From Thiorhodovibrio winogradskyi (GTDB lineage: Bacteria > Pseudomonadota > Gammaproteobacteria > Chromatiales > Chromatiaceae), in contig NZ_CP121472.1 in NCBI RefSeq assembly GCF_036208045.1, positions 1,003,531 to 1,067,530 on the forward strand: a DNA stretch of 64,000 nucleotides, read 5' to 3'. Numbering within the stretch: the stretch's first letter is position 1; each line of letters starts with the position of its first letter. The notes under the pieces were generated by a model. The model had not been told where the DNA came from. It was given only the letters and a program-made list of their open reading frames with translations, and ran no database searches. The position numbers were made by a program, and so were the translations under genes. Of the stretch, positions 1 to 64,000 are shown one piece after another.

Positions 1-1673
1 GGCTGCGGTCGGGCAAGTCCAAAACCCTGTCCAAGATCACAGTCGTGTTTGCGCAAAAAGTCGAACTGGGCTTTGGTTTCTATGCCCTCGGCAATCACTT
101 CCAGTTCCAGGCTTTTGCCGATTTGTACAATGGTTTTCAGCAGCGCCTCTGACTTGCGCGACCCACCAACGGTGCTGACAAAGGAGCGGTCGACCTTCAT
201 CGCATGGAAGGGGAAGGCCTGCAGGTAGGTCAGCGCACTGTAGCCAGTGCCGAAGTCATCCAGGGCGATACGAACGCCGATTGTGTCAAGCTGGCTCAGG
301 AGTTGGTGGGTGCCTGGGAAATCCTCGATCAGCAGGCTCTCGGTCACCTCCAGCTCAAGCTGTTGCGGCGGAATACTATAGCGTGTGATGGCATTTTTGA
401 TCTGCTCGAGCAAATTGTTGCTCTGGAACTGCCGGGGCGAGAGGTTAATGGCAATGCGCAGCGAGGATTGGCCTGGCAGGGTATCGAGCCAGGTGCGCGC
501 CTGAGCGCAGGCTTGATCAATGATCCATTCCCCCGCCGGGATAATCAGCCCGGTTTCCTCGAGCAAGGGGATGAACTGGCCTGGCGGAACCACGCCGCGG
601 CTTGGGTGATTCCATCGCAACAGCGCTTCAAGTCCGACGATGCAGCCATCGGTGAGGGCGACCTGCGGCTGGAATACCAGAAAAAACTCTTCGCGCTCGA
701 GTGCGCGGTGGAGTTCGGTTTCGAGTTGAATTTGCTCGCGGACCTGCGCGTCCGTGGACGCATCGGCGAAGGCATAGGCCAAATCGGCCTGATTGCGCGC
801 GCGGGTGAGGGCCGAGTCGGCGCTGGCGAGCAGTTCGCGCGCGCTGCGGCCGTCTTTCGGAAAGATGGAGGCGCCAATATGCGCCGCGGGTCGAAATTCC
901 ACATCGTCAATTTGCAGCGGCAAATAGAGGTCATCGAGCAAATGCTGCAGGCGATCAGCTAGGTTGCCCAGATGCGCGGCCTCCAGCCCCAGCATCACCA
1001 CCAGGAAGCGAGCCCCCTCAATGCGCCCGATAATGGTCTGACGCTGGGGGAACATCTTGAGGATGCGATCCTTGAAGGCGCACAGGAAGCGGTCGCCGGC
1101 CTCGTGACCCAGGCTTTGGTTTATGCGGTCAAAGCGTTGCAGTGCCAGCAGCAGTACCGCGATGGGCTCATCTTGGCGGTTGGTCAGGTTATCGTCGAGC
1201 AAGCGGATGCTGTAGTCGCGGTTGGGCAGTCCGGTGAGGTTGTCGTACTGCGAGTAAAAGCGCAGCCGTTCTTCCTCGGCCCGACGCAGTGCCAGCATGT
1301 TTTCGATGCGCACCAGCAGCTCGGCTCGGTCGAAGGGTTTGGTCAAGAAGTCGCGCGCACCGCTTTGCAGGGCTTGCAAACGCGAGGACTGATCGCTTTG
1401 CGCTGTCAGTATGACCACGGGCGGGCAGTCGTCCTCAAGTTCGCCTCTGAGTTGATCGAGCACGCCGAAACCGCTGATGTGTGGCATGTTGAGGTCGAGC
1501 AAGACCACCCCGGGGCGATGGCGTTGCACCAGCGCGAGGGTCTCGCGCGAGTCGTTGGTGGCGACCACGGAGGTATAGCCTGCTTTCGACAGGATTTTGT
1601 CGAGCACCTTGGTGTTGGTCGGCTCGTCGTCGACCACCAGGATGGTATAGGACAGGAGTGGATTCGATGCCAT
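1..1673 (-). CDS. Response regulator with degenerate GGDEF and EAL (c-di-GMP phosphodiesterase), 3' end outside window
   Basis: The frame is open from an ATG at 1673 to the window edge, about 557 residues without a stop. It begins MASNPLLSYTILVVDDE, a CheY-like receiver with the acidic pocket DDE, followed by VLLDLNMP (phospho-acceptor Asp) and FLTKPF (conserved Lys). A GGDEF domain follows (DNLTGLPNR), but its signature reads EGARF, so cyclase activity is unlikely. The EAL domain is intact: GLEALLRW, INLSPRQF, LEVTES, LDDFGTGYS, KVDRSF and IAEGIET are all readable. It therefore most likely hydrolyses c-di-GMP under control of a sensor kinase that is not in the window. The C-terminal end is missing. 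The domain reading is firm; the signal is unknown. Confidence 0.9.
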   Translation of the reverse strand, partial: MASNPLLSYTILVVDDEPTNTKVLDKILSKAGYTSVVATNDSRETLALVQRHRPGVVLLDLNMPHISGFGVLDQLRGELEDDCPPVVILTAQSDQSSRLQALQSGARDFLTKPFDRAELLVRIENMLALRRAEEERLRFYSQYDNLTGLPNRDYSIRLLDDNLTNRQDEPIAVLLLALQRFDRINQSLGHEAGDRFLCAFKDRILKMFPQRQTIIGRIEGARFLVVMLGLEAAHLGNLADRLQHLLDDLYLPLQIDDVEFRPAAHIGASIFPKDGRSARELLASADSALTRARNQADLAYAFADASTDAQVREQIQLETELHRALEREEFFLVFQPQVALTDGCIVGLEALLRWNHPSRGVVPPGQFIPLLEETGLIIPAGEWIIDQACAQARTWLDTLPGQSSLRIAINLSPRQFQSNNLLEQIKNAITRYSIPPQQLELEVTESLLIEDFPGTHQLLSQLDTIGVRIALDDFGTGYSALTYLQAFPFHAMKVDRSFVSTVGGSRKSEALLKTIVQIGKSLELEVIAEGIETKAQFDFLRKHDCDLGQGFGLARPQ

Positions 1674-1775
1674 TACCAGATCGATCTGATCGGGGGGGTT
1701 ATGTTGTACCGAAGTATAACAAAGCCTTTGAAGGGAAGTTGTCAGCGGATATTGCCCGCGCGTCTCGGTGACGGC

Positions 1776-3386
1776 TCAGGCCTCGGCGATCAGATGAGCG
1801 TGACCGTTTTCCTCGACCGCTTCAAGGCGCACATCAAATCCCCACAGTCGGCGGATATGGCGTAGCACCTCGGTGGCGCCATCACCGAGTGGCCGGCGGT
1901 TGTAGCGATAGTGGCGCAGTGTCAGTGAGCGGTCGCCGCGTGTGTCGACTTTGTAAACCTGAATATTAGGCTCGCGGCTGCCGAGATTGTACTGATCAGC
2001 CAGTGACTTGCGCAGCGCCCGGTAGCCGGCTTCCTCGTGAATGGCGGTGATTTCGAGTGCTTCCTCGCGGTCATCGTCGCGCACCGCGAACAGGCGGAAC
2101 TCGCGCATCAAATGCGGTGAGAGGTACTGGGCGACAAAGCTCTCGTCTTTGAAGTTGCGCATGGCAAAGTCGAGTACCTTGATCCAGTCCTGATTGACAA
2201 AATCCGGAAACCAGTAGCGGTCCTCATCGGTTGGCTCCTCGCAGATGCGGCGGATGTCGCGCATCATCGCAAAGCCCAAGGCATAGGGATTGATGCCGGA
2301 ATAATAACGCGAGTCAAAGGGCGGCTGGTAGATCACATTGGTGTGCGACTGCAGAATTTCGATCATGAAGCCATCGTTGACCAGACCCTTTTCATACAAC
2401 CGATTGAGCAGGGTATAGTGCCAGAAGGTGGCCCAGCCCTCATTCATGACCTGAGTCTGGCGTTGAGGATAAAAATACTGTCCAATTTTGCGCACAATGC
2501 GCACCATTTCGCGTTGCCAGGGCTCGAGCAGTGGGGCGTTTTTCTCGATGAAGTAGAGGAGATTCTCTTGTGGCTCGGAGGGAAAGCGCTGTTCTTCCTC
2601 CTCGGTTGCCGAGTCAGGTGCCACTGGCAGGGTTCGCCACAGATCGTTCACCTGCGTCTGCAAATAGGCCTCGCGTTCGTGCTGACGCTTTTTCTCTTCC
2701 GCCATTGACAGTGGCGCTGGGCGCTTGTAGCGATCCACTCCATAGTTCATCAGTGCATGACAGGAGTCAAGCAGCAATTCGACCTCTTCCTGGCCATGGC
2801 GTTCTTCGCATTCCGCGATGTAAGCCCTGGCAAAGACTAGATAGTCGATAATGGCATCGGCATTGGTCCAGGTGCGAAACAGATAATTCCCTTTGAAGAA
2901 ACTATTGTGGCCATAGCAGGCATGCGCGATCACCAAGGCCTGCATTGGCAGGGTATTTTCCTCCATGAGGTAAGCAATGCAGGGATCGGAGTTGATCACG
3001 ATTTCATAGGCCAGACCCATCTGCCCGCGTCTGTAAGTCTGTTCGGTGGCGACAAACTGCTTGCCGAAGGACCAATGGTTGTAATTAATGGGTAGCCCGA
3101 CCGATGAGTAGGCGTCGATCATCTGCTCGGAGGAAATCACCTCGATCTGATTGGCGTAGGTATCGAGGCCGAATTCATGATGCGCGATCTTGCCGATCTC
3201 GCGATCAAAACGCTCGAGCAGTGGGAAACTCCATTCCGATGACGTTGAGATGAATTGGTTCTGGCTCGCGGAGCCTTTGGGCTCGTCTTGTCGGGTCTTC
3301 TCTTCCCTGGCCGCCGCCGGATCATTCACCGGATCATCGGTCTCTGGCCCAGTTGCTGGTCCAGTCGCTGGCTCTGCAGTGCTCAT
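1776..3386 (-). CDS. spoVR: SpoVR family protein (YcgB-like)
   Basis: 536 residues, the usual length of the SpoVR/YcgB family. After a Pro/Glu/Asp-rich N-terminal tail of about 45 residues the family-type sequence begins (SSEWSFPLLERFDREIGKIA) and continues through HACYGHNSFFKGNYLFRTWT and NEGWATFWHY. The molecular function of SpoVR is not settled; the protein was named for a Bacillus spore-cortex phenotype. It is the third gene of the prkA-DUF444-spoVR set. Its ribosome site AGGAGG lies inside the 3' end of the upstream DUF444 gene, three bases separate the frames, and translational coupling is likely. In enterobacteria the equivalent genes belong to the stationary-phase and nitrogen-starvation response. 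Confidence 0.95.
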   Translation of the reverse strand: MSTAEPATGPATGPETDDPVNDPAAAREEKTRQDEPKGSASQNQFISTSSEWSFPLLERFDREIGKIAHHEFGLDTYANQIEVISSEQMIDAYSSVGLPINYNHWSFGKQFVATEQTYRRGQMGLAYEIVINSDPCIAYLMEENTLPMQALVIAHACYGHNSFFKGNYLFRTWTNADAIIDYLVFARAYIAECEERHGQEEVELLLDSCHALMNYGVDRYKRPAPLSMAEEKKRQHEREAYLQTQVNDLWRTLPVAPDSATEEEEQRFPSEPQENLLYFIEKNAPLLEPWQREMVRIVRKIGQYFYPQRQTQVMNEGWATFWHYTLLNRLYEKGLVNDGFMIEILQSHTNVIYQPPFDSRYYSGINPYALGFAMMRDIRRICEEPTDEDRYWFPDFVNQDWIKVLDFAMRNFKDESFVAQYLSPHLMREFRLFAVRDDDREEALEITAIHEEAGYRALRKSLADQYNLGSREPNIQVYKVDTRGDRSLTLRHYRYNRRPLGDGATEVLRHIRRLWGFDVRLEAVEENGHAHLIAEA

Positions 3387-3389
3387 GTC

Positions 3390-4658
3390 TCAGGCCTCCT
3401 GCTTTTTGAACAACTCGCGGAAGACCGGAAAAATATCCTCGGCACCGCCAATTTCTTCCATCGCGAAATGTGGATGGGCCGCTTTCACATCCTCGTAGGC
3501 ATACCAGAGGCTCTGATGCTGACGCGGTGTGATTTCAATATAGGCAAAGTAGCGCATCAGCGGCATGAGTTGATCGATCAGCAGGTCGCGGCAGATGCTG
3601 GAATCCGAGTCCCAGTTATCGCCGTCCGAGGCTTGGGCGGCATAGATGTTCCACTGACTTGAGTCATAGCGCTCGCTGAGGATGTCATGTGCCAGGCTCA
3701 GCGCACTGCTGACCACTGTCCCGCCGGTTTCGCGCGAGTAAAAAAACTCCTGCTCGTCCACCTCCTGCGCAACTGTGTGGTGGCGGATAAAGACCACCTC
3801 GATTTTGTCATAATTGCGCTGCAGAAAAAGATACAACAGGATGAAAAAGCGTTTTGCCAGATTCTTGCGCATCTGGTCCATGGAGCCCGACACATCCATG
3901 ATGCAAAGCATCACCGCTTTGCTGCTCGGTTGCGGCTCGCGGGTGAAGGATTGATAACGCAGGTCGAAGGTATCGATAAAGGGCAGCGCGGCGATGCGGG
4001 CCTTCAGCCGCTCGATCTCCTCGCGTAGCGCCGCCACTCGCGGGTCGGTTTCGGTGGCGCCGGCGGCAAGCAGTGCCTCCAGTTCAAGTTCCAGCTCGCG
4101 CAGGCGTGCGCGATGGGGGGCGCCGAGCGCGGTGCGCCGGGCAATGGCGCCTTTGAGCGAGCGCACCACGTCGATATTGCTTGGTGCGCCGCTGGTGGTG
4201 TAGCCGGCACGGATAGTTTTGAATTCGGTGGTGCCGAGCAGTTGGTTGCGCACCAGGTTGGGCAATTCCAGGTCGTCGAACAACAGATCCATGAACTCTT
4301 CGCGCGAGAGTTCAAAGATAAAATCATCCTCGCCCTGTCCGTCCCGACTTGCCCGGCCCGAGCCCTGCCCGCCCGCGCTACCTTCCGGTCGCGGAACCCG
4401 GTCGCCGGCGGCAAACTCCTTGTTGCCAGGATGAATTTGCTCGCGCTGTCCGCCCGGGCCGTGATGGAACACCGGCTCGGACAGATCCCTTGATGGAATG
4501 CCAACCTTCTCGCCGGCGTCCATGTCGGTGATGCTGCGACGATTCACCGCATCAGAGACAGCACGCTTGAGCTGCGACTTGTAGCGCTTGAGAAAACGCT
4601 GACGATTGACGGCGCTCTTGTTTTTCGAGGAACTGCGACGGTCGATAAAATGCGACAT
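3390..4658 (-). CDS. yeaH: DUF444 family protein with a von Willebrand A-like fold (YeaH)
   Basis: 422 residues, normal for YeaH/YhbH. The N-terminus (MSHFIDRRSSSKNKSAVNRQ) is typical of the family. Residues 80-110 are a Gly/Arg-rich linker, and a Glu/Arg-rich, probably coiled-coil stretch precedes the C-terminal domain. That domain carries a MIDAS-like metal site (MDVSGSMD, the DxSxS pattern) and the later GGTVVSSAL. Such proteins are thought to act as partners of the PrkA kinase encoded directly upstream. Gene order prkA-yeaH-spoVR on one strand, with short gaps, indicates an operon. Only the family-level role is known; the exact activity is not. Confidence 0.93.
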   Translation of the reverse strand: MSHFIDRRSSSKNKSAVNRQRFLKRYKSQLKRAVSDAVNRRSITDMDAGEKVGIPSRDLSEPVFHHGPGGQREQIHPGNKEFAAGDRVPRPEGSAGGQGSGRASRDGQGEDDFIFELSREEFMDLLFDDLELPNLVRNQLLGTTEFKTIRAGYTTSGAPSNIDVVRSLKGAIARRTALGAPHRARLRELELELEALLAAGATETDPRVAALREEIERLKARIAALPFIDTFDLRYQSFTREPQPSSKAVMLCIMDVSGSMDQMRKNLAKRFFILLYLFLQRNYDKIEVVFIRHHTVAQEVDEQEFFYSRETGGTVVSSALSLAHDILSERYDSSQWNIYAAQASDGDNWDSDSSICRDLLIDQLMPLMRYFAYIEITPRQHQSLWYAYEDVKAAHPHFAMEEIGGAEDIFPVFRELFKKQEA

Positions 4659-4730
4659 GCGCTTGAAAACGTGATGAGTCGTTAGTGGTGAGTTGTCGTT
4701 GACTTGCCGCTTGTCAACGCCGAAATGGCG

Positions 4731-6653
4731 TTATTGGGCCTTGCGCACACGCAGGTACCATTCAGAGAGCAGCCGAACCTGCTTGGGTGTGTAGCCTTTT
4801 TCCACCATGCGATCAACGAATTGCTCGTGCTTTTTCTTTTCATCGGCCGATGCCTTGGTATTGAAGGAAATCACCGGCAGTAATTCCTCGGTGTTGGAGA
4901 ACATTTTTTTCTCGATCACCACCCGCAGCTTTTCGTAGCTGGTCCAACGCGGATTGGAGCCCTTGTTGTTGGCGCGCGCGCGCAACACGAAGTTCACAAT
5001 CTCGTTGCGGAAATCCTTGGGGTTGGAAATGCCCGCCGGCTTCTCGATTTTTTCGAGCTCCTCGTTGAGGGCGCCGCGATTCATCATCTCACCGGTGTCG
5101 GGATCGCGATATTCTTGATCCTGAATCCAGAAATCGGCATAGGTGACATAGCGGTCGAAGATGTTCTGACCATACTCGGCATAGGATTCCAAATAAGCGG
5201 TTTGCAGTTCCTTGCCGATGAACTCCGCATAACGTGGTGCCAGGTACTGTTTCAAAAAGCCGAGATACCGATCCTGCACCTCGGGTGGCAGATGCTCGCG
5301 CACGATCTGGCGCTCAAGGACGTAGAGCAGGTGTACCGGATTGGCGGCAACCTCGCCATGGTCGAAGTTAAATACCTGCGACAGAATCTTAAAGGCAAAG
5401 CGGGTGGAAATGCCGGACATGCCTTCGTCGACGCCAGCATAGTCGCGATATTCCTGCACCGATTTGGCCTTGGGGTCGGTGTCTTTCAGATTCTCGCCAT
5501 CGTAAACCCGCATTTTGGAGAAGATGCTGGAATTCTCAGGCTCTTTCATGCGCGTCAGCACCGAGAACCGCGACATCATCTCGAGCGTTCCCGGCGCGCA
5601 GGGGGCTTGATTGAGCGAGCTGCTGTGCAGTAGCTTTTGGTAAATCTGCTTTTCCTCGGTCACCCGCAGGCAATAGGGCACTTTCACAATATATACGCGG
5701 TCGAGAAAGGCCTCGTTATTTTTGTTATTGCGGAAGCTTTGCCATTCCGATTCATTGCTGTGCGCGAGAATGATCCCCTGGAAGGGCAAGGCGGACAGCC
5801 CCTCGGTTGGGTTGTAATTGCCTTCTTGGGTCGCCGTTAGCAGCGGATGCAGCACTTTAATGGGTGCCTTGAACATCTCGACGAATTCCATCAGCCCCTG
5901 ATTGGCTCGACAGAGCGCGCCAGAATAGGCGTAGGCGTCGGCATCGTTCTGCGCGAAATGCTCCAGTTTGCGGATGTCCACCTTGCCAACCAGGGAGGAA
6001 ATGTCCTGGTTGTTCTCATCGCCGGGTTCGGTCTTGGCGATGGCCACCTGCTCGAGAATCGAGGGAAAGAGCTTAACCACCTTGAACCGGGTAATATCGC
6101 CGTTGTACTCCTGCAGGCGCTTGACCGCCCAAGGCGACATGATGGTGCGCAGATAGCGTGTCGGGATGCCGTAGTCTTCCTCGAGAATGGGTCCGTCTTC
6201 TTCCGGCGAAAACAGGCTGAGCGGCGATTCGAAGACAGGGGAGCCTTTGATAGCATAAAAAGGCACCTGTTCCATCAACTCTTTGAGTTTCTCGGCCAGG
6301 GAAGATTTGCCGCCGCCCACCGGGCCGAGCAGATAGAGAATCTGCTTGCGCTCTTCGAGTCCCTGGGCCGCGTGTTTTAGATAGGATACCAGTTGCTCAA
6401 TGGACTCTTCCATGCCATAAAAGTCACGGAACGCCGGGTAGCGGCGAATCACCTTGTTCTGAAAAATGCGGCTCAGGCGCAAATCATCATGGGTGTCAAC
6501 CAGTTCCGGCTCGCCGATGGCGCTTAACAGCCGCTCGGGCGCCCCGGCATAGGCGAGCGGATCGCGCTGGCACAACTCGAGATACTCATTCAGGGCCATT
6601 TCCTCTTCACGCGAGGACTCATACCTGGCACGGTAACGCTCGAAAATCGACAT
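4731..6653 (-). CDS. prkA: PrkA-type serine protein kinase (YeaG)
   Basis: 640 residues, full length for PrkA/YeaG. An AAA-type ATPase domain comes first, with Walker A GPVGGGKSSLAEKL near residue 108; the PrkA C-terminal region follows (NEFLDRVY-like AFLDRVYIVKVPYCLRV, then KPAGISNPKDFRNEIVNFVLR). The start ATG at 6653 follows an AAGAGG ribosome site about nine bases upstream. It is the first gene of the prkA-DUF444-spoVR operon, so the promoter should lie in 6654-7110. In E. coli YeaG acts in nitrogen-starvation and stationary-phase adaptation; a similar role here is inferred from homology and gene order. Confidence 0.95.
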   Translation of the reverse strand: MSIFERYRARYESSREEEMALNEYLELCQRDPLAYAGAPERLLSAIGEPELVDTHDDLRLSRIFQNKVIRRYPAFRDFYGMEESIEQLVSYLKHAAQGLEERKQILYLLGPVGGGKSSLAEKLKELMEQVPFYAIKGSPVFESPLSLFSPEEDGPILEEDYGIPTRYLRTIMSPWAVKRLQEYNGDITRFKVVKLFPSILEQVAIAKTEPGDENNQDISSLVGKVDIRKLEHFAQNDADAYAYSGALCRANQGLMEFVEMFKAPIKVLHPLLTATQEGNYNPTEGLSALPFQGIILAHSNESEWQSFRNNKNNEAFLDRVYIVKVPYCLRVTEEKQIYQKLLHSSSLNQAPCAPGTLEMMSRFSVLTRMKEPENSSIFSKMRVYDGENLKDTDPKAKSVQEYRDYAGVDEGMSGISTRFAFKILSQVFNFDHGEVAANPVHLLYVLERQIVREHLPPEVQDRYLGFLKQYLAPRYAEFIGKELQTAYLESYAEYGQNIFDRYVTYADFWIQDQEYRDPDTGEMMNRGALNEELEKIEKPAGISNPKDFRNEIVNFVLRARANNKGSNPRWTSYEKLRVVIEKKMFSNTEELLPVISFNTKASADEKKKHEQFVDRMVEKGYTPKQVRLLSEWYLRVRKAQ

Positions 6654-7110
6654 CGATGGAACCTCTTGAATCGATCGGCAGTGATCTGACAGTCAGCCGG
6701 CATCCGCTGGGATGACCCCACGCGGGGTTCCCGCTCTGGCGCGGCACGGGAATCTTCACGGTCGCTCCGACCCTCGATACCTTTGACTATGAGGGTGGAC
6801 ACATCTTCTCACGAGCCCGCGAAGCGATTATTTTTGACCTCCCGGGACGGGAGGGGGTTCAGCCCTGTCAACTCTGGCGCGGGCGATCGGGGCATGTCCT
6901 CGAGCTTAATGGCTTGGTGGTCCGCCTAATAAATCGAGGTATTTCGCCCAGCGAAGGCGCATGGTGCGGTACAGCCCCGGAAAATGAAGCCGCTAGTTCA
7001 CCTTCAGATTGCCATCTTGGCACAGAATTCCCCGGAAACCACCTGATCTTTCATGGTTTCGGCTCGCTCCGGACGATGAACCCTCGAGATTGACAAAAAG
7101 GAAAATTGCT
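6654..7110. other. Intergenic region upstream of prkA and moaE, with an orphan open frame
   Basis: 457 bp between divergent prkA and moaE. It should contain the prkA promoter, but no convincing -35/-10 or -24/-12 pair was identified. One plus-strand frame is open from about 6712 to the TGA at 7091-7093 (about 127 codons), directly before moaE. It has no ATG, GTG or TTG early enough to serve as a start. Its translation includes GIFTVAPTLDTFDYEGGH and AREAIIFDLPGREG, which looks protein-like but matches nothing recognised. In the same frame an ATG at 6656 is cut by a TGA about 20 codons later. It may be a decayed gene or chance. Confidence 0.4.
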
Positions 7111-7584
7111 ATGTTCGATGTACGGGTACAGCCTGGGGCATTCGATCCCGAGCAGGAGCAGCTCACTTTTCGTGAGCGCCTGCCTGGTATCGGTGCGGTG
7201 GTCAGCTTTGTTGGAATCATGAGAGATTCGAGCCATGGGCAGGAGGTGCGAGAAATGATGCTGGAATACTACCCCGGCATGACCGAAAAAGTCTTGCAGC
7301 GACTGCTGGATGAGGCACGCGCCCGCTGGTCGCTTGCCGGTGCGCGCGTCATTCATCGAGTCGGCCCCCTGCAGCCCGCCGATGCCATTGTGCTTGTGTT
7401 GACTGCCAGCACCCACCGCGGCGATGCTTTTCGTGGCTGCGAGTTTCTTATCGACGCACTCAAAACCCAAGCCCCGTTCTGGAAACGCGAACTCACACCC
7501 GAGGGTCCCCGTTGGGTCCAAAACCGCGAGCAGGATGCCTTGGCGGCAGAGCGATGGACATCCTCATGTCAGCCATTGAATTAG
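7111..7584 (+). CDS. moaE: Molybdopterin synthase catalytic subunit MoaE
   Basis: 157 residues with the MoaE sequence throughout: GAVVSFVGIMRDSS, LEYYPGMTEK, RVIHRVGPL, VLTASTHRGDAF, and the Lys-containing KTQAPFWKRE near the active site. With MoaD it converts cyclic pyranopterin monophosphate to molybdopterin by inserting two sulfurs. The ATG at 7111 was chosen because AAGGAA lies upstream and homology begins at MFDVRVQ; the frame can be read further upstream but shows no family similarity there. The sulfur donor MoaD, often the neighbour, is not encoded in the window. Confidence 0.93.
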   Translation: MFDVRVQPGAFDPEQEQLTFRERLPGIGAVVSFVGIMRDSSHGQEVREMMLEYYPGMTEKVLQRLLDEARARWSLAGARVIHRVGPLQPADAIVLVLTASTHRGDAFRGCEFLIDALKTQAPFWKRELTPEGPRWVQNREQDALAAERWTSSCQPLN

Positions 7585-7674
7585 AAGACTATTCCAGAAT
7601 CTGGCCATTCCAAGGCCGCCTCCGCGCAGGGCTAGTGTTACTGGGGTGGCGTTCACTGGGGTGGCAAGCTCCCT

Positions 7675-9420
7675 TCAAGATGCCTTCCATGCGCATATAC
7701 GATCCCGACCCTCGTGCTTGGCGCGATAAAGCGCCTCGTCGGCGCGTCGAATCAGATCGTCGAGGCGTGCCAGGGTCGGTTCGCGCGTAGCTAGTCCGAT
7801 GCTGATCGTCACTGCGAGCGGTTCTCGACCAGCCACCAAAATTCGTACGGCGCGAACTGTGCTGAGTAATCGCTCGGCCACATGGATGGCCTGTGCGTAT
7901 TCTGTCTCCGGCAGCAAAACGATAAACTCCTCACCGCCAAAACGCCCAAGTCGGTCGCGGTTGCGCAGACACTTGCGCACACTATCCGCAAGGGACTGCA
8001 ACGCTTGATCACCAATTTGGTGTCCATAGGTATCATTGACTTGTTTGAAATGATCAGCATCAATCAGTAGCAAGGAGAGCGGGCGATGATGTCTGATGGC
8101 CAATTGCCAGCTATCCTCGGCGCTTTCCAGAAAGGCGCGCCGATTGAGTGTCCCCGTCAGGCTGTCGGTGGTGGCCAGACGGATGAGTTTGGCTTCGATG
8201 TCCTTGCGTTCGCTGATGTCGCGCAATACTCCGACAAACAAGCGTTGTCCGGCCATCTCGGCATGACCCACGGTGATCTCGAGCGGAAAGCGCGTTCCAT
8301 CGCTTCTTTGCCCTTCGATCTCCCGTCCGCTCATCTTGCGCGTACGATTGGCGGGGACGGAGGATGCGCGCACATAATGGTCATGCTGGCGCGCATCGTT
8401 TTCTGGCATGAGTTGATTGACCGAGCCGCCAAGTAACTCTTGTGCTTTGTAACCGAACATGCGTTCTGCCGCAGGATTGAATTCCAGAATTCTGCCTTTC
8501 GCGTCGATCACGATCATGCCATCGTGGGTCGTGGCAAGGATGGTGCGCAAACGCCGCTCGCTGAATATGACCTGTTGGCGATTGCTTAAATACGCCCACA
8601 GCAGTCCTGCCATGACAGCCGCGAAGATCAGACCCATCCAGGTGGCAAGATTGAGCAAGACAGATTTTGCTTGCCAGCCCGCGACGGGTTTGGCCGCAAT
8701 TTCCCAAGAGCCGCCAGGAACCATCATCCAGCGGCGCAGGGAATCCGTCGTGAACAGATCGGGATTGCCAAAAAATGGCAGCTTTTGGGTATTTTCCAGC
8801 TTGCTTGCCGGAACCTTGCGCAGCGCGAAGCGAATGCCGCGCACTTGCGGTGTCAGTCCAACCGCGGCAAAAAGGCTGTCGAAATCCAGTACCAGACTGA
8901 TCATCCCCCAGTAGTGGCTGTCGCCAAGAAAGACTGGCGTGCGGCTAATCAATCCTTGACCACCTTGAAAGAGTTCGACAGGGCCGGCAAGAACGGTACA
9001 GCGACACTCAATCGCCGCGCGCACCTCCGGCCACTGCTTGGGATGCTCTGGATAATACAGACCTATTGCCGATTCATTCCCGGCAAGGGGATAAACGTGG
9101 GAAATCCGGTTGCCAGGTGCAATGCCGACATTGCGCACATGGCGACCCAGTTCGAATAGCGTTTGCAACGCAATTTGAATCTGCTCCTCGTCAATTCTTT
9201 GGACCGCTGCGATATGCGCGATTAAGCCATTGACAAGAAACACATTGGCATTAAGCTCCGATTCAAGGCGCACCATGAAATCGGTCAACTCCAGGGAAAC
9301 CTGTTCGCGCCGATCCTGAGCGAGTCGCTCGCGTTCGAGGTCGATGATGTAATGAAAAAGACCGACCAGCCAGACAAATAGCAGGGCACTTGGAATCAAC
9401 AAACGCAGTTGCGAACGCAT
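7675..9420 (-). CDS. Membrane diguanylate cyclase, CHASE-PAS-GGDEF
   Basis: 581 residues. A transmembrane helix at about residues 8-25 is followed by a periplasmic sensor region with CHASE-type sequence (RNVGIAPGNRISHVYPL, GGQGLISRTPVF). A second transmembrane helix (about 250-272, LATWMGLIFAAVMAGLLWAY) leads to a PAS domain (ATTHDGMIVIDAKGRILEFN) and a GGDEF domain (TTDSLTGTLNRRAF). The signature is GRFGGEEF, an active form, so it should synthesise c-di-GMP from two GTP. No EAL domain is present. The ligand of the CHASE domain cannot be told from sequence. It is transcribed alone, with gaps on both sides. Confidence 0.92.
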   Translation of the reverse strand: MRSQLRLLIPSALLFVWLVGLFHYIIDLERERLAQDRREQVSLELTDFMVRLESELNANVFLVNGLIAHIAAVQRIDEEQIQIALQTLFELGRHVRNVGIAPGNRISHVYPLAGNESAIGLYYPEHPKQWPEVRAAIECRCTVLAGPVELFQGGQGLISRTPVFLGDSHYWGMISLVLDFDSLFAAVGLTPQVRGIRFALRKVPASKLENTQKLPFFGNPDLFTTDSLRRWMMVPGGSWEIAAKPVAGWQAKSVLLNLATWMGLIFAAVMAGLLWAYLSNRQQVIFSERRLRTILATTHDGMIVIDAKGRILEFNPAAERMFGYKAQELLGGSVNQLMPENDARQHDHYVRASSVPANRTRKMSGREIEGQRSDGTRFPLEITVGHAEMAGQRLFVGVLRDISERKDIEAKLIRLATTDSLTGTLNRRAFLESAEDSWQLAIRHHRPLSLLLIDADHFKQVNDTYGHQIGDQALQSLADSVRKCLRNRDRLGRFGGEEFIVLLPETEYAQAIHVAERLLSTVRAVRILVAGREPLAVTISIGLATREPTLARLDDLIRRADEALYRAKHEGRDRICAWKAS

Positions 9421-9571
9421 CAGAGGCTAGTTGGCTGTGTTTTGTTGAACCTTGGGTCTAGATCAGGATGGCAGTCACCACTTCATCGGTTTTGGTCACT
9501 TAACAGTGCCAAGGCCGAGGTGAAGCTGCCGCGCTGCAAGCATAGTTCGCCGGCAAATTGGGTGTTGTTGG

Positions 9572-11161
9572 TCAGCAGAACGCCAGGCTGATACCAACCT
9601 GGCTCAGGCGTTCTGATTCTTCCTCGAGTTCCAGGCGCGATAGCGGATGCTTGGCAAGCCAGTTGTCGGGGAAGCAGAGTGACAGGGTGGCATTGTCGGC
9701 GGTGAGTATTGGGTTGGGTTTGGCGCTTGCCGAGCGGCCGCGATGGATGAGAACAGCGAGGCGCAGTAACACGCAGAGCCGGCGCGCGCAGTCTCTTTTC
9801 CCCTCGGGTAGCGAGGCAAAGGCCTCTTTGGGGACTTTTCTCCGATGCGACATGACCAGGGTGGCGAGCACCTCCTGCTCCTGGCGGGTAAAGCCGGAGA
9901 GATCCGCGTTGCGCAGCAGGTAGGCACCGTGCTTTTGATATTGGCTATGGGAAACAGCCAGGCCGATCTCGTGCAACTGCGCTGCCCAGCCGAGCATGCA
10001 GGCGTATTCGTGGCGATTGAGCTTCCAGCTTTCGCCAAGTTGGTCATAGAGTTGCAAGGCCGTGTGTCGAACGCGTTCGGCCTGCTCTTGATCAACATCG
10101 AAGCGACGGCACAGGGTAGCCACGGTTCGCTCGCGCACATCCTCGTGATGGATGCGTCCGATGAGCTCATAAATCACGCCCTCGCGCAGCGCCTGGTCGG
10201 ATACGTGCATGTGCTCAATGGCCAGGTTCTGAAAGAGCGCGCGCAGCACGCCGACACCGCCGGCAAAGACTGGGCGGCGCCTGTCACTCAGGCCTTTGAA
10301 GCTGAGTTTGTCGCGCTCGCCGCAGTCAATGAGGGCTTCACGCAGTTGGGTCAGTCCGGCGGCGCAAATGCCTTCATGACACCAGCCCTCGCCGGCGAGG
10401 ACGGTGGCAATGGCTTTGATGGTGCCGGAACTGCCAGTGGCCGTCTCCCAGCCTGATTGGCGGAAGAGTTCTCGCACCGGGCGGATTTGAATGGCCGCGA
10501 CCAACTCGGCGCGATCCATGCGCTCCAGGGTAATGCGCCCGTCGTTGAAAAAACGTTGCGACATGCTGACACAGCCCATGTGCAAACTCTCGCGCAGCAG
10601 CGGGGTAAAGCCATGACCAACGATCAGTTCGGTGCTGCCACCGCCGATATCGATCACCAGTCGCTTTTCATCGCCGATGGCCAGTCCGTGGGCGACACCC
10701 AGGTAAATCAGTCTCGCTTCCTCGCGCCCGGCGATCACTTCGATGGGTTGCCCCACGGCTGCTTCGGCACGTGCGAGAAAATCCGCGCCGTTGCGCAATT
10801 GGCGGAGCGTATTGGTGCCCACCACCCGCACATTGGCGGGCTTGAGTGCGCGCAGTCGCTGGCCGATGCGTTCCAGGCAGGCCAGCGCGCGTTCCGCCAC
10901 GTCCGGGCGCAAGTCCCTACTCTCGGTCAGCCCCTCGCCCAAGCGGACCATCTCTTTATAGCGATCAATGACCTTGAGTGTTCCGCCATCGCTGCGCGCG
11001 ATGAGCAGATGAAAGGAGTTGGAGCCCAGGTCCAGCGCGGCGAAGGTCTCGCCTGCGTCCTCGACCGCCTTGTCGCTCAGTGGATCCATGCGCGGCGGGG
11101 GTTGGTCGGTGGTGCTCGGAGTCGGGAGTGACATGTCCGCGTCGATGGTCTTTGGTTCCAT
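9572..11161 (-). CDS. ppx: Ppx/GppA family exopolyphosphatase / pppGpp phosphatase
   Basis: 529 residues. The ASKHA-type phosphatase fold is clear: phosphate-1 motif AALDLGSNSFHLLIAR near residue 42, VVGTNTLRQLRNG, the GREEAR motif, and IDIGGGSTELIVG. The C-terminal half has the HD-like helical domain of the longer Ppx/GppA type (LQLYDQLGESW, LHEIGLAVSHSQYQKHGAYL). It should release phosphate from polyphosphate ends and possibly convert pppGpp to ppGpp; the two activities cannot be separated by eye. No polyphosphate kinase gene is adjacent. The first 35 residues are Pro/Thr-rich and not conserved, so the true start may lie further in. Confidence 0.9.
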   Translation of the reverse strand: MEPKTIDADMSLPTPSTTDQPPPRMDPLSDKAVEDAGETFAALDLGSNSFHLLIARSDGGTLKVIDRYKEMVRLGEGLTESRDLRPDVAERALACLERIGQRLRALKPANVRVVGTNTLRQLRNGADFLARAEAAVGQPIEVIAGREEARLIYLGVAHGLAIGDEKRLVIDIGGGSTELIVGHGFTPLLRESLHMGCVSMSQRFFNDGRITLERMDRAELVAAIQIRPVRELFRQSGWETATGSSGTIKAIATVLAGEGWCHEGICAAGLTQLREALIDCGERDKLSFKGLSDRRRPVFAGGVGVLRALFQNLAIEHMHVSDQALREGVIYELIGRIHHEDVRERTVATLCRRFDVDQEQAERVRHTALQLYDQLGESWKLNRHEYACMLGWAAQLHEIGLAVSHSQYQKHGAYLLRNADLSGFTRQEQEVLATLVMSHRRKVPKEAFASLPEGKRDCARRLCVLLRLAVLIHRGRSASAKPNPILTADNATLSLCFPDNWLAKHPLSRLELEEESERLSQVGISLAFC

Positions 11162-11287
11162 AAAGAATCAGCTCGCGGCCTTTGGCAAGCGGGAGCGCGC
11201 CAGCTATCGTAGCGGTGAGCAGGCGTCAAGGAGACCTCAGCTTAGCAAAAGCCGGCATGGTAGCCACGGAAAATTCGGGTCAGTCCG

Positions 11288-14200
11288 TCATAGCCCAGGT
11301 TGGGGGGTGCCGGCGGCGACGGGGTCCGGTGTTACTCTTGGACGGTTCTCCGCTGCCTGCAGCGCGACCGGAATAGGCGCGCTGGCATGCAGGTGAATAT
11401 CGCGCTGCGGGAAGGCGATACCAATGCCGGCGGCGCGGAATTTGTCAGCGATGGCCTGGTGCAGTTCCGAGGTGACCGACAGCCGGCAGTCAAGTTCGCC
11501 GAGATAGTAGCGCAGCACCAGCGTGAGCGAGTTGTCACCAAAGCCCTCGAAGGTGATCAGCGGGGCCGGGTCTTCGAGCACCCGTGGATTTTCGGCGGCG
11601 GCCTCGGCCAGCAGGGCGAGCGCTTTGCGGGTGTCGCAGCCGTATTCGGCGCCCACCACCAGGGTCATGCGGTTGATTTTATCGGTCAGAGACCAGTTGA
11701 GCAGTCGTCCGGTAATGAATTCCTTGTTGGGAACCAGTAACTCCTGTTTGTCCCAGTTGCGAATGGTGGTGGCGCGGATCTGAATGCGGGTGACCATGCC
11801 GGTGGTGTCTCCGACAGTGACCACGTCGCCAACGCGGATCGGACGCTCGAACAAAATGATCAGACCACTGATGAAATTGGCGACGATCTCCTGCAAACCA
11901 AAGCCGATGCCCACGCTCAGTGCCGCCACCAGCCACTGGACCTGCGACCAGGACAGTCCCAGGGTGCTGAAGACCAGCAGTGCGCCGGCCGCGGTGATGC
12001 TGTAGCCGGTGAGGGTGATCAGGGTGTAGCGCATGCCGGGGCTGATCGTGGTGTGACGCAGCAGGATGATCTCAAGCAGGGCGGGGAGGTTCCTGCCGGC
12101 GATGAGGGCGACACTGATGATCAGTAGCAGCCGGCCAAGGTCGGCAAGCGTGACCGGGATCCGGGTCTGCAATCCGTCGACGGTGGCGGTGTAATGCCAC
12201 AGGGTGAGACGATCAAGCAGCCCGAGCGCGGGGAGGGCATCGGACCAGATTAGCCAGACGCCAACGGCGCCGGCGACGAGGATCATGCTGTTGATCAGTC
12301 GTCGGGTCTGTTCGTCGAGCGCGGCCAGGTTGACGCTGCTGTCTGGCGGTCTAGACATTTCCGCGGGGGCTGCGGTGGAGTCATCGGCGGGGTCACTGAT
12401 GTGCTGATCCAGCGCTGCCTGGAGAGCCAGACTGCGCCGGGTCAGGATCAGCCAGCGAACGATGAGTTGATGGACAACGACCAGACTGAGAATGAGCCAA
12501 AGCTCGCTGATCAGATACTCGAGTAAAATCCCTGACGTGTAAAGATATCCTGCCAGTGCCAGTAAGGCGAGCAGCACGGGCACCGCGATGAGCGCCGGAT
12601 ACCAGAGCATGCGCAGGCGGCTCAACCAGGCCTTGGGATGGGCAAGCAGCAAGGGGCGAAAGACGCCCGTGGTGGGATTGGTGAGTCGCACCGTAAACAC
12701 GGCAAGCGCCAGGATCAAAGCCACCAGCGCCAAACGCCCCAGGGTGCCACTAAAGCCGGGGTCTGGATGCAGAACGGTCGCGCCGGCAATCAGGCCTAGT
12801 GGAGTTAGCACCAGCGTGGCCAAGCGGAAGTTTGTCCGCAGCTGGGTGATGGCGTGGGAACTCCAGCGAAAATGCCGGTCCGCGACACCACCCGGGAGGC
12901 AGAGCAGATGAAAGGCGCGCAGGTAGTAGAGCCCGAAGCCAACCGCCGCCAGGGCACTGCCAATGGCGATACTAAAGGGAGTGGCGATGGTGGAAACCTC
13001 CAACCGCCAGCCGGTGAGCGCCAGGAGCAGCGACCAGGGCAGCGCCAGTATTAGAGTGAGCACCAAGGCCTTCATCGTGTATGCAAATTTGTCGCTGCCA
13101 ACGCGACGCAGGGGCTCGCCAGCGGCGCGAATGGCCCGGCGTAGCGCCGGGCCTTTTACCAACAGGATGAAAACCAGGGTGAGACCGATCCAAAGCAGGG
13201 GAGATGTTGTGATTTCGTGTTTGATGATGTCCACCACCAAACGCCAACTATTGGGTGCGCTCAGCCAGGCCAGCGCGGCCGGGAAATCAGCAAAGGATTG
13301 CTCACTGATGGGTACCACGCTGCGCACCCAGAGCAGGCGTTCGCTGAGAAAATTTCGGTAGTCCCTGACACCGCGCATCAGCGCGCGGGTGCTGGCATCC
13401 AGTTCACTCATGGCACGCAGGTAGCTTTCTTCAATCGCGATCAGCCGGTGAAGAAGATCGTCGCGACGGGCGAGTTGATCGCGCAGACGCTGCTCCAGTG
13501 CCTCTCGTTCAGCGGGCGGAAGCGCGTCGATGGCAGCAGCGATGCGTTGCTCCAGTTCCTTGTCGCGCCGTAACTGGTCGCGGTAGCGCACCAGGTTCAG
13601 GCTGGTCTCGGCGATGCGGTCGGCAATGTCGGTGATGTCCGTGCGCAACGCGGAGGCGTCCGGAAGTTGTCGGTACTGGGTGACCAGCGCTTGTCCGAGC
13701 GCGCGACTTAGGCCGGCGGCCTCCAAGCGTTGCCGGGCGCTACGGAAGGCGTCATCCACCTTGCGGCGACTGTCGTCGCGCTCGCTCTGACGTTCGTCTA
13801 GATAATTGAGGCGTTCGGTCAATTCAGTGATAGCGGCGCTCAAGCGGGTGTTCTCGCGCGCGAGTTCCCGCACCAGTGGGTGAGCGTCGGCCAGATCGCG
13901 TTCGGCGTCGGCTGTTTCGCTCCTTAGGCGTTCAGCCTCGGTTTGGCGCAGACGGTCGGCCTCGTTTTCGAGCAGGGCACGCTGGTCACGCAGATCGGCC
14001 AGGGTCTGCTCGGCCAGGGTGCGGCGGGCGAGATTGAGATCGCTGCGCGCGCTGGTGCTCAGGAGTTGCTGGTCGAGCATCAGGACTTCCGCGCGCAAGC
14101 GGTCGCGGGCTGTCTCAAGCGCCCAGCGCTGGGCCTGGACTTCGAGTGGGCTTAGCAGTGTCTGCTCGTTGCCGCTGAGTTGAGCGTTGACCTCATCGAG

Positions 14201-14795
14201 TTCGCGATTGGCCTCGGTGATGCGCTTGCGTGCGCGTGTCGGCTCGCGCGCGTTCTCATCGAGCACCTTGTCGAGTTCGGCGAGCTTGGCCTCGACGGCG
14301 GTTATTTCGGCGAGGAGTTGTGCCAGTTGTTGTTCCACTTGCGCCAGATTGGCGTCCTCGGGCAGGGGATCGGCGGGAAGCGATTGAGCGCGTTGTTCGA
14401 TGGCCTGAGCTCGCAAGGCCTCGGCATCACGCGGCGCCTGCTCAATGGCGGTGCGGAAGCTTGCCGCGCGCGAGGCGAAGAGGTTCAACTCCTCAATGTT
14501 GCTGAGCGCGACGCGGTATTGTTCCACCAGGCGTTTGACCGCCTCGGGGGTAAGGCTGCTGCTGGCTTCGACTTCCTTGATTTTGCTCTCGATCAGCGCC
14601 GGCGTCAGGCTGGATTCAAGGGGGGCGTCGGGGGGGCTAGGTTGGGCCGTGTCCGCTTGAGCCGCGGTGCAACTCGGACCAAGGAGCACGCCCAGGGCCA
14701 GCACCAAGGCGGTGACTGTCCGGGCGGACAATGACTTGATGGCGACGCCTTGGCCAGGGGATGACCACATGATGGGCAATGCGGACTTGGGGCTC

Positions 14796-14815
<20 letters not shown>
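11288..14815 (-). CDS. Large mechanosensitive channel of the MscS superfamily (MscK/KefA-like)
   Basis: Up to 1175 residues, the size of MscK/MscM-type channels. A signal peptide (SARTVTALVLALGVLLG, cut near TAAQA) is followed by a long periplasmic region of about 450 residues rich in coiled coil (Arg/Glu/Ala/Leu). About ten transmembrane helices then lead to the MscS pore and vestibule domain (WLVAALSVGIGFGLQEIVANFISGL, FERPIRVGDVVTVGD, NWDKQELLVPNKEFITG). It should open under membrane tension and release osmolytes. The start is uncertain: GTG 14815 overlaps the 3' end of zwf by 20 bp, and ATG 14770 also gives a plausible signal peptide. Overlap and strand suggest transcription together with gnd and zwf. 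Confidence 0.9.
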
Positions 14816-16379
<1,564 letters not shown>

Positions 16380-16390
16380 AGACGTTTTGA

Positions 16391-16414
16391 AGTTGGAAGT
16401 TGGAAGTTGGAAGG
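16391..16414 (-). repeat. Tandem heptamer repeat upstream of zwf
   Basis: On the coding (minus) strand the heptamer CTTCCAA occurs three times in a row, ending about 12 bases before the zwf ATG at 16379. It occupies the place where a ribosome binding site would be expected. Similar heptamer arrays precede rnfB and rnfD. Confidence 0.85.
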
Positions 16415-16473
16415 GGTGCTGCCGGATTCCCGTCGTGGCGCCAGGGTGGCGGATGGAAGCGCTGTTGCGCTGA

Positions 16474-17490
16474 TCAGGACTGGGGTTTTTCGTGGTGGCC
16501 GCCGAACTGATAACGCATCGCCGAGAGGAGCTGGTTGGCGAAGTCTCCCTCGCCGCGCGAGCTGAAGCGCTCGAACAGAGCGGCGGTGAGGACCGGAGCC
16601 GGGGCGCCGGATTCAATGGCCGCGATGCTGGTCCAGCGGCCCTCGCCCGAGTCCGATACCCGGCCGCCAAACTGGTTCAAACGCGGATCATCGGCCAGCG
16701 CATTGGCGGTCAGGTCGAGCAGCCAAGAGGCGATCACGCTGCCACGGCGCCAGACCTCGGCCACCTGGCCCAAGTCAATCTCATACTGATAGAACTCCGG
16801 ATGCGACAGGGGCGCGGTCTCGGCATCGGTGGCATGGTCGGCACGCCCGACGCCCGCATGCTTGAGGATGTTAAAACCCTCGGCATAGGCGGCCATCAGG
16901 CCGTATTCAATGCCGTTGTGCACCATTTTTACGAAATGTCCTGCGCCGCTCGGTCCGCAGTGCAGATAACCCTGCTCCGCGCGGCTCGGTGGGCCCTGAT
17001 GCCCCGCGGTGCGCTCAATCTCGCCTAAGCCAGGGGCCAAGGCGGAAAAAACCGGGTCAAGCCGCTCGACCGCTTCGGTGTCGCCGCCAATCATCAGGCA
17101 ATAGCCACGTTCCAGTCCCCAAACACCACCACTGGTGCCGCAGTCGAGAAAATGCACGCCACGCTCGGCGAGGCGTTTGGCATGGCGGATATCATCCTGA
17201 TAATAAGAGTTGCCGCCGTCGATCAGCACATCATCGGTTGTCAGATGTGGCTCGAGCTGATCGATCACCGACTCGACCACGGCCGCCGGCACCATGATCC
17301 AGATCGCGCGTGGCGCGCCGAGCTTGGCGCAAAAATCCGCCATGTTCGCGGCGCCGGTCGCGCCCTGCTCGGCCAATGCCTGGATCTGTGCTGGGTTGTT
17401 GTCGAATACCACGCAGCCGTGACCAGCGCGCATCAGCCGCTGTACCATGTTCGCGCCCATGCGGCCAAGTCCGATCATTCCGAGTTGCAT
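16474..17490 (-). CDS. gnd: 6-phosphogluconate dehydrogenase, decarboxylating, short form
   Basis: 338 residues. This is the short form of the enzyme (about 300-340 residues), not the 470-residue E. coli form. The N-terminal Rossmann motif reads GMIGLGRMGANMVQRLMRAGH, followed by DGGNSYYQDD, the family motif LDCGTSGGVWGLERGYCLMIGG, and the catalytic Lys region GHFVKMVHNGIEYG. It decarboxylates 6-phosphogluconate to ribulose 5-phosphate and produces NAD(P)H. GGGAGA precedes the ATG. The order gnd-zwf on one strand, about 95 bp apart, supports one transcription unit supplying reductant and pentoses. Confidence 0.95.
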   Translation of the reverse strand: MQLGMIGLGRMGANMVQRLMRAGHGCVVFDNNPAQIQALAEQGATGAANMADFCAKLGAPRAIWIMVPAAVVESVIDQLEPHLTTDDVLIDGGNSYYQDDIRHAKRLAERGVHFLDCGTSGGVWGLERGYCLMIGGDTEAVERLDPVFSALAPGLGEIERTAGHQGPPSRAEQGYLHCGPSGAGHFVKMVHNGIEYGLMAAYAEGFNILKHAGVGRADHATDAETAPLSHPEFYQYEIDLGQVAEVWRRGSVIASWLLDLTANALADDPRLNQFGGRVSDSGEGRWTSIAAIESGAPAPVLTAALFERFSSRGEGDFANQLLSAMRYQFGGHHEKPQS

Positions 17491-17733
17491 TGGTTGTCTC
17501 CCTGGGGTGGGTTGCGAGTGGGTTCAGTTCGGCGGAATAGGGGTTTCTTGGGTTTCAGTCAAGATCACGGCAAACACCGGCCCGCCGTTGTCGCGATTCC
17601 GCGAAGGCTTGAAAATGGTTAAAGACAGAGGTTTGAGATGAGGTGCCCAGTATATCCGTCTTTGGCGACTGTTGAGTGCAAGCTGATCACTCATCAAGGC
17701 GTTAACGATGACTTTGGTATCGCCTGGAAGTAC

Positions 17734-20004
17734 CTAATCCCCAAGGCTTTGCAGCAAGGTCTCGCCAGGCATTGGCATGCCGAAGTAGTAGCCCTGATAA
17801 CCGTCGCAGCGGCGGGCGCGCAGGAAGTGCAGTTGCTCTTCGGTCTCGACACCTTCGGCCATCACGCTGACCCGCAGATGGCGGCAGACGGAGAGGATGG
17901 CTTCCACCAGGGCGGCGTCGTTGGAGTCGGTGCTTAGATCCTGGATGAAGCTGCGATCGATTTTCAGCTCATCGACCGGCATGCGCTTGAGATAACTGAG
18001 CGAGGAGTAGCCGGTACCGAAATCGTCAATGGACAGGCGCACGCCGAGGTCTTTGAGTTCGCGCATTTTGAGCACAGTGCTTTGAATGTCCTCAATGACG
18101 ACGCCTTCGGTCAGTTCCAGGGTCAGGCGCTCGGGCGGGATGCCGGCGTCGCGCACGGCCTGGTGGACCTGGCTGACGAAATCCGCCTGGTGGAATTGCC
18201 TGGGGCTGACATTGACGGACATGCGCAACGCATGCTTGTGTGTGTCGGTGTGGGCGAGAAAATGGCACGCTTGGCGCAGCACCCAGCGGCCGATGGGTAG
18301 GATCAGGCTGGTGTCCTCGGCCACCGGGATGAAGACGGCCGGTGAGATCATGCCCTGGCCGGGATGGCGCCAGCGCAGCAGGGCCTCGGTGCCGGTCAGA
18401 CGTCCCGAGGCGTCAACCTGCGGCTGGTAGTAGAGGGTTAGGTCACGCTCTGCCTCGATCGCTTGCTTGAGTTCGCGCTCCAGATTAAAGCGCGCCTCGG
18501 CGGCCTCTTGCATGGATTTTTCAAAAAAACGCACACAATTGCGGCCACCCTCCTTGGCGCGGTAGAGCGCGGTGTCGGCTTCCCGCAGCAAGTCATGATC
18601 GCCATCCTCGGTGCCGCGCAGCAAGGTAATGCCAATGCTGATTTCCGAGTGGATTTCGCCCGCGGGCAGGTTGACGGGCAGGGCGACGCTGTGGCGAATT
18701 TTTTCCGCCACGGCGCGGGCGTAGTGGGAGGCCTCGGCCTCGTCCTCGGACAGATTACCGAGGAGGATGACGAACTCATCGCCGCCGAAGCGCGCGACCG
18801 TGTCTTCCGCGCGCAGCAGCGCACGCAGACGGGAGGCCACCTCGCGCAAGAGTTGATCGCCGATTTCGTGCCCGCGTGCGTCGTTGATCTGCTTGAAGCG
18901 GTCGAGATCGAGGAACAGTACGGCGCCGACACGACCATTGCGTCTCGCGCTGGCCTGGACACTGGCAAGGCGATCGAGAAACAGGCGCCGGTTGGGCAGT
19001 TCGGTTAGGGGGTCGAAGAAGGCGAGCTGATGGATGGCGGCCTCGCTCATTTTGTGCTCGGTGATGTCGAGGCAGCTCCCAGCAGCGCGGCGTGGGCGTC
19101 CCTTGGCATCGTGCTCGAAACCCTTGCCACGGTCAAGCAGCCAGATCCAGGCGCCGGATTGATGGCGGAAGCGGTACTCGAGCTGCACTCGGTCTCTTTG
19201 GCCGGTGAGCGCTTCGGCTGCAATGTGCTCCACGGTCTGGGCATCATCGGGGTGAATGCGCTCCCGCCATTCACTGATATTGCGTGGGATGTGCGCCGGG
19301 TCACCGCCGAGAATGCGCACGAAACGGTCGTCGTAATGGACTTGGCCGGTTTCGAGATTGACCTCGTAGAGGCCAACATCGGCGCCCTCGAGCGCCAGAT
19401 CCAGGCGTTCTTGCAGGTGCCGCTGGGCGCTGAGCGCGCTCTGGCGGCCGAGCAGACCATCGTAGACCCTGATGGCGGCCTCCGCGATCTGGCTGTCGGC
19501 GGCATTGAGCTGGCGGTGGCGGGCTCCGGCCTTGGGGCGGAGTCCCAGCAGCAGCATGCAGCGCGACGGCGGTGCTTCGACCCACAGGGCTTCGGCCAGT
19601 CCGGTGGCGCGCAGGATGGGGTGTTCCAGCGGCAGGCAGGCGTCGCGATTCGGTGACTCTTCGAGTACTGGTATGACGCTTTGCGGCGGAATGCCGAGCG
19701 CTTGCACCAGTCGATAGTGGCCAGGTGTATTCGTTACGTGAATAAGACCGGCGGCGTCAATCTTTAGCTGCTCGACCAGCAGCATCAGCAGTTGCGCTCC
19801 GAGTTGTTCGGGGTAGCTGTCTTCTTCAGGGAGTGATTGGGAGACGGCATGGACCTGTTGCACCACCAGCGCCAAGGTGCGGCTGCGCTGGGCCTCGCGC
19901 TGGGCGCGGGCGACTGCCTCCTGCAAGCGCATGATGCGGGCGCCGAGTTCATCGCACTGCTGGCGATAGTAGGCGAGGGCGTCTGGGTTGAGCGGGTCGT
20001 TCAC
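17734..20004 (-). CDS. PAS-GGDEF-EAL protein paired with a FIST sensor
   Basis: 756 residues. An N-terminal helical segment (rich in Arg/Gln/Glu, residues 10-45) is followed by a GAF-like region to about 185, then a PAS_3-type domain (ADVGLYEVNLETGQVHYDDRF to about 310). The GGDEF domain has an intact ARFGGDEF signature and the EAL domain is intact (TEALLRWRHP, LELTEG, IDDFGTGYSS, KIDRSF, MAEGVET). Both synthesis and breakdown of c-di-GMP are possible. No transmembrane helix is apparent, so it should be cytoplasmic. The FIST-domain gene ends 69 bp upstream on the same strand; FIST proteins often sit beside such enzymes and are presumed to modulate them. Confidence 0.92.
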   Translation of the reverse strand: MNDPLNPDALAYYRQQCDELGARIMRLQEAVARAQREAQRSRTLALVVQQVHAVSQSLPEEDSYPEQLGAQLLMLLVEQLKIDAAGLIHVTNTPGHYRLVQALGIPPQSVIPVLEESPNRDACLPLEHPILRATGLAEALWVEAPPSRCMLLLGLRPKAGARHRQLNAADSQIAEAAIRVYDGLLGRQSALSAQRHLQERLDLALEGADVGLYEVNLETGQVHYDDRFVRILGGDPAHIPRNISEWRERIHPDDAQTVEHIAAEALTGQRDRVQLEYRFRHQSGAWIWLLDRGKGFEHDAKGRPRRAAGSCLDITEHKMSEAAIHQLAFFDPLTELPNRRLFLDRLASVQASARRNGRVGAVLFLDLDRFKQINDARGHEIGDQLLREVASRLRALLRAEDTVARFGGDEFVILLGNLSEDEAEASHYARAVAEKIRHSVALPVNLPAGEIHSEISIGITLLRGTEDGDHDLLREADTALYRAKEGGRNCVRFFEKSMQEAAEARFNLERELKQAIEAERDLTLYYQPQVDASGRLTGTEALLRWRHPGQGMISPAVFIPVAEDTSLILPIGRWVLRQACHFLAHTDTHKHALRMSVNVSPRQFHQADFVSQVHQAVRDAGIPPERLTLELTEGVVIEDIQSTVLKMRELKDLGVRLSIDDFGTGYSSLSYLKRMPVDELKIDRSFIQDLSTDSNDAALVEAILSVCRHLRVSVMAEGVETEEQLHFLRARRCDGYQGYYFGMPMPGETLLQSLGD

Positions 20005-20073
20005 AGTTGAGGTTCCGCGGGGTGTTTTTCCTTGGGAGGGTGCGTGTCAGCTTGGCTGCTCAGATGCCCGTGG

Positions 20074-21399
20074 TCAGTTCGCTGTCGTCTGGCCGGACGA
20101 GGTCGGCGCGCCGGCGGTGCAGACCAGCAGCACGCCGGTCCAGTCGAGTGGCCGGGCGCGGCCGATGAAGGGCGCGATCTCGATGCCGGAATAAAAGCCA
20201 AGCAGCGGGCAGAGTGCGCCGATCAACTCGCGCACCGGGGCGGATTCGTCCTCATCGAGGCCAGCGAAGGCCATGGAGCGGCCGGCGCAGTCGATATAGA
20301 GCGCGAAGACTGGCTGAAGGCCAGTGAGTCGCTCGCGCAGCGCCTCTGTTTGGGTTTGGGCGGAGGCGATCATGCGCTCGGGTGCGTAGCTCATGATTTG
20401 AATGCGGGAACCAGGATGGAAGTCGGCCTCGGTTAGAATCAGGGCTTCCTCGGTCGGATCGATGGCGACCACGAGCCGATTGACGTATTGGTCGTCATTG
20501 AAGGGGGCGTAGAGGTCGCCGTGTTTCTCGCCGATGGTGATGGACGGCAGCGGCTGGCGGGCGAGGAGTTCCTCGCGGGTCAGGCGCAGACGTTCCTCGA
20601 CCACCCGCAGCGCCGGCTGGCCGTCGATCTCGAGCAGGCGGGCGCCGTCGATGCGGGTGACTTCAAGAAAATCGCTGGATGGCAGGCAGCCGTGCATGAT
20701 GGTGTTGTGTCCCCGCAGTCCGGCGGGCAGGACCACGGCCACGGCCGTGTGGCGGGTCATGCCCTCACCATCAAACAGATAACTGTCGGACATCTCGAGA
20801 TCGGTGAGGGTGCCGGCACCGAGAATCAGCGGCGGGTCGGTGCCGAGCGTCTGGTGCAGACCGTCGAGCAGGCGGCTGCACAGATGCAAGCTAGGGGGGC
20901 AGGTCTTGTTATTGACTGAATCATAGAACAGCAGCACCAGGCGCTCGGGACCGAGCGCCAGGGCGTTGAGCTGCTGGCCAAGCGCGCGACCGGCCGCGGC
21001 TTCGTCCACCTCCAGCCCGGCGACACGGATGATGGCCGCAGGCGCCAGCGCCTGGCTGAACAGCATGAGTCCGCATTCATAGCCGCTGCTGTGGGCGCCT
21101 TGCGCGGTGATGATGCCCGTGCCGCTGCCGCCGATGACGGGCAAAGGGCCGAGTTCGGCGCGCAGCCCTTCAAGGATGGCCGCGGGGTCGTGCTGTCCGC
21201 CGGCGAAGGCAAGCAGCCAGGCGGGTTTCTGGGCGGGTTCCCGGGCGGGGTCTGGATTGGGTTGCCGATAGCAATGCGGTGTGAGTCGGAGCTGGTCCAA
21301 TGCCTGTCGCGCGGCCAGGCGAGCGGCTGTGGAGGCATCGGCGTGGCGGGCCTGCCCAACGGCGACATCATGACCGGGATGATTCGAAGGCATGGGCAT
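20074..21399 (-). CDS. FIST domain-containing sensory protein
   Basis: About 441 residues from ATG 21399; the frame is open further upstream to 21507 but without family features. The N-terminal FIST_N region includes GSGTGIITAQGAHSSGYECGLM and a later ALGPERLVLLFYDSVNNK. The C-terminal FIST_C part includes FYSGIEIAPF, with GRSMAFAGLDEDESAPV before it. FIST domains are predicted small-ligand (possibly amino-acid) binding modules found with chemotaxis and c-di-GMP enzymes. Here the partner is the PAS-GGDEF-EAL protein 69 bp downstream. No signal peptide or transmembrane helix is visible, so it is likely cytoplasmic. The ligand is not deducible. Confidence 0.87.
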   Translation of the reverse strand: MPMPSNHPGHDVAVGQARHADASTAARLAARQALDQLRLTPHCYRQPNPDPAREPAQKPAWLLAFAGGQHDPAAILEGLRAELGPLPVIGGSGTGIITAQGAHSSGYECGLMLFSQALAPAAIIRVAGLEVDEAAAGRALGQQLNALALGPERLVLLFYDSVNNKTCPPSLHLCSRLLDGLHQTLGTDPPLILGAGTLTDLEMSDSYLFDGEGMTRHTAVAVVLPAGLRGHNTIMHGCLPSSDFLEVTRIDGARLLEIDGQPALRVVEERLRLTREELLARQPLPSITIGEKHGDLYAPFNDDQYVNRLVVAIDPTEEALILTEADFHPGSRIQIMSYAPERMIASAQTQTEALRERLTGLQPVFALYIDCAGRSMAFAGLDEDESAPVRELIGALCPLLGFYSGIEIAPFIGRARPLDWTGVLLVCTAGAPTSSGQTTAN

Positions 21400-21556
21400 A
21401 CATCTTCCGGGGTCTCGGGAAGGGCGAAGGTGGCGGCAGGCTGTCGCCAGTTTCACGATGCTTTCAGCCGTCAGTATACTAGATTCAAACCAGGCCTTGA
21501 TGCGCAAGCCGGGTCAAAGGTCTTTTGCACTTAAAGATGTCATCGAGAGGAGTGCC

Positions 21557-22108
21557 ATGACCGCATTGCCGAAAATCACGCCAGCTGAGTATCTGGACCA
21601 GGAGAGACGGGCCGAAAACAAGAGCGAATATGTTGCGGGCGAGATATTTGCCATGGCGGGCGCCAGCCCCGCGCACAATTTGATCGTGGGTAATCTGGTG
21701 ACCGAATTGAATTCGGCCCTGAAACAACGCCCGTGCCGCGTCTACCCCAGCGATTTGCGACTCTGGGTCGCCGATAGTTATTTCTACCCCGATGTCAGTG
21801 TTGTTTGCGGTGATCCAAGCTTTGCCGACGGGGATAATCTCATGAACCCCAGTCTGATCGTCGAGGTGCTGTCTCCGAGCACGGCGGATTTTGACATGGG
21901 CGGCAAGTTCGCGCGCTATCGCCAGATCGAAAGTTTGCAGGAGTATGTGCTGGTCGCGCAGGACTCAGCGCGGGTGATCCACTACCAGCGCCAGGATGAT
22001 GCCCACTGGTTAATGAGTGAGATCACCGATGCGCGAGCCAGCGTCGTCCTGCCAAGCCTGGACTGCGCGCTGGCCATGGCGGATATCTACGACAAAGTCT
22101 TCCGCTGA
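21557..22108 (+). CDS. Uma2 family (DUF820) putative PD-(D/E)XK endonuclease
   Basis: 183 residues. Typical Uma2 features are present: LPKITPAEYLDQERRAENKSEYVAGEIFAMAG at the start, then SDLRLWVADSYFYPDVSVVC (catalytic Asp region) and LIVEVLSPSTADFDMGGKFARYRQI (ExLSPST with the downstream Lys/Arg). These proteins have a restriction-endonuclease fold, but their biological role is not established; they are often multicopy in cyanobacteria and phototrophs. GAGAGGAG lies just before the ATG at 21557, which fixes the start. It is a single gene between FIST and glgX. Confidence 0.88.
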   Translation: MTALPKITPAEYLDQERRAENKSEYVAGEIFAMAGASPAHNLIVGNLVTELNSALKQRPCRVYPSDLRLWVADSYFYPDVSVVCGDPSFADGDNLMNPSLIVEVLSPSTADFDMGGKFARYRQIESLQEYVLVAQDSARVIHYQRQDDAHWLMSEITDARASVVLPSLDCALAMADIYDKVFR

Positions 22109-22201
22109 GGGGATTAATCCTGTGGGGGGCTTGATCCTTTGGGGGGCTTGCTCGCTTTGGGGTAGCCGATCACGCCGGCATCGATGATCAACCATTGATG
22201 A

Positions 22202-24277
22202 TCAAGTGGCGCGCGACTCAAACACCATCACACTGCGCGCCACCACCATCAGGCGCGCGACGCTGATACCTGGCTGCTCTGGCGGTGGCAGCACCGGGCG
22301 TTGATCGGCGGTGTCCACGGCACGGAACCACTGGCGGCCGGCTAATTGTGGCAGTTCGCACAGGGCGGATTTGTCGTTCATGTTCATGATCACATGCAGA
22401 TGCTCCTCGCCGTCCTCGTGCGCGGTCAGGGTGAAGGCCAGCAGTCTGGCATCGGCCGCGCCCCAGGCGGCGCGATTCAGGCGCGCGCCATGCCAACTGA
22501 TGTCGGGCAGACCATGGTCGCGCTCGACCTCGCCGGTGAGGAAATGCCGACGGCGCAGGTTCCGATGGCGGCGGCGCAGCGTGATCAGACCGCGGGTGAA
22601 GTCCAGCATGCGCCGGTTGGGTTCCACCTGGCTCCAGTCGAACCAGCTCAGCTCGTTGTTCTGGCAATAGGAATTATTGTTGCCGCGCTGGGTGCGCAGA
22701 ACCTCATCGCCCGCCAGTATCATGGGTACGCCCTGACTCAGCATCAGAATGGCGATGAAGTTCATCGTCTGGCGTTGGCGCAGCGCGATAATGGCCGGGT
22801 CATCGGTGGGGCCTTCCACACCGCAATTCCAGCTGCGATTGTCATTATGACCGTCGCGATTGTCCTCGCCATTGGCATGGTTGCGCTTTTCGTTATAGCT
22901 GACCAGATCGTTCAGCGTGAAGCCGTCGTGGCAGGTAATAAAGTTAATGGAGTTACCCGGTCGGCGCCCGCGTGCCTGGTACAAATCGCTTGATCCGGCA
23001 ATGCGGGTGGCCACTTCATCAATTCCAGGATCACCGCGCACGAAGGAGCGAATCACATCACGGTAGTTGCCATTCCATTCCGCCCAGCGATAACCGGGAA
23101 AATCCCCCACCTGGTACAGTCCGGCCGCATCCCAAGCCTCGGCGATGATGTGGGCACGAGCCAGCTCGGGCGAGAGTTCAATGGACCAGAGAATGGGCGC
23201 GTGATGCTGCGGCTCGCCGTCCTCCCCGCGTGCCATGGCACTGGCAAGATCGAAGCGGAAGCCATCGACGTGCATGTCATGTGCCCAATAATAAAGGCTG
23301 TCGATCAGATAACGGGTCACCAGTGGGTGGTTGCAATTCACCGTATTGCCGCAACCTGTGTAGTCGCGGTATTGAGCGCGGTTTTCAAAGCCCAGATGGT
23401 AAAAGACCTCGTTGTCCATCCCCTTGAAGTTCATGATAGGCCCGGCCGCGCCACCCTCGGCGGTATGGTTGAAGACCACATCCAGAATAACGCCAATGCC
23501 GGCCTGATGGAGCGCCTTGACCATGTCGCGAAATTCATCGCGCGCGCGGCTCTGGTCCACCGCATACCCCGGGTGGGGCGCGAAAAAGCTGTGGGTGCTG
23601 TAGCCCCAGTAGTTCTCAAGCCCCAGTTCGCGGGTTTTGGGCGGCGCGTCCTGCACGTCAAAGGCCATGATGGGCAACAATTCCACATGGGTGATGCCGA
23701 GTTCCTGGAGATAGGGGATTTTGTCGATCAGGGCGCGAAAGCTGCCGGGATGCTCGGCCCGCGCCGAGGGGTGGCGAGTGAAGCCGCCGACGTGCAGTTC
23801 GTAAATAATGGCATCGACCAAGGGAATTGGTGGATGTTCATCGCCTTCCCAGTCGTAGTTGTCGCGCACAATCTGCCCGCGCATGGCGCTGGCGACATTG
23901 TCTCCCGGCTGACAGGCGCGGGCACGATCCCACAGTCGGTCGCTCACGGTCGAGGCCCAGGGGTCGAGGAGCAGCTTGCCTGGGTCATGCCGGCAGCCGG
24001 TGCGTTGCGTGTCGCAGGAACCGTCCATGCGCCAGCCGTAGAAGATGCCCTCGGGCAGATCCCTCACCAGCAGATGCCAGAAGAAGAAGGTTCGGTGTTG
24101 TCTGGGGTCAAGCGCGACGGTCTGGAAGGGCGCCTGGCTGTCGGCCTGCTCGAACAGCAATAGCTCGACCCGGGTGGCGGTGTGCGAGAAACAGCAAAAG
24201 TTCACGCCACCCTCGACCAAGCGCGCGCCCGCGCGGTGCCAGGTTCCGGTAGCGACCTCGAATGGGCCCAGTGCCAT
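22202..24277 (-). CDS. glgX: Glycogen debranching enzyme GlgX
   Basis: 691 residues, full length. An N-terminal carbohydrate-binding domain (VEGGVNFCCFSHTATRVELLLF) precedes the GH13 barrel, with DVVFNHTAEG, the nucleophile region VDGFRFDLAS, the acid/base IAEAWDAAG and the transition-state pair FITCHDGFTLND. It hydrolyses alpha-1,6 branches in glycogen or limit dextrins. No other glycogen gene (glgA, glgB, glgC, glgP) is in the window. The gene is divergent from the Nudix gene at 24429; the shared 150-bp region should hold both promoters. Confidence 0.95.
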   Translation of the reverse strand: MALGPFEVATGTWHRAGARLVEGGVNFCCFSHTATRVELLLFEQADSQAPFQTVALDPRQHRTFFFWHLLVRDLPEGIFYGWRMDGSCDTQRTGCRHDPGKLLLDPWASTVSDRLWDRARACQPGDNVASAMRGQIVRDNYDWEGDEHPPIPLVDAIIYELHVGGFTRHPSARAEHPGSFRALIDKIPYLQELGITHVELLPIMAFDVQDAPPKTRELGLENYWGYSTHSFFAPHPGYAVDQSRARDEFRDMVKALHQAGIGVILDVVFNHTAEGGAAGPIMNFKGMDNEVFYHLGFENRAQYRDYTGCGNTVNCNHPLVTRYLIDSLYYWAHDMHVDGFRFDLASAMARGEDGEPQHHAPILWSIELSPELARAHIIAEAWDAAGLYQVGDFPGYRWAEWNGNYRDVIRSFVRGDPGIDEVATRIAGSSDLYQARGRRPGNSINFITCHDGFTLNDLVSYNEKRNHANGEDNRDGHNDNRSWNCGVEGPTDDPAIIALRQRQTMNFIAILMLSQGVPMILAGDEVLRTQRGNNNSYCQNNELSWFDWSQVEPNRRMLDFTRGLITLRRRHRNLRRRHFLTGEVERDHGLPDISWHGARLNRAAWGAADARLLAFTLTAHEDGEEHLHVIMNMNDKSALCELPQLAGRQWFRAVDTADQRPVLPPPEQPGISVARLMVVARSVMVFESRAT

Positions 24278-24428
24278 GGAAATACCTTAAACAAACTGAA
24301 AACGAAAAAAGGGAGACTGGGTCGCGGCTGGTCGCAAGCGACCTGGGTTTTGGACCCCAGCCAGGCAAAATGTGGCGGCGAACAGGTATAGAATAACAGC
24401 CCAAGCCCAGCGAAGAGGATCAACCGCG

Positions 24429-25010
24429 ATGAAATTTTGCAGTGAGTGCGGTGCGCCCGTTGCTGTCAGGGTTCCACAAGGGGACCATCGCCCGCGTCAT
24501 GTCTGCAAGGCCTGCGGCACCGTTCACTACCAGAATCCCAAGGTGGTGGTTGGCTGCATTGCGCAATGGGAGGACAAAATCCTGCTGTGCAAGCGCGCTA
24601 TCGAGCCGCGGCGGGGCTTCTGGACCCTGCCCGCGGGCTTCATGGAAAATGGCGAGTCGGCGCGCGAGGGCGCGGCGCGCGAAACCCTTGAGGAAGCCAA
24701 TGCCCGGGTCGACATCGGCCCGCTCTACAGCCTGTTTAATCTGCCGCACATCGGGCAGCTTTACCTGTTGTTTCGCGCGCGCCTGCTCGATCTGGACTTT
24801 TCCGCCGGTGACGAGAGCACCGAGGTGGGGCTTTTCACCGAAGCCGAGCTTCCCTGGTCGGGAATCGCCTTCGCGGTGGTCACCGAGACCCTCAAGCTCT
24901 ACTTTTCTGACCGCGGCAGCGCCGGGACCTTGCTCCATTCTGGCGATATTCATCGCGAAACCACGCGCAACCCCGGATCGGAGCGACACTACCGTGTGCT
25001 GCTCTACTGA
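24429..25010 (+). CDS. Nudix hydrolase with N-terminal zinc ribbon
   Basis: 193 residues. It begins MKFCSECGAPV and carries a second CKACG, making a CxxC...CxxC zinc ribbon. The Nudix box follows (GFMENGESAREGAARETLEEA, with the REXXEE core as RETLEE), preceded by RGFWTLPAGF. It is related to the NADH pyrophosphatase/ADP-ribose group, but the substrate cannot be fixed by eye; the SQPWPFPxS motif of NudC is absent. ATG 24429 was chosen over an upstream in-frame start because AGAGGA lies about ten bases before it and the zinc ribbon starts there. Its end overlaps the convergent GGDEF-EAL gene by 7 bp. Confidence 0.9.
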   Translation: MKFCSECGAPVAVRVPQGDHRPRHVCKACGTVHYQNPKVVVGCIAQWEDKILLCKRAIEPRRGFWTLPAGFMENGESAREGAARETLEEANARVDIGPLYSLFNLPHIGQLYLLFRARLLDLDFSAGDESTEVGLFTEAELPWSGIAFAVVTETLKLYFSDRGSAGTLLHSGDIHRETTRNPGSERHYRVLLY

Positions 25011-27187
25011 ATGCCCGCACTGAGTTGGTTCGATGGCCCGGGGCGCCCGAACAGATAGCCTTGGAAGGCGTCGCAACCGTGTCCGAGCAAAAAGTTGTAT
25101 TGCTCGTCGGTCTCCACTCCCTCGGCAATGACCTGGAGGCCCAGGCTGCGGGCCATGCCGAGAATGGCGTCGACAATGGCTGCGTCGCTTGAATCTTCCA
25201 GGAGGTCGCGGATGAAGGACTGATCGATTTTCAGTTGATCAAGCGGCAAGCGTTTCAGGTACGCAAGCGAGGAGTAGCCCGTGCCAAAATCATCAAGGGA
25301 GAATCCGATCCCACTTCCCTTGAGTGCCTCCATTTTTTGCGCGGCCTCGGTCATATCTTTCAGCAACAGGGTTTCGGTCAGTTCGAGCTTGAGGTGGCCG
25401 GGTTTGATGTGGTGAAGGGCGATCACTTCGCGAACCCGGGCGACGAAGTCCGGCTGCTGAAATTGATGGGCGCTGACATTGACCGCCAGCGTCAGTGCTG
25501 CTGTTCCCGGCTGCTTGGCCCAATTGGCAAGTTGTGCGCAGGCTTGGTCAAGCACCCAGTCGCCCAGAGGCAGTATGAGTCCGGTCTCTTCGGCCAGGGG
25601 GATGAAGACTGCCGGCGAGATTTGCCCTTCCGCCTGGTCTTGCCAACGCAGCAGGGCCTCGGCGCCGATGAGGCGCCGCTCGCGGTTGATCTGCGGCTGG
25701 TAGTCCAGCCACAGGCCGCCGTCACGCAGCGCGAGGCGTAGGCGATCCTCAAGTCGTGCTCGGCTTTCGAGTGCCTGCTGCATCTGCGGGTCAAAAAAGC
25801 GCCAGGTGTCGCGTCCGCTGGCCTTGGACTCATACATGGCCAGATCTGCGCGTTTGAGGAGTTCGTCGAGGGAGGTTTTTTGCTCGCCAAAGAGGGTGAT
25901 ACCTATGCTTAGCGTGCTGCGGGATTCATGTCCATCAATGAGGTAGGGTTCGCGCGCGTTGCGGTGAATCTTGGCGCAAACAGCCTCGGCCTGCTGCTGG
26001 GCCTCGTGCCGGTCCTGATCGAGCTCGCCCAGGATGAGTACGAACTCGTCACCGCCGAGCCGCGCCAGGATATCGGATTCGCGAATGGCGTTCTTGATTC
26101 GCGCGGCGACCTGCTGGAGCAGAATATCGCCAACATCGTGCCCGCGGGTATCGTTCAGCGTTTTGAAGTTGTCCAGATCGATAAAGGCCAGGGCGCCGTG
26201 GCGGCCACTGCGGATGTACTGCACAATCTGGCGGCTAACCCATTCCTCGAGCAGTCGCCGGTTGGGCAGGCTGGTGAGCGGGTCGTAAAAAGCCAGGCGA
26301 AAGATTTCTTCTTCGGCCGCTTTGCGCTCGCTGATGTCGGTCAGGGTGACGATGGTACCGAGCATGCCGCCATCGCTGCCAAGCCAGGGGCCGACGCCGA
26401 CCAACATGGTCAGGCTCTGATCTTGCAATTCAAGATGTGCCTCGAACGGATGGCGATCACGATCTCCAATAAAACCATGCAAATCGAACTGCGCGCCACT
26501 TGGCAGTCGCAGCGGTAGGACGTTGGCAAAGACCTGACCCAGAGGGTTAACAGCGCAGAGTTGGCGCGCGAGGGCATTGGCTCGCACCACCTGGGTGGTG
26601 CGGTCGCAGACCACAATGGCCTCGGTGGCCTGGTCGAGAATCGAGCGAGCCAGTCGCTCGGCGGCGAGAATGCGATCCTCATGGGCTTTTTGCTCGGCCA
26701 GGTCTGTTGCGACCAGGCTGAAATAGACTTGATCATGCCCGACGGGTAGCACGCTGACCGAGAGATGACAGGGGGTCTCGGACCCATCCGAGGCCACTAG
26801 CATGATCTCGATGCCGTGGGCCCGATGCGTGGTGTCCTGGCGCAGCAGACTGTCGAACCAGGGGTGATCGGCGGGCTTGATCCACTGCTTGAATGGGGTG
26901 CCGGCCAGGGCCTTATGGGTTGTCTTGAGCATCTCGCACAGACGTCGGTTGGCGTAATACACCAGGCCCGCGGCGGTCAGCACCAGGGCGCCCTCACTCA
27001 TGGATTCGATCAGGGCATGGTAGGAGGCATCGCTGCCCTCGAGCGTGAACAGGCGCTCGCTCAGACCTTGATTATTGGAAATGACCAGGGCGTCGATTTC
27101 GCCCTCGCGAATGGCGCGCAGGGTTTCCTCGGCGTCGGCGAGGCGCGCGCGCAGATGCTGGTTTTCGGCGCTCAGTTGATCAAACAT
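25004..27187 (-). CDS. PAS-PAS-GGDEF-EAL protein in the kaiCB operon
   Basis: About 728 residues from ATG 27187. A short coiled coil (MFDQLSAENQHLRARLADAEE) is followed by one PAS domain (ALIESMSEGALVLTAAGLVYYAN), a second (RSILDQATEAIVVCDRTTQVV), then GGDEF (ARLGGDEF, intact) and EAL (GAEALLRWQD, LELTET, LDDFGTGYSS, KIDQSF, IAEGVET, intact). No membrane segment is seen. It follows kaiB directly: the kaiB stop is at 27255, and a GTG at 27235 is an alternative start, so co-transcription is very likely. The arrangement suggests that c-di-GMP level is an output of, or an input to, the Kai proteins. Confidence 0.92.
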   Translation of the reverse strand: MFDQLSAENQHLRARLADAEETLRAIREGEIDALVISNNQGLSERLFTLEGSDASYHALIESMSEGALVLTAAGLVYYANRRLCEMLKTTHKALAGTPFKQWIKPADHPWFDSLLRQDTTHRAHGIEIMLVASDGSETPCHLSVSVLPVGHDQVYFSLVATDLAEQKAHEDRILAAERLARSILDQATEAIVVCDRTTQVVRANALARQLCAVNPLGQVFANVLPLRLPSGAQFDLHGFIGDRDRHPFEAHLELQDQSLTMLVGVGPWLGSDGGMLGTIVTLTDISERKAAEEEIFRLAFYDPLTSLPNRRLLEEWVSRQIVQYIRSGRHGALAFIDLDNFKTLNDTRGHDVGDILLQQVAARIKNAIRESDILARLGGDEFVLILGELDQDRHEAQQQAEAVCAKIHRNAREPYLIDGHESRSTLSIGITLFGEQKTSLDELLKRADLAMYESKASGRDTWRFFDPQMQQALESRARLEDRLRLALRDGGLWLDYQPQINRERRLIGAEALLRWQDQAEGQISPAVFIPLAEETGLILPLGDWVLDQACAQLANWAKQPGTAALTLAVNVSAHQFQQPDFVARVREVIALHHIKPGHLKLELTETLLLKDMTEAAQKMEALKGSGIGFSLDDFGTGYSSLAYLKRLPLDQLKIDQSFIRDLLEDSSDAAIVDAILGMARSLGLQVIAEGVETDEQYNFLLGHGCDAFQGYLFGRPGPSNQLSAGIQ

Positions 27188-27254
27188 CGCACCGGCCGGC
27201 GATGCGCCGGCGGGCAATTCCTGGCCGCTGGTCACGGGCGTTCTAGCAGCGGCG

Positions 27255-27587
27255 TCAAGGTTTGGCGGCAGGAGGTGTGACTGGGAGATCCAAGCCGAGC
27301 AGCACGCGATCACCGTCGGAAAGATCGCCGATGACTCTGCGCACCGGCTCGGGATGGCGACGTACCAGGGTGGGGATGGCAAGGATTTGATCCTCGCGTG
27401 CGAGTGCCGGGTTGTCGAGTAGGTCGATCACCTCAATGCGATAGGGGACGGCAAGACGTTGTTCGCACAACTGTGTCAGGTTGCTATAGGCCGCCACGGA
27501 TTTTGGGCTTTGCCCGGCGACATAGAGTCGCAGGAGCAGAGGGGAATCGGGCGTGCACCTGCCAGCGCCCGGAACCGAAATACTCAC
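27255..27587 (-). CDS. kaiB: Circadian-clock-type protein KaiB
   Basis: 110 residues, the normal KaiB length, with the thioredoxin-like start LLLRLYVAGQSPKSVAAYSNL, then VIDLLDNPALAREDQILAIPTLVRR and a C-terminal GDLSDGDRVLLGL. In cyanobacteria KaiB binds the KaiC CI ring after a fold switch; in other proteobacteria its role is less clear. Its ATG overlaps the kaiC stop by four bases (kaiC ends at 27584), which indicates translational coupling. The order kaiC then kaiB is the reverse of the cyanobacterial kaiBC order. No kaiA is present in the window. Confidence 0.94.
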   Translation of the reverse strand: MSISVPGAGRCTPDSPLLLRLYVAGQSPKSVAAYSNLTQLCEQRLAVPYRIEVIDLLDNPALAREDQILAIPTLVRRHPEPVRRVIGDLSDGDRVLLGLDLPVTPPAAKP

Positions 27588-29290
27588 TCGGGCTCTCCGG
27601 TGCTGGTTGCCCCTTGCCTCGCGGTATTGGCCATGTGACCCGCGTCATGCAGTGCGGTGTTTTCAGTATCCAGCGTGCCCTGAGTGCGCAGATCAAGAAG
27701 CTGGAACTCGGTTCTGAGTGTGTTGATGCGGGTTTCCATCAGGGTGCGCTGCAATTCCAGTTCCTCGCGTTGTTGCACAAGGCCGCGCTCGCGCTCGCGC
27801 GCCGCGCGCCGCGCTCGCTCTTCCTCGGCGACGCGGGCCGAGCCCGTCAGGCGCCCATCAATGCCCAGGTAGGGGTCAATCAGCTGGATGCCAGAGTTGG
27901 TCAGCTGGAACTCGCGGGTCTGGGTCGAATGTGCCATGCCGCGCGACTTGATGATGCCAAGACGACGGTTGCGCTCGCCATTGGCATCGACGGCGGTGAG
28001 TGCGATCCAGGTGTCGATCAGGGATGAAATGGCCACATCCGTGCGCTCGGAGACCTCGCCTCCTCCAGTGAGGCTGGTAAAAAAACCGGTAATACCCTGT
28101 AGCTTGATGAAATCCAGCATCCGCATCAGCATCGCTTTGACCTCGATAAGCTGCTGCGTTTCATGGGACTCGAGAAAACTGTTCAGCGGGTCGAGCAGAA
28201 CCGTCTGAGGTTTGAAATCCGTGATCTGCCGGTGCATGAGCGCCAGATGCATCTCCAGACCCGCGAAGGATGGTCGGGTGGCGACGATGCGCAGGCGATC
28301 TTGTTCGATCCAGGGGCTCAGATCGAGGCCAATGGAGCAAAGGTTGCGCACGATCTGGCTTGGGGATTCCTCGAATGCGAAGTAAAGCGCGCGCTCGTCG
28401 CGCTTGCAGGTCGCGTTGGCAAAATGGCCGGCTAGGCTGGTTTTGCCGGTACCGGCCGTGCCCGAGATCAGAATCGAACTGCCACGAAAGAACCCCTGGC
28501 CACCGAGCATGTCATCCAGGCGCTCGACGCCGGATGAGATGCGCTCCTGACTCGCCTCATGCGCGAGTGAGACCGAGGTGACGGGGAGAATGGAAATGCC
28601 CTCGTCATCGATCAGAAAGGGATATTCGTTGGTGCCGTGACCGGAGCCGCGGTACTTCAACACCCGCAGCCGGCGGGTGGAGACCAGGTGTTCAAGCTCA
28701 TGACTCAGCACGATGACGCAGTCGGAGACGTATTCCTCCAGTCCATGCCGGGTGAGGGTGCCATCGCCACGTTCCGCGGTGAGGATGACTGTGACCTCGC
28801 GTTCCTTTAGCCAGCGGAATAAGCGGTGCAGTTCGCGCCGCACAATGTTTGGGTTGGGCAGATTGCCGAAGAGTCTCTCGAGTGTGTCGAGCACCAGACG
28901 GCGGGCCCCAATGCGATCAATGGCATCGGCCAGGCGCAGGAAGAGCCCGTCGAGATCAAAATCGCCAGTGACCGCCGGCGTTTCCGGATCCAGCTCCACC
29001 TCGTCGACCAGCAGGCGTTTCTCCACCAGCAAGCTCTGTAGGTCGAAGCCGACCGAGGCAACATTGGCGCACAACTCCGGCATGCTCTCCTCGAACGCCA
29101 TGAAGATACCGGGCTCATTGAATTCGGTCGCGCCGCGGACCAGAAACTCCATGGCAAAGAGTGTCTTGCCGCAACCAGGTCCGCCGCAGACCAGGGTGGT
29201 TCGCCCGGCCGGCAGTCCGCCGCCGGTAATCTCGTCAAATCCCTGGATACCGGTTTTTGCCTTGTTGACAGGGGTGTTTACGCAGGACAT
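27584..29290 (-). CDS. kaiC: KaiC-type double RecA ATPase/kinase
   Basis: 568 residues with two RecA-like domains. CI has Walker A GGPGCGKTLFAMEF (about residue 35) and the Glu pair in AFEES. CII has Walker A SGTAGTGKTSLAGHF (about residue 273) and again AFEES. The CII phosphorylation region reads TDVAISSLID, with Ser422-Ser423 in the place of cyanobacterial Ser431-Thr432 and Thr417 matching Thr426. This Ser-Ser form is as I recall it for the proteobacterial KaiC2 group. After the CII core there is a highly charged coiled-coil tail (about 480-545, Glu/Arg-rich). It is first gene of kaiC-kaiB-PAS-GGDEF-EAL. Confidence 0.94.
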   Translation of the reverse strand: MSCVNTPVNKAKTGIQGFDEITGGGLPAGRTTLVCGGPGCGKTLFAMEFLVRGATEFNEPGIFMAFEESMPELCANVASVGFDLQSLLVEKRLLVDEVELDPETPAVTGDFDLDGLFLRLADAIDRIGARRLVLDTLERLFGNLPNPNIVRRELHRLFRWLKEREVTVILTAERGDGTLTRHGLEEYVSDCVIVLSHELEHLVSTRRLRVLKYRGSGHGTNEYPFLIDDEGISILPVTSVSLAHEASQERISSGVERLDDMLGGQGFFRGSSILISGTAGTGKTSLAGHFANATCKRDERALYFAFEESPSQIVRNLCSIGLDLSPWIEQDRLRIVATRPSFAGLEMHLALMHRQITDFKPQTVLLDPLNSFLESHETQQLIEVKAMLMRMLDFIKLQGITGFFTSLTGGGEVSERTDVAISSLIDTWIALTAVDANGERNRRLGIIKSRGMAHSTQTREFQLTNSGIQLIDPYLGIDGRLTGSARVAEEERARRAARERERGLVQQREELELQRTLMETRINTLRTEFQLLDLRTQGTLDTENTALHDAGHMANTARQGATSTGEPE

Positions 29291-29498
29291 GGGGGGCAGG
29301 AACCTTGGGGCTAGGATAGAGAATGGTTAACCCGGAAGTTTACCACTGATGGCGACCTGGTCTCTTGATGAGATTTGCCAACAAGGGGCTTGCGCGGGGC
29401 ACTGGGCTTTGATTGGCATCCTTGCCGTTCGCGGACTGTTATGGGATGCTTCCGCACCGATCTTTGGTGAGTCTGAGCGGCGGAGGTTTGGCGGGCGC

Positions 29499-30446
29499 AT
29501 GGCGTTATCTGAAGTTGTGCACACCTTTGGGTCTGACCTGCTCCGTCGTTACGGGGCGCGCGTGCACAAGCTCGCCATCCACGCTGGCTTTACCTGTCCG
29601 AACCGCGATGGTACCAAAGGGGTGGGCGGCTGCAGTTTTTGTAATAATGCCTCCTTCAGCCCGCATTCCCAGCGCGAACCGGGAATTGCCGAGCAGATTG
29701 CCGCGGGTCGGGCCGTGGTCCGCAAGCGCACGGGTGCGGTCAAGTTTTTGGCGTACTTTCAGGCGTATACAAATACCTATGCAGATGCGAAACGGCTTGG
29801 GGCCTTGTATCGCGAGGCGCTGGCCGAGCCCGATGTGATCGGCTTGGCGGTCGGTACTCGTCCCGATGCGGTGCCCGCGCCCGCGCTCGACCTGCTCGCG
29901 CGGCTGCGTGACCAAGGGTATGAGGTGTGGTTGGAACTAGGGCTGCAGTCGGCATTCGACGCGACCTTGGCGCGCGTGAATCGTGGGCATGATTTCGGCG
30001 ATTATTGCCGGGCGCTCGATCAGGCCCGGCAGCGCGGTCTGCCTGTTTGCACGCATCTGATTGTCGGGCTCCCGGGCGAAGGACGGGAGGCGGCACTCGC
30101 ATCCTTGGAGCGGGTATTGGAGCGCGGTACCTCTGGTCTCAAGTTCCATCCGCTGCACGTCGTGCGGCATACCAGGCTGGCCGACCATTGGCGGCGGGGT
30201 GGTTATCATCCTCTGACCATGGATGCCTACATCGAGATCGCGGCGGATCTCATCGAACGTACGCCCTCGGATGTGGTCTTTCATCGTGTGACGGGCACCG
30301 CATCGCGCGATATTCTGCTGGCGCCTGACTGGTGCTCAAAAAAATGGGCGGTCCTCAATGGCATCGAGCAGGCATTGCGGCGACGCGGCACTCGGCAGGG
30401 TGCTCGAGTGGGTGATCCGCTCACCGGCGCCTGCGATGCGGCTTGA
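29499..30446 (+). CDS. Radical SAM protein, YhcC/TIGR01212 family
   Basis: 315 residues. The iron-sulfur motif is of the extended type, HAGFTCPNRDGTKGVGGCSFC, which has a longer first spacing than the standard CxxxCxxC; this is typical of YhcC. Other matches are KFLAYFQAYTNTYA and LPGEGREAALASLERV. The C-terminal RTPSDVVFHRVTGTASRDILLAPDWCSKKW also fits the family. The substrate is unknown. ATG 29499 was selected because GGAGG lies about a dozen bases upstream and homology begins at MALSEVVHTFG; the longer upstream frame has no family match. It is divergent from kaiC. Confidence 0.9.
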   Translation: MALSEVVHTFGSDLLRRYGARVHKLAIHAGFTCPNRDGTKGVGGCSFCNNASFSPHSQREPGIAEQIAAGRAVVRKRTGAVKFLAYFQAYTNTYADAKRLGALYREALAEPDVIGLAVGTRPDAVPAPALDLLARLRDQGYEVWLELGLQSAFDATLARVNRGHDFGDYCRALDQARQRGLPVCTHLIVGLPGEGREAALASLERVLERGTSGLKFHPLHVVRHTRLADHWRRGGYHPLTMDAYIEIAADLIERTPSDVVFHRVTGTASRDILLAPDWCSKKWAVLNGIEQALRRRGTRQGARVGDPLTGACDAA

Positions 30447-30543
30447 GCATCACTACCCTTATGTCCCCGATTGTTGTCCCCAATTATTTCCTCCTAACTT
30501 TTCCCTTACTTTTCCCCTTATCCTGCCCTGAAGGAAATCGCTG

Positions 30544-31539
30544 ATGGAACTGGTTTGTCCTGCCGGCAATCTGCCGTCGCTTAAAACCGCTGTCGATCAT
30601 GGCGCGAACGCGGTCTATTTTGGATTTCGCGACGATACCAACGCGCGACATTTCGCCGGGCTGAATTTCGCGCCCAACAAAATGGCCGAGGGTGTGGAAT
30701 ACGCCCGCGGGCGCGGGGTGCGGGTGTTCATCGCGCTCAATACCTATCCACGCCCCGACGGCTTCGGGCGTTGGCAGGAGGCGGTGGACCGAGCGGCTGA
30801 TCTTGGCGTGGACGCACTCATCGCGGCGGATCTTGGGGTGCTGGATTATGCCAGCTCCAAGCATCCTGGGTTGACCTTGCATCTGTCGGTGCAGGGCTCG
30901 GCCACCAACTACGAGGCGCTGCGCTTTTATCATGAGCACTTCGGCGTGCGCCGCGCGGTGCTGCCGCGGGTGTTGTCCATGAGCCAGATTCGCCATGTGG
31001 TGGAGAACAGTCCGCTGGAAATCGAGGTCTTCGCCTTTGGCAGTCTGTGCGTCATGGTCGAGGGGCGCTGTATTCTGTCTTCTTATGCCACCGGCCGTTC
31101 GCCTAACACCTATGGTGCCTGTTCGCCGGCCAGTCATGTGGAGTGGATTGAAACGCCAGACGGGCTCGATACGCGCTTGGGTGGTGTGCTCATCCAGCGC
31201 CACCCCAAAGGCGAGAATGTCGGCTATCCAACCTTGTGCAAGGGCACCTTCAGGGTCGGTGATCACACCTATCACGCGATCGAGGAGCCCACCAGCCTGA
31301 ATGCCATGGAGTTGCTGCCGGAGCTGGCCGCCGCGGGTGTCAAGGCTGTCAAGATCGAGGGGCGTCAGCGCAGCCCGGTCTATGTCGGTCAGGTGACCAA
31401 GGTGTGGCGTCAGGCGCTTGATGCCTTCGCGCGCGATCCAGAGCACTTCACGCCAAGGCCGGAATGGACCGCCGAGCTAGGCAAGGTGTCCGAGGGCGCG
31501 CAGACCACTCTGGGAGCTTATCACCGACCCTGGCAGTAG
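30544..31539 (+). CDS. ubiU: O2-independent ubiquinone biosynthesis protein UbiU (U32 peptidase family)
   Basis: 331 residues, beginning MELVCPAGNLPSLKTAVDHGA, the UbiU/YhbU start. Four cysteines fall at residues 169, 176, 193 and 232, the same numbers as I recall for the [4Fe-4S] ligands of E. coli UbiU. With UbiV it hydroxylates ubiquinone precursors without oxygen, which is useful to an anaerobic or phototrophic proteobacterium. AAGGAA precedes the ATG. ubiV starts 50 bp downstream on the same strand, so they form an operon. The sterol-carrier-like UbiT is not encoded nearby. Confidence 0.94.
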   Translation: MELVCPAGNLPSLKTAVDHGANAVYFGFRDDTNARHFAGLNFAPNKMAEGVEYARGRGVRVFIALNTYPRPDGFGRWQEAVDRAADLGVDALIAADLGVLDYASSKHPGLTLHLSVQGSATNYEALRFYHEHFGVRRAVLPRVLSMSQIRHVVENSPLEIEVFAFGSLCVMVEGRCILSSYATGRSPNTYGACSPASHVEWIETPDGLDTRLGGVLIQRHPKGENVGYPTLCKGTFRVGDHTYHAIEEPTSLNAMELLPELAAAGVKAVKIEGRQRSPVYVGQVTKVWRQALDAFARDPEHFTPRPEWTAELGKVSEGAQTTLGAYHRPWQ

Positions 31540-31589
31540 ATGCCCCAGATAACCCAGCCTGGCGTATTGTCCGTGATTGATTCTCACAG

Positions 31590-32609
31590 ATGAAGACCAC
31601 TATGACCTCAGCCTCAACACAAGCCGCGAGCCCAACCGTGACTCCGGCCACGACGCCAACTGGCAAACCATCTGGCAATCCAGGCGTAACAAAGGCGGCT
31701 TCTCGTCCCGGTCCGCGCCTATCACTTGGCCCCATTGGTTACTATTGGCCCAAGGACAGAGTCGATGCCTTCTACGCCCAGGTCGCGCAACTGCCGGTGG
31801 ACATTGTTTACTTGGGCGAAACTCTCTGCTCCAAGCGCAAGGAGCTGAAATTCGAGGACTGGCTGGCCATTGGTGAGCGCCTGCTGGAGTCGGGCAAGGA
31901 GGTGGTGCTGTCCACCCTCAGTCTGCTGGAGGCCGAGTCCGAACTCATTCGCCTGCGCTTCATCTGTGATAACGGCCGATTTTTGGTCGAGGCCAACGAC
32001 ATGGGTGCGGTGCATCTGCTCCAGGGCCGGCCCTTCGTGGTTGGACACAGTGTCAACATTTATAACGACCGCAGTCTGGCGCTGCTGGCCCGGCAGGGTC
32101 TTAAACGCTGGGTGCTGCCGGTGGAGTTGACCGCCGAGACCCTGGCCGATATGCAAGAGCGGCGCCCGGACGGCGTGGAGACCGAGGTGTTGGCCTATGG
32201 ACGCTTGCCCCTGGCGTACTCCGCTCGCTGTTTCACCGCGCGCGCACGCAATCTGCCCAAGGATGACTGCCGTTATTGCTGTATCGACTATCCCGATGGC
32301 CTGGTGGTCGCGACCCAGGACGATCAGAGCTTTCTTGCGCTCAATGGCATCCAGACCCTGTCCGCACGCACGGCCAACCTATTGGCCGAATTGCCACGCA
32401 TGCGGGAACTGAAAGTCGACATTTTGCGCATCAGCCCGCAGGCTGAGCAGACCGATGAGATCATCCGGCTGTTCGACCTGGCCTTGCGTGGGGAACTCAG
32501 TCCGGCCGAGGCCGCGACCAAGGCAACGGAGCTAACACCAACGGGCGCTTGCGATGGTTATTGGCATGGCGGTGCTGGCATGGAGCAGCAGGTCAAGACG
32601 GTCCAGTAG
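31590..32609 (+). CDS. ubiV: O2-independent ubiquinone biosynthesis protein UbiV (U32 peptidase family)
   Basis: 339 residues, with about 40 extra Ser/Thr/Pro-rich residues before the family start LSLGPIGYYWPKDRVDAFY. Cysteines at 80, 214, 227 and 231 keep the 13- and 4-residue spacings of the E. coli UbiV cluster ligands (RCFTARARN, KDDCRYCC). It forms a heterodimer with UbiU and carries its own [4Fe-4S] cluster. A shorter start inside the non-conserved N-terminal segment is possible; no clear ribosome site was found to decide it. Confidence 0.93.
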   Translation: MKTTMTSASTQAASPTVTPATTPTGKPSGNPGVTKAASRPGPRLSLGPIGYYWPKDRVDAFYAQVAQLPVDIVYLGETLCSKRKELKFEDWLAIGERLLESGKEVVLSTLSLLEAESELIRLRFICDNGRFLVEANDMGAVHLLQGRPFVVGHSVNIYNDRSLALLARQGLKRWVLPVELTAETLADMQERRPDGVETEVLAYGRLPLAYSARCFTARARNLPKDDCRYCCIDYPDGLVVATQDDQSFLALNGIQTLSARTANLLAELPRMRELKVDILRISPQAEQTDEIIRLFDLALRGELSPAEAATKATELTPTGACDGYWHGGAGMEQQVKTVQ

Positions 32610-32714
32610 TGTGAACAGCCCTGTAGTGGTGAAGGCCCAGTAGCCGGCCGTTATCGTTAGATAATTGCGGGTGGCGCTGTTCATGGCGGCTATTCTTGAA
32701 TCAAACCCGCTGCA

Positions 32715-33083
32715 TCAGAGCGAATGGGCCAGCATTATCGCAATATCGACCAGGCGATTGGCATAGCCCCACTCATTGTCGTACCAGGCGTAATAGCCGA
32801 GAATTCCGGCCAATTCGCCCTCGGCTGCGTTTTTGAGCAGCGCATTGATGTCCTCGGCCGTCACCTTGCGTTCGGCCTCGAAGACAAAGTCGGTCAGCGA
32901 GGCATTGAGCAGCGGCACTCGCACCGCGTGGCCGTTGAGCTTGCCGGTCAGTTCGGGGAAGATCTTGGTGATGGCCCGCGCGCTGCCGGTGGTGGGGATG
33001 AGCGACTGGCCGCAGGCACGCGCTCGGCGCGGATCCTTATGACCCAGATCGACGATGCGCTGGGTGTTGGTGATCGGTCGCAT
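32715..33083 (-). pseudogene. Remnant of an ArsJ-associated glyceraldehyde-3-phosphate dehydrogenase
   Basis: About 122 codons match only the C-terminal part of a [55 protein letters not shown] and [18 protein letters not shown]. The NAD-binding domain and catalytic Cys segment are absent, and about 35 residues are missing between GILGY and YAWYDNEW. The wording ([23 protein letters not shown]) is that of the GAPDH found beside arsJ, which makes 1-arseno-3-phosphoglycerate for export. arsJ itself is absent. The remnant lies downstream of pstS, arsC and arsR on the same strand and is taken as a decayed part of that operon. Confidence 0.8.
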
Positions 33084-33106
33084 TTCAAGAAACAGATTAA
33101 ACCACA

Positions 33107-33149
33107 ACAAAAAGAGCCGGCGCCCCGGGCTTGCGGATCGCCGGCTCTT
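33107..33149 (-). terminator. Rho-independent terminator downstream of pstS-like gene
   Basis: An 11-bp perfect stem, AAGAGCCGGCG (33112-33122) with CGCCGGCTCTT (33139-33149), followed on the minus strand by a T-rich run (A-run at 33108-33114 on the plus strand). It lies about 60 bases after the pstS-like stop, between it and the GAPDH remnant, and would now stop transcription before the remnant. Confidence 0.8.
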
Positions 33150-33210
33150 GATCGAATCTCGGCGCCGTGGCCGATGCAAAAAAAATCCGCAAGGCGCTAA
33201 GGGCTTGTCT

Positions 33211-34302
33211 TCAGCGCGCGATCCCACTCAGACCATCGAGCTCCAGCAAGCTCGCCCTGGCCAGAGTCTCCGGCAGGGGCACGAAGCCCAGATCGGCGGC
33301 CTGAGCTTGCCCTTCGGTCAGCGTCCAGCGCAGGAAGTCATGCACCGCGCGGGTGTTGAAGGGTTCCGGGTAGTCGGACCGCACCAGCGCCCAGGTGAAG
33401 GTGACAATGGGATAGGAGCGCGCGCCCTCGGGGTCGGGTACGGTGACGCTCAGATCCTCCGGCATGGCATCCGAGCCATCGGCCAGGGCGCGCTGGCCGG
33501 TGTCGGCGGTGGGTGCGATCAGTCCACCCGTGCGATTTTCCAGCCAGGCCAGTGGCAAATGCAGGCGGCGGGCGAAGCCGGCCTCGACATAGCCGATAGC
33601 ACCGTGAGTGATTTTGACCCGCTGGGCGACGCCCTCGTTGCCGGATGCGAGCATGGTGCCGGACGGCCAGCCAATCTGCTTGCCGACACTGTATTGCTCG
33701 GCCCACGCGGGCGCGATGCTGGCGAGATGGTTGGTGAAGGCAAAGGTGGTGCCGCTGCTGTCGCGCCGGGCGACCACTTGAATCAATTTGCTGGGCAATG
33801 CCAAACCAGGATTGGCCGCCTGGATGCGTGGGTCATCCCAGCGGTGGATCTTGTTGAGGAAAATATCCACATAGACATCACGCGGCAGATTGAGCGGGCC
33901 ATCGACACCAGGCAGGTTATAGGCCAGCGCGATCATGCCGCCGGTGATGGGAAGCTGCGCGAAGGCGCCGTCGATTTGGGCGATCTCCTCAGGCTTGAGT
34001 GGTGCATCGGTGGCGCCGATGGCCACCTCCCCGGCGATGAAGCGCTTAATCCCCTCGCCACTGCCAACCGAGGCATAGCTCAGCGCCAGATCGGGGTGTT
34101 GCTCGCCATAGCGTTTCATCCATCGACTGATCAGTGGCGCGGCGAAGCTGGAGCCGGCAGCCGTCAGGGCCGAGGCTGCCTGGGTTTCCGCCGCGCCGGA
34201 TGCGGCTTTCTCAGAGGGGTCGGATGGGCCGCAGCCGCTTAGGCTAGCAACAAGGCTAGCGCCAATCAGCAACCCGGCCAGCAGAAAATGCTTGGATGTC
34301 AT
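33211..34302 (-). CDS. PstS-like phosphate-binding lipoprotein in an arsenic locus
   Basis: 363 residues. A lipoprotein signal ([18 protein letters not shown]) places it on the membrane facing the periplasm. The PstS fold is indicated by [48 protein letters not shown] and [15 protein letters not shown]. It should bind phosphate or possibly discriminate phosphate from arsenate. No pstC, pstA or pstB follows, whereas arsC and arsR lie directly upstream, so it is probably part of the arsenic-response unit rather than the general Pst system. That role is inferred from context. Confidence 0.88.
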
Positions 34303-34373
34303 GGCGGAAACCTCGGTCTTCGGGAGGTTGAGAGTGGGATCTGGCGGCCTTGATGTCCGCTTGTCAGTCGGCT

Positions 34374-34895
34374 TCAGTCGGCTTTGGCCAGATTGTTCGC
34401 GCGCAGCCCGCCGATGCGATCCATCTCGCGTTGCAGCTTGAGCCGATCCAGCGAGGCGATGGGCAGGGCGGTGAAAATCTTGACGCGGTTGTCCAGTTCG
34501 CGAAAGGCGGTTTGGAACGCCGTCAGTCGGGTCAGGCGCTCGCCCTCGACGGTGGCAGGGTCGGTGATGCCCCAGTGCGCGGTCAGTGGCTGCCCTGGCC
34601 AGGTCGGGCAGAGCTCGGTGGCCGCGGCATCACAGACGGTGATGACAAAGTCCATCTCGGGCGCGTCCGGCTGGCTGAACTCCGCCCAATCCTTGCTGCG
34701 CAGGTGCTCGGTGGCGTGGTTGTACTTGCGCAGCACCTCGAGTGCGAACGGGTTGATCTCGCCGCGCGGGTGGCTGCCAGCGCTGAAGCCACGAAAGCGG
34801 CCCTGGCCCCAGCGTTGGATGAGGCATTCGCCAAAGATGCTGCGGGCCGAGTTGCCGGTACAAAGGAATAAGACGTTGTAAATCGGTTCAGCCAT
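34374..34895 (-). CDS. arsC: Arsenate reductase ArsC, low-molecular-weight phosphatase (thioredoxin-coupled) type
   Basis: 173 residues from ATG 34895. The phosphatase loop VLFLCTGNSARSIFGE is CX5R-type with the following Ser. The later cysteines lie in VITVCDAAATELCPTWPG, and HWGITDPATVEG contains the general-acid Asp region. It reduces arsenate to arsenite, using the Cys relay and a thiol partner. A longer upstream frame to 35027 shows no family sequence. It sits between arsR and the pstS-like gene on one strand. The arsenite made here needs an exporter; the only one nearby (35928) is truncated. Confidence 0.92.
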   Translation of the reverse strand: MAEPIYNVLFLCTGNSARSIFGECLIQRWGQGRFRGFSAGSHPRGEINPFALEVLRKYNHATEHLRSKDWAEFSQPDAPEMDFVITVCDAAATELCPTWPGQPLTAHWGITDPATVEGERLTRLTAFQTAFRELDNRVKIFTALPIASLDRLKLQREMDRIGGLRANNLAKAD

Positions 34896-35048
34896 GAAAC
34901 CTGTCCGGGTTGGAGCAGTATTGAAGTGAAACAACAGGTCATGGGCGGCAGAATATCTGTCTTTTGTTATATTTTGATGACACCAACCGCACCTTCGCCA
35001 ACCGGACCGGCGTCGGGCCATGGCCAATCAGCGCGATCCATCATGGCA

Positions 35049-35438
35049 TCAGTCCACCGCGGCTTCGCAGCGCGGCGCGCCGGGGCGATTGGCCAGCGCC
35101 GCCAGTGCCCTTTGATCATCGTCAAAGGGTGCTGCTCCTCTGAGTCCCGCCACTAGCTCGCGCAGGACCGCCTTGGCCCAGGGTGGCAGATCGGGGTGAA
35201 TACGATAGTAAATCCAGGTGCCGGCGCGGCGGTCGGCGACCAGCGCCAGCTCGCGCAGTTGCGCTAGATGACGCGAGATGTGCGGCTGGGAGACGCCGAT
35301 GGCCCCGGTCAACTCACACACGCACAGCTCGCCCTCGCGCAACAGCAACATCAGCATGCGCAAGCGGGTGTCGTTGGCCAGGGCGGCAAAGAAGGCCGTG
35401 GCGGCGATGGATGTGGGCGGGAGGGCTGAATGGGACAT
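35049..35438 (-). CDS. arsR: ArsR/SmtB family transcriptional repressor
   Basis: 129 residues from ATG 35438. Winged-helix sequence is clear: FFAALANDTRLRMLMLLL, then ELCVCELTGAIGVSQPHISRHLAQLRELALV with the CVC metal/arsenite-binding motif at the alpha-3 position, and RRAGTWIYYRI (wing). It should repress the arsenic genes and leave DNA on binding As(III). It is divergent from the thioredoxin-like/acr3 pair; the 244-bp region between contains a predicted promoter at 35566-35594. An upstream in-frame start is possible but lacks conserved residues. Confidence 0.92.
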   Translation of the reverse strand: MSHSALPPTSIAATAFFAALANDTRLRMLMLLLREGELCVCELTGAIGVSQPHISRHLAQLRELALVADRRAGTWIYYRIHPDLPPWAKAVLRELVAGLRGAAPFDDDQRALAALANRPGAPRCEAAVD

Positions 35439-35565
35439 GAACAGTGGAGCGTTGGTGAGAGGGGATTGAGAGTGCCGCCGTCGCGATGATCTTGTCAACC
35501 AAGGCCGGGCGGCTTTAAACCTTCACGACTTGGCCGATATCCGCGGTCAGCGTAATAATCCGTGC

Positions 35566-35594
35566 TTGACGCTGGGCAATTCAATAGATATGTT
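35566..35594 (+). promoter_or_regulatory. Predicted sigma-70 promoter for the thioredoxin-like/acr3 pair
   Basis: TTGACG at 35566-35571 and TATGTT at 35589-35594 are separated by exactly 17 bases. The AT-rich stretch just downstream (to about 35630) is distinctly lower in GC than its surroundings and would suit an ArsR operator, although a clear inverted repeat was not established. Confidence 0.5.
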
Positions 35595-35682
35595 TAATCC
35601 AATATAACGTATTCCGTATTTTGAGAGCCGCACTGCCCCCCCTCCCCCCCGGCGTCCATTCACCCAACACGGATCTTGTGCC

Positions 35683-35931
35683 ATGAAAGAAATCAAAGTT
35701 TTAGGTTCCGGCTGCCGCAACTGCGAGATCACCGCGCAGGCCATCGCCAGCGCTGCCGAGCAGGCCGGGGTGGCCATTGATTTGATCAAGGTCACCGACA
35801 TCGCCGCGATCATGGGCTTCGGCGTCATGTCCACCCCCGGCGTGGTGATCGACGGCCAGGTGGTGCACTCCGGCAGTGTGCCGGGGCCGGATCTGGTGCG
35901 CGGCTGGTTCAAGAACGAGGCAGGCGCATGA
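35683..35931 (+). CDS. Small thioredoxin-like redox-active disulfide protein
   Basis: 82 residues: KEIKVLGSGCRNCEITAQAI with a CRNC active site, then a cis-Pro region MSTPGVVIDGQVVHSG. It belongs to the short redox-active disulfide protein family (TIGR00412-like) that often precedes arsenical or related permease genes. It could supply reducing power to ArsC or help deliver arsenite; this is inference from context. Its stop overlaps the start of the acr3 fragment by four bases (ATGA), so the two were translationally coupled. Confidence 0.88.
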   Translation: MKEIKVLGSGCRNCEITAQAIASAAEQAGVAIDLIKVTDIAAIMGFGVMSTPGVVIDGQVVHSGSVPGPDLVRGWFKNEAGA

Positions 35932-36491
35932 GCGTTCAGTGCGAAACGCTTGCCCGCCAGGAAGCCGGGGCCGCTGCCGATAACGGCATGAGTCTTTTCG
36001 AGCGCTACCTGAGCCTGTGGGTGGTGCTCTGCATCCTGACCGGCATCGGGCTAGGGCATGTTACCGCCGATGCCTTCCAAGCCATCGGTTCGCTTGAAGT
36101 CGCGCGGATCAATCTGCCGGTCGCGGTACTGATCTGGCTGATGATCATCCCCATGCTGCTCAAGGTCGATCTCACCGCGCTCTCGGGGGTGACCGCCCAC
36201 TGGCGCGGCTCGGTGGTGACCCTGGTGGTCAACTGGGCGATCAAGCCGTTTTCAATGGCGGTGCTGGCGTGGCTGTTCATTGGCGAGTGGTTCCGGCCTT
36301 ATTTGCCCGCGGGGCAGATCGACAGTTACATCGCTGGCATGATCATCCTCGGCGCCGGGATGCTCTTGAGCCGCTGGCTGGGCGGCGGAACAAACGCGCC
36401 GTTGTCAGACTCGACCGATACCGGATCTTCGTTGGCGGCAGCCCTGACAGAATCCCGTCCAACGTTGATGGAATTCGGTATGGACGGTTGA
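35928..36491 (+). pseudogene. acr3: Truncated Acr3-family arsenite exporter
   Basis: 187 codons. Residues from about 21 to 143 match the first half of Acr3: MSLFERYLSLWVVLCILTGIG, INLPVAVLIWLMIIPMLLKVDL, VVNWAIKPFSMAVLAWLF and YIAGMIILGAG, giving about four transmembrane helices. After about 36357 the sequence is unrelated: the expected region starting APCTAMVFVWS with its key cysteine is absent, and a non-membrane tail rich in Ser/Thr/Gly runs to the stop. Full-length Acr3 has about 350 residues and ten helices. The fragment is therefore probably non-functional, and a deletion or insertion junction is likely near 36357. Confidence 0.8.
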
Positions 36492-36970
36492 ATCTTCCCC
36501 GTAAAGCCATTCCGCCGGGAAGACTCCAGTGGTCGCGGGCTTGAGCCTTAGACAACGATTGTAGCCGCGCGAGCAGGGATTTTATACAGTTAGAAAAGGG
36601 TAATCGTCTGCTTTACGTTGCGTAACGTATAGGAGTATCAGCGATCAGAGGGTTGGTGGTCGCTGGGGAGCCATTGCCCAGCTTCAGGCAGCAATTCCAA
36701 ATTTCGCTATCCAGCTCCCGATTGTTGGCCCGTTTATCAGTAGACGTGCCATCTTGGCGCGTCATTAAGCGGCTGGAAGCCGCTTCTACATCAAATGAAA
36801 CACCCAAATTTGGAATTGGCGCGAAAGGATAGGACAGTGCGGCTTCGTCGGCTTAATTGGAAGGTGGTGCGCGAAAAGTGTATGCCATTGTGCGTGGCAG
36901 TTTGCTACTTTGTTGGGGGCCGTATTGGGCCCTTGTTGGCGAATAGTTGGTCGGACACTCCAGCATGGCT
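36492..36970. other. Non-coding, repeat-bearing region after the acr3 fragment
   Basis: 479 bp without a supported gene. The first 50 bases continue from the point where the acr3 sequence is lost, and may be part of the same rearrangement. A dispersed repeat copy lies at 36745-36820. A 13-bp inverted pair, CAATTCCAAATTT (about 36690) and AAATTTGGAATTG (about 36807), encloses most of it, a layout resembling a small miniature element. GC content appears lower than in the neighbouring genes. Confidence 0.5.
36745..36820 (+). repeat. Dispersed hairpin repeat, copy 1
   Basis: The core stem AAGCGGCT-GGA-AGCCGCTT (36767-36785) is preceded by GCCATCTTGGCGCGTCAT and followed by an AT-rich tail ending in AAATTTGGAATTG. 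About 75 bp align with 53526-53600, and the 33-bp core aligns with the minus strand of 42716-42748. All three copies are intergenic. Confidence 0.8.
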
Positions 36971-37915
36971 TTACTGCCGACCCGCCTCGCGAGGCCGCAG
37001 ATAGCGCGCGAAGCGGGGTAGGCCGGTTTTCGTTTTGCCCTGGTATTGGAATGTGATAATGCTCCCTATGGGGGGCGGATCGCGCCGCTCCGCGTCGCTG
37101 AAGCCGGTGCCGATGCGAAAGCGTCGGCCCTGGTCGTCTTCAACCTCCAGGGCGCCGAGCATTCCTTGGTACTTGCCACGGCCGGGCAGATGGGCCAACA
37201 CGCGTGCCTCGGCGTCCTGTTTGGATTTGAGCTTGAGCAGGTCGTTGGAGCGGCCGCCGCGGTAGTGTGCGTTCTGGTGATGCAGCATCAGACCTTCGCC
37301 GCCGCCTTGTTCGACGGCGGCGAGAGCCGCCATGAGTTCGGTCTCATTGGGGACGCGAAACTGTTTGATCGCGGCGATACGCTCTGCGGGCGCGTCCGCG
37401 AGCAGGCGCTTTAACTCGGCAAGCCGCGCACTGAACGGGGCTTGGAGCCCAGGCAGATCAAACACCATAAAGCGCACCTCGCGCCAGGCGTCCTCATCCG
37501 GCTCCAGGCGCCTTGCAAGTCCGGACATGCGCGCAAACTGGCCGCGTCCAAGCCATAACTCGCCATCAAGTGGCATGGACGGAAAGCCGGCGACAAACCA
37601 CCTTGGAGCCCGGATGAGATGCCCGCCGCGACTGATCAGGCGGGTGCCGTCCCAGCGCGCACGCACGCCGTCGAGTTTTTCGCTGATCCAGTAATGGGTG
37701 ACATCCAGCCCCTGTTGGTAGTCTTGGGCCAACATCAGCGTTGGCGGTTCGGGCGGGCGCGGTGCTTTTGATGCGGCTTGGTCGGCTTGGGGCGCGCGGG
37801 GTTCAGCACTCCACAAGATGGCTGGCGCGAGCAGTGTCAGCGCCAGCAGGCAAAATCCGCTGGTCAAGAAGCGGCGGGGTGAAGATTTGGAACTGGTTGA
37901 TGTCATGGAGATCAC
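36971..37915 (-). CDS. ligE: Exported ATP-dependent DNA ligase, Lig E type
   Basis: 314 residues. A signal peptide (RRFLTSGFCLLALTLLAPAILWSAEP) predicts export. The nucleotidyltransferase motif I reads YWISEKLDGVRARWDG, with the adenylated Lys in EKLDG; motifs III and IV can be read at LDGELWLG and EGGGEGLMLHHQ (as VEQGGGEGLML), and motif V at LLKLKSKQDAE. A short OB domain follows. This matches the minimal Lig E class of proteobacteria, which seals nicks and is thought to act on DNA in the periplasm, for example incoming DNA. It stands alone between the acr3 remnant and a Sel1-like gene. Confidence 0.9.
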   Translation of the reverse strand: MISMTSTSSKSSPRRFLTSGFCLLALTLLAPAILWSAEPRAPQADQAASKAPRPPEPPTLMLAQDYQQGLDVTHYWISEKLDGVRARWDGTRLISRGGHLIRAPRWFVAGFPSMPLDGELWLGRGQFARMSGLARRLEPDEDAWREVRFMVFDLPGLQAPFSARLAELKRLLADAPAERIAAIKQFRVPNETELMAALAAVEQGGGEGLMLHHQNAHYRGGRSNDLLKLKSKQDAEARVLAHLPGRGKYQGMLGALEVEDDQGRRFRIGTGFSDAERRDPPPIGSIITFQYQGKTKTGLPRFARYLRPREAGRQ

Positions 37916-38014
37916 CGGCGAGAGGCGATTTGGCTTGCTTGGCTCGAAGCCATAACAGCGAGAATCAGAGCGGGCAGCGGCAGAGTAGTCCCGCGGAAAA
38001 AAACCGATTCGCCT

Positions 38015-38338
38015 CTAGCTTGGGTCTTTGCCTTTGATGATTGAGAGCACCGCGCCGGAGCGCAGTCTGCGCGCGGCCTGGTATTCTTCTTCATTCATCT
38101 GACTGCCGATGATATTGCGTAGGCTCTCCGCGTCGCGGTCGCCTTGGTCGACGGCGAGGGACAGCCAGTAGTGAGATTGTGCAAGGTCGATGGGGACGCC
38201 GCGACCCTCGGCATAGATCAGACCCATGGCGAATTGGGCGTCGACCTCGCCGCGTTGCGCGGCCGCTCGCACGGCCGGTACCTTTGAGGGGTCGTTGCGC
38301 AGCAGAATGAGATGCTTAAGATAATTGTTATCGGTCAT
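38015..38338 (-). CDS. Small Sel1-repeat-like protein
   Basis: 107 residues from ATG 38338. One clear Sel1-type repeat is visible: GEVDAQFAMGLIYAEGRGVPIDLAQSHYWLSLAVDQGD, followed by a degenerate half repeat. Such repeats form alpha-hairpin scaffolds for protein contacts. No signal peptide is seen. No ribosome site precedes the ATG, and a 14-bp direct repeat (ACCAGGATCCGGAA) occurs twice just upstream, at about 38355-38396. Function unknown. Confidence 0.7.
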   Translation of the reverse strand: MTDNNYLKHLILLRNDPSKVPAVRAAAQRGEVDAQFAMGLIYAEGRGVPIDLAQSHYWLSLAVDQGDRDAESLRNIIGSQMNEEEYQAARRLRSGAVLSIIKGKDPS

Positions 38339-38549
38339 GGGCGCTGCGCCAGGTGACCAGGATCCGGAAGCCATGAACCTAGAACCAGGATCCGGAAAGA
38401 GAGGGCCGGTGACAACAAAGCGGGGATTATGAAGCCATTATCAGTCAACGTGTGTCAGGAGGCCAATAGGCACCGGGCGCGCGTGGCATCGCAAAGGTGA
38501 CTGCCGCCGGCCCCGGGCCTGTTGCTTAACGCTGCCTGGGAATCTTGGC

Positions 38550-38747
38550 TTAGCTCTTGACCCACTTCTCAAAGTTGTCAGTGGTTTTTTCCTCGCCGTC
38601 GGCGTAGCCGGACTCGTAGGCTTCGGTCAGGCGTTGCTCCTCGCGCTTTGGGTTCTGCAGAAAGCCACATTGCCATCCTTGGATATACTCGTCGTCGACG
38701 CCGAGTTGTTCCATTTTCGTGACTGCATCGTAATAGAACTGGTTCAT
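38550..38747 (-). CDS. Conserved-looking 65-residue protein of unknown function near nifA
   Basis: 65 residues, acidic, beginning MNQFYYDAVTKMEQLGVDDEY. It has an aromatic, Gly-containing helix pattern (IQGWQCGFLQNPKREEQRLTEAYESGYADG) and no membrane segment. The repeated GW..GF and YESGYADG spacing is faintly reminiscent of ribosome modulation factor, but this is too weak to assign. It lies on the same strand as nifLA, 390 bp beyond the nifA stop. The start is set by the family-like N-terminus; GGAGAGCGG lies just upstream. A nitrogen-fixation or stationary-phase role is only a guess from position. Confidence 0.65.
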   Translation of the reverse strand: MNQFYYDAVTKMEQLGVDDEYIQGWQCGFLQNPKREEQRLTEAYESGYADGEEKTTDNFEKWVKS

Positions 38748-39138
38748 TCCGCTCTCCGGACTGCTAGCTGATGGTCTATGACCTGTGGTTATTCCTGTGT
38801 CGAATCGACGGGGCATCCTCGGGCCTGCGCGCGCCCTAATGCAGCGCGGTGACGGGTTACGGGAATTGATTCCGGCTCCAAACTGCTGGCCCAGTCGTGC
38901 GGCGCGCGGCCTGATCCCCGTCCGCGGGAGGATAGCTGATTAGAATACTGTATTTTTCCGATGGATGTCATCCCTAGGATGGCGCGAGCCGCCCAGCCAA
39001 ACAAGAAGAGAGGACGTGATTCCGAACAGAGAGACCGCTTATTGCGTAAACGTTTAATGCGGAAAGTGGCTTGCGGAATATCCAACACACTAGCTTCGAT
39101 CAAGGTGACGAAATAGAGACGTCTTTCCGTTTTTCCAA
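38748..39138. other. Intergenic region between nifA and the 65-residue protein
   Basis: 391 bp without a supported coding frame. It should carry the promoter of the downstream 65-residue gene. A scan for a -24/-12 (TGGCAC-N5-TTGC) element on the minus strand found none, and no obvious terminator for nifA was seen. Nothing else recognisable. Confidence 0.4.
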
Positions 39139-40704
39139 TCAGAACTGCTTGACGCGAATATTGAGCGTTTGGATGCGATAGGCAATCTGGCGCGGGGTCA
39201 TGCCGAGCAGGCGCGCGGCCTTGGCCTGCACCCAGCCGGCTTGCTCGAGCGCCGCGATGACGCGCTCGCGCTCGTCGAGGTCCGGGTCTTGCAGGTCGAC
39301 GGCATTGGGTGGGGCGGGGAGATCCATGCCGGGCTCCACGCGCGGGCCGGTGAGGTCGATGACGTCGCTGTCGATCACGCCGGTCTCGCTCATCACCGCC
39401 GCGCGTTCCATGCAGTTTTCCAGTTCGCGCACATTGCCGGGCCAGTCGTGACGCATCAGGGCACGCACGGCGGAGTCGGTGATTGTCAGCTCCCGGCCCT
39501 GGGTCTTGGCGATTTTGGCAACCAGAAAGCGCGCCAGATCCGGAATGTCCTCGATGCGCTCGCTCAGCGCTGGCATGTAGATGGGCATGACGTTCAGGCG
39601 ATAATAGAGATCCTCGCGGAACTGGCCCTCGCGGACCTCTTGCTCCAGATTGCGATTGGTCGCGGCGATCACCCGCACATCGACTTTTAATGTGCGATTG
39701 CCGCCGACTCGCTCGAATTCGCCTTCCTGCAGTACGCGCAGCAACTTGGCCTGGAATACGGCGCTAATTTCGCCGATTTCATCCAGAAAGAGCGTCCCGC
39801 CGTCGGCTTGCTCGAAGCGGCCCTTGCGCAGGCCGCTCGCGCCGGTGAAGGCGCCTTTTTCATGCCCGAACAACTCGGATTCCAGCAGGCTATCCGGCAG
39901 CGCGGCGCAGTTGAGTTTGATGAAGGTGCCACGCGCACGCGGGGAATTGTAATGGATGGCGCTGGCGATCAACTCCTTGCCGGTGCCGGACTCACCGCGA
40001 ATCAGCACCGTGGTGTTCCACTTGGCCACCTGGCGCACTTGGTCAAACACCACCCGCATGCGCTGGGTATGGCCGATGATGTTCTCGAACCCATGGGCAC
40101 CCTTGAGATGGCGACGCAACTTGTCGCGCTCCTCGCGCAGGGCGCTTTGCTCGGCGGCCACGGTGCGCGCCAGCCTGACAGCCTGGCCGATCAGGTTGGC
40201 AACCATCTCCAAAAAAAGCGCCCGTTCCTCAAGCAAAGTGTCACGATCCGGTGGCTGCACGGCCAAAACGCCAATGGCGCCTTCCTCGCCCAGGCGAATG
40301 GGCACGCCGATGAAGGGCAGATCGCGGTGATACAGATTTAAGCGATCAAGAAAGCGCGGTTCGTCGCCGACGCGCGGTAAAATCCAGGGCTCGTCGGCCT
40401 CGAGGATGTGTCCGATCACCCCCTCGCCGGGGCGATAGCGGATGGTCTCGAAGGGTTCGGCAACCTCGTCGTGGATGGCGCTTAGCATCAGCTCGCCGCT
40501 TTCCTCATCCATCAGGCAGACAATGCCGCGCTCCAGCCCGCCGCGTTCGTGCAGCGTCTTGAGCAGCGCGCGCAGGGTCTGGTGAAGGTCGAGCGAGCGA
40601 CTCAGCACCCGGCTGACCTCGAACAGGGTCTCGAGCTGGGACTCGAGCTGCGTCAGGCGCGCGCGCTCGCCCGGCGCGCCAGTGTCAGCATCGGTCTGCT
40701 TCAT
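39139..40704 (-). CDS. nifA: Nif-specific sigma-54 activator NifA
   Basis: About 521 residues. The N-terminal GAF domain (residues 20-185; [31 protein letters not shown]) is followed by the sigma-54 AAA+ domain, with Walker [13 protein letters not shown] (about 240) and the sigma-54 contact loop GAFTGA (about 283), then FLDEIGE (Walker B). A C-terminal Fis-type helix-turn-helix follows ([19 protein letters not shown]). The interdomain Cys motif of oxygen-sensitive NifA is absent, as expected where NifL does the sensing. ATG 40704 was preferred over 40713 because CAAGG lies nine bases upstream of it. It binds TGT-N10-ACA sites; two occur before rnfA. Confidence 0.94.
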
Positions 40705-40764
40705 GCTCTGCATCCTTGAGTGTCCGCCAGAGTTTCTGCCACAGTATTCACCACGATCGCGCTC

Positions 40765-42522
40765 TTACTCCTGTGAAGGGGTGTGACTTAGCACCAGCTT
40801 GACCCGGCAGCCATCGTCGAAGGCGTCGTCGATCTCAATGGTGCCACTATGTTGGTTGACGATTTCCTGCGCCAGCGCCAACCCCATGCCGGCGCGCCCG
40901 CGTCGGCGCCGCCAGCCGACGAAGAAGGGCTCGAACGCCTTGAGTCGGTCGGCGGCGGGCAAACCAGGGCCATTGTCCTGAATGATGACTTCGACCGAGC
41001 CGTCAAGCGCGCGCGTGGCCAGGCGCAGCTCGCGCTGGGCGCGGCGGCTCTCGTGCAAGGCTTGCAGGGCGTTGTCGATCAGGTATTTGAACAAAGAGCG
41101 CAACTGATTGCGATGCCCTGACAGCTCGGGTAGTTGCATCGCCGGCTGCCAGTCGATCACCACCCCGGCGGCCAGCAGGCGGTCGGTTTCGAGCTCCAAG
41201 ACATGGCGCAGGAGTTCGTTGATATTGACCATGACACCGGCTTCGGGCGCCTCGCTCGGCAAGGCCGCGCGCAGGGTGGCCAGCGCCCGCTCGCTGGCGG
41301 TGCTGATCTGGCGCAGATGATCGATGAACAGGCCAAGCTCGCCGTCGCGATCACCGAACATGGTTGTGGCGGCGCGGATGAGATTCAGCGGCTGCTCGAT
41401 CTGATAACTGGCCGCCGCCAAGGCCTCGCGCACCCCTTCGGATAATTGCTGCTCGGCCAGGCGCGCGCGCAGATGCTCGAGATGGGCGCGGTCGATCTCG
41501 CGCCGGCGCGCGGTCACCTCATTGGCCAGCAGCAGCAGCCGATGCTCGCCAGCCTCGGCGGCGCCAAAGTAGCCACGCACGCTGGCGTCGGATTCGTTCA
41601 CCGCCACGCCGGAGCAGGAAAACCAGCGCGGCGCGCTGCTGCCAGGCGCTAGCAGGCTAATTTCAACATCCTTGAAGCCGTCGCCCTTGAGCACCCGCTC
41701 AAGCGGATCGAAGCCGGCCTGTTCAATCAATGCCTGCCGCAGCGCCCTGGCCGGTTCCTCGCCACGCAGATCGCCAAGGAGTTTTTTGTACTCCATGTTA
41801 TCGAGCATGATCCGCCCCTCGGCATCGAGCAGGACCACTAGCACCGGGGCGGCATTGAGCACCGCCTCGCTGCGAATCTTTTGCGCGCGCAGATCGGCCT
41901 CCAGGCGATGCTCGCGCGTCACATCGCGGTGCATGCCGAGGAAAAAGCGAATGCGCCCGCCAGCATCGAGCACCGGGGAGATGATCAGCTCGGCCAGATA
42001 GTCGCCGCCATCGCGGGTGCGATTGACCAAAATACCCGTCCAGGTATTCTTGCTCTGGATGGTGCGCCACAGTTGCTGGTAGATGCTGCTAGGCGTGGCG
42101 TTGTTGGACAGGATCGACTGGTTGCGCCCGATGACTTGGTCACGATCATAGCCAGTGAGTTGCTCAAAGGCGGCATTGACATAAAGAATATCCGCCTTGT
42201 CGTCCGTGATGGAAATGGCCACGGGCGCCTGCTCGACGGTCTCGAAATACACCCGTGGCGGCAGGGGCGCGTCCGGATCACCCGCCATGAGCGTGAGCAC
42301 GCGCAGCACCTCGGGCGGGGTGTCGGCTGGGGGCGCGGCGAGAAATCGCGCCAAGGCGTTCATAGCCTCGGTTTCTTCCGCGCTTGGCGGCCTGGTGCTT
42401 GCGCCAGCCCCCGTTCTGGAACCCGTATTGGCGCCTGGCGCGGCATCGGGCCCGACGGTCAGTCTGACATCGGCTCCGGTCCCGGGTCGGGCCTCTGCTT
42501 GGGCGAATCTTGATCCAGCCAC
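40765..42522 (-). CDS. nifL: Nitrogen-fixation redox sensor NifL
   Basis: 585 residues. A Gly/Ala/Pro-rich N-terminal tail of about 85 residues precedes PAS1 (VEQAPVAISITDDKADILYVNAAFEQLTGYD, the FAD-type PAS) and a second PAS-like domain. A kinase-like domain follows, but the H-box reads SYQIEQPLN without a phosphorylatable His, while the ATP lid DNGPGLP is kept. This fits NifL, which inhibits NifA by binding rather than by phosphotransfer, when oxygen, fixed nitrogen or ADP is high. The GTG at 42522 is chosen because GGAGGA lies eight bases before it; ATG 42363 would give a protein closer to the usual 520 residues. nifA starts about 60 bp downstream. Confidence 0.92.
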   Translation of the reverse strand: MAGSRFAQAEARPGTGADVRLTVGPDAAPGANTGSRTGAGASTRPPSAEETEAMNALARFLAAPPADTPPEVLRVLTLMAGDPDAPLPPRVYFETVEQAPVAISITDDKADILYVNAAFEQLTGYDRDQVIGRNQSILSNNATPSSIYQQLWRTIQSKNTWTGILVNRTRDGGDYLAELIISPVLDAGGRIRFFLGMHRDVTREHRLEADLRAQKIRSEAVLNAAPVLVVLLDAEGRIMLDNMEYKKLLGDLRGEEPARALRQALIEQAGFDPLERVLKGDGFKDVEISLLAPGSSAPRWFSCSGVAVNESDASVRGYFGAAEAGEHRLLLLANEVTARRREIDRAHLEHLRARLAEQQLSEGVREALAAASYQIEQPLNLIRAATTMFGDRDGELGLFIDHLRQISTASERALATLRAALPSEAPEAGVMVNINELLRHVLELETDRLLAAGVVIDWQPAMQLPELSGHRNQLRSLFKYLIDNALQALHESRRAQRELRLATRALDGSVEVIIQDNGPGLPAADRLKAFEPFFVGWRRRRGRAGMGLALAQEIVNQHSGTIEIDDAFDDGCRVKLVLSHTPSQE

Positions 42523-42715
42523 GAGTAATTTCCTCCAGCATCTGTGCGCCTTGGCTGAGGCCAGTTGACCGGCGCCCCGTGACTAACCAAGTCGACCGAC
42601 CGCTGTGTGACCCAGTGGGGAGCAAGCCGGCGCGCCGCGGCCAGCCTGCCTCTTTAGATGGCGACAGCATAAAGCAGAATTCGCGCCAGCGTCGATGTGC
42701 ATCCTTCGCGAGCTG

Positions 42716-42748
42716 AAGAAGCGGCTGCCAGCCGCTTCGTAACGCGCC
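42716..42748 (-). repeat. Dispersed hairpin repeat, copy 3 (core only)
   Basis: Read on the minus strand it is GGCGCGTTACGAAGCGGCTG followed by GCAGCCGCTTCTT, aligning with the 33-bp core of copies 1 and 2. The hairpin stem GAAGCGGCT/AGCCGCTTC is 9 bp. The AT-rich tail of the other copies is missing. Confidence 0.7.
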
Positions 42749-42758
42749 AGAACAAGAA

Positions 42759-42780
42759 GAACCAGAACCAGAACCAGAAC
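42759..42780 (+). repeat. Tandem hexamer GAACCA in the nifL-rnfA spacer
   Basis: GAACCA occurs three times followed by GAAC, directly after a dispersed repeat copy and about 48 bp before the first NifA site. Confidence 0.8.
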
Positions 42781-42827
42781 TCGTTTAGGGCCCCGCGGCC
42801 TGGGAAGGCTTGAGGAAACGAACGCCT

Positions 42828-42843
42828 TGTCGGGAAGGCGACA
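42828..42843 (+). promoter_or_regulatory. NifA upstream activator site 1 (TGT-N10-ACA)
   Basis: TGT at 42828-42830, ten bases (CGGGAAGGCG), then ACA at 42841-42843: a perfect match to the NifA binding consensus. Its centre lies about 130 bp before the predicted transcription start of rnfA. Confidence 0.85.
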
Positions 42844-42869
42844 AAGACAGCCCAGTCCTCCAGGCAACC

Positions 42870-42885
42870 TGTGGCATCCGCGACA
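42870..42885 (+). promoter_or_regulatory. NifA upstream activator site 2 (TGT-N10-ACA)
   Basis: TGT at 42870-42872, ten bases (GGCATCCGCG), then ACA at 42883-42885. Its centre is exactly 42 bp from site 1, four helical turns, so both sites face the same side of the DNA. It lies about 88 bp before the predicted start, the usual place for NifA sites. Confidence 0.85.
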
Positions 42886-42939
42886 AGCGCGCGCGTCGCA
42901 AACGCCGGCCAGCCGCTCGCGACAGGCGCCGGCGGCGAT

Positions 42940-42955
42940 TGGCACCGGCCTTGCT
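42940..42955 (+). promoter_or_regulatory. Sigma-54 (-24/-12) promoter of the rnf operon
   Basis: TGGCAC (42940-42945), five bases, TTGCT (42951-42955): GG at -24 and GC at -12 with the required spacing. It lies 67 bases before the rnfA ATG and downstream of two NifA sites. Transcription should begin near 42965. Confidence 0.9.
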
Positions 42956-43022
42956 TGCTCAGGCAGACCCGCTGCTTCGGCACGCCCGACAGAACACCAC
43001 CGCTGCCTTGGTCCTGATTGCC

Positions 43023-43598
43023 ATGTCCGATGCTCTACTCTTGATTCTCGGCACCGCGCTGGTCAATAACGTGGTCCTGGTCAAATTCCTGGGCTTGTGC
43101 CCCTTCATGGGCGTATCCAACAAGCTCGACAGTGCCCTGGGGATGGGACTGGCCACCACCTTTGTGCTCACTCTGGCCGGCGCCGCGAGCTGGCTGCTGG
43201 AACATTGGCTGCTGCAGCCGCTGAATCTGGAATTCCTGCGCATCCTGACCTTCATCCTGGCCATCGCCGCCGTGGTGCAGTTTACCGAAATGGCGGTGCG
43301 CAAAATGTCCCCGACGCTCTACCAGGTGCTGGGTATTTTTCTACCCCTGATCACCACCAACTGCGCGGTGCTCGGCGTGGCCCTGCTCAATGTCCAGGAA
43401 GCGCATGCTTTCGCTGAAAGCCTGCTCTACGGCTTCGGCTCGGCGCTCGGCTTCACCCTGGTCATGGTGCTCTTCGCCGGGCTGCGCGAGCGCCTCGCCC
43501 TGGCCCAGGTGCCGGATGCCTTCGCCGGCACCCCCATCGCCTTCGTGGTCGCGGGGCTGCTCTCTCTCGCCTTCATGGGCTTCGCCGGCTTAGCGTGA
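43023..43598 (+). CDS. rnfA: Rnf electron-transport complex subunit RnfA
   Basis: 191 residues, the normal size. Six transmembrane helices are expected; [34 protein letters not shown] carries the conserved Cys for the membrane iron-sulfur centre, and [15 protein letters not shown] carries the second. With RnfB-G it couples ferredoxin/NADH electron transfer to an ion gradient; in diazotrophs it is thought to run in the direction that reduces ferredoxin or flavodoxin for nitrogenase. ATG 43023 ([13 protein letters not shown]) is chosen because the longer frame covers the sigma-54 promoter. First gene of rnfABCDGE(H). Confidence 0.95.
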
Positions 43599-43611
43599 AC
43601 CGCCAACAACC

Positions 43612-43639
43612 AGCCACTAGCCACTAGCCACTAGCCACT
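43612..43639 (+). repeat. Tandem heptamer AGCCACT immediately before rnfB
   Basis: AGCCACT occurs four times without a break in 43612-43639, then three bases (AGA) and the rnfB ATG at 43643. The array fills the usual Shine-Dalgarno position, and no other ribosome site is present. Confidence 0.9.
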
Positions 43640-43642
43640 AGA

Positions 43643-44245
43643 ATGATCAGCGCCATCCTCAGTCTTACCGCGCTTGGCCTAGCCCTGGGCACCCTGCTTG
43701 GCATTGCCGACCGCTTTCTGCGCGTGCGGGGCAATCCACTGGAGGCCGAGGTTGAAGCCCTGCTGCCGGGCTCCCAGTGCGGGCAGTGCGGTTATCCTGG
43801 TTGCACACCGGCCGCGGCCGCCATTGCCAGCGGCGAGGCAGCCGTGACCTGCTGCCCACCGGGCGGGCGCGCACTGGCCGAGGCGCTGGCCGAGAAGCTT
43901 GGCGTCTCGCTTGATGCATCGGCCGTGAGCGATGCCGAGCCCAGGGTCGCCTTCATTCATGAGCGGTCCTGCATCGGCTGCACCAAGTGCATGAAACGCT
44001 GCCCGACCGACGCCATCATGGGCGCCAAGGACATGATTCATGCCGTCTTCGCCGATGCCTGCACTGGCTGCGGGCTGTGCTTTGACGACTGCCCGACCGA
44101 GTGCATCGAAATGCGTCCTGTCGGCCACACACCTCAGAGCTGGTATTGGCCCTTGCCGGACCTTGGGCCGGGGGCTGGAACGAGCGCGGGCACGACACCG
44201 AGTCCAACCTCGACCGCGCTCATCATGCCGGAGGTCGCCGCCTAA
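43643..44245 (+). CDS. rnfB: Rnf complex iron-sulfur subunit RnfB
   Basis: 200 residues. An N-terminal membrane anchor (ISAILSLTALGLALGTLLGIA) is followed by the 4Fe-4S motif GSQCGQCGYPGCTPAAAAI with the fourth Cys in TCCPPGG. Two bacterial ferredoxin clusters follow: CIGCTKCMKRCPTDAI and CTGCGLCFDDCPTECI. It carries electrons between RnfC and the membrane subunits or external ferredoxin. The start is directly after a heptamer array with no ribosome site. Its stop overlaps the rnfC start (TAATG), so rnfC is translationally coupled. Confidence 0.95.
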   Translation: MISAILSLTALGLALGTLLGIADRFLRVRGNPLEAEVEALLPGSQCGQCGYPGCTPAAAAIASGEAAVTCCPPGGRALAEALAEKLGVSLDASAVSDAEPRVAFIHERSCIGCTKCMKRCPTDAIMGAKDMIHAVFADACTGCGLCFDDCPTECIEMRPVGHTPQSWYWPLPDLGPGAGTSAGTTPSPTSTALIMPEVAA

Positions 44246-45747
44246 TGCGTCTATTCCGTATTCGTGGCGGCGTCCATCCCGATGACCGCAAGCAGCTGTC
44301 GGCCGAACGCCCCATCGAGCCTCTGCCCTTGCCGTCGCTGCTGCACATCCCCTTGCAACAGCATATCGGTGCCGCGGCCAACCCCGTGGTCGAGCGCCGT
44401 CAGCGAGTCGCCAAGGGCGAGTTGATCGCGCGCGCCCAGGGGCCGGTCTCCGCGCCCATTCATGCACCCACCTCGGGACGCATCGCCGGCATTGGGCTGT
44501 ATCCGGCCAATCATCCCTCGGGTTTGTCGGTGCGCACCATTTCCTTGCAACCCGATGGCGAGGACCGCTGGGCCGATGGCATCGAGGGCGCGGGGGACCC
44601 CTTCGCGCTCGAGCCAGCGGAGATTGCCAAGCGTGTGGCCGCCGCCGGCGTGGTCGGCCTGGGCGGCGCGACCTTTCCGGCGGCGGTGAAACTCAATCTA
44701 CGCAATCGCTATGAATTAAATACCCTGGTCATCAATGGCGCCGAGTGCGAGCCCTATCTGACCTGCGATGATCGGCTGATGCGCGAGCAGGCCGCCGCCG
44801 TACTCGATGGCGCGCGCATCATGGCCCATGTACTGGGGGTGACACGGATCATTGTCGCCATTGAGAACAACAAACCCCAAGCCCAGCAGGCGATGCTGCA
44901 AGCGGCCGCCGAAAGGGCTGGGGCTGTGCCTGGGCCTGCCGGCGCCGGACATGACGGCGGACAGCATGGCGGGCAGGCCAGCATTGAGGTCATCGGCTTG
45001 CCCATGCACTACCCCATGGGCTCGGAGAAGCATCTGGTGCAGACCCTGACCGGGCAGGAGACCCCGGCACGCGGGCTGACAGCGGACATTGGCGTGGTGG
45101 TGCATAACCCGGCCACGGCCTTTGCCGTGCACCAGGCGCTGCGCGAGGGGCGCCCGCTGATTGATCGCGTCGTCACCATCAGCGGCGGCGCCATCAAGAA
45201 CCCGCGCAACCTGCGCGTGCCCATTGGCACCCGTATCGAGACGCTGCTCGAGGCCAGCGGCGGCTTTGTCGAGCATCCGGCGCGACTGTTGAGCGGCGGT
45301 CCCATGATGGGGCAGGTCATCCCCAGCCAACGCGCACCTGTCATCAAGGGCACCAATGGCATCCTGGCACTGACCGAGGTCGAGACCCGGGTGCGCGAGC
45401 CCTCCGCCTGCATTCGCTGCGGCCAATGCGTCATGGCCTGCCCCTGCGGACTGGTGCCGCTGGAAATGGCCGCCCTGGTGCGCGCCGGGCAACCCAAACG
45501 CGCGCTGGATGCGGGTCTGCTCGACTGCATCGGCTGCGGTTGCTGCGCTTACGTCTGCCCGGCCCATCTGCCCCTGGTGCAGTACTTTGTTCACGCCAAG
45601 GGCGCCATGGCCGAACGCGACCGCGTCAAGCAAAAACAGATGGAAACCAAGCGCCTCGCCGAGCAGCGTAGAGCACGCATGGAGGCCATCAAGGCCGCCA
45701 AGCGCGCGGCCATGGCGGAGAGGAAGAAAGTGGCGAGTGGCCAGTAA
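44245..45747 (+). CDS. rnfC: Rnf complex NADH/flavin subunit RnfC
   Basis: 500 residues. It begins MRLFRIRGGVHPDDRKQL (RnfC start), with the Gly-rich nucleotide/FMN region GVVGLGGATFPAAVKL and NGAECEPYLTCDDRLM. Two 4Fe-4S motifs lie near the end, CIRCGQCVMACP and CIGCGCCAYVCP, followed by a Lys/Arg/Glu-rich tail. A short Gly/Ala/His insertion (about residues 235-250, PAGAGHDGGQHGG) is not typical. It is the NADH-reacting, peripheral subunit. Unlike most rnf operons, 326 bp of repeat-rich DNA separate it from rnfD. Confidence 0.95.
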   Translation: MRLFRIRGGVHPDDRKQLSAERPIEPLPLPSLLHIPLQQHIGAAANPVVERRQRVAKGELIARAQGPVSAPIHAPTSGRIAGIGLYPANHPSGLSVRTISLQPDGEDRWADGIEGAGDPFALEPAEIAKRVAAAGVVGLGGATFPAAVKLNLRNRYELNTLVINGAECEPYLTCDDRLMREQAAAVLDGARIMAHVLGVTRIIVAIENNKPQAQQAMLQAAAERAGAVPGPAGAGHDGGQHGGQASIEVIGLPMHYPMGSEKHLVQTLTGQETPARGLTADIGVVVHNPATAFAVHQALREGRPLIDRVVTISGGAIKNPRNLRVPIGTRIETLLEASGGFVEHPARLLSGGPMMGQVIPSQRAPVIKGTNGILALTEVETRVREPSACIRCGQCVMACPCGLVPLEMAALVRAGQPKRALDAGLLDCIGCGCCAYVCPAHLPLVQYFVHAKGAMAERDRVKQKQMETKRLAEQRRARMEAIKAAKRAAMAERKKVASGQ

Positions 45748-45980
45748 TGAGTGGAAATGCGTTTGCGAAGCGAGGAAGAAGAAATCTCGCGCAAAGACGC
45801 AAAGACGCAAAGGCGCGGAGAAGAAGAGGAACAGAGGAGAAACCTGCTGGGAAATCGACCAGTCCTTTCTCTTCCCTTTGCGTCTCCGCGCCTCTGCGCG
45901 AGCCTTTTCTTGTTGCGTCGGAATAGAGGGCGACATCATGCTGAGGCCGCATTTGTATTAACCACCTAATAGCCACAAGC
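45748..45980. repeat. Imperfect inverted repeat with CGCAAAG units between rnfC and rnfD
   Basis: The left arm (45786-45821) contains CTCGCGCAAAGACGCAAAG and a further CGCAAAGGCGCGGAG. The right arm (45876-45902, CTTTGCGTCTCCGCGCCTCTGCGCGAG) is its imperfect reverse complement, so the RNA could form a long hairpin. No gene is supported in this stretch; a frame on the minus strand is only the shadow of rnfC. It looks like an inserted repeat element inside the rnf operon and might weaken or attenuate expression of the distal genes. Confidence 0.65.
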
Positions 45981-46070
45981 ACCTAACACCTAACACCTAA
46001 CACCTAACACCTAACACCTAACACCTAACACCTAACACCTAACACCTAACACCTAACACCTAACACCTAA
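45981..46070 (+). repeat. Tandem heptamer ACCTAAC (12 full copies) immediately before rnfD
   Basis: ACCTAAC is repeated 12 times exactly (45981-46064), then a partial unit ACCTAA, three A residues and the rnfD ATG at 46074. The units show no mismatch. No ribosome site is present between the array and the start. Copy number could change by slippage, altering the leader but not the frame. Confidence 0.97.
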
Positions 46071-46073
46071 AAA

Positions 46074-47246
46074 ATGCCAACAGCCTTTGCCGCCAATCCC
46101 CACACTCACGCGCCGAACAGTGTCGCGCGGACCATGCGTCTGGTGATGCTGGCGCTGGTGCCGGCGACGCTCTTTGGGCTCTATCAGTTCGGCTGGCCGG
46201 CGATCTTTTTGTTTGGCATCACTGTGCTGGGCGCGCTGCTGTGGGAGGCGCTGGGGCTGAAGCTGGCGGGCAAACCCGCGCGCCCGGGATTGCTTGATGG
46301 CTCGGCACTGTTGACCGGCTGGCTGCTGGCCATGACTCTGCCGCCCTGGGCCCCCTGGTGGGTGGGGCTGCTCGGGGCATTTTTGGCCATCATTGTCGGT
46401 AAGCAGATTTTTGGCGGCTTGGGGCAGAATCTCTTTAATCCGGCCATGGTCGCGCGCATTGCCCTACTGATTGCGCTGCCGCTGGAAATGACGACCTTTG
46501 TCGCGCCGGCCCCCCTGTTCTCGTCTGGCGCGCCTGGGTTTCTCGATGGGCTCATGATCTCGCTGGGCCAGGGCGCTGGAACTGGGCCCGAAGCCGGTCT
46601 TGTCAGCCCAGGTGTCAGTCCAGATGGCGGCGGGCTCGGGGCCTACGACGCGCTAAGCGGCGCCTCGGTGCTCGATTCGGTGCGCACCGCCTTGGGCCAG
46701 GGGCAAGGGCTCGACGCCATTCTGCCCGGCGTCTTCGACCCCCTCGCCGCCTTCTGGGGCGGGGTGGCCGGCAGTCTGGGCGAGACCTCGGCGCTGTTGC
46801 TGTTGCTCGGCGGGCTGTTCTTGCTCCAGCAGCGGGTGATCCGTTGGGAGATTCCCCTGGCGGTGCTGATCAGCCTGGGACTGCTGGCGGGGCTGATGCA
46901 TCTGCTCGACGCCGGGCGTTATCCCGGACCGCTGTTTCACTGGCTTCAGGGCGCTACCCTGCTGTGCGCTTTTTTCATCGCCACGGATCCGGTCACCTCA
47001 CCGGTGTCGCGCGCCGGGCAGTTGCTGTTCGGCGCCGGCTGCGGGGTGCTCATCTATGTGATTCGCACCTGGGGCGGTTACCCCGAGGGCGTGGGCTTCG
47101 CGGTGCTCTTGATGAATGCCTGCACCCCGCTGATTGATCATTATCTAAAACCGCGCATCCATGGCCGTGACCGTCGCGGACAGCCGCTCAAGGTGCCCGA
47201 ACGCGCGGCCGCCGCGCCGGCGGCCAACCCGGGAGGCCGGTCATGA
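46074..47246 (+). CDS. rnfD: Rnf complex membrane subunit RnfD
   Basis: 390 residues with about nine transmembrane helices (LVMLALVPATLFGLYQFGW, LLTGWLLAMTLPPWAPWW, IVGKQIFGGLGQNLFNPAMVARI). The segment that should bear covalent FMN reads YDALSGASVLD, with Ser198 where the RnfD/NqrB motif (SGAT) has Thr. This may be a functional Ser variant or loss of the flavin; it cannot be decided by eye. Residues 170-195 (Gly/Pro-rich, GTGPEAGLVSPG) form an extra loop before this site. The start follows a heptamer array directly. It overlaps rnfG by four bases. Confidence 0.93.
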   Translation: MPTAFAANPHTHAPNSVARTMRLVMLALVPATLFGLYQFGWPAIFLFGITVLGALLWEALGLKLAGKPARPGLLDGSALLTGWLLAMTLPPWAPWWVGLLGAFLAIIVGKQIFGGLGQNLFNPAMVARIALLIALPLEMTTFVAPAPLFSSGAPGFLDGLMISLGQGAGTGPEAGLVSPGVSPDGGGLGAYDALSGASVLDSVRTALGQGQGLDAILPGVFDPLAAFWGGVAGSLGETSALLLLLGGLFLLQQRVIRWEIPLAVLISLGLLAGLMHLLDAGRYPGPLFHWLQGATLLCAFFIATDPVTSPVSRAGQLLFGAGCGVLIYVIRTWGGYPEGVGFAVLLMNACTPLIDHYLKPRIHGRDRRGQPLKVPERAAAAPAANPGGRS

Positions 47247-47902
47247 CCGCTATTCTCAACCCCAGCTATCGCCAGCGGATTGGCTATCAGGCCGGGCTGC
47301 TTGGTGGCTTTGCAATGGTCGCCGCCGCGCTGCTCACCATGGGCGATATTGCCACTCGCGAGGCCATTGCCGAGCGCCGCGCCGAGGATCTGCTGGCATC
47401 CCTGGAGCAGGTGATCCCGCCGGCCACTCACGACAACGACCTGCTCGCCACCACCCTGGAACTCAACGGCCCGGACGACGCGCCCCTGACCGTCTATCGC
47501 GCGCTGCAAGGGCTGGAGGTGCAAGCCGTCGCCTTCCGCGTCGCCGAGCCAGGCTATGCCGGGCCGATTGCGCTGATGCTGGGGCTGGATGCCAAGGGTC
47601 GCATCCTGGGTGCGCGGGTGCTGGCCCATACCGAAACCCCGGGACTGGGCGACAAAATCGAGGTGGCGCGCGATGACTGGATTCTCGGCTTCGACGGGCT
47701 GTCGCTCGATGATCCGCCACCCCAGCGTTGGGCGGTGAAAAAAGACGGCGGCGACTTTGATCAATTCAGCGGCGCGACCATCACCCCGCGCGCCGTGGTC
47801 AAGGCCATTCGCGGGGGCTTGGAATGGTTCGCCGCCAACCGAGATGCCCTCACCAGCTCAGCCGTGATTCAGCAGGAGCACAGCCATGGCAACAGCGACT
47901 GA
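47243..47902 (+). CDS. rnfG: Rnf complex FMN subunit RnfG
   Basis: 219 residues. One N-terminal membrane anchor (IGYQAGLLGGFAMVAAALLTMG) is followed by a periplasmic FMN-binding domain with LMLGLDAKGRILGARVLAHTETPGLGDKIE and the flavinylation motif DQFSGATITP, in which Thr179 should be esterified to FMN by ApbE. No apbE gene is in the window. GGGAGG precedes the start, inside rnfD, and the four-base overlap indicates coupling. Last 17 bases overlap rnfE. Confidence 0.94.
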   Translation: MTAILNPSYRQRIGYQAGLLGGFAMVAAALLTMGDIATREAIAERRAEDLLASLEQVIPPATHDNDLLATTLELNGPDDAPLTVYRALQGLEVQAVAFRVAEPGYAGPIALMLGLDAKGRILGARVLAHTETPGLGDKIEVARDDWILGFDGLSLDDPPPQRWAVKKDGGDFDQFSGATITPRAVVKAIRGGLEWFAANRDALTSSAVIQQEHSHGNSD

Positions 47903-48599
47903 AGCCGCCGGCCGCCCGCGCGCCAAGGCGGCGGACGGGGTCAAAGCCCCAAGCACCGACTGGGCGCGCCTGGCCCGCGACGGGCTTTGGGACAACAATG
48001 TGGTCTTCGCCCAGGTGCTAGCACTCTGCCCGCTGCTGGCGGTTACCGGCACCGCGACCAATGGGCTGGGGCTGGGATTGGCTTCGACCGTCGTGCTGGT
48101 GATGTCCGGTTTCGTCATCGCCCTGCTGCGCGGCTTGATCACCCCACAGGTGCGCATTCCGGTATTTGTACTGGTGATCGCCACCCTGGTCACCCTGGTG
48201 GACCTTGGCATGAACGCCTGGATGCACGATCTGCACAAGGTGCTGGGACTTTTCATCCCGCTGATTGTCACCAACTGCGCCATCCTCGGGCGGGCGGAGT
48301 CCTTTGCCTCGCGCAATCGGGTGCTACCGGCGGCCTTCGACGGGCTGATGATGGGTCTGGGCTTTACGCTCGTTTTGGTTGCCCTGGGGGCGGTGCGCGA
48401 GATCATCGGCTTCGGCACCCTCTTCGCCAGCGCATCCCTGCTGCTTGGCGAGGGCCTGGGCTTTTTGGAGTTGACCATCATTCCCGACTATCGCGGCTTT
48501 CTGCTGATGATTCTGCCCCCGGGCGGCTTCCTCGCGCTCGGCTTTCTGCTTGCTGGCAAGCGGCTTATCGACCGGCGCGCCAGCGCGCGAACTCAGTAA
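47886..48599 (+). CDS. rnfE: Rnf complex membrane subunit RnfE
   Basis: 237 residues, homologous in fold to RnfA: six helices with LCPLLAVTGTATNGLGLG and IPLIVTNCAILGRAESFA, each bearing one of the conserved cysteines, which pair with those of RnfA around the membrane [2Fe-2S] centre. A polar N-terminal tail of about 20 residues is longer than usual. AGGAGC precedes the ATG within the end of rnfG. Confidence 0.95.
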   Translation: MATATEAAGRPRAKAADGVKAPSTDWARLARDGLWDNNVVFAQVLALCPLLAVTGTATNGLGLGLASTVVLVMSGFVIALLRGLITPQVRIPVFVLVIATLVTLVDLGMNAWMHDLHKVLGLFIPLIVTNCAILGRAESFASRNRVLPAAFDGLMMGLGFTLVLVALGAVREIIGFGTLFASASLLLGEGLGFLELTIIPDYRGFLLMILPPGGFLALGFLLAGKRLIDRRASARTQ

Positions 48600-48773
48600 A
48601 GGGACAGAAATGAGCGATAGGGTAGGCTGGGCCAGGCGAAGCAGGCGCAACTTTTTCAAACCAAGTTGTATCACTGATTCTTGAACCCTTGTTAGTCACT
48701 GGGCAGCTCGGTTGGAGCAAGCGTGCGGTGGTTCCACCCATCGAGATAAAGGTGCGCGAGAAAGGAGCAAAGC

Positions 48774-49037
48774 ATGCAAGTTGGCGTCGCCTATGCGGAT
48801 AAATTCAAACAAACCTGGCTGACTCTGGATGTATCCGATGACAGTACCATTGGTGATGCCATCGAGCACTCCGGCATTCTGCGTCAGTACCCCAACATCG
48901 ACCTTGACACCCAGAGGGTCGGCATTTTCGGGCGTCTGAGCAAGCTCGAGGCCAAGCTCAAACCCGGTGACCGGGTGGAAATCTACCGCCCCATTACTGC
49001 TGACCCCGAGACCATTCCACGGCGCGATCAGGAGTAA
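48774..49037 (+). CDS. rnfH: RnfH (ubiquitin-fold, UPF0125)
   Basis: 87 residues: MQVGVAYADKFKQTWLTLDV, then DLDTQRVGIFGRLSKLEAKLKPGDRVEIYRPITADPETIPRRDQE, which is the RnfH family with a beta-grasp (ubiquitin-like) fold and a conserved basic C-terminal region. Its role in the Rnf system is not established; in Rhodobacter and Azotobacter it lies in the rnf clusters. AAAGGAG precedes the ATG. It lies 174 bp after rnfE, the last gene of the apparent operon. Confidence 0.93.
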   Translation: MQVGVAYADKFKQTWLTLDVSDDSTIGDAIEHSGILRQYPNIDLDTQRVGIFGRLSKLEAKLKPGDRVEIYRPITADPETIPRRDQE

Positions 49038-49076
49038 CCGGCTACGCTCGTTGCAAGCCGAAAACTCTGGATAAAA

Positions 49077-52000
49077 TCATCGATCTTCATCGTCGGGTGC
49101 GCGGGACTGCGGATGGTCGGATTCGGGCAGTTCTGAGTCGCGACGCTTCAGTTCCGCAATGACAGCGACATCCATGGGCGACAGTTGCTCGCTCTTGGCG
49201 AGTTCCTCGGCGAGTGTGAGCGCCTTGTCGAAGTGCGTTCGCGCCACCCCGGGCTCGCCATGATCGGCGTGCCACCCGCCGACGATGGCATGTGAGATGA
49301 ACAGATCGCGCTGCCACAGGGTGTTTTGCGGATCACGCTCAATGAGATCCTGGACGATTGTCAGGGCCTGTTCAAAGGCCATGCGCGCCGCGGCTGGGTT
49401 GTTATTCCTCAACTGGGCGTCGCCAATTTTGTTCAAGCTGATGGCGACATCACGCTGCCGATCAGGATTGTTGGTATCCCTTTCCGCAAGGGACTGGGCG
49501 ATGGGGAGGCCTTCCTGATAGGCGGCAAGGGCGGCGGCCACCTCGCCTTGCCGCAAGCGAACATCACCGATGTCCTGCAGCGAGAGCAGGATATTGCGTT
49601 GCAGGAGGTGATTGTCGAGGTGCTGTTTGGCCAGGGACAGGACCATGGCCAGCGCATCTTCATGGGCTTTCAAGGCGGTGGTTTGATCACCTGTGGCGGC
49701 GTGAACACCGGCGATCCGGCGATAAGTGTACCAAAGGTCGAGCTGCCACTGGATATTGCTCGGATCTTGCGCAGCGTGCTCGCGGCAGATTCCCAGGGAT
49801 TCTCTGTGCATGTCCAGGGCAGCGGATGGATCGCCCTGTTGCAGCAGGATATCTCCGACCTTGTTCAGACTGATGGCAAGGTCGCGACCCCACTCCCGGT
49901 TATTCGGATCCTCGGAGGTCAATTCACGGGCAATGCCTAGGGCTTCCTGGTAATGATGCAGAGCCTGATCGACCTCCGCGAACAACAGATGCAGGTCACC
50001 GATTCGGTTAAGACCAATGGTCAGGTCGCGAAGCCATACCCTGTTTTGCGGATCCCGCGCGGCCAGATCCCGGGACAATTGCAGTCCCTCGCTGAACGCG
50101 GTCAGCGCGGCGCGGGGGTTTCCGACGGCCAGGTGCAGATCTCCAATTTTGGTTAGGGCCACCACGGTGTCCCGAATCCAATCGCTGTTCTCCGGATCGC
50201 TCCCGCTGAGCGCGCGGCGGATGTCTAGCACCTCCTCATAGGTCGTCAGCGCGGTAGCCGTCTGCTCCAACTGCCGCTGGATATTGCCGATGCGCTCCAG
50301 GGTCACTGAAATGTCGCGCTGCCACTTGGTGTTGTCAGGATCGCTCTTCGCCAGGGACTGGACGAGGGTCATGGCTTCCTGGTAGGCGTCGAGGGCGCCC
50401 TGGGTGTCGCCGCGCAGCACACGCACATCACCGGTTTTGTTCAAGCTCACGGCCAGGTCACGGCGGGCAGTCGGGCTCTCCGGCTCTTGCCTCGCCAGCG
50501 ATCGCCGGGTGGCAAGCCCCTCCTCGTAAGCGGCAAGGGCGCCCGCGGCATCTCCCTGCTGCAGGCGGATATCGCCAATCTTATCCCACCCGATGGAAAC
50601 ATCCCGTTGCCACAATCTATTGGTAGTGTCCTCGGCTGCGAGGGTGTGGCAGATGGCCTGGGATTCCTCATAGGCCGCCATGGCCGCCACGGCCTGGCCA
50701 CGTTCTTTCTCGACGTCGCCAATGCGGTCCAGGGTCACCGACAGGTTGCGCTGGGCTTCGGCATTGTTTGGATCGCCCGCGACCAGCATCCTGTCGATCA
50801 GCAATGACTCTTGGTAGGCCGCCAGAGCGTCTTCAAGGCTTCCCTGCCGGGCGTAAAGGTCTCCCATCGCCAGCAGGGCGGCTGAGCGGCTGCGCTGCAA
50901 CATGCTGTCATGGGGATTGGCCTCGGCCAGGTTGTCCTGTAGACGCCGAGCGCGCTCTAGGATGGAGCGAATGATGGCGCTAGGCACGCGCGAGTCTTTG
51001 AACTTCTCGGCGAGATCGAATACCAGGGTGTTCGCGCTCGCGGTCGCGGCGCGCAGGGCGTTTTCAGCCTCGACCCGACGTTGCTCTGCAATGCTGCCTT
51101 GGCGTCGTGCTTCCGCCGCCTGGCGTTCGGCCTCCAACTGTCCAGTGAATCCGTACCATGCGCCAAGGCCTGAGAGCATGGCGAGCACGGCCATGATGAC
51201 GGCGACCAAACGGATGCGACGCAGACGACGATCACGCCGTGCGCGGGCCGCGCGAGACGACGCCTCGATATAGGCGATGTCCAGGGCATCGAGATCCTCG
51301 CGCCGACGAGCCAGAAGATCCTCTGCCTCGGCCAGCGCGATGCCATCGGGCAGCAGCCGCGCGGTATCTTTGTTCTGGTCAAGCCAGACGCCCAAGGCGG
51401 CCGTGACCCGACTTCGCGCTTTCAGGAAAGCGCCTTCCCGCTCCAGCAAGGCACGGTAGCGCGGCCAGCGGCGCAATAATGCCTCGTGCGCCAAGCGCAC
51501 GGTCACTCCAGCCCGTTCGCCGTTCTTCTGCGTGCCCGGGCCGGCGTCGCTGATCAGCAGACGCGCCCGCACCAGGGCCTCGACCACCGCCGCGCGTTCC
51601 GGGCTGCGCCCCAGGTCGGCCCAGCCCACCAGCCGCCGAGCTGCCTCGTTACCCTGCGCGCCCGCACCTGCTTCCAACCCGGCCAACGCAAGCAGCACGC
51701 CGTCCACCGCGGCCGCCCGATGCGGCCCCAGCGCAGCGCAGACAGCCTCGGCCTGGCTGGAGATCGCACCCTCCAGACCACCGAGGGCTTCGTAGCTCTT
51801 GAAGGTCAAGACCGACAGGTCTTGTTGCTCGACATCGCGCCGGTAGAGTTCGTCCAGGGCGAATTCGACCAGCGGCAGCGCGTCTTGACCGCTTGCCGCC
51901 TCCCGCAGCGAAATATCCAGACCGACCCGGGTTTCCGGATGCTCTTCGAAACTCAACCCTGCCGCCTGCGCTGGCAGGCGGATGATCTGGTCAAGCTCCG

Positions 52001-53366
52001 CGCCACTGGGCGGGATGAGATTGATCTGAGCGTCTCCGCCGCTCAACTCCAACAGCGACGGCACCTCGGCGAGCCGATGGAAGTAGTCCGAGCGCAGGGT
52101 GGCGATCACCCAGATCGCACCGCTTTGCGCCAAGGACCGCAGCAAGTCGGCGAAGCGCTCCGCCATCTGGGGCGAGAAGGCGCGGTGATCGGTGAAAATC
52201 TCCTCCAACTGGTCGATCACCAGTACCAGCCGCGCCGGCGGCAAAGCGCCTGGTCGCGCCGCCAGGTGCTCGCGCTCGGCCACCCGGCGCAATGCGATCT
52301 CGAGGATGTCGCCGCCAGCTCCATCGCGCAACCGCGCGGCCAGACGTTCTGGGTCGAAACCTGTCTCGGCAATTTCCGGCAGCGCCTGGCGTGTCTGCAA
52401 CGCCCGCGCCAGGCGGTCGAATATGTCTTCCTCCTCTACTGCGCCATCGGCCCCGGGGGTGAGGATGCAGCGTCGCCACAGCGACACACCCGAGGTCACA
52501 CCTGGGCGCTCCAACAGCGGCAGCACGCCAGCGCGCACCAGCGAGGACTTTCCACTGCCGCTGGCCCCAAGCACAAGGACAAAGGCGCGCCCCTGTTCGG
52601 CGCGCGCGCTCAGCCTATCGAGAACCTGAGTGCGTGCCTGCCAGCGCCCGAAAAATATTGGCGCATGCTCGACATCGAAGCTCTGAAGTCCCCGGAAGGG
52701 CGATCCCTGGTACCACGACAGGCCAGCCTCCGGCCTGTCTCCGCCAGGCACCACAGGCACCGCGGGTTGCGCCGGCAAGAAGCGCCGCAGGCGGGCGCGC
52801 AGATGAGTCTCCAGCTGCTCCTCGAACTGATCCGCGCTGGTGTAACCGTTGTAGCCCAGCTTGAAACCACCGGTCTTGGTGTCTGCGAAGTGACGCGTCC
52901 AAAAGACCTCGAGCGCGTCGAGTTGGGCGGCGGCGTCACGCAGGGCACGAGCGTCCTGGCCTCTTGCCAAGGCTTCGCCACGGTTGCGGTAGACCAGCAA
53001 ATCAGGGCGACCCTTGGCGGCATGTGCCTTCAGGGCATGCTCGACTTCCCATTCGGTTCCAGTCACGGGCACGCGTCCGTCAAGACCCTGATACGCGCGT
53101 TTCTCGGTGCGTTCCGGCAGCGGAACACCTATGCGTGACCACAAAATGACGACAACGATGTCGCTGTCGCCTGGCTCCGGCTCGATAATATCTTGGAAGT
53201 GGCCTCCTGCCAGCATGGGTTCGGTCTCCCATAGCACCGGGCGAATATCCAGGAATCGGCCAAACTCCTGGTTCAAGCGGTTGATGACCAGCACGCAACG
53301 ACGCCGCTCGGCGGCTACATCGCCGGGCGAGGAGATAAAAATGGTGACAGGAATGCGCTCAGGCAT
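49077..53366 (-). CDS. Multi-domain DUF4062 - STAND ATPase - transmembrane - TPR protein
   Basis: 1429 residues in four parts. (1) Residues 6-150: DUF4062-like, TIR-related sequence (PVTIFISSPGDVAAERRRC, DSDIVVVILWSRIG, TGTEWEVEHA). (2) About 225-660: a STAND-type ATPase with FFGRWQARTQVLD, Walker A GASGSGKSSLVRAGVLP (about 266) and Walker B LVLVIDQLEEIF (about 380), then a helical region. (3) One transmembrane helix at about 717-737 after an Arg-rich stretch. (4) About 820-1396: twelve tandem 48-residue TPR-like repeats of pattern xxWQRDLAISLNKIGDI. The layout suggests ligand-triggered assembly and an effector at the N-terminus; the C-terminal repeats would sense. No partner gene adjoins. 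Defence or stress signalling is possible but unproven. Confidence 0.85.
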   Translation of the reverse strand: MPERIPVTIFISSPGDVAAERRRCVLVINRLNQEFGRFLDIRPVLWETEPMLAGGHFQDIIEPEPGDSDIVVVILWSRIGVPLPERTEKRAYQGLDGRVPVTGTEWEVEHALKAHAAKGRPDLLVYRNRGEALARGQDARALRDAAAQLDALEVFWTRHFADTKTGGFKLGYNGYTSADQFEEQLETHLRARLRRFLPAQPAVPVVPGGDRPEAGLSWYQGSPFRGLQSFDVEHAPIFFGRWQARTQVLDRLSARAEQGRAFVLVLGASGSGKSSLVRAGVLPLLERPGVTSGVSLWRRCILTPGADGAVEEEDIFDRLARALQTRQALPEIAETGFDPERLAARLRDGAGGDILEIALRRVAEREHLAARPGALPPARLVLVIDQLEEIFTDHRAFSPQMAERFADLLRSLAQSGAIWVIATLRSDYFHRLAEVPSLLELSGGDAQINLIPPSGAELDQIIRLPAQAAGLSFEEHPETRVGLDISLREAASGQDALPLVEFALDELYRRDVEQQDLSVLTFKSYEALGGLEGAISSQAEAVCAALGPHRAAAVDGVLLALAGLEAGAGAQGNEAARRLVGWADLGRSPERAAVVEALVRARLLISDAGPGTQKNGERAGVTVRLAHEALLRRWPRYRALLEREGAFLKARSRVTAALGVWLDQNKDTARLLPDGIALAEAEDLLARRREDLDALDIAYIEASSRAARARRDRRLRRIRLVAVIMAVLAMLSGLGAWYGFTGQLEAERQAAEARRQGSIAEQRRVEAENALRAATASANTLVFDLAEKFKDSRVPSAIIRSILERARRLQDNLAEANPHDSMLQRSRSAALLAMGDLYARQGSLEDALAAYQESLLIDRMLVAGDPNNAEAQRNLSVTLDRIGDVEKERGQAVAAMAAYEESQAICHTLAAEDTTNRLWQRDVSIGWDKIGDIRLQQGDAAGALAAYEEGLATRRSLARQEPESPTARRDLAVSLNKTGDVRVLRGDTQGALDAYQEAMTLVQSLAKSDPDNTKWQRDISVTLERIGNIQRQLEQTATALTTYEEVLDIRRALSGSDPENSDWIRDTVVALTKIGDLHLAVGNPRAALTAFSEGLQLSRDLAARDPQNRVWLRDLTIGLNRIGDLHLLFAEVDQALHHYQEALGIARELTSEDPNNREWGRDLAISLNKVGDILLQQGDPSAALDMHRESLGICREHAAQDPSNIQWQLDLWYTYRRIAGVHAATGDQTTALKAHEDALAMVLSLAKQHLDNHLLQRNILLSLQDIGDVRLRQGEVAAALAAYQEGLPIAQSLAERDTNNPDRQRDVAISLNKIGDAQLRNNNPAAARMAFEQALTIVQDLIERDPQNTLWQRDLFISHAIVGGWHADHGEPGVARTHFDKALTLAEELAKSEQLSPMDVAVIAELKRRDSELPESDHPQSRAPDDEDR

Positions 53367-53525
53367 GGTTGCTGCCGTAGAGATTCAGTGAAGCACGCGC
53401 CATTTTCGAGCATCAAGCAGGATATTGACACAAAAACTGAAGCGTGGGAGCCAGGAATCGGGCAAGACATACCAACCGATGGGTCATGGGACTGATGGGT
53501 CGTGGTATGGTTATCAGAAGATTGG

Positions 53526-53600
53526 ACGCGCCATCTTAGCGCGTCATGAGGCGGCTGGAAGCCGCTTATACCAAATAAGACACCTATATTTGGAGTTGCT
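53526..53600 (+). repeat. Dispersed hairpin repeat, copy 2
   Basis: The sequence ACGCGCCATCTTAGCGCGTC followed by ATGAGGCGGCTGGAAGCCGC aligns over about 75 bp with 36745-36820, including the AT-rich tail (ACACCTATATTTGGAGTTG here against ACACCCAAATTTGGAATTG). The hairpin stem is GCGGCT/AGCCGC. Confidence 0.8.
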
Positions 53601-53612
53601 GGTTGCTCGGGG

Positions 53613-53646
53613 GAAAGAAGATACCCGCTCATGCGGGGCGGGTATC
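53613..53646 (-). terminator. Probable terminator of lptG
   Basis: A 9-bp stem, GATACCCGC (53620-53628) with GCGGGTATC (53638-53646), loop of nine bases. On the minus strand it is followed by CTTCTTTCCC, only moderately T-rich. It lies 28 bases after the lptG stop. Confidence 0.5.
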
Positions 53647-53673
53647 GCGAGACCCATCTGGGATTGGCTGCCT

Positions 53674-54735
53674 CTAGCCAACGCGGCGCAGGATCCAAAG
53701 CGCGATGAGGACGAACATGGCTGGCGGGAAGAAGGCTGCCAGGGCGGGGTCCAGGCCATAGAGTAGCGCCAGGTAGGTGAAAGTGCGGTTGATGAGATAG
53801 AAGGCGATGCCGATCAAAATACCGGCAAAGATTTTGATGCCCAATCCGGTGCTGCGTGCGGAGCCGAGCAGCACCGGGATGGAGATGAAGATCATGGCGA
53901 GTACCAGAATTGGGTGAACGAGCTTGCCCCAGAACGCCACTTGGTAGGGGCCGCTGTCCTGCTCGCTCTCATCGAGGAAACGTAGATAACGCCATAGCCC
54001 CCAAATTGGCAGCGAGTGAGGTTCCACGACCATGACCTTCAGGAGCGCCGGGTCGATCAGTGATTGCCAGCGATCTCGTGCCAGGTGTTCCGCCCGCACG
54101 CTGTCCTCGCCGATATGACTGCGGGAGATGTCCTTGAGGATCCAGCGATCACTCTCGTAATGCGCTTCACGCGCATGGGTGGCTGTGATGAGTCGGGTGC
54201 CCTCAAGTTCAAGGATGACGATATCGCGCAAACGCGCATCCGGTAACACTTGGCGCACATTGATAAAAGCATTGTCATCGCGTGCCCAAAAGCCGTGTTC
54301 GGTGATTTGAATGTCCTGGCCACTCTGGGCGCTGGTACGCAATGCCAGTGCGCGCTGATCGGTCAGCGGGGCTAGGCCCTCTCCCAGCAGCAGGGCGGCG
54401 ATGGCCAGCACCAGGCCGCCAGCAAGTGCGCCGAGCACGATGCGGCCGATGGAGACACCGGCGGCGCGCATGGCGACCAACTCGGAGCGACTGGCCAGCA
54501 TGCCAAGTCCGACCAGGGCGCCGATGAGGGTCGCGATTGGGAAGAGTTGGTAGGCGTAGCGCGGCAGACTAAGGGTGACATAGAGCAAGGCCGCGGAGAA
54601 GCCATAGGCGTTGGTGCCCATGTTGTCCATCTCGTCGGCCAGGATAAAAATACCGAGCAAGGGCAGCAAGGCCGCCAGGGTGATCAGGGTGCCGGCGATC
54701 ACGGCCATGGCGAGATAACGGTCGAGAATCTTCAT
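53674..54735 (-). CDS. lptG: Lipopolysaccharide export permease LptG
   Basis: 353 residues, typical of LptG/YjgQ. Three N-terminal helices (AVIAGTLITLAALLPLLGIFIL; YQLFPIATLIGALVGLGMLASRSELVAMRAAG) are followed by a periplasmic jellyroll domain, then three C-terminal helices (LVHPILVLAMIFISIPVLLG). With LptF and the LptB ATPase it extracts LPS from the inner membrane. The match is to LptG rather than LptF (KILDRYLAMAV, RSELVAMRAAGVS). The usual lptF is not between it and the divergent pepA, where it would normally be. Confidence 0.92.
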   Translation of the reverse strand: MKILDRYLAMAVIAGTLITLAALLPLLGIFILADEMDNMGTNAYGFSAALLYVTLSLPRYAYQLFPIATLIGALVGLGMLASRSELVAMRAAGVSIGRIVLGALAGGLVLAIAALLLGEGLAPLTDQRALALRTSAQSGQDIQITEHGFWARDDNAFINVRQVLPDARLRDIVILELEGTRLITATHAREAHYESDRWILKDISRSHIGEDSVRAEHLARDRWQSLIDPALLKVMVVEPHSLPIWGLWRYLRFLDESEQDSGPYQVAFWGKLVHPILVLAMIFISIPVLLGSARSTGLGIKIFAGILIGIAFYLINRTFTYLALLYGLDPALAAFFPPAMFVLIALWILRRVG

Positions 54736-54856
54736 CGGGCGGCCGGGAATCCGTTAGACTGGTGGCTGGTTTGCCCGTCGCTCATCGGAGCGGGTCTGTG
54801 TGATGCGCCAGCCCTGGCGGGAAATCGGGCAGCAAACAGCATTGTGTGGAGGATGC

Positions 54857-56356
54857 ATGGAATTCTCAATCAAAACAGGTGAGCTTGCCACGCTGAAGAC
54901 AGCCTGTCTGATTCTTGGTGTTTTGGAGCAGCGCCAGTTTTCCGCCGCGGCCCGGGCTGTCGATGATGCCAGCGGGGGGCGGCTGGGTAAACTGCTTGAG
55001 AGCGGCGATCTCGATGGCGATGCCGGTCAGACCCTGGTGGTTCACCAGGTGCCAGGGGTGGTGGCCGAGCGCGTGATGCTGGTCAGTTGCGGCAAGGCCG
55101 AGGAACTTGACCGCCGTGCCTACGAGAAACTCCTTAAATCCGTGTTTGCGCGCTGTGCGGACTTAGGTCTGGGAGAAGCAACCTGTCTCTTGGCTGACCT
55201 GGCCGTCGAGGAAATGACAGCTTACCAGCGCCAGCTTGCGCTCGCTCAGGCTGCGGCGTGGAGTGCCTACCGCTACGAGCATACCAAAGCCAAGAAGCCC
55301 AACGCCAAGGCTGCGCTCGCATCCCTGTCGCTTTGGGTGCAGGCCGATGCCCAGCGCGCAGAGACGGAGCAGGCCGCGGCCCATGCGCAGGCCATCTCCG
55401 CCGGTGTTAATCTGGCGCGTGATCTCGGCAATCTGCCGGGCAATGTCTGCACGCCAAGCTATCTGGCCGAACAGGCCGCGAGCATGGCCGATGGGGCCGA
55501 TGCCCTGAGTGTCGAGGTACTAGATGAAGCCGCCATGCGCGAACTCGGCATGAATGCGCTGTTGTCGGTGGCGCGCGGTAGTCGCGAACCAGCCAAATTG
55601 ATCATCATGCAGTATCGCGGCGGGCGGGATGACCAGAAGCCCATCGTGCTGGTCGGCAAGGGGCTCACCTTCGACGCCGGTGGGATTTCCATCAAACCGG
55701 CCGCTGAAATGGATGAGATGAAATACGACATGTGTGGTGGCGCGGCGGTGATCGGCGCCATGCGGGCGGTGCGCGATCTTAAACTCCCGCTCAATGTCAT
55801 CGGCGTGGTACCGGCCTCGGAAAATCTGCCCGATGGTGCCGCGAACAAACCGGGCGATATCGTCACCAGCATGTCTGGCCAGACCATTGAGATTTTGAAT
55901 ACCGACGCCGAGGGCCGCTTGATTTTGTGCGATGCGCTGACCTATTGCGAGCGCTTCGAGCCCGATGTGGTCATTGATATGGCGACCCTGACGGGGGCTG
56001 TGATCGTGGCGCTGGGCCGGCATCCTTCGGGTTTGTTGGCGAACGACGACGCGCTGGCCGAGGCACTGCTCGTCGCTGGCGAGGCAGCGGGAGATCGCCT
56101 CTGGCGTCTGCCCCTGTGGAAGGATTACGACAGCCAGCTCGACAGCAACTTTGCCGACATGGCTAATATCGGCGGGCGCGATGGTGGCGCCATCACCGCG
56201 GCGGCCTTCTTGGCCAAGTTCACCAACAACTTTACCTGGGCGCATCTCGACATTGCCGGTACGGCCTGGATCACCGGCAAGGAAAAGGGCGCGACCGGTC
56301 GCCCTGTGCCCTTGTTGTTGGAGTATCTGATCCGCCGGGCCGGGCTGGTGCACTAG
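54857..56356 (+). CDS. pepA: Leucyl aminopeptidase PepA
   Basis: 499 residues. The two-metal site motifs are present: VGKGLTFDAGGISIKPAAEMDEMKYDMCGGAAV, the signature NTDAEGRLIL, and MATLTGAVIVALG. It removes N-terminal residues from peptides as a hexamer; in E. coli it also binds DNA. ATG 54857 follows GGAGG directly; the frame could be read further upstream without homology. Divergent from lptG. holC follows on the same strand, the common proteobacterial pepA-holC order. Confidence 0.95.
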   Translation: MEFSIKTGELATLKTACLILGVLEQRQFSAAARAVDDASGGRLGKLLESGDLDGDAGQTLVVHQVPGVVAERVMLVSCGKAEELDRRAYEKLLKSVFARCADLGLGEATCLLADLAVEEMTAYQRQLALAQAAAWSAYRYEHTKAKKPNAKAALASLSLWVQADAQRAETEQAAAHAQAISAGVNLARDLGNLPGNVCTPSYLAEQAASMADGADALSVEVLDEAAMRELGMNALLSVARGSREPAKLIIMQYRGGRDDQKPIVLVGKGLTFDAGGISIKPAAEMDEMKYDMCGGAAVIGAMRAVRDLKLPLNVIGVVPASENLPDGAANKPGDIVTSMSGQTIEILNTDAEGRLILCDALTYCERFEPDVVIDMATLTGAVIVALGRHPSGLLANDDALAEALLVAGEAAGDRLWRLPLWKDYDSQLDSNFADMANIGGRDGGAITAAAFLAKFTNNFTWAHLDIAGTAWITGKEKGATGRPVPLLLEYLIRRAGLVH

Positions 56357-56395
56357 CGAGCGGACCGGCTCCGGCATGGTGGCAAGGGACATGCG

Positions 56396-56827
56396 ATGAC
56401 GCGCGTCGATTTCTACAGCCTAGAGCCCAGTTTTCGCGGCAACCGCTTTGATTTTGCCTGCCGACTCATTGAAAAAATCCGCACCCAAGGGCTGCGCGTC
56501 TTGGTCCACTGCCCAGATATCGCGCAAGCGCGGGCGCTTGACCGGCTGCTGTGGACCTTTCGCGACGAGGCTTTTGTGCCGCATGGACTAGTCGGTCAGG
56601 TCGATGCTGAATGGACGCCGGTGCTGATCAGCCCGAACGGTGAGCCAGTGGTGGAGAATCAGGTGCTGATCAATCTGGCGCAAGAGGTGCCGGATTTCTT
56701 CTCGCGCTTCCAGCGGGTCTGCGAGCTGATCGATCAAGCTCCGCGGGTCTTGACCGCTGGCCGGCAGCGTTGGGCCTGGTATAAACAGCAGTCCGTTCGC
56801 CTTGAGCATCATCGCATTGGCGGTTAA
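56396..56827 (+). CDS. holC: DNA polymerase III chi subunit HolC
   Basis: 143 residues: TRVDFYSLEPSFRGNRFDFACRLIEKI, VLVHCPDIAQARALDRLLWTFRDEAFVPHG and the C-terminal RQRWAWYKQQ match HolC. It bridges the clamp loader (with psi) and single-strand binding protein. AAGGGA precedes the ATG at 56396. Forty bases after pepA, hence probably co-transcribed. Confidence 0.93.
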   Translation: MTRVDFYSLEPSFRGNRFDFACRLIEKIRTQGLRVLVHCPDIAQARALDRLLWTFRDEAFVPHGLVGQVDAEWTPVLISPNGEPVVENQVLINLAQEVPDFFSRFQRVCELIDQAPRVLTAGRQRWAWYKQQSVRLEHHRIGG

Positions 56828-56875
56828 GTCGGCGCGGCGCTTGGCGCCCGCGATCAGGCTGGTTAGACTGCGCGT

Positions 56876-57275
56876 GGGAGTCGGCCAGACAATCGCTGTT
56901 CGGGCCTTGTTCGCAAGGTGCCGGGGGGAGGAAAGTCCGGGCTCCGCGGGGCAGGGTGCCAGGTAACGCCTGGGGGGCGCGAGCCTACGGAAAGTGCCAC
57001 AGAAAAGATACCGCCAACCCCGCCGCCAGTCATCTGGTCGGCGGGCGGTAAGGGTGAAATGGTGCGGTAAGAGCGCACCGCGCTTCTGGTAACAGAAGTG
57101 GCAGGGTAAACCCCACCCGGAGCAAGACCAAATAGAGGAGCAGGCGATCATCAATGAGTTGATTGCGCCATGCGGCCCGCATGGGCTCCCGGGTAGGTCG
57201 CATGAGGCAGACGGTGACGTCTGTCCCAGATGAATGATTGTCCACGACAGAACCCGGCTTATCGGCCGACTCCCC
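56876..57275 (+). ncRNA. rnpB: RNase P RNA (rnpB), bacterial type A
   Basis: The conserved core GAGGAAAGTCCGGGCTCC starts near 56931, and AGACCAAATAGAGGAGCAGG, GGGTAGGTCGCATGAGG and the 3' AGATGAATGATTGTCCACGA segment follow in order, as in other RNase P RNAs. The P1 helix can be seen as GGAGTCGGCC (56877) with GGCCGACTCC (57264-57273). Length about 395, near the 377 of E. coli. It processes tRNA 5' ends with RnpA. It lies between holC and a site-2 protease gene. Confidence 0.96.
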
Positions 57276-57293
57276 TCACTGTTGAAGAATTGA

Positions 57294-57983
57294 ATGGATA
57301 CCCTTAACCAACTGATTCCTTTGATTGCCGTACTGGCCTTGCCGATGCTCTTGGCCATCACTGTGCATGAGGCAGCACACGGCTGGGTGGCCAGCAAGCG
57401 TGGCGATAAGACGGCGCTGATGCTGGGGCGGGTGACCTTCAATCCGATCAAGCATATCGATCCGGTCGGAACCATCGCGGTGCCGCTGGGCATTTTTCTG
57501 CTCTCCTCGCTGGGGGGCACGCCCTTTTTGTTCGGTTGGGCCAAGCCTGTGCCGGTCAACTGGCGCAATTTGCATCATCCGCGTCGGGACATGGCGCTGG
57601 TAGCCGTGGCTGGTCCAACAGCCAATCTGCTGATGGCCCTGATCTGGGGGCTGATGATTAAACTCGGTGCCCTTTTATTGCCAACCTCGCAGTGGATCGC
57701 GCTGCCGCTGATCTACATGGGCGCCGCTGGGGTGCTGATTAACTTGCTACTAATGGTGTTGAATCTTTTCCCCCTGCTGCCGCTCGATGGCGGGCGGGTG
57801 CTGAATGCCGCTCTGCCGCCGCGCCTATCCTTTTACTACAGTCGGCTCGAGCCCTTTGGCTTGATGATTTTGATTTTCATGCTCTTCACCGGCGCGCTCG
57901 GTCTCATCCTGCTTCCAGCGGTGTCAGCCGTGCTATCGGTGCTGCCCGGCGCCGATATCGTGCGCGAGCTCTTTCCGCTTTGA
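57294..57983 (+). CDS. Site-2 protease family (M50) zinc metalloprotease
   Basis: 229 residues, polytopic. The zinc motif HEAAHG (HExxH) lies in the first helix (LLAITVHEAAHGWVA), and the third ligand is in the conserved NLFPLLPLDGGRVL. AGPTANLLMAL is the characteristic middle motif. It cleaves within membranes; the substrate is not known. This compact class lacks PDZ domains, unlike RseP. It is one of a plus-strand run with trpS, scpA, scpB and rluB, which it often accompanies in proteobacteria. Confidence 0.9.
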   Translation: MDTLNQLIPLIAVLALPMLLAITVHEAAHGWVASKRGDKTALMLGRVTFNPIKHIDPVGTIAVPLGIFLLSSLGGTPFLFGWAKPVPVNWRNLHHPRRDMALVAVAGPTANLLMALIWGLMIKLGALLLPTSQWIALPLIYMGAAGVLINLLLMVLNLFPLLPLDGGRVLNAALPPRLSFYYSRLEPFGLMILIFMLFTGALGLILLPAVSAVLSVLPGADIVRELFPL

Positions 57984-58064
57984 TTCCTATCGATTTGAGT
58001 CCATACCGATTTGGCTCCATAGGCTTTAACCGAGCACTTTTCATCACCACGAGGTATAGCAACA

Positions 58065-59282
58065 TTGTCTTCGGTATCCGCCGCGCATGCGCGTGTGCTC
58101 TCAGGAATGCGCCCGACCGGCCGCCTGCATCTGGGGCATTATCATGGCGTGCTGAAAAATTGGCTCGAATTGCAGCATGAGTATGACTGCTTCTTCTTTG
58201 TCGCCGACTGGCATGCCCTGACCACGGACTACGAGCAGCCAGGCAATATCCCCCAGGCGACCTGGGAGATGGTGATCGACTGGCTGGCGGCGGGCATCAA
58301 TGCCGGGTCCGCCACCCTGTTCGTGCAGTCGCGGGTACCCGAGCATGCGGAGTTGCATTTGCTGCTGTCCATGATCACGCCGCTTGGTTGGCTTGAGCGG
58401 GTGCCGACCTACAAGGACCAGCAGGAGAAGCTCAAGGAAAAAGACCTGGCCACTTATGGCTTTCTCGGCTATCCGCTGCTGCAAAGCGCCGATATCCTGA
58501 TGTACCGCGCCGGACTGGTGCCGGTGGGCGAGGATCAGGTCGCCCATGTCGAGATGACGCGCGAGATTGCCCGCCGCTTCAATCACATTTACGGTCGCGA
58601 GCCGGATTTTGAGGAACAGGCCGAACAAGCCGTGCGCAAAATGGGTAAGAAGAACGCGCGCCTGTTCAGCGACCTGCGCCGTGGCTACCAGGAGCAGGGC
58701 GATCAGGAGGCGCTCGGGGTTGCCCGCGCCCTGCTCGAGACCCAGGCGAATTTGACCATGGGTGATCGCGAGCGGTTGTTCGGCTATCTCGAGGGTGGCG
58801 GGCGGGTGATTTTGCCCGAGCCCAAGCCGCTGCTGACCAAGGCATCAAAAATGCCAGGGCTCGATGGCCAGAAGATGTCCAAGTCCTATGGTAATACCAT
58901 CGGCCTGCGTGATGATCCGGCGGAGATCGAAAAAAAGCTGCGCACCATGCCAACCGATCCCCAGCGCGTGCGCCGCACCGACCCGGGCGATCCGGATGTT
59001 TGCCCAGTCTGGCAGTTTCATCAGGTCTACTCCGATGATGCGCGTCGGGACTGGGTGCGGGAGGGCTGTCGTTCCGCCAGTATTGGTTGTATCGAGTGCA
59101 AGCGCCCCATCATCGACGCGGTGCTTGCCGAGCTGGAGCCAATACAGCAGCAGGCGCGCGAGCTTGAGCATCAACCCGAGCTGGTGCGCTCCATCCTCAA
59201 CGATGGCTGCGATCATGCGCGCGATGTGGCGCGCGAGACCATGGCCGAGGTGCGCCATGCCATGTCGCTGACGCAGAACTAG
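58065..59282 (+). CDS. trpS: Tryptophanyl-tRNA synthetase
   Basis: 405 residues. Class I signatures are present: GMRPTGRLHLGHYHGVL (HIGH as HLGH) and GQKMSKSYGNTI (KMSKS). Length exceeds the 334 of E. coli; it contains an extra segment (about residues 265-330) and a longer C-terminus, as in the extended proteobacterial form. The start appears to be TTG at 58065, ten bases after GAGG; the next in-frame ATG falls inside the HIGH region and is too late. It charges tRNA-Trp. Confidence 0.93.
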   Translation: MSSVSAAHARVLSGMRPTGRLHLGHYHGVLKNWLELQHEYDCFFFVADWHALTTDYEQPGNIPQATWEMVIDWLAAGINAGSATLFVQSRVPEHAELHLLLSMITPLGWLERVPTYKDQQEKLKEKDLATYGFLGYPLLQSADILMYRAGLVPVGEDQVAHVEMTREIARRFNHIYGREPDFEEQAEQAVRKMGKKNARLFSDLRRGYQEQGDQEALGVARALLETQANLTMGDRERLFGYLEGGGRVILPEPKPLLTKASKMPGLDGQKMSKSYGNTIGLRDDPAEIEKKLRTMPTDPQRVRRTDPGDPDVCPVWQFHQVYSDDARRDWVREGCRSASIGCIECKRPIIDAVLAELEPIQQQARELEHQPELVRSILNDGCDHARDVARETMAEVRHAMSLTQN

Positions 59283-59292
59283 CCCGTCGCCG

Positions 59293-60144
59293 ATGGTCGC
59301 GGCTGCCGATGTTATTCTTGATTCCGATCCCGATGTCGCGTTGCCCGGCGAGTCACTGCGGGCGCTGGTGCATGGTCAGCCCTTCAATGAGTGGCCGCAG
59401 GATCTCTTTATTCCGCCAGATGCACTCGAGGTGTTTTTGGAAACCTTCGAAGGGCCGCTCGATCTGCTGTTGTATCTGATCAGACGGCAGAATTTGGATA
59501 TTCTCGATATCCCCATTGCCGACATCACCCGACAGTACATGGATTATGTCGAGTTGATGAAAGAAATGCGCCTGGATCTGGCCGCCGAATATCTGGTCAT
59601 GGCCGCGCTCCTGTGCGAAATCAAATCGCGCATGCTGCTGCCGCGTCCCGCGACCGAGGATGAGGAGGCCGAGGACCCACGCGCCGAGCTGGTGCGCCGC
59701 CTACTTGAGTATGAACGCTTCCAGCAAGCGGCGCGCAAGCTCGATGAGCTGCCGCGGCTGGAGCGTGACTGGTTGCAGACCCAGATTGAGGTGCCGACTG
59801 TCTACTTGCGTCGCATCCCGCCCCAGGTCGACCTGTCCGAGATCCTTGCAGCCCTGCGCGCCGTGCTTGAGCGCGCGGATCTGTCCGCCGCGCATCGGGT
59901 GTCGCAAGAGTCACTGTCCTTGCGCGAGCGCATGACCATGGTGCTCGAGCGCCTGCATGGGCGGGGCTTCACGCCTTTCGTTGAGCTGTTTGATGTGACC
60001 GAAGGCCGCCCAGGCGTGGTGGTGACCTTTCTGGCGATTCTGGAATTGATTAGGACGGCTGTGCTGGAATTGGTGCAGGCCGAACCCTTTGCATCCATTC
60101 ATGTTCGCACCCGGGATGCGGCCGACGAGCCGGGAGTGGCCTGA
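59293..60144 (+). CDS. scpA: Segregation and condensation protein A
   Basis: 283 residues. The kleisin N-terminal region reads FEGPLDLLLYLIRRQNLDILDIPIADITRQYMDYVELM, followed by EYLVMAALLCEIKSRMLLPRP and a C-terminal winged-helix-like part (VTFLAILELIRTAVLELVQAEPF). It bridges SMC heads with ScpB in chromosome organisation. An acidic extension of about 45 residues precedes the conserved part. The scpB GTG follows after two bases. Confidence 0.94.
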   Translation: MVAAADVILDSDPDVALPGESLRALVHGQPFNEWPQDLFIPPDALEVFLETFEGPLDLLLYLIRRQNLDILDIPIADITRQYMDYVELMKEMRLDLAAEYLVMAALLCEIKSRMLLPRPATEDEEAEDPRAELVRRLLEYERFQQAARKLDELPRLERDWLQTQIEVPTVYLRRIPPQVDLSEILAALRAVLERADLSAAHRVSQESLSLRERMTMVLERLHGRGFTPFVELFDVTEGRPGVVVTFLAILELIRTAVLELVQAEPFASIHVRTRDAADEPGVA

Positions 60145-60146
60145 AG

Positions 60147-60920
60147 GTGGCGGAACCTGATTTTGTGCTTGAACCCCAGACCGCACCCGAGCCTGGTTGC
60201 AAAAGCGCGCACGAACCCGATCTAAAACAAGTTGTTGAAGGTGCGCTGTTGGCGGCGGGCGGTCCGCTCAGCGTCGAGCGGCTGTTATCCCTCTATGGCG
60301 AGGACGAACAGCCCCCGCGTGATGCCGTGCTCGCGGCACTGGCGGCCCTGGAGCAGGACTACAACGGACGGGGTATCGAGGTGATGCAGGTGGCTGGTGG
60401 TTATCGCATCCAGGTACGCGCCGAGGTGTCACCACGGGTGGCGCGCCTGTGGGATGAAAAACCCTCGCGCTACTCACGCGCGCTGCTTGAGACCCTGGCG
60501 CTCATCGCCTACCGCCAGCCCATCACGCGCGGAGAAATCGAGGACATTCGCGGCGTTTCGGTCAGCACCCAGATCATCCGCACCCTGCAGGAGCGCGACT
60601 GGGTGCGGGTGGTCGGTCATCGTGATGTGCCGGGACGCCCGGCGCTCTACACCACCACCAAGACCTTTCTGGACTATTTCGGCTTGAAATCCCTGAACGA
60701 ATTACCCCCACTGGCCGCCCTGCGCGAGCCAGCCGATTTATTGCGCGAGCATCCGTCCCTGGCCGAGTTGGCGCCGCCTGAGCTGGACTCCGGCGTGCAC
60801 GAATCGGGCGAGCAGACAGACGCCAGCGAGCAGCCACACCCTGATCCGCGGCCAGATAATGAGGCAGTTGGGGAGCCATTAGGGCAGCCGGCCACCGACA
60901 GCGAGGAATCCCCATCATGA
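60147..60920 (+). CDS. scpB: Segregation and condensation protein B
   Basis: 257 residues starting at GTG 60147. Two winged-helix domains: LKQVVEGALLAAGGPLSVERLLSLYG, and RALLETLALIAYRQPITRGEIEDIRGV with GRPALYTTTKTFLDYFGL. The last 50 residues are acidic and low-complexity. It binds ScpA as a dimer. The stop overlaps the rluB ATG by four bases. Confidence 0.94.
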   Translation: MAEPDFVLEPQTAPEPGCKSAHEPDLKQVVEGALLAAGGPLSVERLLSLYGEDEQPPRDAVLAALAALEQDYNGRGIEVMQVAGGYRIQVRAEVSPRVARLWDEKPSRYSRALLETLALIAYRQPITRGEIEDIRGVSVSTQIIRTLQERDWVRVVGHRDVPGRPALYTTTKTFLDYFGLKSLNELPPLAALREPADLLREHPSLAELAPPELDSGVHESGEQTDASEQPHPDPRPDNEAVGEPLGQPATDSEESPS

Positions 60921-61756
60921 GCGCCGATGAGCACAACCCACTCGCGGGCGTGCGTCTGCAGAAGGCACTGGCCGAGGCAGGTCAGGGCTCGCGGCGGCGG
61001 ATCGAGGAGTGGATCGCGGCAGGGCGGGTGCGCGTTAACGGACGTGTGGCGAAACTCGGCGATCGCGTGGTCGCGGGTGACAAGGTGCTGCTTGATGGGC
61101 GCGCGGTGCGTCTGCGGCGTGACGCCTTCAAGCGTCGGCGCATCATCGCTTATCACAAGCCCGAGGGCGAGGTGGTCACCCGGCGCGACCCCGAGGGCCG
61201 CACCACGGTTTTTCAGCATCTGCCCGGGCTTCATGACGGGCGCTGGATCGCTATCGGGCGTCTCGATATCAACACAGCCGGGTTGCTGCTGCTGACCAAC
61301 GATGGCGCCCTGGCCAACGGCTTGATGCATCCTTCGCGCGCGGTGGAGCGCGAATATGCCGTGCGGGTGCAAGGACCAGTCGCCGACGGGGTGTTGCATC
61401 GGCTGACGCACGGGGTGCAGCTCGATGACGGTGAGGCGCGTTTCGAGGAGATCGTCGCCTCTGGCGGCAGCGGTTTCAATCAGTGGTTTCACGTGGTGCT
61501 GTGCGAGGGGCGCAATCGCGAGGTTCGGCGTCTGTGGGAAGCGGCCGGTTGCACCGTCAGCCGCCTCAAACGCGTGCGCTTTGGCAATGTGATCCTTGGC
61601 GCTCGGCCCTTGCCGCGCCAGTGGCGGCCGCTAACCGAAGAGGAGGAGTCTGGGTTGTTGGCGCTGGCCGGGCTGCCCGCCTCTCCTAGACCCGCAGGTC
61701 GCGGTGGTGGCGGAGGTCGAACGGGAACCGGGAGCGCTTGGTCGCGGGCGGGCTGA
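60917..61756 (+). CDS. rluB: 23S rRNA pseudouridine synthase RluB type
   Basis: 279 residues. An S4 RNA-binding domain (VRLQKALAEAGQGSRRRIEEWIAAGRVRVNG) is followed by the RsuA/RluB catalytic domain: YHKPEGEVVTRRDPEGRTTVF, the Asp motif IGRLDINTAGLLLLTNDG, and NREVRRLWEAAGCTVSRLKR. It should modify a uridine of 23S rRNA (2605 in E. coli). A Gly/Arg-rich tail ends the protein. The scpA-scpB-rluB order is common. Confidence 0.93.
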   Translation: MSADEHNPLAGVRLQKALAEAGQGSRRRIEEWIAAGRVRVNGRVAKLGDRVVAGDKVLLDGRAVRLRRDAFKRRRIIAYHKPEGEVVTRRDPEGRTTVFQHLPGLHDGRWIAIGRLDINTAGLLLLTNDGALANGLMHPSRAVEREYAVRVQGPVADGVLHRLTHGVQLDDGEARFEEIVASGGSGFNQWFHVVLCEGRNREVRRLWEAAGCTVSRLKRVRFGNVILGARPLPRQWRPLTEEEESGLLALAGLPASPRPAGRGGGGGRTGTGSAWSRAG

Positions 61757-61794
61757 CGCGGCCTGCTCCTAGGGGCTCTGGAAGCAGGGGCGCG

Positions 61795-61826
61795 CCAGAC
61801 TGCTGGCGCACCAGACTGCTGGCGCA
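61795..61826 (+). repeat. Two-copy 16-bp direct repeat with hairpin potential after rluB
   Basis: CCAGACTGCTGGCGCA occurs at 61795-61810 and again at 61811-61826. Each unit, with the preceding CG, can fold as CGCCAG-ACTG-CTGGCG. It lies 40 bases after the rluB stop, but no T-run follows, so termination is uncertain. Confidence 0.7.
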
Positions 61827-61999
61827 ATAGTTGCGTGAAATCCGCGGCAAAGCCTGTTGCTTCATGATGCTTTTCATTGCTCTTGCTCTGATTGCAGGCG
61901 CAATCTGACGAGGCATCGACAAGCATTGCCAGATTGTATTTGCCAGGCTTGGGTAGGTTCTTGCCCTGCCAGTTTTTTTAATCACAGGAGTTTTTCACA

Positions 62000-63862
62000 A
62001 TGACCATGACCCATGATGGCGCAACCAGAACCCGCCATGCCAAATTGCTCGCCTGGGTGGATGAAATGGCGGCATTGACCACGCCGGACCGCATCTGTTG
62101 GTGCGATGGCTCGGAGGAAGAATACAAACGTATTTGCGATCAGGCCGTGGAGGGCGGGACCTTCATTCGTCTCAATCCCGAGAAGCGTCCGAACAGCTTT
62201 CTTGCCCGCTCGCACCCGAGCGATGTCGCGCGGGTGGAAAATCGCACTTTTATTTGCTCCGAGCGCGAGGAAGACGCTGGTCCAACTAACAATTGGATGG
62301 ACCCCAAGGCGATGCGCGTCGAACTCAAGGAACGCTTTCGCGGCTGCATGCGCGGGCGCACCATGTATATCATCCCATTCAGCATGGGACCCCTTGGCTC
62401 TCCCATCGCGCATATCGGCATTGAGATTACAGACTCAGCTTACGTGGTCGCCAACCAGCGCATCATGACCCGCATGGGGCAGTCGGTGCTGGATGTGCTG
62501 GGCGAGGAGGGAGACTTCGTCCCGTGCATGCACAGTGTTGGTGCGCCGCTGGAACCCAACCAGGACGACGTGCCCTGGCCCTGCGCGACTAATATCGAGG
62601 ACAAGTACATTGTCCATTTCCCGGAGACCCGTGAAATCTGGTCCTTCGGCAGCGGCTATGGTGGCAATGCCCTGCTTGGCAAGAAATGCTTCGCGTTGCG
62701 CATTGCCTCGGTCATGGCGCGCGACGAGGGCTGGCTGGCCGAGCACATGCTGATTCTTGGCGTGGAGTCGCCCGAGGGCAAGAAGCACTATGTCGCCGCC
62801 GCCTTCCCGAGCGCCTGTGGCAAGACCAACTTCGCCATGCTGATTCCACCCAAAGCCTTCGACGGCTGGAAGGTCACCACGGTCGGCGATGATATTGCCT
62901 GGATCAAGCCCAATCCCGAGGATGGGCGCTTCTATGGTATCAACCCTGAGTACGGCTATTTCGGTGTCGCACCCGGCACCAACGAGAGCTCCAATCCCAA
63001 TGCGCTGGCCTCGCTGAAGGAAAATGCCATCTTCACCAACACCGCCCTGACCGACGATGGCGATGTGTGGTGGGAGGGGTTGACCAAGGAGCCGCCGGCG
63101 CACCTGATTGACTGGCAGGGCAAGGACTGGACGCCGAACAGCGACCGCCCGGCCGCGCATCCGAACTCTCGCTTCACCGCGCCGGCTGGCCAGTGTCCGT
63201 CGGTCGACCCTGCTTGGGAGGATCCGGCCGGTGTGCCCATTAGCGCTTTTCTCTTTGGTGGGCGTGTCAGCAAAAACTTTCCGCTGGTGTTTCAAAGCTT
63301 CAACTGGGAGCACGGCGTTTATCTGGCCGCCACCATGGGCTCGGAGGCCACGGCCGCGGCCGTCAGCCAGCAGTCGATGCGGCGCGATCCCATGGCCATG
63401 CTGCCCTTCTGCGGTTACAACATGGCCGAGTACTGGAAGCACTGGCTGCGTATCGGGCGGCAGAAGGTGGCCACGCCGCCGCCAATTTTCCGCGTGAATT
63501 GGTTTCGCAAGGATGACCATGGCCACTTCATCTGGCCTGGCTTTGGTGACAACATGCGGGTGTTGGAATGGATAGTCGCACGCTGCGAGGGCCGCGCGCC
63601 CGCGGTGGAGAGTCCATTTGGTTTGTTGCCACCCTATGCTGCCCTGAACTGGAAGGGAATCGACTTCAGCAAGGCCGATTTCGACTCCATCATGAATATC
63701 GACAAGGAGATTGCCCGCCGTGAAGCGCTCGACCAGGAAGAACTTCTAGCGCGCTTTGGCGACCACCTGCCGCGCGAACTGGAGCAGCAGCGCGAATTGC
63801 TGCTCACACGCCTGTACCATTCTCCAGAGGTTTGGAAGTTGCCCGAGGCCGATCAAGGCTGA
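62000..63862 (+). CDS. pckG: Phosphoenolpyruvate carboxykinase (GTP)
   Basis: 620 residues, full length for the GTP-type enzyme. The substrate Cys loop and P-loop read [15 protein letters not shown], with IGDDIAW-like [13 protein letters not shown] for metal binding, and the N-terminal [18 protein letters not shown] and [17 protein letters not shown] match. It interconverts oxaloacetate and PEP, using GTP/GDP. AGGAG precedes the ATG. GTP-type enzymes are less usual than the ATP-type in gammaproteobacteria but are known in several phototrophic groups. Confidence 0.95.
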
Positions 63863-64000
63863 GGCAGGCCAAGGCAGTGGGAGACCGGCGGCCATTGTGC
63901 GCCGCCGATATTCCGATTTCCATTGCTGCAGTCTCTTCGCGAACAAGCTATCCTTGCGCTCAAGCTGCATCGGCAGGCGTTCTGAGATGCTGGTCCGTAG
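63863..64000. other. Window end downstream of pckG
   Basis: A hairpin CGGCGGC (63886-63892) with GCCGCCG (63901-63907) follows the pckG stop by about 25 bases, without a T-run. An ATG at 63987 might begin a gene continuing outside the window, but only four codons are visible and no ribosome site is evident. Confidence 0.35.

Follow-up and report, generated by a model that had tools for sequence, protein, structure and literature searches.

A kaiC-kaiB pair joined to a PAS-GGDEF-EAL gene in Thiorhodovibrio winogradskyi, and a kaiB-linked N-terminal module as candidate coupler

Why should the genes of a Kai timer form a compact unit with the gene of a c-di-GMP enzyme? The question is raised by a locus of the phototroph Thiorhodovibrio winogradskyi, in which kaiC, kaiB and a PAS-PAS-GGDEF-EAL gene follow one another on the minus strand (Table 1) of the window, the whole 64-kb stretch of DNA analysed here. 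c-di-GMP acts as a switch between swimming and settling. The initial annotation had proposed such a trio from the letters alone, and open reading frames and Pfam domains confirm that it is real.

Table 1. Features of the kai locus (positions in the window)
Feature	Positions	Strand	Remarks
kaiC	27584..29290	-	568 aa, two KaiC ATPase stretches, Pfam PF06745 1.3e-101
Ser422-Ser423 codons, two phosphorylation positions	28022..28027	-	8dba alignment; column letters TSS in KaiC tree alignment
KaiC C-terminal extension, Glu/Arg-rich	27587..27802	-	aligns with coiled-coil tail of R. sphaeroides KaiC
kaiB	27255..27587	-	110 aa, GTG start, PF07689 2.5e-26
PAS-PAS-GGDEF-EAL gene	25004..27187	-	from ATG 27187, alternative GTG 27235; start judged by relatives
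Kai-linked N-terminal module	26984..27178	-	helix, predicted beta-hairpin, first PAS helix; alignment, genome tests, AlphaFold2 model of module and PAS
PAS domain 1	26708..27022	-	PF00989 1.4e-8; fold matches to FixL, DosP and SO_1695 PAS domains
PAS domain 2	26321..26638	-	PF08448 9.3e-12
GGDEF domain	25808..26293	-	PF00990 1.1e-45; A-site and RxxD inhibitory I-site intact
EAL domain	25040..25747	-	PF00563 9.3e-76; nine of nine checked catalytic positions intact

The kaiC stop and the kaiB start share GTGA at 27587-27584, bearing out the 4-bp overlap that had been proposed. Two starts are available to the third gene, 19 nt (GTG) and 67 nt (ATG) past the kaiB stop, and the ATG fits the conserved start of its relatives. 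A terminator-like hairpin (27206-27188) lies inside the gap between kaiB and the third gene, such sites being at chance level (4 found, 4.0 expected from shuffles); no promoter-like site was found (0.9 expected), and Rfam gave no match at the locus. The three genes are probably co-transcribed. A second GGDEF-EAL gene (17734-20004) lies on the same strand, ~5 kb beyond the trio. The whole 5.48-Mb genome contains 1 KaiB match and 1 double-domain KaiC (five more proteins match the KaiC profile, but weakly), and it carries two genes of the photosynthetic reaction centre. The reported absence of kaiA holds for the annotated neighbours of kaiC-kaiB, among which none was found. The gene order, described earlier as reversed from cyanobacteria, is so with respect to Synechococcus kaiBC but is no peculiarity, as Rhodopseudomonas palustris and Rhodobacter sphaeroides are kaiC-first too (accessible text of PMC4794148).

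Both Kai proteins find their best solved-structure match in R. sphaeroides. For KaiB this is 8fwj, the KaiB of the R. sphaeroides complex; the solved Legionella protein Lpp1115 (4kun), which we take to be the KaiB of Legionella pneumophila, a species whose kai operon was reportedly described by Loza-Correa et al. in 2014, matches as well. The T. winogradskyi KaiB stays under the NCBIfam cut-offs of circadian KaiB models (93.1 vs 110 bits and 89.8 vs 145.3). KaiC, which is of the KaiC2 type as judged by its two ATPase domains, Ser-Ser phosphosites and C-terminal extension, best matches 8dba, the KaiC of R. sphaeroides, with 625 bits across residues 8-554. P-loops (GGPGCGKT and GTAGTGKT) and catalytic Glu pairs (FEES) are found in both halves, and Thr417, five residues ahead of Ser422, is also kept. 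Beyond the second ATPase domain match there are 98 residues, where about 50 are the mark of the KaiC2 type; the role of the corresponding R. sphaeroides tail is taken from the accessible part of PMC10076222.

A residue check of the third protein agreed with the earlier statement that its GGDEF and EAL sites are both intact, and we class it as a predicted bifunctional GGDEF-EAL enzyme. GGDEF is kept in 21 of 25 aligned rows carrying the module described below, T. winogradskyi included, and synthesis is possible; the SGDEF variant, an altered GGDEF, may perhaps be active. All kai-linked GGDEF-EAL proteins with a readable frame have kept the EAL site intact, even those that have lost GGDEF, and elsewhere HD-GYP c-di-GMP hydrolases bear the same module, so that hydrolysis by the EAL domain appears likelier than synthesis as the main activity. 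The flavin-binding cysteine motif of LOV blue-light receptor PAS domains was not found in the protein. Pfam finds neither a KaiB nor a receiver domain in it, and a SasA-type clock output kinase was ruled out by the missing KaiB domain and the GGDEF-EAL output.

Could the enzyme have become a neighbour by chance? The genome is rich in such domains (60 matches to GGDEF, partial or split ones included), and the other GGDEF-EAL gene is close by. With that number a GGDEF gene would be the next neighbour in about 1 in 100 cases, by an estimate that assumes about 5000 genes. Against chance, the gene after kaiB is of the GGDEF-EAL type at 15 of the 19 loci examined (18 of the T. winogradskyi KaiC clade and one outside it), and two same-genus relatives keep the trio intact while their 16-kb locus holds none of nine tested flanking genes of the window. 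The third gene also carries an N-terminal segment that is itself linked to kaiB. We regard a chance neighbourhood as highly improbable, and it was rejected by the flank comparison and the genome-wide test of this segment given below. Since the linkage is conserved without its flanks and the gene carries the kaiB-linked segment, the comparison speaks for a functional connection of KaiBC with c-di-GMP. This much of the original proposal, that KaiC state and c-di-GMP level are connected, is supported; the direction, the link to light and dark and the effect on motility or attachment we only infer.

The segment, hereafter the module, comprises ~45 conserved residues (a helix and a predicted hairpin) ahead of the first PAS domain. 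Residues 2-27 are predicted by AlphaFold2 as one long helix, at the end of which G26 and D29 are invariant in 26 diverse alignment rows. The third protein carries the full profile (62 positions) within the limit of about 300 nt downstream of kaiB that we set for the module, and it is the only match in the T. winogradskyi genome (E 2.6e-27; 32 of 58 candidates scored). No known family was found for the segment in Pfam (six rows searched, lowest E 0.053) or NCBIfam (four rows, 0.023), and the best hit of a PDB profile search was a release factor domain (0.0048 over 36 positions). The NCBIfam and PDB searches gave weak hits to ribosome hibernation factors, which may reflect an alpha-beta likeness only. 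The best 50 of 1347 fold matches of the model are all PAS or LOV sensor proteins and are therefore uninformative on the hairpin. Shortening the profile before the PAS helix retrieved 99 ORFs, all inside the full-profile set, and none of the ORFs of the window and of loci L039-L198 fuses the module with KaiB or KaiC. A description of the module was not found in the openly accessible literature.

The module is tied to kaiB neighbourhoods. It occurs in 88 of 111 genes occupying the slot after kaiB, five of the 111 loci being repeats of a contig already in the set; at 4 loci of the remaining 23 it sits in another ORF. Among the other GGDEF, EAL or HATPase ORFs of the same loci it was found in 3 of 128, all three adjoining a lone KaiB. 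KaiB-positive and KaiB-negative genomes differ sharply in the family sample (32/52 vs 0/142, Fisher p 3e-23), in Pseudomonadota (11/38 vs 1/360, p 2e-11) and in Bacteroidota (19/27 vs 1/269, p 1e-22), although these p-values ignore the relatedness of genomes and overstate the effect, the module matches being related by descent. The two KaiB-negative exceptions are a remnant of 27 residues that follows the remains of a kaiC-kaiB pair (Pseudomonadota) and a 31-residue match with E 9.8e-4 (Bacteroidota). The 888 genome searches gave 62 distinct full-length copies, each on the same strand as a KaiB match and 21-304 nt downstream of it; none of 771 KaiB-negative genome results holds a full-length copy. 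On plasmid records the module is present in 7/7 kaiC-first loci read (three of the seven from R. sphaeroides strains) and in 0/5 kaiB-first or lone-kaiB loci.

It may be that the module is nothing but a dimerisation or signalling helix of a PAS family, inherited with the operon, the genes being co-transcribed for dosage and making no contact with Kai proteins. A single long helix is a common dimer element, and the genes do travel as one inherited block. Such a helix would hardly be confined to one copy, among the candidates scored, in a genome with 60 GGDEF and 94 HATPase matches, nor would its two invariant residues be expected to persist across phyla on unrelated outputs: whatever the output domain, the module fronts the gene after kaiB, and behind it are found HisKA, HisKA_2, HisKA_3 and HWE kinases, GGDEF-EAL, HD-GYP, or PAS only. 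In three genomes of one genus a lone kaiB, too, is followed by a kinase with the module. We consider the helix explanation improbable. In locus L246, a single remnant of 84 codons is all that is left of kaiC and kaiB, and the hairpin has been lost, while the PAS-GAF-HD-GYP frame remains open; kai genes and module have decayed together.

The association is not absolute. One full-length copy belongs to a 1776-aa kinase (L243) whose 14-kb stretch lacks KaiB, in a genome that holds a second, kaiB-linked copy. Conversely, KaiB occurs without the module in 27 Pseudomonadota and 8 Bacteroidota genomes. Among individual loci, kaiC-kaiB stands without partner or module in L141, and without the module in L083, L088 and L111; L134 has a partial kaiC, kaiB and a module-free kinase frame; L144, L148 and L149 have a lone kaiB, 62-66 percent identical to that of T. 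winogradskyi, and no module; and a different gene without the module fills the slot in L075, L094, L106 and L109. A second class of KaiC (L162, L174, L175, L180, L182, L187, L188) has GGDEF-EAL partners that lack the module, which is therefore not the sole route. As the profile was built from kai-linked rows only, divergent copies elsewhere could escape it; on plasmids, a single-sequence query found 1 record and the profile at least 7. In the three genome samples the initial screen covered no more than 15-32 candidates of each genome.

We suggest, with somewhat more confidence than doubt, that the trio is a KaiC2/KaiB timer with a dedicated output enzyme read through its N-terminal module. KaiC and KaiB would report energy status (ATP/ADP, which in this phototroph means light or dark) through KaiC phosphorylation and KaiB binding, as shown for their R. 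sphaeroides homologues; the module would recognise this state, most likely by touching KaiB or the KaiB-KaiC complex, and the PAS domains would relay it to the GGDEF-EAL part. As a result, c-di-GMP turnover, presumably for the most part EAL hydrolysis, would shift with time of day or energy.

The signal could also run the opposite way, with the PAS protein sensing redox or energy and setting the KaiC/KaiB state through the module, and with the c-di-GMP enzymes and kinases as side branches or lying upstream. In favour of this, the best fold matches of the model are the PAS domains of the oxygen sensors FixL and DosP, and of SO_1695, and the kinase beside R. sphaeroides kaiBC has been suggested to bring a redox signal to the clock (a suggestion cited in PMC5520375 and PMC10931921). 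Swapped catalytic domains next to an unchanging module, however, would be expected of a module that reads a common signal, and a pure input device should have no need of c-di-GMP hydrolase domains. We rate this direction as rather unlikely.

If output through the module is general, one coupler, so far undescribed, would dock on KaiB or KaiB-KaiC in timers of the KaiC2 kind in Pseudomonadota, Bacteroidota, Chloroflexota and methane-oxidising archaea, outputs being swapped behind it and c-di-GMP hydrolysis chosen at least twice by unrelated enzymes (EAL and HD-GYP); this would be a second, SasA-independent readout. We hold this broader proposal to be evenly poised. The reading of the trio as a timer with a dedicated output enzyme is put forward because KaiC and KaiB best match the R. 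sphaeroides timer among solved structures, the module is tied to kaiB, output domains are exchanged, decay is linked in L246 and the genome holds reaction-centre genes. The module would name the protein part through which KaiBC timers outside cyanobacteria may signal to the cell, would link them to c-di-GMP and, if the proposal is true, would make timer-read outputs recognisable from sequence.

In the Synechococcus clock, SasA and CikA are signalling enzymes that read the Kai state through a dedicated domain, a role similar to the one proposed for the third protein. SasA does so with a KaiB-like domain (PMC3164672, in part), which the third protein lacks; the module would fill the job of that domain with a different fold. 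Central cyanobacterial output factors are reported missing outside cyanobacteria, and L. pneumophila has KaiB and a KaiC of the KaiC2 kind (both from accessible text of PMC5520375). In Synechococcus, c-di-GMP shifts the clock without acting directly on the in vitro reactions of the Kai proteins (PMC13001216, accessible part).

Linkage of kaiCB to kinase or GGDEF/EAL genes was already known, a similar proposal for a Chromatiaceae strain included. De Luca et al. (2011; PMC3164672) reported kaiC or kaiB to be followed immediately by genes for histidine kinases or GGDEF/EAL proteins, their first context group showing the linkage seen here; Luedin et al. (2018; PMC5944118) reported a diguanylate cyclase beside kaiCBB in Thiodictyon syntrophicum, of the same family, said to act together with the kai genes and perhaps to time flotation. 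Thiodictyon has two kaiB genes, T. winogradskyi one. In their accessible text both accounts are confined to gene neighbourhood; a shared N-terminal module of this group and HD-GYP partners go unmentioned, and such partners were likewise not found described in the openly accessible literature. The closest parallel is offered by the kaiC-kaiB-PAS/histidine kinase operons of R. palustris and R. sphaeroides, which have the same gene order with the PAS protein third (accessible parts of PMC4794148 and PMC10076222; the main text of the latter does not use the term "histidine kinase"). R. sphaeroides KaiC2 shares the Ser-Ser sites and the C-terminal tail, and the kaiCB kinase carries the same N-terminal module, with an HWE kinase as output where T. 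winogradskyi has GGDEF-EAL. KaiB and KaiC of R. sphaeroides have already been purified and solved, and their neighbour bears the module.

The three minus-strand genes kaiC, kaiB and the PAS-PAS-GGDEF-EAL gene form a compact unit, as the initial annotation had described and the gene coordinates bear out, and since a convergent Nudix gene and a divergent radical SAM gene flank it, the simplest reading is a predicted operon of exactly three genes. KaiB and double-domain KaiC are each matched once in the whole genome (5.48 Mb, single contig), which also holds two reaction-centre subunit genes, making it very probable that the organism is phototrophic.

Coordinates of the kai unit and other features (window positions)
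Feature	Position	Strand	Remark
kaiC	29290-27584	minus	
kaiB	27587-27255	minus	
PAS-PAS-GGDEF-EAL gene	start ATG 27187 or GTG 27235, end 25004	minus	
N-terminal module	26984-27178	minus	ahead of first PAS
Nudix gene	24414-25010		convergent to kai unit; 7-bp overlap with end of third gene
Radical SAM tRNA-modification gene	start 29349 or 29475, end 30446		divergent from kai unit
Second PAS-GGDEF-EAL gene	17734-20004	minus	few kb downstream of kai unit, same strand
FIST-domain sensor gene	20074-21507	minus	ahead of second PAS-GGDEF-EAL gene
Adjacent gene pair	30544-32609	plus	presumably U32 peptidase-type UbiU/UbiV (oxygen-independent ubiquinone synthesis), by resemblance
RNase P RNA class A	56877-57277	plus	Rfam RF00010, 328.6 bits

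Conservation of the GGDEF-EAL gene after kaiB, compared in 19 loci (18 other members of the KaiC clade plus L152) from 80 fetched for the family, likewise held: the third gene was matched over at least 63% of its length, in a single alignment piece, in 15. The remaining four carry a more distant third gene (L152, 36% identity), a kinase (L132), none (L141) or a gene cut off by the contig end (L126). In the same-genus relatives L119 and L120, the 16-kb locus contains all three kai-unit genes and none of the nine window genes compared from the flanks; the trio is thus held together despite rearrangement, and chance linkage is rejected.

Comparison of the genes directly after kaiB revealed a common N-terminal segment preceding the first PAS domain, hereafter the module, with the consensus LxxENxxLRxRLxEAEETLRAIRxGEVDALVVSGxxGxxxFTLxGADxxYRxLVExMxEGA (26 diverse rows). 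The final stretch of this consensus already belongs to the PAS domain, as its first helix; when the profile was ended before that helix it matched 99 ORFs, every one also matched by the full profile. In an AlphaFold2 model (62 sequences) a helix (residues 2-27) and a hairpin (33-36 and 45-48, mean confidence 64-81 across the stretch) precede the PAS domain. Profile searches give the helix-strand part a weak resemblance to domains of release factors and ribosome hibernation factors, at E 0.0048 in the PDB and, for the copy in R. sphaeroides, 0.023 in NCBIfam.

The module accompanies diverse outputs. A gene after kaiB was chosen in 111 loci where kaiC precedes kaiB, and 88 of these genes carry the module (41 HATPase, 25 GGDEF or GGDEF-EAL, 22 others); scanning 14 of these 22 gave four HD-GYP proteins (L041, L049, L065, L082), seven kinases with HisKA-type domains and three with PAS only. 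For four of the 23 genes lacking it, a different ORF nearby in the locus has it (L061, L069, L071, L091), and seven more kaiC-upstream loci have no ORF of 200 codons after kaiB, three of them with the module on a frame that is cut short. Further GGDEF, EAL or HATPase ORFs in the same loci carried it in 3 of 128 cases, each adjoining a lone KaiB. Outputs in 18 further loci were HATPase (11), HD-GYP (L259, L263 and L264, Bacteroidota sample), HWE kinase and GGDEF-EAL (one each), with one lacking a recognised output and one cut short; HD-GYP catalytic motifs are present in all seven HD-GYP proteins. In L075, L094, L106 and L109 the gene after kaiB resembles by eye a CRP-type cyclic-nucleotide regulator, with no module protein. 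A GGDEF partner after kaiB in L194 has, by eye, a diverged module-like segment ahead of its PAS region, below the profile threshold, and the family may therefore be wider than counted.

We searched three genome samples for the module (by profile) and for KaiB, using the window protein as KaiB query in the family sample and the Pfam profile in the other two. The family sample (194 genomes) gave 36 module matches in 32 genomes and KaiB in 52, Pseudomonadota (398) 12 in 12 and KaiB in 38, and Bacteroidota (296) 20 in 20 and KaiB in 27. The module lay on the same strand directly downstream of KaiB in 35/36, 10/12 and 19/20 matches, and the four non-adjacent matches are all partial (G178, positions 2-26; G301, 1-27; G242, 4-49; G781, 7-37). 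All 62 distinct full-length copies (34, 10 and 19, the window copy being common to two samples) adjoin KaiB at 21-304 nt, and in the profile search no full-length module occurred in KaiB-negative genomes (142, 360 and 269). KaiB-positive, module-free family genomes include kaiB-first clusters with short-tailed KaiC, a second KaiC class, and stripped-down or damaged loci (L141, L134, and L148 with a lone kaiB). The sole module match in the window genome is the kai-linked copy, with none in the second PAS-GGDEF-EAL gene.

An extra 32 genomes were chosen because they contain a kaiC locus, with at least two (G591, G593) duplicating sample genomes, judging by identical positions; they gave 30 module matches in 27 genomes. 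Second copies there comprise one at a second kaiC-kaiB-kaiB locus (L242), a fragment (G591:C123) whose twin in G141 adjoins a KaiB fragment, and one true orphan inside a 1776-aa kinase (L243). Of 18 plasmid records with a KaiB match, 12 loci were examined: the module occurred in 7/7 kaiC-first loci and 0/5 others. A single-sequence module search found only one plasmid record, so search sensitivity matters.

In G301 (L246) kaiC and kaiB are reduced to a single 84-codon remnant joining the KaiC start to the KaiB end; the module behind it lacks the hairpin, and the PAS-GAF-HD-GYP frame that follows is open over 1039 codons. G178 has stop codons in a weak KaiB match and a truncated module on a different contig. 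These two cases are anecdotal but agree with a module that is of use only together with Kai. In three genomes from a single genus, a module kinase comes after a lone kaiB at a locus where kaiC has no match, which hints at KaiB, rather than KaiC, as the putative contact; each genome also holds a kaiC-kaiB-module locus elsewhere (L126, L129, L138). In L169, L190 and L191, KaiB-like genes surround histidine kinase genes in one cluster, with no kaiC in the stretch.

The nine EAL positions checked are all kept in 30/30 readable rows (23 with the module, 7 without), and HD-GYP offers an independent solution, which points to c-di-GMP hydrolysis as the predicted common denominator of kai-linked c-di-GMP enzymes. 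GGDEF and RxxD are kept in 21/25 module-bearing rows, lost in L045, L050 and L152 (same contig as L045) and unreadable in L068. In eight module-free GGDEF rows, SGDEF or SGDEL, which may or may not be active, replaces GGDEF in six; L162 and L194 keep it. Both sites are intact in the window protein, in agreement with the initial annotation, and it could also synthesise c-di-GMP, or its GGDEF could serve to sense GTP. Another, distinct class of KaiC that is accompanied by kaiB and GGDEF-EAL but not by the module (L162, L172, L174, L175, L179, L180, L182, L187, L188; SGDEF/SGDEL in six rows, GGDEF in L162, EAL kept in 7/7 read) is apparently a separate link from Kai to c-di-GMP.

Window KaiC is closest among solved structures to R. 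sphaeroides KaiC (8dba, 625 bits), and window KaiB to the KaiB of the R. sphaeroides complex (8fwj). Both P-loops are present, the phosphorylation positions are two serines (S422, S423) with the preceding threonine also present, and a C-terminal extension matches, in alignment, the coiled-coil tail by which R. sphaeroides KaiC is described as assembling into a dodecamer (PMC10076222). In a quick 131-row tree, window KaiC falls inside a 19-row clade (SH-aLRT support 99), with module-bearing GGDEF or GGDEF-EAL partners in 16 rows, a module-bearing kinase in L132, no partner in L141, and in L126 a partner interrupted by the contig end whose frame carries the module. Some loci (L122, L124, L135 and others) have a tandem kaiB pair of different kinds between kaiC and partner (~63-66 vs 47-53% identity to window KaiB); the window has one kaiB.

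Beside the observed gene layout, conserved linkage, tie to kaiB and site integrity, we infer module binding, signal direction and physiology of the following kind. ATP/ADP would set both the phosphorylation of KaiC and the binding of KaiB, the module would read KaiB or KaiB-KaiC, the PAS domains would integrate a second signal, and c-di-GMP would drop or climb with phase.

De Luca et al. 2011 report histidine kinase or GGDEF/EAL genes immediately behind kaiC or kaiB (PMC3164672), Ma et al. 2016 describe a kaiC-B-PAS/HK arrangement for both R. palustris and R. sphaeroides (PMC4794148), and Luedin et al. 2018 a diguanylate cyclase adjoining kaiCBB in Thiodictyon, proposing that the two cooperate and may synchronise flotation (PMC5944118). 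With such kaiCB-linked kinase or c-di-GMP genes published, the unit noticed in the initial annotation is a member of a known arrangement; its novel part, as far as the searched literature reaches, is the N-terminal module.
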